A stretch of 10,964 bases of DNA, from positions 1 through 10,964 of the forward strand of contig DUJX01000124.1 of assembly GCA_013329575.1 (NCBI GenBank), in the 5' to 3' direction. Within the stretch, counting starts at the first letter, position 1. The number at the start of each line of letters is the position of its first letter. A program made the position numbers and the translations under genes. Source of the stretch: Halobacteria archaeon (GTDB taxonomy: Archaea > Halobacteriota > Methanoliparia > Methanoliparales > Methanoliparaceae). Positions 1 to 10,964 of the stretch are shown piece after piece. The notes beneath the pieces are model-generated. The model was not told the origin of the DNA and did no database searches. It saw nothing but the letters and a program-made list of their open reading frames with translations.

Positions 1-1
1 A

Positions 2-688
2 GAGATAGTAGGAACGATCGTTCCTGAGAGAGAGAGCACTAATAGAGATTTGAGAAGATTATTCTCAGATATCTTAAAAAATCCTGATAAATATAAATAT
101 AACATAAACGAAAATATTTCGAAAGATGGAAGAAGATTTTGGATTTCCTGGACGAACAGGCCTATATATGATGTAAAGATGGGTCTTGCCCAGTTATTGT
201 CCATAGGAAACGATGTCACTGCTCTTATATCATTATCGAATAAACTCGAATCGACGGTAGAGTATTTGGAGTCTATATTGGACTATTATCCTGATACATT
301 ATTGATCTTGGATAAAAAAAACAACGTCCAGTTTATAAGTCCACGTTTTGAGGAGGATTTTGGGTATAAGATAGATGTATTCAAAAATTCAAGTGTTGAT
401 GTATTGATAGAAAAGATTGTACTCACCGAGGAACGAGACGTTGCAGAGTGTATAAAAGAGTCTATCCTGATTGGTAAAAGAGTTACCAGTCAGGCTATCG
501 AATTAATCTCCAAAAATGGTGATATAATTAATGCTTCTTGTTCCGGATCGGCTTTGATCAACAGAAAGACGGGAAAGATTATTGGGACTGTCATAAGCAT
601 TAGAGATCTTGAGCGGGAGTATAAAGAGTATGTAAAGGTTGCAAAAATGTTCGTAGATGAATACGAAAAAAACAATAAACGTATATAA
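2..688 (+). CDS. PAS-domain sensor protein, 5'-truncated
   Basis: The reading frame is open to the left edge, so the true start lies outside the window; a TTG at base 50 is only an internal codon. The visible 228 residues contain two PAS-type sensory domains. The first is only its C-terminal half and includes the typical strand pattern around DGRRFWISWTNRPIYD and LLSIGNDVT. The second is complete (about residues 85-205), starting at ESILDYYPDTLLILD and ending at GTVISIRDLERE. The protein ends about 20 residues later in a charged, probably helical tail, with no histidine-kinase, GGDEF or other output domain after the second PAS. PAS domains bind small ligands or cofactors or mediate dimerisation in signal transduction, but the ligand cannot be read here. 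An output or membrane domain could lie upstream of the window. The gene converges on pyrI, about 100 bases away. Confidence 0.85.
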   Translation, partial: EIVGTIVPERESTNRDLRRLFSDILKNPDKYKYNINENISKDGRRFWISWTNRPIYDVKMGLAQLLSIGNDVTALISLSNKLESTVEYLESILDYYPDTLLILDKKNNVQFISPRFEEDFGYKIDVFKNSSVDVLIEKIVLTEERDVAECIKESILIGKRVTSQAIELISKNGDIINASCSGSALINRKTGKIIGTVISIRDLEREYKEYVKVAKMFVDEYEKNNKRI

Positions 689-789
689 TCGGTAAGATGA
701 CCGGTGAGATTGTCGGGATTTCGAGATAATAACTTCTTTAAGATATTATTTTTGACTGATATTAATTGCCGATAGATACTATCATAAGA
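689..789. terminator. convergent intergenic spacer with weak terminator signals
   Basis: This 101-base spacer separates the PAS gene (+) from pyrI (-). Directly after the PAS stop is a short inverted repeat (TCGGT ... ACCGG, about 690-705). A T-rich stretch (tattattttt, about 744-753) follows, which resembles the T-tract terminators used by archaea. A second perfect 5-bp repeat with a three-base loop (GATAG ATA CTATC, 771-783) lies next to the pyrI stop but has no T-run after it on the - strand. Termination of both converging transcripts here is inferred from layout, and the signals are weak. Confidence 0.3.
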
Positions 790-1230
790 TTACAAAAATT
801 CTATCGTATCGGTCTTCATCTCGCAATAGGCACATTTCAGAATTAAAGGATCCTTTGACTCCAGCTTAAACTTTGTGTCTATCTCTTCGAGATTGGTGAT
901 ACAGTTTCTATTCCTACATTTGATAATCCCTTTTACGATCTCGGGGACTTTTACATTATACTTTTCTACAACCTTATAATCTTTGATAATGTTTATCGTG
1001 GCATTGGTTGCTATCAGTGCGATCTTATTGAGCTCCTCTTTTTTAAGCATTCTGTTCTCGATCTTTACTATATCTTTCCTCTTTATCTTCTTGCTTGAGA
1101 CATTCATCGCCATACTTACTGTTTCTTTCGAAGACGGAGTTATATGCAAAATTTTTAGAACGTTTAATGCTTGTCCTGCGGTAATATGATCTATCACAGT
1201 CCCATCTTTTATAGATTCTATCCTCAACAT
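790..1230 (-). CDS. pyrI: aspartate carbamoyltransferase regulatory chain PyrI
   Basis: PyrI binds nucleotide effectors (CTP, ATP, UTP) and, as dimers joined to catalytic trimers, gives ATCase its allosteric control in the first committed step of pyrimidine synthesis. With the chosen ATG the protein has 146 residues, close to the usual length of about 150. The N-terminal nucleotide-binding domain opens with the hallmark IKDGTVIDHITAGQALNVL (residues 7-25). The C-terminal zinc domain has all four cysteine ligands, C105 and C110 (CRNRNC) and C133 and C136 (CAYC), so the contact to PyrB should be intact. A longer frame from 1263 exists, but family starts and the upstream GAGTGAT ribosome-binding-like site favour the ATG at 1230. 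The gene begins 19 bases after the pyrB stop, so the two are co-transcribed. Confidence 0.95.
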   Translation of the reverse strand: MLRIESIKDGTVIDHITAGQALNVLKILHITPSSKETVSMAMNVSSKKIKRKDIVKIENRMLKKEELNKIALIATNATINIIKDYKVVEKYNVKVPEIVKGIIKCRNRNCITNLEEIDTKFKLESKDPLILKCAYCEMKTDTIEFL

Positions 1231-1249
1231 AATATCACTCAAAAACATC

Positions 1250-2176
1250 TTAATCAAATACACCCATTATAAGCCCGAGAAGTGCCATTCTTACATAAAC
1301 ACCGTATTCTACCTGTAAAAAATATTTTGCATAAGGCGTATCGTCCAATTCTTTCTCAATCTCATTCTTTTTTGGTAAAGGGTGCAATAATATCAGGTCA
1401 TCTTTTGCTTTGCTCACTAATAGGCTTTTGGTTACCTTATAACTATCAGATACGGCATAATACTCGCTGATATCTGGAAACCGCTCTTTTTGAATCCGCG
1501 TTATATAAAGAACATCTATATCGCCTATTACCTCATCAATATTATTACATTCTTTATATCGGATATCATTCTTTATTAGATGCTCCAAAATCCAGTCAGG
1601 TAATCTCAATGAAGGCGGATATATGAAGGTCATATCTACATTATAAAGGGTAAGAGCATAAACCAGAGAATGAACCGTTCTGCTATATCTTAAATCTCCA
1701 AGAATGCCGATATTGACTCTTTCCAGTTTATTTTCTTTCTTTAGCGTAAATAGATCGAGCAACGTCTGAGTCGGATGTTGTCCTGTCCCATCTCCTCCAT
1801 TTATTACAGGTATATCTACAATCTCTGATGCATATCTAGCAGCACCTTCTGCAGGATGTCTAATTACCATAAGATCAGCATATTTTGAGATAACCTTGAT
1901 GGTATCCGTAAAGGATTCACCTTTTTTTAAAGAGGAGGCATCTATTGCTCCTAAATCGATACATTTTCCGCCGAGTTTATACATGGCCGATTCAAACGAC
2001 ATCCGAGTTCTTGTACTCGGTTCGAAAAAGAGCAGAGCAAGTATCTTATTATTTAAGAGATCATGACAACCTGTTGGATCTTTTTCTACTCTTTCTGCAA
2101 CATCTAAAATATGGTCTATCTCTTCTCTTGAAAAATCTACCATAGAGATGATGTCTCTATTCTTGAACATTTTCAT
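1250..2176 (-). CDS. pyrB: aspartate carbamoyltransferase catalytic chain PyrB
   Basis: PyrB catalyses carbamoyl phosphate + L-aspartate to N-carbamoyl-L-aspartate + phosphate, in the cytoplasm. The 308-residue length is normal. The carbamoyl-phosphate loop FEPSTRTR (51-58) is intact, as are the lysine loop SSLKKGES (81-88), R106 in RHP, HPTQTLLDLFTL (134-145), R166, TRIQKERF (226-233) and HPLP (265-268). The C-terminal VRMALLGL segment (295-302) also matches the family. All catalytic and binding positions I can place are present, so the enzyme should be active. Two in-frame ATG codons (2176 and 2170) compete as start. No Shine-Dalgarno precedes either, and the candidate TATA box predicts a very short leader, so 2176 is chosen. 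It is first in a pyrB-pyrI operon and divergent from a dUTPase-like gene. Confidence 0.97.
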   Translation of the reverse strand: MKMFKNRDIISMVDFSREEIDHILDVAERVEKDPTGCHDLLNNKILALLFFEPSTRTRMSFESAMYKLGGKCIDLGAIDASSLKKGESFTDTIKVISKYADLMVIRHPAEGAARYASEIVDIPVINGGDGTGQHPTQTLLDLFTLKKENKLERVNIGILGDLRYSRTVHSLVYALTLYNVDMTFIYPPSLRLPDWILEHLIKNDIRYKECNNIDEVIGDIDVLYITRIQKERFPDISEYYAVSDSYKVTKSLLVSKAKDDLILLHPLPKKNEIEKELDDTPYAKYFLQVEYGVYVRMALLGLIMGVFD

Positions 2177-2210
2177 TTTATTATACGATTCAGGTATTTA
2201 TTTGTTTTTC

Positions 2211-2220
2211 TTATATATAA
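2211..2220 (-). promoter_or_regulatory. candidate TATA box for pyrBI
   Basis: The palindromic TTATATATAA lies about 40 bases upstream of the pyrB ATG. With the usual archaeal distance of about 26 bases from TATA centre to start site, transcription would begin near 2189. That leaves a leader of only about 13 bases, consistent with the lack of a Shine-Dalgarno before pyrB. The assignment rests on position and sequence only. Confidence 0.5.
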
Positions 2221-2284
2221 TTTAGACAAGTTTATGCCCGTTATTCATCATACAATTATACAAATACACAAAAAACACATGATA

Positions 2285-2294
2285 CTTTTATAAC
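2285..2294 (+). promoter_or_regulatory. candidate TATA box for the dUTPase-like gene
   Basis: CTTTTATAAC sits about 45 bases before the proposed TTG start. A start site about 26 bases downstream of its centre (near 2316) would give a leader of about 20 bases that contains the ribosome-binding site GGGGTG at 2324-2329. It lies in the 159-base divergent region shared with pyrB, whose remainder (2221-2284) shows no other clear signal. Confidence 0.4.
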
Positions 2295-2335
2295 ATGGTA
2301 ACAATACATTCTTATTTATCGGTGGGGTGTATATC

Positions 2336-2776
2336 TTGGATGATTATTTGGAAAAGATGTTAAAGATGCAAGACGAGTTGGACTCTTTTATTTTAGAGAA
2401 GAATAATGCAAACCCTACGTTGGTGGACAAATGCGTGGCACTATTGGTAGAAAGTATAGAGTTTATAGAGGAATGCGGATATAAGTGGTGGAAAAAACCA
2501 AAAACTAACGATTCGTCACTCCAATCTGATACAAGGTCCGATGATAATATATATAAAGATAAATTGAAGTGTAGGTCCATCCTACAAGGGAGTGTCTCAA
2601 GCCAAAGGATTGAAGCCTACAAATCCGAGATCCGTGATGAAAGGCTTAAAGAAGAATTGATAGATATTCTTCATTTTTGGTTATCTATCTGTAATTCATT
2701 AAATTTAAATTCAGAAGAAATATTTAAGATCTATAAGAAAAAATGGGAGATTAACTTTGAGAGGCAGAATGAGTGA
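2336..2776 (+). CDS. all-alpha dUTPase/MazG-like nucleotide pyrophosphatase with an insert
   Basis: The protein resembles the dimeric all-alpha dUTPase family, related to MazG, which hydrolyses dUTP (or other NTPs) to the monophosphate and pyrophosphate using Mg2+. Signs are the N-terminal helix LEKMLKMQDELD, then LLVESIEFIEECGYKWWKKP with metal ligands E39xxE42, then RLKEELIDILHFWLSICNSL with E107xxD110, and a C-terminal YKKKWEINFERQ. Substrate dUTP is inferred from family likeness and the pyrBI neighbour; another NTP is possible. The two metal motifs are separated by 64 residues, much more than is usual. The extra part (about residues 58-92) is polar and low in conserved features, and coincides with a palindromic DNA element. 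The start is TTG at 2336 because GGGGTG (2324-2329) is then correctly spaced; a GTG at 2327 would overlap that site and add three residues. Confidence 0.72.
   Translation: MDDYLEKMLKMQDELDSFILEKNNANPTLVDKCVALLVESIEFIEECGYKWWKKPKTNDSSLQSDTRSDDNIYKDKLKCRSILQGSVSSQRIEAYKSEIRDERLKEELIDILHFWLSICNSLNLNSEEIFKIYKKKWEINFERQNE
2512..2598 (+). repeat. palindromic element, copy 1, in frame inside the dUTPase-like gene
   Basis: An outer stem is formed by CACTCC (2517-2522) and GGAGTG (2589-2594), both perfect. Inside it, TCTGA/TCCGA (2525-2529 and 2537-2541, one mismatch) encloses a loop containing ACAAGG, and TGTAGG TCCAT CCTACA (2570-2586) forms a perfect 6-bp hairpin. An AT-rich stretch (2542-2566) joins the two. 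The order and sequence blocks match the reverse strand of the element at 10861-10936. The element has no stop codon in the host frame and encodes most of the protein's extra residues. Boundaries are approximate. A further GGATT/AATCC repeat follows at 2607-2626 and may or may not belong. Confidence 0.55.
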
Positions 2777-2853
2777 TCCAATAAAATCTCGATTTTGATT
2801 AAATTAGAATATCATCCGATTGCATTTATTAGGTTATTATATGATGCAACAAA

Positions 2854-2861
2854 TTTATATA
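2854..2861 (+). promoter_or_regulatory. candidate upstream TATA box for the ribosomal operon
   Basis: The octamer TTTATATA is preceded by an A-run (aaa, possible BRE context). It would start transcription near 2884 and give a leader of about 190 bases to L3. It is identical to the octamer at 2943-2950, so tandem promoters are possible. Assignment is by sequence and distance only. Confidence 0.3.
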
Positions 2862-2873
2862 GTGGAATATTGT

Positions 2874-2943
2874 AGAGCTACTACTTAAATGGTCTCTAAG
2901 TAAGAATAGATTGCAACCATCTGGATAAAATGTTGTAGTCTCT
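2874..2943. other. possible structured region before the L3 promoter
   Basis: AGAG-ct-ACTAC (2874-2884) can pair with GTAGT-CTCT (2935-2943), giving nine base pairs with a two-base bulge. Within it, TACTTA (2882-2887) and TAAGTA (2897-2902) form an alternative perfect 6-bp hairpin, and AGAT/ATCT flank TGCAACC. The pairs are partly mutually exclusive. No conserved RNA family is recognised. In AT-rich DNA such pairings can arise by chance. Confidence 0.25.
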
Positions 2944-2950
2944 TTATATA
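2943..2950 (+). promoter_or_regulatory. candidate proximal TATA box for the ribosomal operon
   Basis: TTTATATA lies 126 bases before the L3 start. Start-site spacing of about 26 bases predicts initiation near 2973 and a leader of about 100 bases. The leader contains the hairpin CAATAAA GTT TTTATTG (2987-3003). This is the better placed of two identical octamers. Confidence 0.45.
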
Positions 2951-2986
2951 CCGACTAAAAATATTAATACGAATGTTCATAAAGAT

Positions 2987-3003
2987 CAATAAAGTTTTTA
3001 TTG
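2987..3003 (+). other. small perfect hairpin in the L3 leader
   Basis: CAATAAA and TTTATTG form a perfect 7-bp inverted repeat around the three-base loop GTT. It is AT-rich and therefore weak, and would lie about 15 bases into the mRNA if transcription starts near 2973. A regulatory role is possible but not shown. Confidence 0.3.
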
Positions 3004-3075
3004 GGGATTCTCAATAGAACTCAAAAATACCAAGTCTAAATTTATTCAGATAAAATTTTAAAACAGGAGAGAAAA

Positions 3076-4080
3076 ATGCCAAAGATACATCGTCCAAAAC
3101 GTGGATCACTCGCGTTTAGTCCAAGAAAACGGGCAAAAAAGGAACGGGTTGGGTTTAAAACTTGGCCAGAATCGAGCGAGACAAAATTATTGGGTTTTGC
3201 GGGATATAAAGCAGGAATGACATATATAGTATTTAAAGATGAACGAAAAAACAGTGTAACTAATGGTGACAGTGTATTTTGTCCTGTAACTATAATAGAA
3301 ACACCAAATATCAGGGTAGCAGGTATCAGAGCGTATACTAAGACATATGAAGGGTTAAAACCATTAACAGAAGTATGGACAACAAATTTGGAAGAAGATG
3401 TACAAAGAAGAACATCTATTCCGAAAAATAAAAATATAGATGATTTTACAAGAATAGAAGATAATCTCGATCGGGTGTCAGAGATTCGGGCAATCGTCTA
3501 TACAAAACCCTTTTTGGTCAAGGGCGTTCCCAAAAAATCGCCAGACATTATGGAGATAAAGATCGGTGGAAGCGATATTAACGATATCTTTGAATATTCT
3601 AAAAAGATCCTCGGAAAGGATTTAAATATAAAAGATATATTATCAGAGGGAGATTTTATCGACGTCTCTGCGGTAACGGTAGGAAAAGGGATACAGGGAG
3701 CAGTAAAACGATGGGGTATAATCACTCAAAACGAGAAGCAGGGACGAGGCGGAAAACGGAGACACATTGGAAATTTGGGACCATGGTTTCCATCGAGGGT
3801 AAGATGGACCGTTCCTATGGCTGGACAGATGGGATATCATAAACGAACGGAATATAACAAAGAAATTCTTAAAATAGGTGATAAAGGGAGTGAGATTACT
3901 CCTGCGGGTGGATTCGTTAATTATGGCATCGTCAATAATCCATATATTATGGTTAAGGGAAGTATTCCGGGACCGAATAAGAGGTTTATTGGTATAAGAA
4001 CGGGTATACGGATTAATCCAAATAGACAGACCATTTTAGGTTCACCTATTGAATATATAAGTTTAGAATCGCAGCAATGA
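3076..4080 (+). CDS. rpl3: 50S ribosomal protein L3 (uL3)
   Basis: L3 is an early-assembling large-subunit protein whose long loop reaches toward the peptidyl-transferase centre. At 334 residues it has the archaeal/eukaryotic length; bacterial L3 has about 210. The basic N-terminus is typical (MPKIHRPKRGSLAFSPRKRA), followed by FAGYKAGMTYIV (41-52) and GKGIQGAVKRWGI (about 202-214). The conserved core GNLGPWFPSRVRWTVPMAG leads into GQMGYHKRTEYNK, and VNYGIV and VKGSIPGPNKR lie near the C-terminus. The ATG is preceded at six bases by GGAG. It is the first gene of the ribosomal operon, and its stop is six bases from the L4 start. Confidence 0.98.
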   Translation: MPKIHRPKRGSLAFSPRKRAKKERVGFKTWPESSETKLLGFAGYKAGMTYIVFKDERKNSVTNGDSVFCPVTIIETPNIRVAGIRAYTKTYEGLKPLTEVWTTNLEEDVQRRTSIPKNKNIDDFTRIEDNLDRVSEIRAIVYTKPFLVKGVPKKSPDIMEIKIGGSDINDIFEYSKKILGKDLNIKDILSEGDFIDVSAVTVGKGIQGAVKRWGIITQNEKQGRGGKRRHIGNLGPWFPSRVRWTVPMAGQMGYHKRTEYNKEILKIGDKGSEITPAGGFVNYGIVNNPYIMVKGSIPGPNKRFIGIRTGIRINPNRQTILGSPIEYISLESQQ

Positions 4081-4086
4081 TGTTTT

Positions 4087-4848
4087 ATGAGTACTGTAAA
4101 TATATTAAGCATTGATGGGAGCATAAAAGAGACTGTTGAGCTGCCTGATATATTTGATGAGCCATATAGGCCAGATCTGATCAAGAAGGCAGTATTATCT
4201 CTTCAGTCACGAAGATACCAGCCGCATGGTGTAAAGCCATATGCGGGGTACGATACATCTGCAAAGTCTTGGGGTGTCGGACGGGGAGTTTCGAGGATTT
4301 CTAGGATTAAAAATGGGAGGAGAGCTGCTAGGTCTCCGGGGGCCGTTGGTGGTAGAAGAGCGCATCCACCAAAAATAGAAAAAATTTTTGATGAGAAGAT
4401 TAACAAAAAAGAGATGAAAAAAGCGCTTAAATCGGCCATTGCGGCTACTGCAAATCTCGATCTGGTTGCTTTGAGAGGTCACCGTATAGAGAATTTGGCG
4501 CTTCCTCTCGTGGTAGAGGAGAAGATAGAAGAGATCGACAAGACGAAGAGTTTAGAAAATATACTAAAAAACGTTGGGGTATCGGCCGATATTGAACGGG
4601 CTAAGGATGTAAGAATACGAAACGGCAGAGGAAAGATGAGAGGCAGACGATATAAAGGCAAAAAAAGCATTCTTTTTGTTGTTAAGGATGATAAAGGCAT
4701 TGGTTATGCAGCAAGAAACTTGGCCGGTGCTGATTTTTGTACGGTTGATAATTTAAACGTAGAGTTGCTCGCGCCCGGAACGGATGCTGGAAGATTGGTT
4801 GTATGGTCTGAGTCGGCGTTAAAAACATTAAAAGAGAGGAACGGGTAG
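4087..4848 (+). CDS. rpl4: 50S ribosomal protein L4 (uL4/L4e)
   Basis: L4 binds 23S rRNA, and its extended loop lines the nascent-peptide tunnel. The 253-residue protein has the archaeal L4/L1e form. LPDIFDEPYRPDLIKKAV opens the globular domain. The basic tunnel loop follows (about residues 64-97, GRGVSRISRIKNGRR and GAVGGRRAHPP). The later conserved part has ALRGHRIE, RNGRGKMRGRRYKGKKS and RNLAGADFCTVDNLNVELLAPG. It ends with the usual SESALKTL. The start ATG lies in a small six-base gap after L3, and the L3 stop region is close enough for coupled translation. L23 begins four bases after its stop. Confidence 0.98.
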   Translation: MSTVNILSIDGSIKETVELPDIFDEPYRPDLIKKAVLSLQSRRYQPHGVKPYAGYDTSAKSWGVGRGVSRISRIKNGRRAARSPGAVGGRRAHPPKIEKIFDEKINKKEMKKALKSAIAATANLDLVALRGHRIENLALPLVVEEKIEEIDKTKSLENILKNVGVSADIERAKDVRIRNGRGKMRGRRYKGKKSILFVVKDDKGIGYAARNLAGADFCTVDNLNVELLAPGTDAGRLVVWSESALKTLKERNG

Positions 4849-4852
4849 ATTT

Positions 4853-5101
4853 ATGATTCTTAAAAGACCGATCACGACAGAAAAATCAATGTTATACTTG
4901 GAGAACAGTAATACTATCTGTTTTATCGTTGATAATAAAGCAGACAAGGAGCGTATTAAAAAAGAGTTTGAGGCGACATACGAGGTAAAAGTGGACAAAA
5001 TAAATACGATGATGACTACCAATGGTGAAAAAAAAGCTATGATAAAGATATCCGATGAATATAATGCAGAAGATATCGCTATAAAACTTGGGCTAATGTG
5101 A
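4853..5101 (+). CDS. rpl23: 50S ribosomal protein L23 (uL23)
   Basis: L23 sits at the polypeptide exit and docks the signal recognition particle and the translocon. The 82-residue length is the short archaeal form without the bacterial hairpin extension. Recognisable parts are the start ILKRPITTEKSM, the strand NTICFIVDNKADKERIKKEFEATYEVKVDKINTM split over residues 18-51, and the C-terminal KAMIKISDEYNAEDIAIKLGL. It lies four bases after L4 and six bases before L2, in the expected order. Confidence 0.97.
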   Translation: MILKRPITTEKSMLYLENSNTICFIVDNKADKERIKKEFEATYEVKVDKINTMMTTNGEKKAMIKISDEYNAEDIAIKLGLM

Positions 5102-5107
5102 TCAAAA

Positions 5108-5833
5108 ATGGGTAAAAGAATAATATCTCAAAATAGAGGTAAGGGAACTCCAACATATAGGGCTCCGCCTAAAAGGCGTAAAGAGCCGTTGGTCCATCCA
5201 AAAACGGATGTAAGCGATACTCTCAGTGGTGAGATCATCGAATTGGTTCACGATCCTGCAAGAAATTCTGTTTTTGCCAAAGTAGCCATTGAAGTTGGTA
5301 ATGATAAGATTGTTAAACCGATTTTGGCAGTAGAAGGAAGTTACGTTGGCCAGAAGATTTTCTTTGGTAATAATGCAGAATCAACCATTGGAAACACGCT
5401 TCCTTTATCCAAGATTCCGGATGGTTCATTGATTTGCAATATTGAATCAAAACCTGGAGATGGCGGCAAATTTGTGAGATCTACAGGTACATATGCAACT
5501 GTAATCTCTCACGAGGGGGATAAAACATATTTAGAGTTACCTAGCGGAGTAAAAAAAAGAATAAACTCTAAATGTAGGGCAACTATTGGTATTGTAGCCG
5601 GTGGAGGAAGAAAAGAGAAACCTTTTGTGAAAGCAGGAAAAAGGTATTATTCTCTAAAGAGCAAAGCTGCCAAGTATCCGAGAACGAGTGCAGTTAAAAT
5701 GAACTCTGTAGACCATCCATTTGGTGGTGGTGGGCATAAGCATATAGGTCGGCCTAAGACTGTCTCGAGAGGTACATCACCAGGTAGAAAAGTTGGTTCT
5801 ATCAGCGCTAAAAGAACGGGTAAGAGGAGATAA
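5108..5833 (+). CDS. rpl2: 50S ribosomal protein L2 (uL2)
   Basis: L2 binds 23S rRNA at the subunit interface and is needed for subunit association and for peptidyl-transferase activity. The 241-residue length is normal for Archaea. The OB-fold part includes EIIELVHDPARNSVFAKV (about 42-59). The SH3-like part carries LPSGVKKRINSKCRATIG. The conserved C-terminal loop VDHPFGGGGHKHIGRP starts at V201, with H203 matching the histidine implicated near the catalytic centre. A basic tail (SAKRTGKRR) ends the protein. The ATG follows the L23 stop by six bases and S19 starts three bases after its own stop. Confidence 0.98.
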   Translation: MGKRIISQNRGKGTPTYRAPPKRRKEPLVHPKTDVSDTLSGEIIELVHDPARNSVFAKVAIEVGNDKIVKPILAVEGSYVGQKIFFGNNAESTIGNTLPLSKIPDGSLICNIESKPGDGGKFVRSTGTYATVISHEGDKTYLELPSGVKKRINSKCRATIGIVAGGGRKEKPFVKAGKRYYSLKSKAAKYPRTSAVKMNSVDHPFGGGGHKHIGRPKTVSRGTSPGRKVGSISAKRTGKRR

Positions 5834-5836
5834 ACA

Positions 5837-6244
5837 ATGGTAAAAAAAGATAGGAAGGTTCAAAGAGTAGCAAAGACGTATACTTATCGAGGATATACTT
5901 TAGAAGAGTTACAAAAGATGGATATAGACACCCTCTCAGCAATCTTGCCTTCAAGGATAAGAAGGAAGATTAAACGGGGGTTTAGAGATGATGAGAAAAA
6001 TTTGTTAAAAAAGATAAAAGAGAAGGATAACGTCAGGACACATTTAAGAGACATGATCGTACTCCCATCGATGGTCGGAAGGACCGTTAAGATACATAAT
6101 GGCAAAGAGTTTGTATCCGTCGAGATTCAGCCCGACATGATAGGACATTATTTGGGCGAGTTTGCATCGACACGAAAAGAGGTAAAACACGGAAGTGCTG
6201 GTTTGGGAGCTACGAGATCGAGTAAGTTTATACCATTGAAGTGA
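5837..6244 (+). CDS. rps19: 30S ribosomal protein S19 (uS19)
   Basis: S19 lies in the head of the small subunit near the A-site tRNA. At 135 residues it is the archaeal/eukaryotic (S15e-like) form, with an N-terminal extension ([20 protein letters not shown]). The core begins at [24 protein letters not shown] (split, about residues 72-95). It ends with the conserved [30 protein letters not shown] across residues 105-133. Only three bases separate it from L2. The next gene's ribosome-binding site, GAGGTG, overlaps its stop region. Confidence 0.97.
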
Positions 6245-6254
6245 GGTGTTTTAG

Positions 6255-6731
6255 GTGCCTAACAAACATAAATATTCTGTTAGAGAGATAGACCCGCTCC
6301 ATGATGCTGTATCTTATGGGAGGGAATTACCTATCTCTTATAAACATTCTGTAGAGATCTGTAGGACGATAAAAGGTATGAGATTGGAGAGCGCTAAAAA
6401 TTATTTAAACGATGTTATCTCTTTGAAGAAAGCGGTACCGTTCAAAAGGTTCAATAAGAAAGTGGCACATAGACGTAACATAGATGGATGGGATGCCGGT
6501 AGGTATCCTAAAAAGGCGTCGATGGCAATATTACGATTATTGAATAATCTGGAAAAGAATGCCGAGTATAAAGGGCTTGAAGTGGAGAACTTGATGATCA
6601 AACATGCGAGTGCAAGCAAAGGTCACGTCACGAAGAGTTATTTTCCACGTGCGATGGGCAGAAGCACCCTTAAAAGAAGAATTACTACGAATATAGAGTT
6701 ATTAGCAAAAGAGATAGGAAGTGAAGAATAA
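6255..6731 (+). CDS. rpl22: 50S ribosomal protein L22 (uL22)
   Basis: L22 contributes a beta-hairpin to the exit tunnel. The 158-residue length and the archaeal sequence fit, with SYGRELPISYKHSVEICRTIKGM at the N-terminus, AVPFKRFNKKVAHRR, and GRYPKKASMAILRLLNNLEKNA (each shortened or split here; positions roughly 22-102). The start is GTG at 6255. GAGGTG at 6243-6248 is correctly placed upstream, and the protein then begins PNKHKYSV like its relatives. S3 begins immediately after the L22 stop with no spacer. Confidence 0.97.
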   Translation: MPNKHKYSVREIDPLHDAVSYGRELPISYKHSVEICRTIKGMRLESAKNYLNDVISLKKAVPFKRFNKKVAHRRNIDGWDAGRYPKKASMAILRLLNNLEKNAEYKGLEVENLMIKHASASKGHVTKSYFPRAMGRSTLKRRITTNIELLAKEIGSEE

Positions 6732-7394
6732 ATGTCTATAGAACGTAAATTTATATCTGAATCTATAGAAAAGACTCGACTGAGTGAATTTCTTGCTAAA
6801 TCTTTGAGTAATGCTGGTTATGGCGGATCTGAGATTAACCGAACTCCATTAGGTACTCAGATTATCACTTATGTAGAAAAGCCCGGTCTGGTCATCGGTA
6901 AAGGCGGAGAGAATATAAGAAGTATCACGGAAGAGGTTAAACGAAGATTCAAGTTCGATAATCCTCAGATCGAGGTATTAGAGGCAAAAAAAACAAGGCT
7001 AAATCCTTTGATTATGGCGAATAAACTTGCAAATCTGCTCGAGCGAGGATGGTATTTTAGAAGAGCAGGGCATTCTATACTGAACGAGATTATGGGTGAG
7101 GGTGCTCTCGGATGTGAGATAAAGATCTCGGGAAAGCTCACAGGACCGAGGGCGAGAACAGAAAAATTCATTAAAGGTTACATGATTCATTCGGGAGAGC
7201 CTGTATATGATATCGTAGAGACAGGTTTTGCGATCGCCAAGAAGAAGTTGGGAGTCATAGGTGTGAGTGTTCGTATCCTGCCTCCTGATGCAAAATTACC
7301 CGACAAATATAATATCTTGGATATAGTAGAGACAGAGACGGTTGAAGAAGAGAAGACAAAAGGTGATGCTGTTGGTAGTGACGAAAGCGAGTGA
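6732..7394 (+). CDS. rps3: 30S ribosomal protein S3 (uS3)
   Basis: S3 is at the mRNA entry tunnel of the small subunit and has helicase-like unwinding activity in the family. The N-terminal KH domain carries the nucleic-acid-binding loop GKGG (56-59) in KPGLVIGKGGENIRSI. The C-terminal S3 domain includes ERGWYFRRAGHSIL and GALGCEIKISGKLTGPRART (split, about 96-140), followed by GVIGVSVRILPPDAKLPD. The 220-residue length is archaeal, and the last 20 or so residues are acidic. There are no bases between L22 and S3. Its 3' end overlaps the L29 start by 17 bases. Confidence 0.98.
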   Translation: MSIERKFISESIEKTRLSEFLAKSLSNAGYGGSEINRTPLGTQIITYVEKPGLVIGKGGENIRSITEEVKRRFKFDNPQIEVLEAKKTRLNPLIMANKLANLLERGWYFRRAGHSILNEIMGEGALGCEIKISGKLTGPRARTEKFIKGYMIHSGEPVYDIVETGFAIAKKKLGVIGVSVRILPPDAKLPDKYNILDIVETETVEEEKTKGDAVGSDESE

Positions 7395-7584
7395 GATACG
7401 TGAGATGGATAGGGATAAGAGAGAGAAGACTCTAAAAAATCTTCAATATAATCTTATCAAGAGACGCGGCGAGATATCAAGCGGTGGGGCATTGAAAAAT
7501 CCTGGTGAGATAAAAGAGATTAGAAGGGCGATAGCGCGTATTAAGACTGTTGAGAACGAGATTAGAAGAAAAGAAAGAGACTAA
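7378..7584 (+). CDS. rpl29: 50S ribosomal protein L29 (uL29)
   Basis: L29 is a small two-helix protein next to the exit tunnel. With the GTG start at 7378 it has 68 residues, the normal size, and begins TKASEIREMDRDKRE, matching archaeal relatives. The archaeal signature is GGALKNPGEIKEIRRAIAR (about 36-54). An ATG at 7342 and others at 7363-7366 are in frame, but they would place the ribosome-binding site AAGGTGAT (about 7360-7367) inside the gene. That site is well spaced for 7378. The gene overlaps S3 by 17 bases, so translation is probably coupled. Confidence 0.93.
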   Translation: MTKASEIREMDRDKREKTLKNLQYNLIKRRGEISSGGALKNPGEIKEIRRAIARIKTVENEIRRKERD

Positions 7585-7617
7585 TAGTGAAAAATAATAG
7601 ATTAATATATCGATGAG

Positions 7618-7914
7618 ATGAGATTAAAACCTGACAATATCCTATATCATGAATTGATTGGATTGAATGTCCGAATAAAAGATTCGGTTAATCCCTGTCT
7701 GATCGGATTGAGTGGTAAAATAATAGACGAGACAAAAAATTTGGTTATAATCCAACAAGATGCGTCTATAAAAAAAATTTCGAAGATAGGGACAAAATTT
7801 GTCTTTAGAAATCCTAAATGTAACGAATCTTGGAACGAGATCCTTGTAGATGGGTCATTATTGTTGGGTAGACCTGAAGATCGAGTTAAAAAAATGACAT
7901 TAAAAAAGGGGTAA
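7618..7914 (+). CDS. rnp1: ribonuclease P protein component 1 (Rpp29/Pop4)
   Basis: This is the archaeal homologue of eukaryotic Rpp29/Pop4, a protein subunit of RNase P, which removes 5' leaders from pre-tRNAs. In the archaeal enzyme it pairs with Rpp21 and binds the specificity part of the RNA. The 98-residue protein is a small Sm-like beta-barrel. ILYHELIGLNVRIKDSVNPC (about 8-27) leads into the strand GLSGKIIDETKNLVII, with KFVFRNPK and DGSLLLGRPEDRVKK at the end. It starts 33 bases after L29 without a strong ribosome-binding site, the largest gap in this part of the operon. It is followed three bases later by S17. Confidence 0.93.
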   Translation: MRLKPDNILYHELIGLNVRIKDSVNPCLIGLSGKIIDETKNLVIIQQDASIKKISKIGTKFVFRNPKCNESWNEILVDGSLLLGRPEDRVKKMTLKKG

Positions 7915-7917
7915 ATT

Positions 7918-8232
7918 ATGAGTGCGATTGGGTATAATGTTCCTATTCCAAAAGAACAATGTAATGATCCGACCTGTCCTTTCCATGGATCTTTGTCGAT
8001 ACGAGGGCAGGTCTTTGTAGGTGAAGCGGTGAGTCAGAGCGAGGGTACTGTTGTCGTAAAGAAAGAACGAAACCATTATGTAAAGAAGTACAAAAGGTAT
8101 GAACGGAGAACATCTAAGATTCATGCACATACTCCACCATGCATCAAGGTGAATAAAGGAGATACTGTAAGAATAGCCGAGTGTAGGCCTATCTCCAAGA
8201 CGGTATCTTTTGTCGTGATTGAAAAATTATAG
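7918..8232 (+). CDS. rps17: 30S ribosomal protein S17 (uS17)
   Basis: S17 binds 16S rRNA helices 7 and 11 and is an early assembly protein. The 104 residues are the archaeal form, related to eukaryotic S11. An N-terminal extension with the archaeal [10 protein letters not shown] (15-24) is present. The OB-fold follows, with [21 protein letters not shown] (split; about 27-47), [16 protein letters not shown] and [19 protein letters not shown]. The start ATG lies three bases after the rnp1 stop. A G-rich AAGGGG before that stop could serve as its ribosome-binding site. Confidence 0.97.
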
Positions 8233-8243
8233 TCTCTATAATC

Positions 8244-8251
8244 TATAAAAT
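8244..8251 (+). promoter_or_regulatory. candidate internal TATA box giving a leaderless L14 mRNA
   Basis: TATAAAAT lies in the 38-base gap between S17 and L14. Its centre is about 24-25 bases before the L14 ATG, which is where transcription should begin in Archaea. The L14 start has no Shine-Dalgarno of the GGTGAT kind found before many genes here. Together these suggest an internal promoter that produces a leaderless or nearly leaderless transcript. Confidence 0.4.
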
Positions 8252-8270
8252 AACTTAAAACGAGATAAAT

Positions 8271-8669
8271 ATGAAATCAATAAAATCAAATGTCTCAAAA
8301 GCTCTTCAAAAGAAGTCTAGATTGGTCTGTGCAGATAATAGTGGAGCTAAATTATTAGAGATAATCGCGGTTAAAGGATACAGAGGTGTTAAACGAAGAT
8401 ATCCAAAAGCTGGTATCGGTGATGTTGTAGTAGTGAGCATAAAGAAAGGTGTCCCTGAGATGAGAAAACAGGTATCAACGGCAGTGATAATAAGACAGAG
8501 AAAAGAATTTAAGAGACCGGACGGTTCTACAATACAGTTTGAAGATAATGCTGCCGTTCTTATGGACGAAACAGGAGAGACTAAAGCATCAGAAATAAAA
8601 GGACCTGCAGCTAGAGAGGCCGCCGAGAGATTTCCAAAGATTGCGTCTTTAGCGTCTATCATAATATAA
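8271..8669 (+). CDS. rpl14: 50S ribosomal protein L14 (uL14)
   Basis: L14 is a five-strand barrel protein at the subunit interface next to L19/L24e and is the target of ribosome silencing and anti-association factors in the family. The 132 residues are archaeal. [20 protein letters not shown] (about 18-37) is the family hallmark, followed by [33 protein letters not shown] and NAAVLMD, then [18 protein letters not shown]. The gap to S17 is 38 bases, longer than elsewhere in the operon, and contains a TATA-like box. L24 follows 11 bases later with GGTGA before it. Confidence 0.97.
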
Positions 8670-8680
8670 GGTGAATAAAA

Positions 8681-9052
8681 ATGGTTAAAAGTATAAATAC
8701 TATATCTAAACAGCCGAGAAAACAACGAAAGTTTCTCTACACTGCACCGTTTCATATCAGACAAAGCTTTGTGGGTGCGCATCTTAGCAAGGAATTAAGG
8801 GACGAATATGGTAAGAGGAGTATACCTGTTGTAAAAGGTGACAAAGTTCTCGTGGTTAGGGGCGACGATGACGGTAAAGAGGGAAAAGTCTTGAACGTTG
8901 ATCTTAAAAAGGTAAGAATATTTATTGATGGTGTATCGTTGGTAAAGTCTGATGGGACCGAGGTTCCGAGAGCAATACATCCTTCTAATGTAATTATAAC
9001 AAAATTAAATTTGGAAGACGAAGAAAGAAAGAAACTTTTGGAGAGGAGATAG
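8681..9052 (+). CDS. rpl24: 50S ribosomal protein L24 (uL24)
   Basis: L24 is one of the first proteins to bind 23S rRNA, near the tunnel exit. The 123-residue archaeal/eukaryotic L26-like form begins with [19 protein letters not shown] (split; about 9-26). It has the KOW motif in [21 protein letters not shown] (split; about 49-67). It ends with [15 protein letters not shown] residues (here [16 protein letters not shown]). AAGGTGA lies a few bases before the ATG. The stop is one base before the S4e start codon. Confidence 0.97.
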
Positions 9053-9053
9053 A

Positions 9054-9752
9054 TTGACAGCATATCAAAAGAGATTATCGGTACCTAATCTTTATCCTAT
9101 CAACAAAAAAAGCAATAAATGGGTTGTAAAGTCTAATCCGGGCCCTCATTCGTATGAAAAGAGTGTTCCTTTATTGATTCTGCTTAGAGAGTATTTAAGG
9201 AAGGTAGATACGAAGAAAGAGGCAAAATATGTACTAGAGAACGGGTTGGCGCTGGTAGATGGTAGGGTACGTAAGGCATATCGGTTCCCTATAGGTTTAT
9301 TCGATGTTATAACTCTTGTACCTGAAAAAGTAAGTTACCGAGTATTACTGACATCTAAAGGCAACTTGACTTTGAAACAGGTGGAAGATGCCAATGTTAA
9401 GTTATGCAGAATAAATACAAAACAAAAGGTGAAGGGTGGAGCGATTCAGATAGGATTACACGATGGAACGACTTTGCAGGTTAGTGAGGATTATAAGACT
9501 AAAGATTCCTTGCTCTTATCTATTCCAGATAAAAAGATCTTGAAACATTTAAGATACGAAGAGGGATCATTGGTTATGATTACCGATGGTAAACAAGTAG
9601 GAAGAATAGGTAAGATAAAACAGATTGAGATAAAAGAGGGGTCCAGTCCAAATATAGTTACGATTGAATCACAAAATGGTACTTTTGACACAACAGACGA
9701 TTATGTATTTGTTATTGGGGAGGATAAACCAGAATTGGGTGGATTGATATGA
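9054..9752 (+). CDS. rps4e: 30S ribosomal protein S4e (eS4)
   Basis: S4e is found only in Archaea and eukaryotes, so its presence in the spc cluster supports an archaeal origin. The 232-residue protein starts QKRLSVPNLYPI and has WVVKSNPGPHSYEKSVPLL (about 23-41). The S4-like RNA-binding part follows (REYLRKVDTKKEAKYVL and VDGRVRK), with the central S4e domain and a KOW-like segment GKQVGRIGKIKQIE around 180. The start is TTG at 9054 and is supported by GGAGAGGAGAT just upstream. The TGA stop overlaps the L5 start as ATGA. Confidence 0.97.
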   Translation: MTAYQKRLSVPNLYPINKKSNKWVVKSNPGPHSYEKSVPLLILLREYLRKVDTKKEAKYVLENGLALVDGRVRKAYRFPIGLFDVITLVPEKVSYRVLLTSKGNLTLKQVEDANVKLCRINTKQKVKGGAIQIGLHDGTTLQVSEDYKTKDSLLLSIPDKKILKHLRYEEGSLVMITDGKQVGRIGKIKQIEIKEGSSPNIVTIESQNGTFDTTDDYVFVIGEDKPELGGLI

Positions 9753-10276
9753 CCGAGGCTATTGAATATAAAAACCCGATGAGAGCACCCCACGTATATA
9801 AAGTCGTGGTACATATTGGTGTAGGAGAGAGCGGTACTAGGCTTACTAACGCGATGAAAGTTTTAGAAACGATAACAGGGCAAAAACCTACCAGAACTTT
9901 TGCCAAAAAGACGAGACCTGCGTTTGGTATTAAGAAAGGCGAGCCAATCGGGTGTAAGGTTACTCTTCGTAAGAAGAAAGCGGATGCGTTCTTGAAGAAT
10001 GCGTTAAATGTTATTAATTATACGTTATACGAGGATCAATTTGATGATACGGGTAATTTTTCCTTTGGAGTTGTAGAACACTTGGGATTTCCAAATATCA
10101 AGTACGATCCGGCTATTGGAATATTTGGTATGGATATCGTCGTATCAATCGAGAGGCCTGGTGTACGTGTAAAAGCGAGAAGAATAAAGAGAGGGACTAT
10201 CCCCAGATCGCATAGGATTAATAAAGATGAAGCGGTCAATTTTGCAAAATATCAATTAGGAATTAAGGTGATTTAA
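9749..10276 (+). CDS. rpl5: 50S ribosomal protein L5 (uL5)
   Basis: L5 binds 5S rRNA and contacts the P-site tRNA in the central protuberance. The 175-residue length is archaeal. Conserved parts are [21 protein letters not shown] (split; about 9-28), [33 protein letters not shown] spread over 43-75, [21 protein letters not shown] and the end [14 protein letters not shown]. It overlaps S4e by four bases. The S14 ribosome-binding site GGTGAT lies inside its last codons. Confidence 0.98.
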
Positions 10277-10277
10277 A

Positions 10278-10451
10278 TTGAACAGCAATGATAAACATTC
10301 CGGACCAACAAACAAGATTTTTGGCCGTGGTGCAAATAAATGTTATAGATGTGGGCGAAGACAGGGGCTAGTTCGTAGATATAACTTGTATCTATGCAGA
10401 CAATGTTTTAGAGAATTAGCCGGAAGTTTGGGATTTAAAAAATATTGGTGA
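10278..10451 (+). CDS. rps14: 30S ribosomal protein S14 (uS14, zinc type)
   Basis: This is a 57-residue gene that short-gene filters could miss. S14 is in the head of the small subunit, close to S3 and S10. The zinc-binding pair of CxxC motifs is complete: C22-C25 (CYRC) and C40-C43 (CRQC). Around it are [20 protein letters not shown] (starting at residue 16) and [13 protein letters not shown] at the C-terminus, typical of the archaeal/eukaryotic S29 form. The start is TTG at 10278, the only suitable in-frame codon, with GGTGAT (10267-10272) upstream. It begins one base after L5 and ends six bases before S8. Confidence 0.95.
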
Positions 10452-10457
10452 TTTAAA

Positions 10458-10847
10458 ATGTTACTCGATCCTTTAGCAAACTCGTTATCTATAATTAAGA
10501 ATGCAGAGAAGAGTGGTAAACCTGAATGTATTCTTAAACCTGCATCAAAGTTAATAGGCAATACTTTACGAGTGTTCTATAAAAAAGGGTATATTGGTGA
10601 GTTTGAATTTATAGAAGACGGGCATGGGGGCAGATTTAAAGTAAATCTTATCGGAAAGATCAATAATTGTGGTGTGATAAAACCCAGGTTTTCCGTTAAG
10701 ATGGAAGAATTCAATGTATGGGAAGAAAGATATCTTCCTGCTAAGAACGTAGGTAGTATGATCATATCTACTCCAAAAGGAATTATTTCTCATCAAGAGG
10801 CAGAAGACCTGAATACAGGCGGAGTGCTTATAGCATTTGTATATTAA
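10458..10847 (+). CDS. rps8: 30S ribosomal protein S8 (uS8)
   Basis: S8 binds helix 21 of 16S rRNA in the central domain and acts in autogenous control of the spc operon in bacteria and reportedly in some archaea. The 129 residues are the archaeal form, related to eukaryotic S15a. MLLDPLANSLSIIKNAEKSGK starts the protein (split here). KGYIGEFEFIEDGHGG, IKPRFSVKMEEF and YLPAKNVGSMIISTPKG follow, ending EDLNTGGVLIAFVY. The ribosome-binding arrangement before it is identical to that of S14. The next 100 bases are non-coding, the longest gap within the ribosomal operon in this window. Confidence 0.97.
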   Translation: MLLDPLANSLSIIKNAEKSGKPECILKPASKLIGNTLRVFYKKGYIGEFEFIEDGHGGRFKVNLIGKINNCGVIKPRFSVKMEEFNVWEERYLPAKNVGSMIISTPKGIISHQEAEDLNTGGVLIAFVY

Positions 10848-10860
10848 ATTGAAAACAGAT

Positions 10861-10936
10861 GTTCTTCACTCCTGTATAAGGTAAACCTACACCGTGAGAT
10901 CATAATCCTGCCTTGTGCAGGACGGGAGTAAAGAAC
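10861..10936 (-). repeat. palindromic element, copy 2, between S8 and the next gene
   Basis: A 15-position stem joins 10861-10875 (GTTCTTCACTCCTGT) to 10922-10936 (ACGGGAGTAAAGAAC), with one C-A mismatch and one T-G wobble. Immediately inside the right arm is a perfect 5-bp hairpin, CCTGC/GCAGG with a five-base loop (10907-10921). On the left side AGG/CCT (10879-10888) can pair. Read on the - strand, it shows ACTCC, CCTGC, ACAAGG, GTGTAGGT and ACAGGAGTG in that order, as in copy 1 at 2512-2598. It could also work as an RNA structure in the operon mRNA just before the next gene. Which strand is functional is unknown. Confidence 0.7.
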
Positions 10937-10947
10937 CAAAGGTTTTT

Positions 10948-10964
10948 ATGACTATAAATGTAAA
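10948..10964 (+). CDS. possible start of the next ribosomal gene (L6 expected)
   Basis: An ATG at 10948 is preceded by AAAGG at 10938-10942, spaced like a ribosome-binding site, and reads M-T-I-N-V before the edge. In archaeal spc operons L6 normally follows S8, which makes L6 the expectation. Too few residues are visible to recognise a protein, and a later ATG is possible, so this is inferred from gene order only. Confidence 0.3.

Follow-up and report, generated by a model that had tools for sequence, protein, structure and literature searches.

The window, by which we mean the whole stretch of 10,964 nucleotides analysed here, comes from a Ca. Methanoliparum-like MAG (ribosomal protein L3 89 % identical to that of Ca. 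M. thermophilum). This source genome (G000) is a draft MAG, 85 % complete, and the assemblies with which it was compared are drafts as well. Two genes concern us: a dUTPase_2 gene (2327–2776, + strand; 149 aa; Pfam PF08761, 70 bits; no family returned for the protein by an NCBIfam search), which carries a palindromic element in frame, and the ribosomal protein S8 gene (10458–10847, + strand; Pfam PF00410), which is followed by a second element. The initial annotation had described both elements as sharing sequence blocks and stems, and inspection of the sequence found both in place, with those blocks and stems.

The element in the dUTPase gene is a composite of hairpins spanning 2510–2645 (+ strand), with edges accurate to about 10 bases. 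Its first half (2518–2593, + strand), delimited by sequence, model alignment and fold, is closed by pairing of ACTCC (2518–2522) with GGAGT (2589–2593), which encloses an ACAAGG hairpin and a TGTAGG/CCTACA hairpin (2570–2586); the R1 model scores 22.1 bits at 2511–2602. A 45-bp double hairpin (DH) module follows (2594–2638, + strand), reading VSSQRIEAYKSEIRD in frame 0 and scoring 49 bits under the DH model, whose training set includes this very copy. The extent first proposed, 2512–2598, thus captured a real element but misplaced its right edge, as homology continues to approximately 2645 and takes in the DH at 2594–2638. The dUTPase homologues of G002 and G004 (2/2) lack 40–41 residues, the gap falling between the WWKK and ELIDILHF motifs, and on this alignment we read the dUTPase copy as an in-frame insertion. 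Its in-frame nature, and the known protein-coding palindromes of Rickettsia, had been missed by the initial annotation. Structure prediction of the dUTPase from the single sequence gave a mean pLDDT of 62, with residues 52–78 below 50, which is insufficient to locate the insertion.

The second element (10861–10936, − strand) is 76 bp long and consists of an outer 12-bp stem (10861–10872 with 10925–10936) and three inner hairpins; in M. thermophilum, S8 is directly followed by L6, without an element between them. From 10911 to the window's end at 10964, the 54 bases match contig C22 exactly; they comprise the element edge and the beginning of a gene that was named nrdG-like by eye. Because C22 is also syntenic with M. 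thermophilum on both sides, the right part of this copy and the sequence beyond it may reflect an assembly mis-join.

Kinship, conservation and range of the elements

Aligned with nothing but each other (local alignment), the two window copies score 17, a value reached by 292 of 2000 dinucleotide shuffles and hence at chance level, whereas the window at 2505–2655 scores 52 against a copy on contig C121 (0/2000 shuffles, maximum 31) and 34 against a copy on C133 (0/2000 shuffles, maximum 30). As judged from these alignments, kinship of the window copies shows through intermediates. R1, a five-copy model built without the 2512 copy, recovers that copy with these 22.1 bits (E value 9.2e-4 on the window, 0.104 genome-wide).

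The further copies that were sought in the genome are present. When the 10861–10936 (− strand) element was used as a query on its own genome, 14 places were returned up to an E value of 10, ten of them below 0.01 with the query itself counted, the best non-self matches ranging from 7.2e-12 to 6.6e-6; the five-copy model matches many copies in G000, on both strands. The DH model matches all five genomes of the window's taxonomic family and none of 35 others of the phylum. The elements are a dispersed family of small palindromes, as had been suggested, and both window copies belong to this one family of composite hairpin elements with common modules. No DH match was found in 40 archaeal loci (684 kb), some from kin of Methanocaldococcus, and among phage records eight gave short, weak element matches only.

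The hairpins are conserved through covariation. Across 27 DH copies, 94.3 % of cells are paired and 59 two-sided changes were counted against 16.3 in shuffles, with none of 500 shuffles equalling the observed value; in the five-copy alignment (A2), covariation did not rise above shuffles, and only the 27 copies together (alignment A3) make it clear. A3 holds 27 of 35 DH-like rows; six of those omitted have mixed modules (L158 10017, L130 10484, L136 1938 and L140 7205) or shifted loops (L138 8393 and L139 16271). L178 2815 was also left out, as was L189 1504, which duplicates L174 13719. A stop in frame 0 occurs in two omitted rows, L158 and L138 8393.

Copies within genes

Besides dUTPase, in-frame insertions absent from homologues occur in the unrelated protein genes for mevalonate kinase, CofE, FlaI and HMG-CoA reductase. 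The segment is missing from 4/4 homologues of CofE, from 3/3 of FlaI and, for the HMG-CoA reductase of G002, from 2/2, while mevalonate kinase carries segments at differing positions in four genomes. All in-gene copies counted are free of stops and keep the host frame, and alike peptides recur in the same frame, e.g. VSSQRIEAYKSEIRD, VSNQRFEAHKSKIFD and VTNQRFVAHKSKICD. The DH-touching ORFs of L167 (the start of RpoB), L140, L174 and L187 were not counted as insertions, since the start or end of the gene is uncertain. Copies that survive in genes, being open in the host frame, should add approximately 15 to 55 residues, and we infer that these segments are translated and tolerated. An element also lies inside the RNase P RNA gene, where it would extend a variable helix, which we take to be P12.

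Site occupancy and the origin of the elements

Comparison with M. thermophilum revealed 12 sites filled only in G000 (nine with both flanks) and three filled only in M. thermophilum; at 7579–7590 of the window, after the L29 gene, an empty site corresponds to a 128-bp DH-containing element in that genome. That each of two related genomes has filled sites which are empty in the other, together with in-gene insertions absent from the compared homologues, supports the mobility that had been proposed. Stretches of G000 and G001 differ in length by at least 50 bp in 28 cases; 15 of them show element motifs on at least one side and 13 do not, and 11 of the latter, inspected by eye, contained no arrays of known hairpins. 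One of the 15, L149 5946–6691, contains a gene, and its match probably arose by chance. There are exceptions to one-sided occupancy: C55 6459–6576 and C6 carry hairpin material in both genomes, in different modules.

The initial annotation had considered a MITE-like repeat with a parent transposon. Classical MITEs derive by deletion from a DNA transposon, and their terminal inverted repeats are what its transposase recognises; the filled and empty sites, the terminal inverted repeat of many composite copies and exact 25-bp flank repeats at two of 16 sites would all suit such an origin. Set against this, the ends vary among copies, the DH copies in CofE and FlaI are inserted without the outer repeat, the flank repeats at the other 14 sites are of 10 bp or less (random maximum 10 of 300), and no parent element was encountered in the stretches read, so that we regard the MITE explanation as doubtful. 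The transposase search was for one family, Y1 (PF01797), which returned no match in G000 (85 % complete); Y1 was accordingly set aside as the mover. The flank repeat on C122 stops at the contig end.

A bolder possibility, which we think unlikely, is a modular archaeal system of recent or continuing activity, in which an enzyme copies 45-bp DHs and can leave a duplication of about 25 bp, mosaics form, and core enzymes repeatedly gain translated segments. Mevalonate kinase, with segments whose position differs among four species, would serve as its example.

Less probable still is the suggestion of a repeated structured RNA, that is, of regulators, terminators or mRNA stabilisers dispersed and retained for their RNA fold. 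Stable hairpins maintained by compensating changes and the many intergenic copies are as one would expect of such RNAs, but since the elements are near-palindromic, the model fits either strand; copies within coding regions lie in either orientation, and no conservation of sites is seen between sister genomes. Rfam gave no match in the window at gathering scores and none at 2400–2800 up to an E value of 0.1. Nor are G-U pairs preferred on the coding strand: mismatched cells in ten ORF copies comprise 2 G-U against 9 A-C, and RNA-level selection via wobble pairs was rejected on this count.

Finally, it is most improbable that the gene segments stay untranslated through ribosomal bypassing of hairpins within genes, for which PMC6649704 provides a precedent in palindromic elements of the yeast mitochondria of Magnusiomyces capitatus, as bypassing requires neither the absence of stops, nor a preserved frame, nor the recurrence of alike peptides.

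We consider it likely that the elements are a lineage-specific, non-autonomous population of palindromic insertions in the taxonomic family to which Ca. Methanoliparum belongs, the gene-borne copies being read as extra residues. The smallest unit behaving as an insertion would be the 45-bp double hairpin; larger copies (approximately 75–330 bp) would combine a small number of hairpin modules as mosaics, often within a GTTCTTCACTCC/GGAGTGAAGAAC outer repeat. Insertion would take place between genes and, if tolerated, within functional sequences. Movement would use a trans-acting or a repair/template-switch mechanism acting on hairpin DNA, and would sometimes leave about 25 bp repeated at the flanks.

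Relation to known palindromic systems

Protein-coding palindromes are a rarely reported way for selfish DNA to add segments to proteins. This archaeal lineage has elements in two genera, sites that are filled in one close relative and empty in another, several affected core enzymes together with RNase P RNA, and one enzyme affected at different positions in four species, so that both the movement of the elements and the tolerance of proteins become open to comparison and simple enzyme assays.

BIMEs are mosaics of several short palindromic modules, a build also seen here. REP/BIME sequences are typically extragenic and tied to Y1 (RAYT) enzymes, whereas in G000 the Y1 search found none and copies also lie within genes. 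The elements resemble MITEs in being short and non-coding by themselves, with filled and empty sites and, in many composite copies, with inverted repeats. MITEs are expected to have a parent transposon and a constant flank duplication; here the flank repeats varied over the 16 sites examined, and the Y1 search of G000 gave no candidate parent.

Archaeal palindromes inside protein genes are reported for Methanocaldococcus jannaschii (Suyama et al. 2005), the likeness being one of in-gene location. A close parallel is provided by the palindromic elements of Rickettsia (RPE; Ogata et al. 2000, 2002), as described in PMC10969869, PMC2229807 and PMC3767692. There, as here, palindromic repeats dispersed in many copies occur both between genes and in frame within unrelated protein genes, where they yield alike peptides, and RPEs are also described within RNA genes, including RNase P RNA. 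The differences lie in the host, archaeal here as opposed to Rickettsia, and in the unit: RPEs are described as approximately 100–150 bp, whereas here the 45-bp DH inserts alone and larger copies are mosaic. Protein-coding palindromes are already known from Rickettsia, and, judged by dispersal and in-frame insertion, the archaeal elements appear to work in the same way.

Kinship and anatomy of the hairpin elements

The window is contig C5 of draft genome G000 (1.24 Mb, 162 contigs, 85% complete) and carries pyrI, pyrB, a dUTPase_2 gene and a cluster of ribosomal protein genes running from L3 to S8, most of these names having been assigned by eye from translations. The genomes compared with it are likewise draft assemblies. 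Among named organisms, Ca. Methanoliparum thermophilum NM1a (L055) is the closest by L3 (89% identical, next match 52%).

Both palindromic elements described in the initial annotation are present, and the family is dispersed: the 76-bp element at 10861-10936(-) used as a query hit 14 places in G000 (E <= 10), ten with E below 0.01 when itself is counted, in line with the further copies that had been expected. A model of five copies (R1), from which the copy at 2512(+) was left out, returned 29 matches in G000 at E <= 1, both strands counted, and at E 0.01 matched 2 of 41 genomes, namely G000 and G001, the one further genome of its genus among those searched; it scored the 2512 copy at 22.1 bits. 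The proposed kinship of the two window copies stood only indirectly. Their direct comparison was not significant (292 of 2000 shuffles as good); the 2512 copy is, however, clearly related to the copies on contigs C121 and C133 (0/2000 shuffles as good in each case), and this match places its right edge not at 2598, as first drawn, but at about 2645.

The 76-bp form consists of a 12-bp outer stem, GTTCTTTACTCC paired with GGAGTGAAGAAC (and variants), plus three hairpins. Larger forms, reaching 329 bp in a stretch of C55, combine recurring hairpins into mosaics. The recurring modules TGTAGG..CCTACA, GTCCWGC..GCWGGAC, GCAGGAACC..GGTTCTGC and CAAATC/CGAATC..GATTTG occurred 5, 8, 9 and 28 times in the G001 sample (1.6, 0.2, 0 and 0.2 in local shuffles, respectively) and the outer-end motif was barely enriched (29 vs 23.8), these counts being biased because both samples were picked partly for matches. 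In the C80 element (L158, about 9906-9991), the loop of the second hairpin holds ~90 bp of other sequence, as if elements nest.

Of all units, a 45-bp double hairpin (DH; window copy at 2594-2638) occurs most often, and its pairing is conserved. Across 27 aligned copies, standard pairs filled 94.3% of cells and two-sided changes numbered 59 vs 16.3 in shuffles (0/500 as high); sliding the partner of the stems abolished the signal. A DH model (R2) matched all five genomes of the family that holds Ca. Methanoliparum, with at least 17, 84, 60, 53 and 48 matches (hits on both strands included; lower bounds, with at most 150 candidates per genome scored). It matched none of 35 other genomes of the phylum, scored under the same limit of 150 candidates per genome, and 684 kb from 40 further archaeal loci gave no match at E <= 1.

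Sites filled in one genome and empty in the other

Insertions of these elements are polymorphic between G000 and G001, as seen on aligning G000 contigs with G001 stretches. Nine sites with both flanks aligned are filled in G000 only: C55 (329 bp vs 7 in G001), C22 (150 vs 6), C39 (199 vs 34), C43 (129 vs 11), C133 (199 vs 41) and C121 (529 vs 107), together with C80 (198 bp), C109 (208 bp) and C162 (98 bp), where the flanks overlap in G001 by 28, 4 and 10, respectively. Three further cases are weaker: at C122 the end of the contig truncates the right flank, at C8 a run of N truncates the element, and at the window's S8-L6 site the left flank alone is aligned; in M. thermophilum, L6 directly follows S8 with no element between. 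Conversely, three sites hold an element in G001 alone: the L18-S5 interval, the position after L29 (empty site, window 7579-7590) and L139 18882-19088.

Counting against a simple one-sided picture, C55 6459-6576 and C6 have hairpin material in both genomes, with differing modules, and a small hairpin is retained at the empty C22 site in G001. The C61 comparison is not clean, since G001 has other sequence there. Exact 25-bp flank repeats were found only at C80 and C122 of 16 sites, that of C122 ending at the contig end; at the remaining 14, the longest was <= 10 bp (random maximum, 10 of 300). Truncated copies at L160 4573-4620 and L161 about 6990 (contigs C8 and C140) adjoin N gaps beside tRNA genes.

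Bases 10911-10964, the final 54 of the window, are identical to a stretch of C22 at an nrdG-like gene; C22 itself shows synteny on either side, and L6 begins at base 13 of contig C12. The assembly therefore probably broke at the repeat at this end, and may be mis-joined there.

Insertions within genes

Copies survive in frame inside genes. Ten of 28 DH copies checked lie within ORFs (>= 160 codons, >= 25 codons each side); frame 0 is used by nine, of which six have the same orientation and three the opposite one, and frame 1 by the tenth. All 27 aligned copies, inside or outside genes, and 33/35 DH-like rows of a wider list are open in frame 0.

In the dUTPase gene (window 2327-2776), the WWKK and ELIDILHF motifs flank a segment of 40-41 residues that is missing in the G002 and G004 homologues; M. 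thermophilum offers no empty site, because only a short remnant of the gene is left upstream of L3 (L055 9773-9925). The mevalonate kinase of G000 is 55 residues longer than that of G001, and a four-genome alignment places element-type segments in the N-terminal third (G000), the middle (G002), near the C-terminus (G003) and at the C-terminus (G001), the last aligning as a replacement and not as a clean insertion. Fifteen residues of G001 CofE are missing in G000, G002, G003 and G005, fifteen of G001 FlaI in G000, G002 and G003, and a segment of G002 HMG-CoA reductase in G001 and a Micrarchaeota homologue. By ORF content alone, DH copies also lie in a thymidylate synthase relative, RqcH, DUF92, IorA and an unnamed protein of G001, and in two pieces of a hydroxyproline-dehydratase-like protein of G002. 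Outside proteins, the C133 copy sits within a full-length archaeal RNase P RNA match (162 bits), in a stretch that measures 41 nt in G001.

In G000, the match to the FlaI-like gene (C60 10632-12532) is split between two open frames (581 + 93 codons), and the gene may be frame-shifted in the assembly. Mevalonate kinase (L150, L143, L220, L221) and HMG-CoA reductase (L225), enzymes of the isoprenoid-precursor pathway, recur among the affected genes, which may be a chance effect.

Mode of dispersal and known relatives

A structured-RNA role, raised in the initial annotation, is not needed, because R1 matches fall on both strands and the coding strand shows no enrichment of wobble pairs (2 G-U vs 9 A-C in ten copies). 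The in-gene survivors would be those copies whose open frame fitted the host frame, at sites tolerating a short segment. Movement is tentatively attributed to a trans-acting enzyme or to hairpin-driven repair copying, with no preference between the two.

In the literature searched, we found no paper that mentions both Methanoliparum and palindromes, and among the papers listed on archaeal or protein-coding palindromes none on hairpin elements of the Methanoliparum family. The family is nevertheless not categorically new, since it is preceded by gene-integrated palindromes in the archaeon M. jannaschii (Suyama et al. 2005, as cited in PMC2996958) and by the Rickettsia palindromic elements. As described in three papers (PMC10969869, PMC2229807, PMC3767692), the latter are dispersed palindromes that sit in frame within many proteins and occur in the tmRNA and RNase P RNA genes as well; they are closest to the present family in behaviour, sharing its dispersal, its in-frame protein copies and its occurrence in RNase P RNA.
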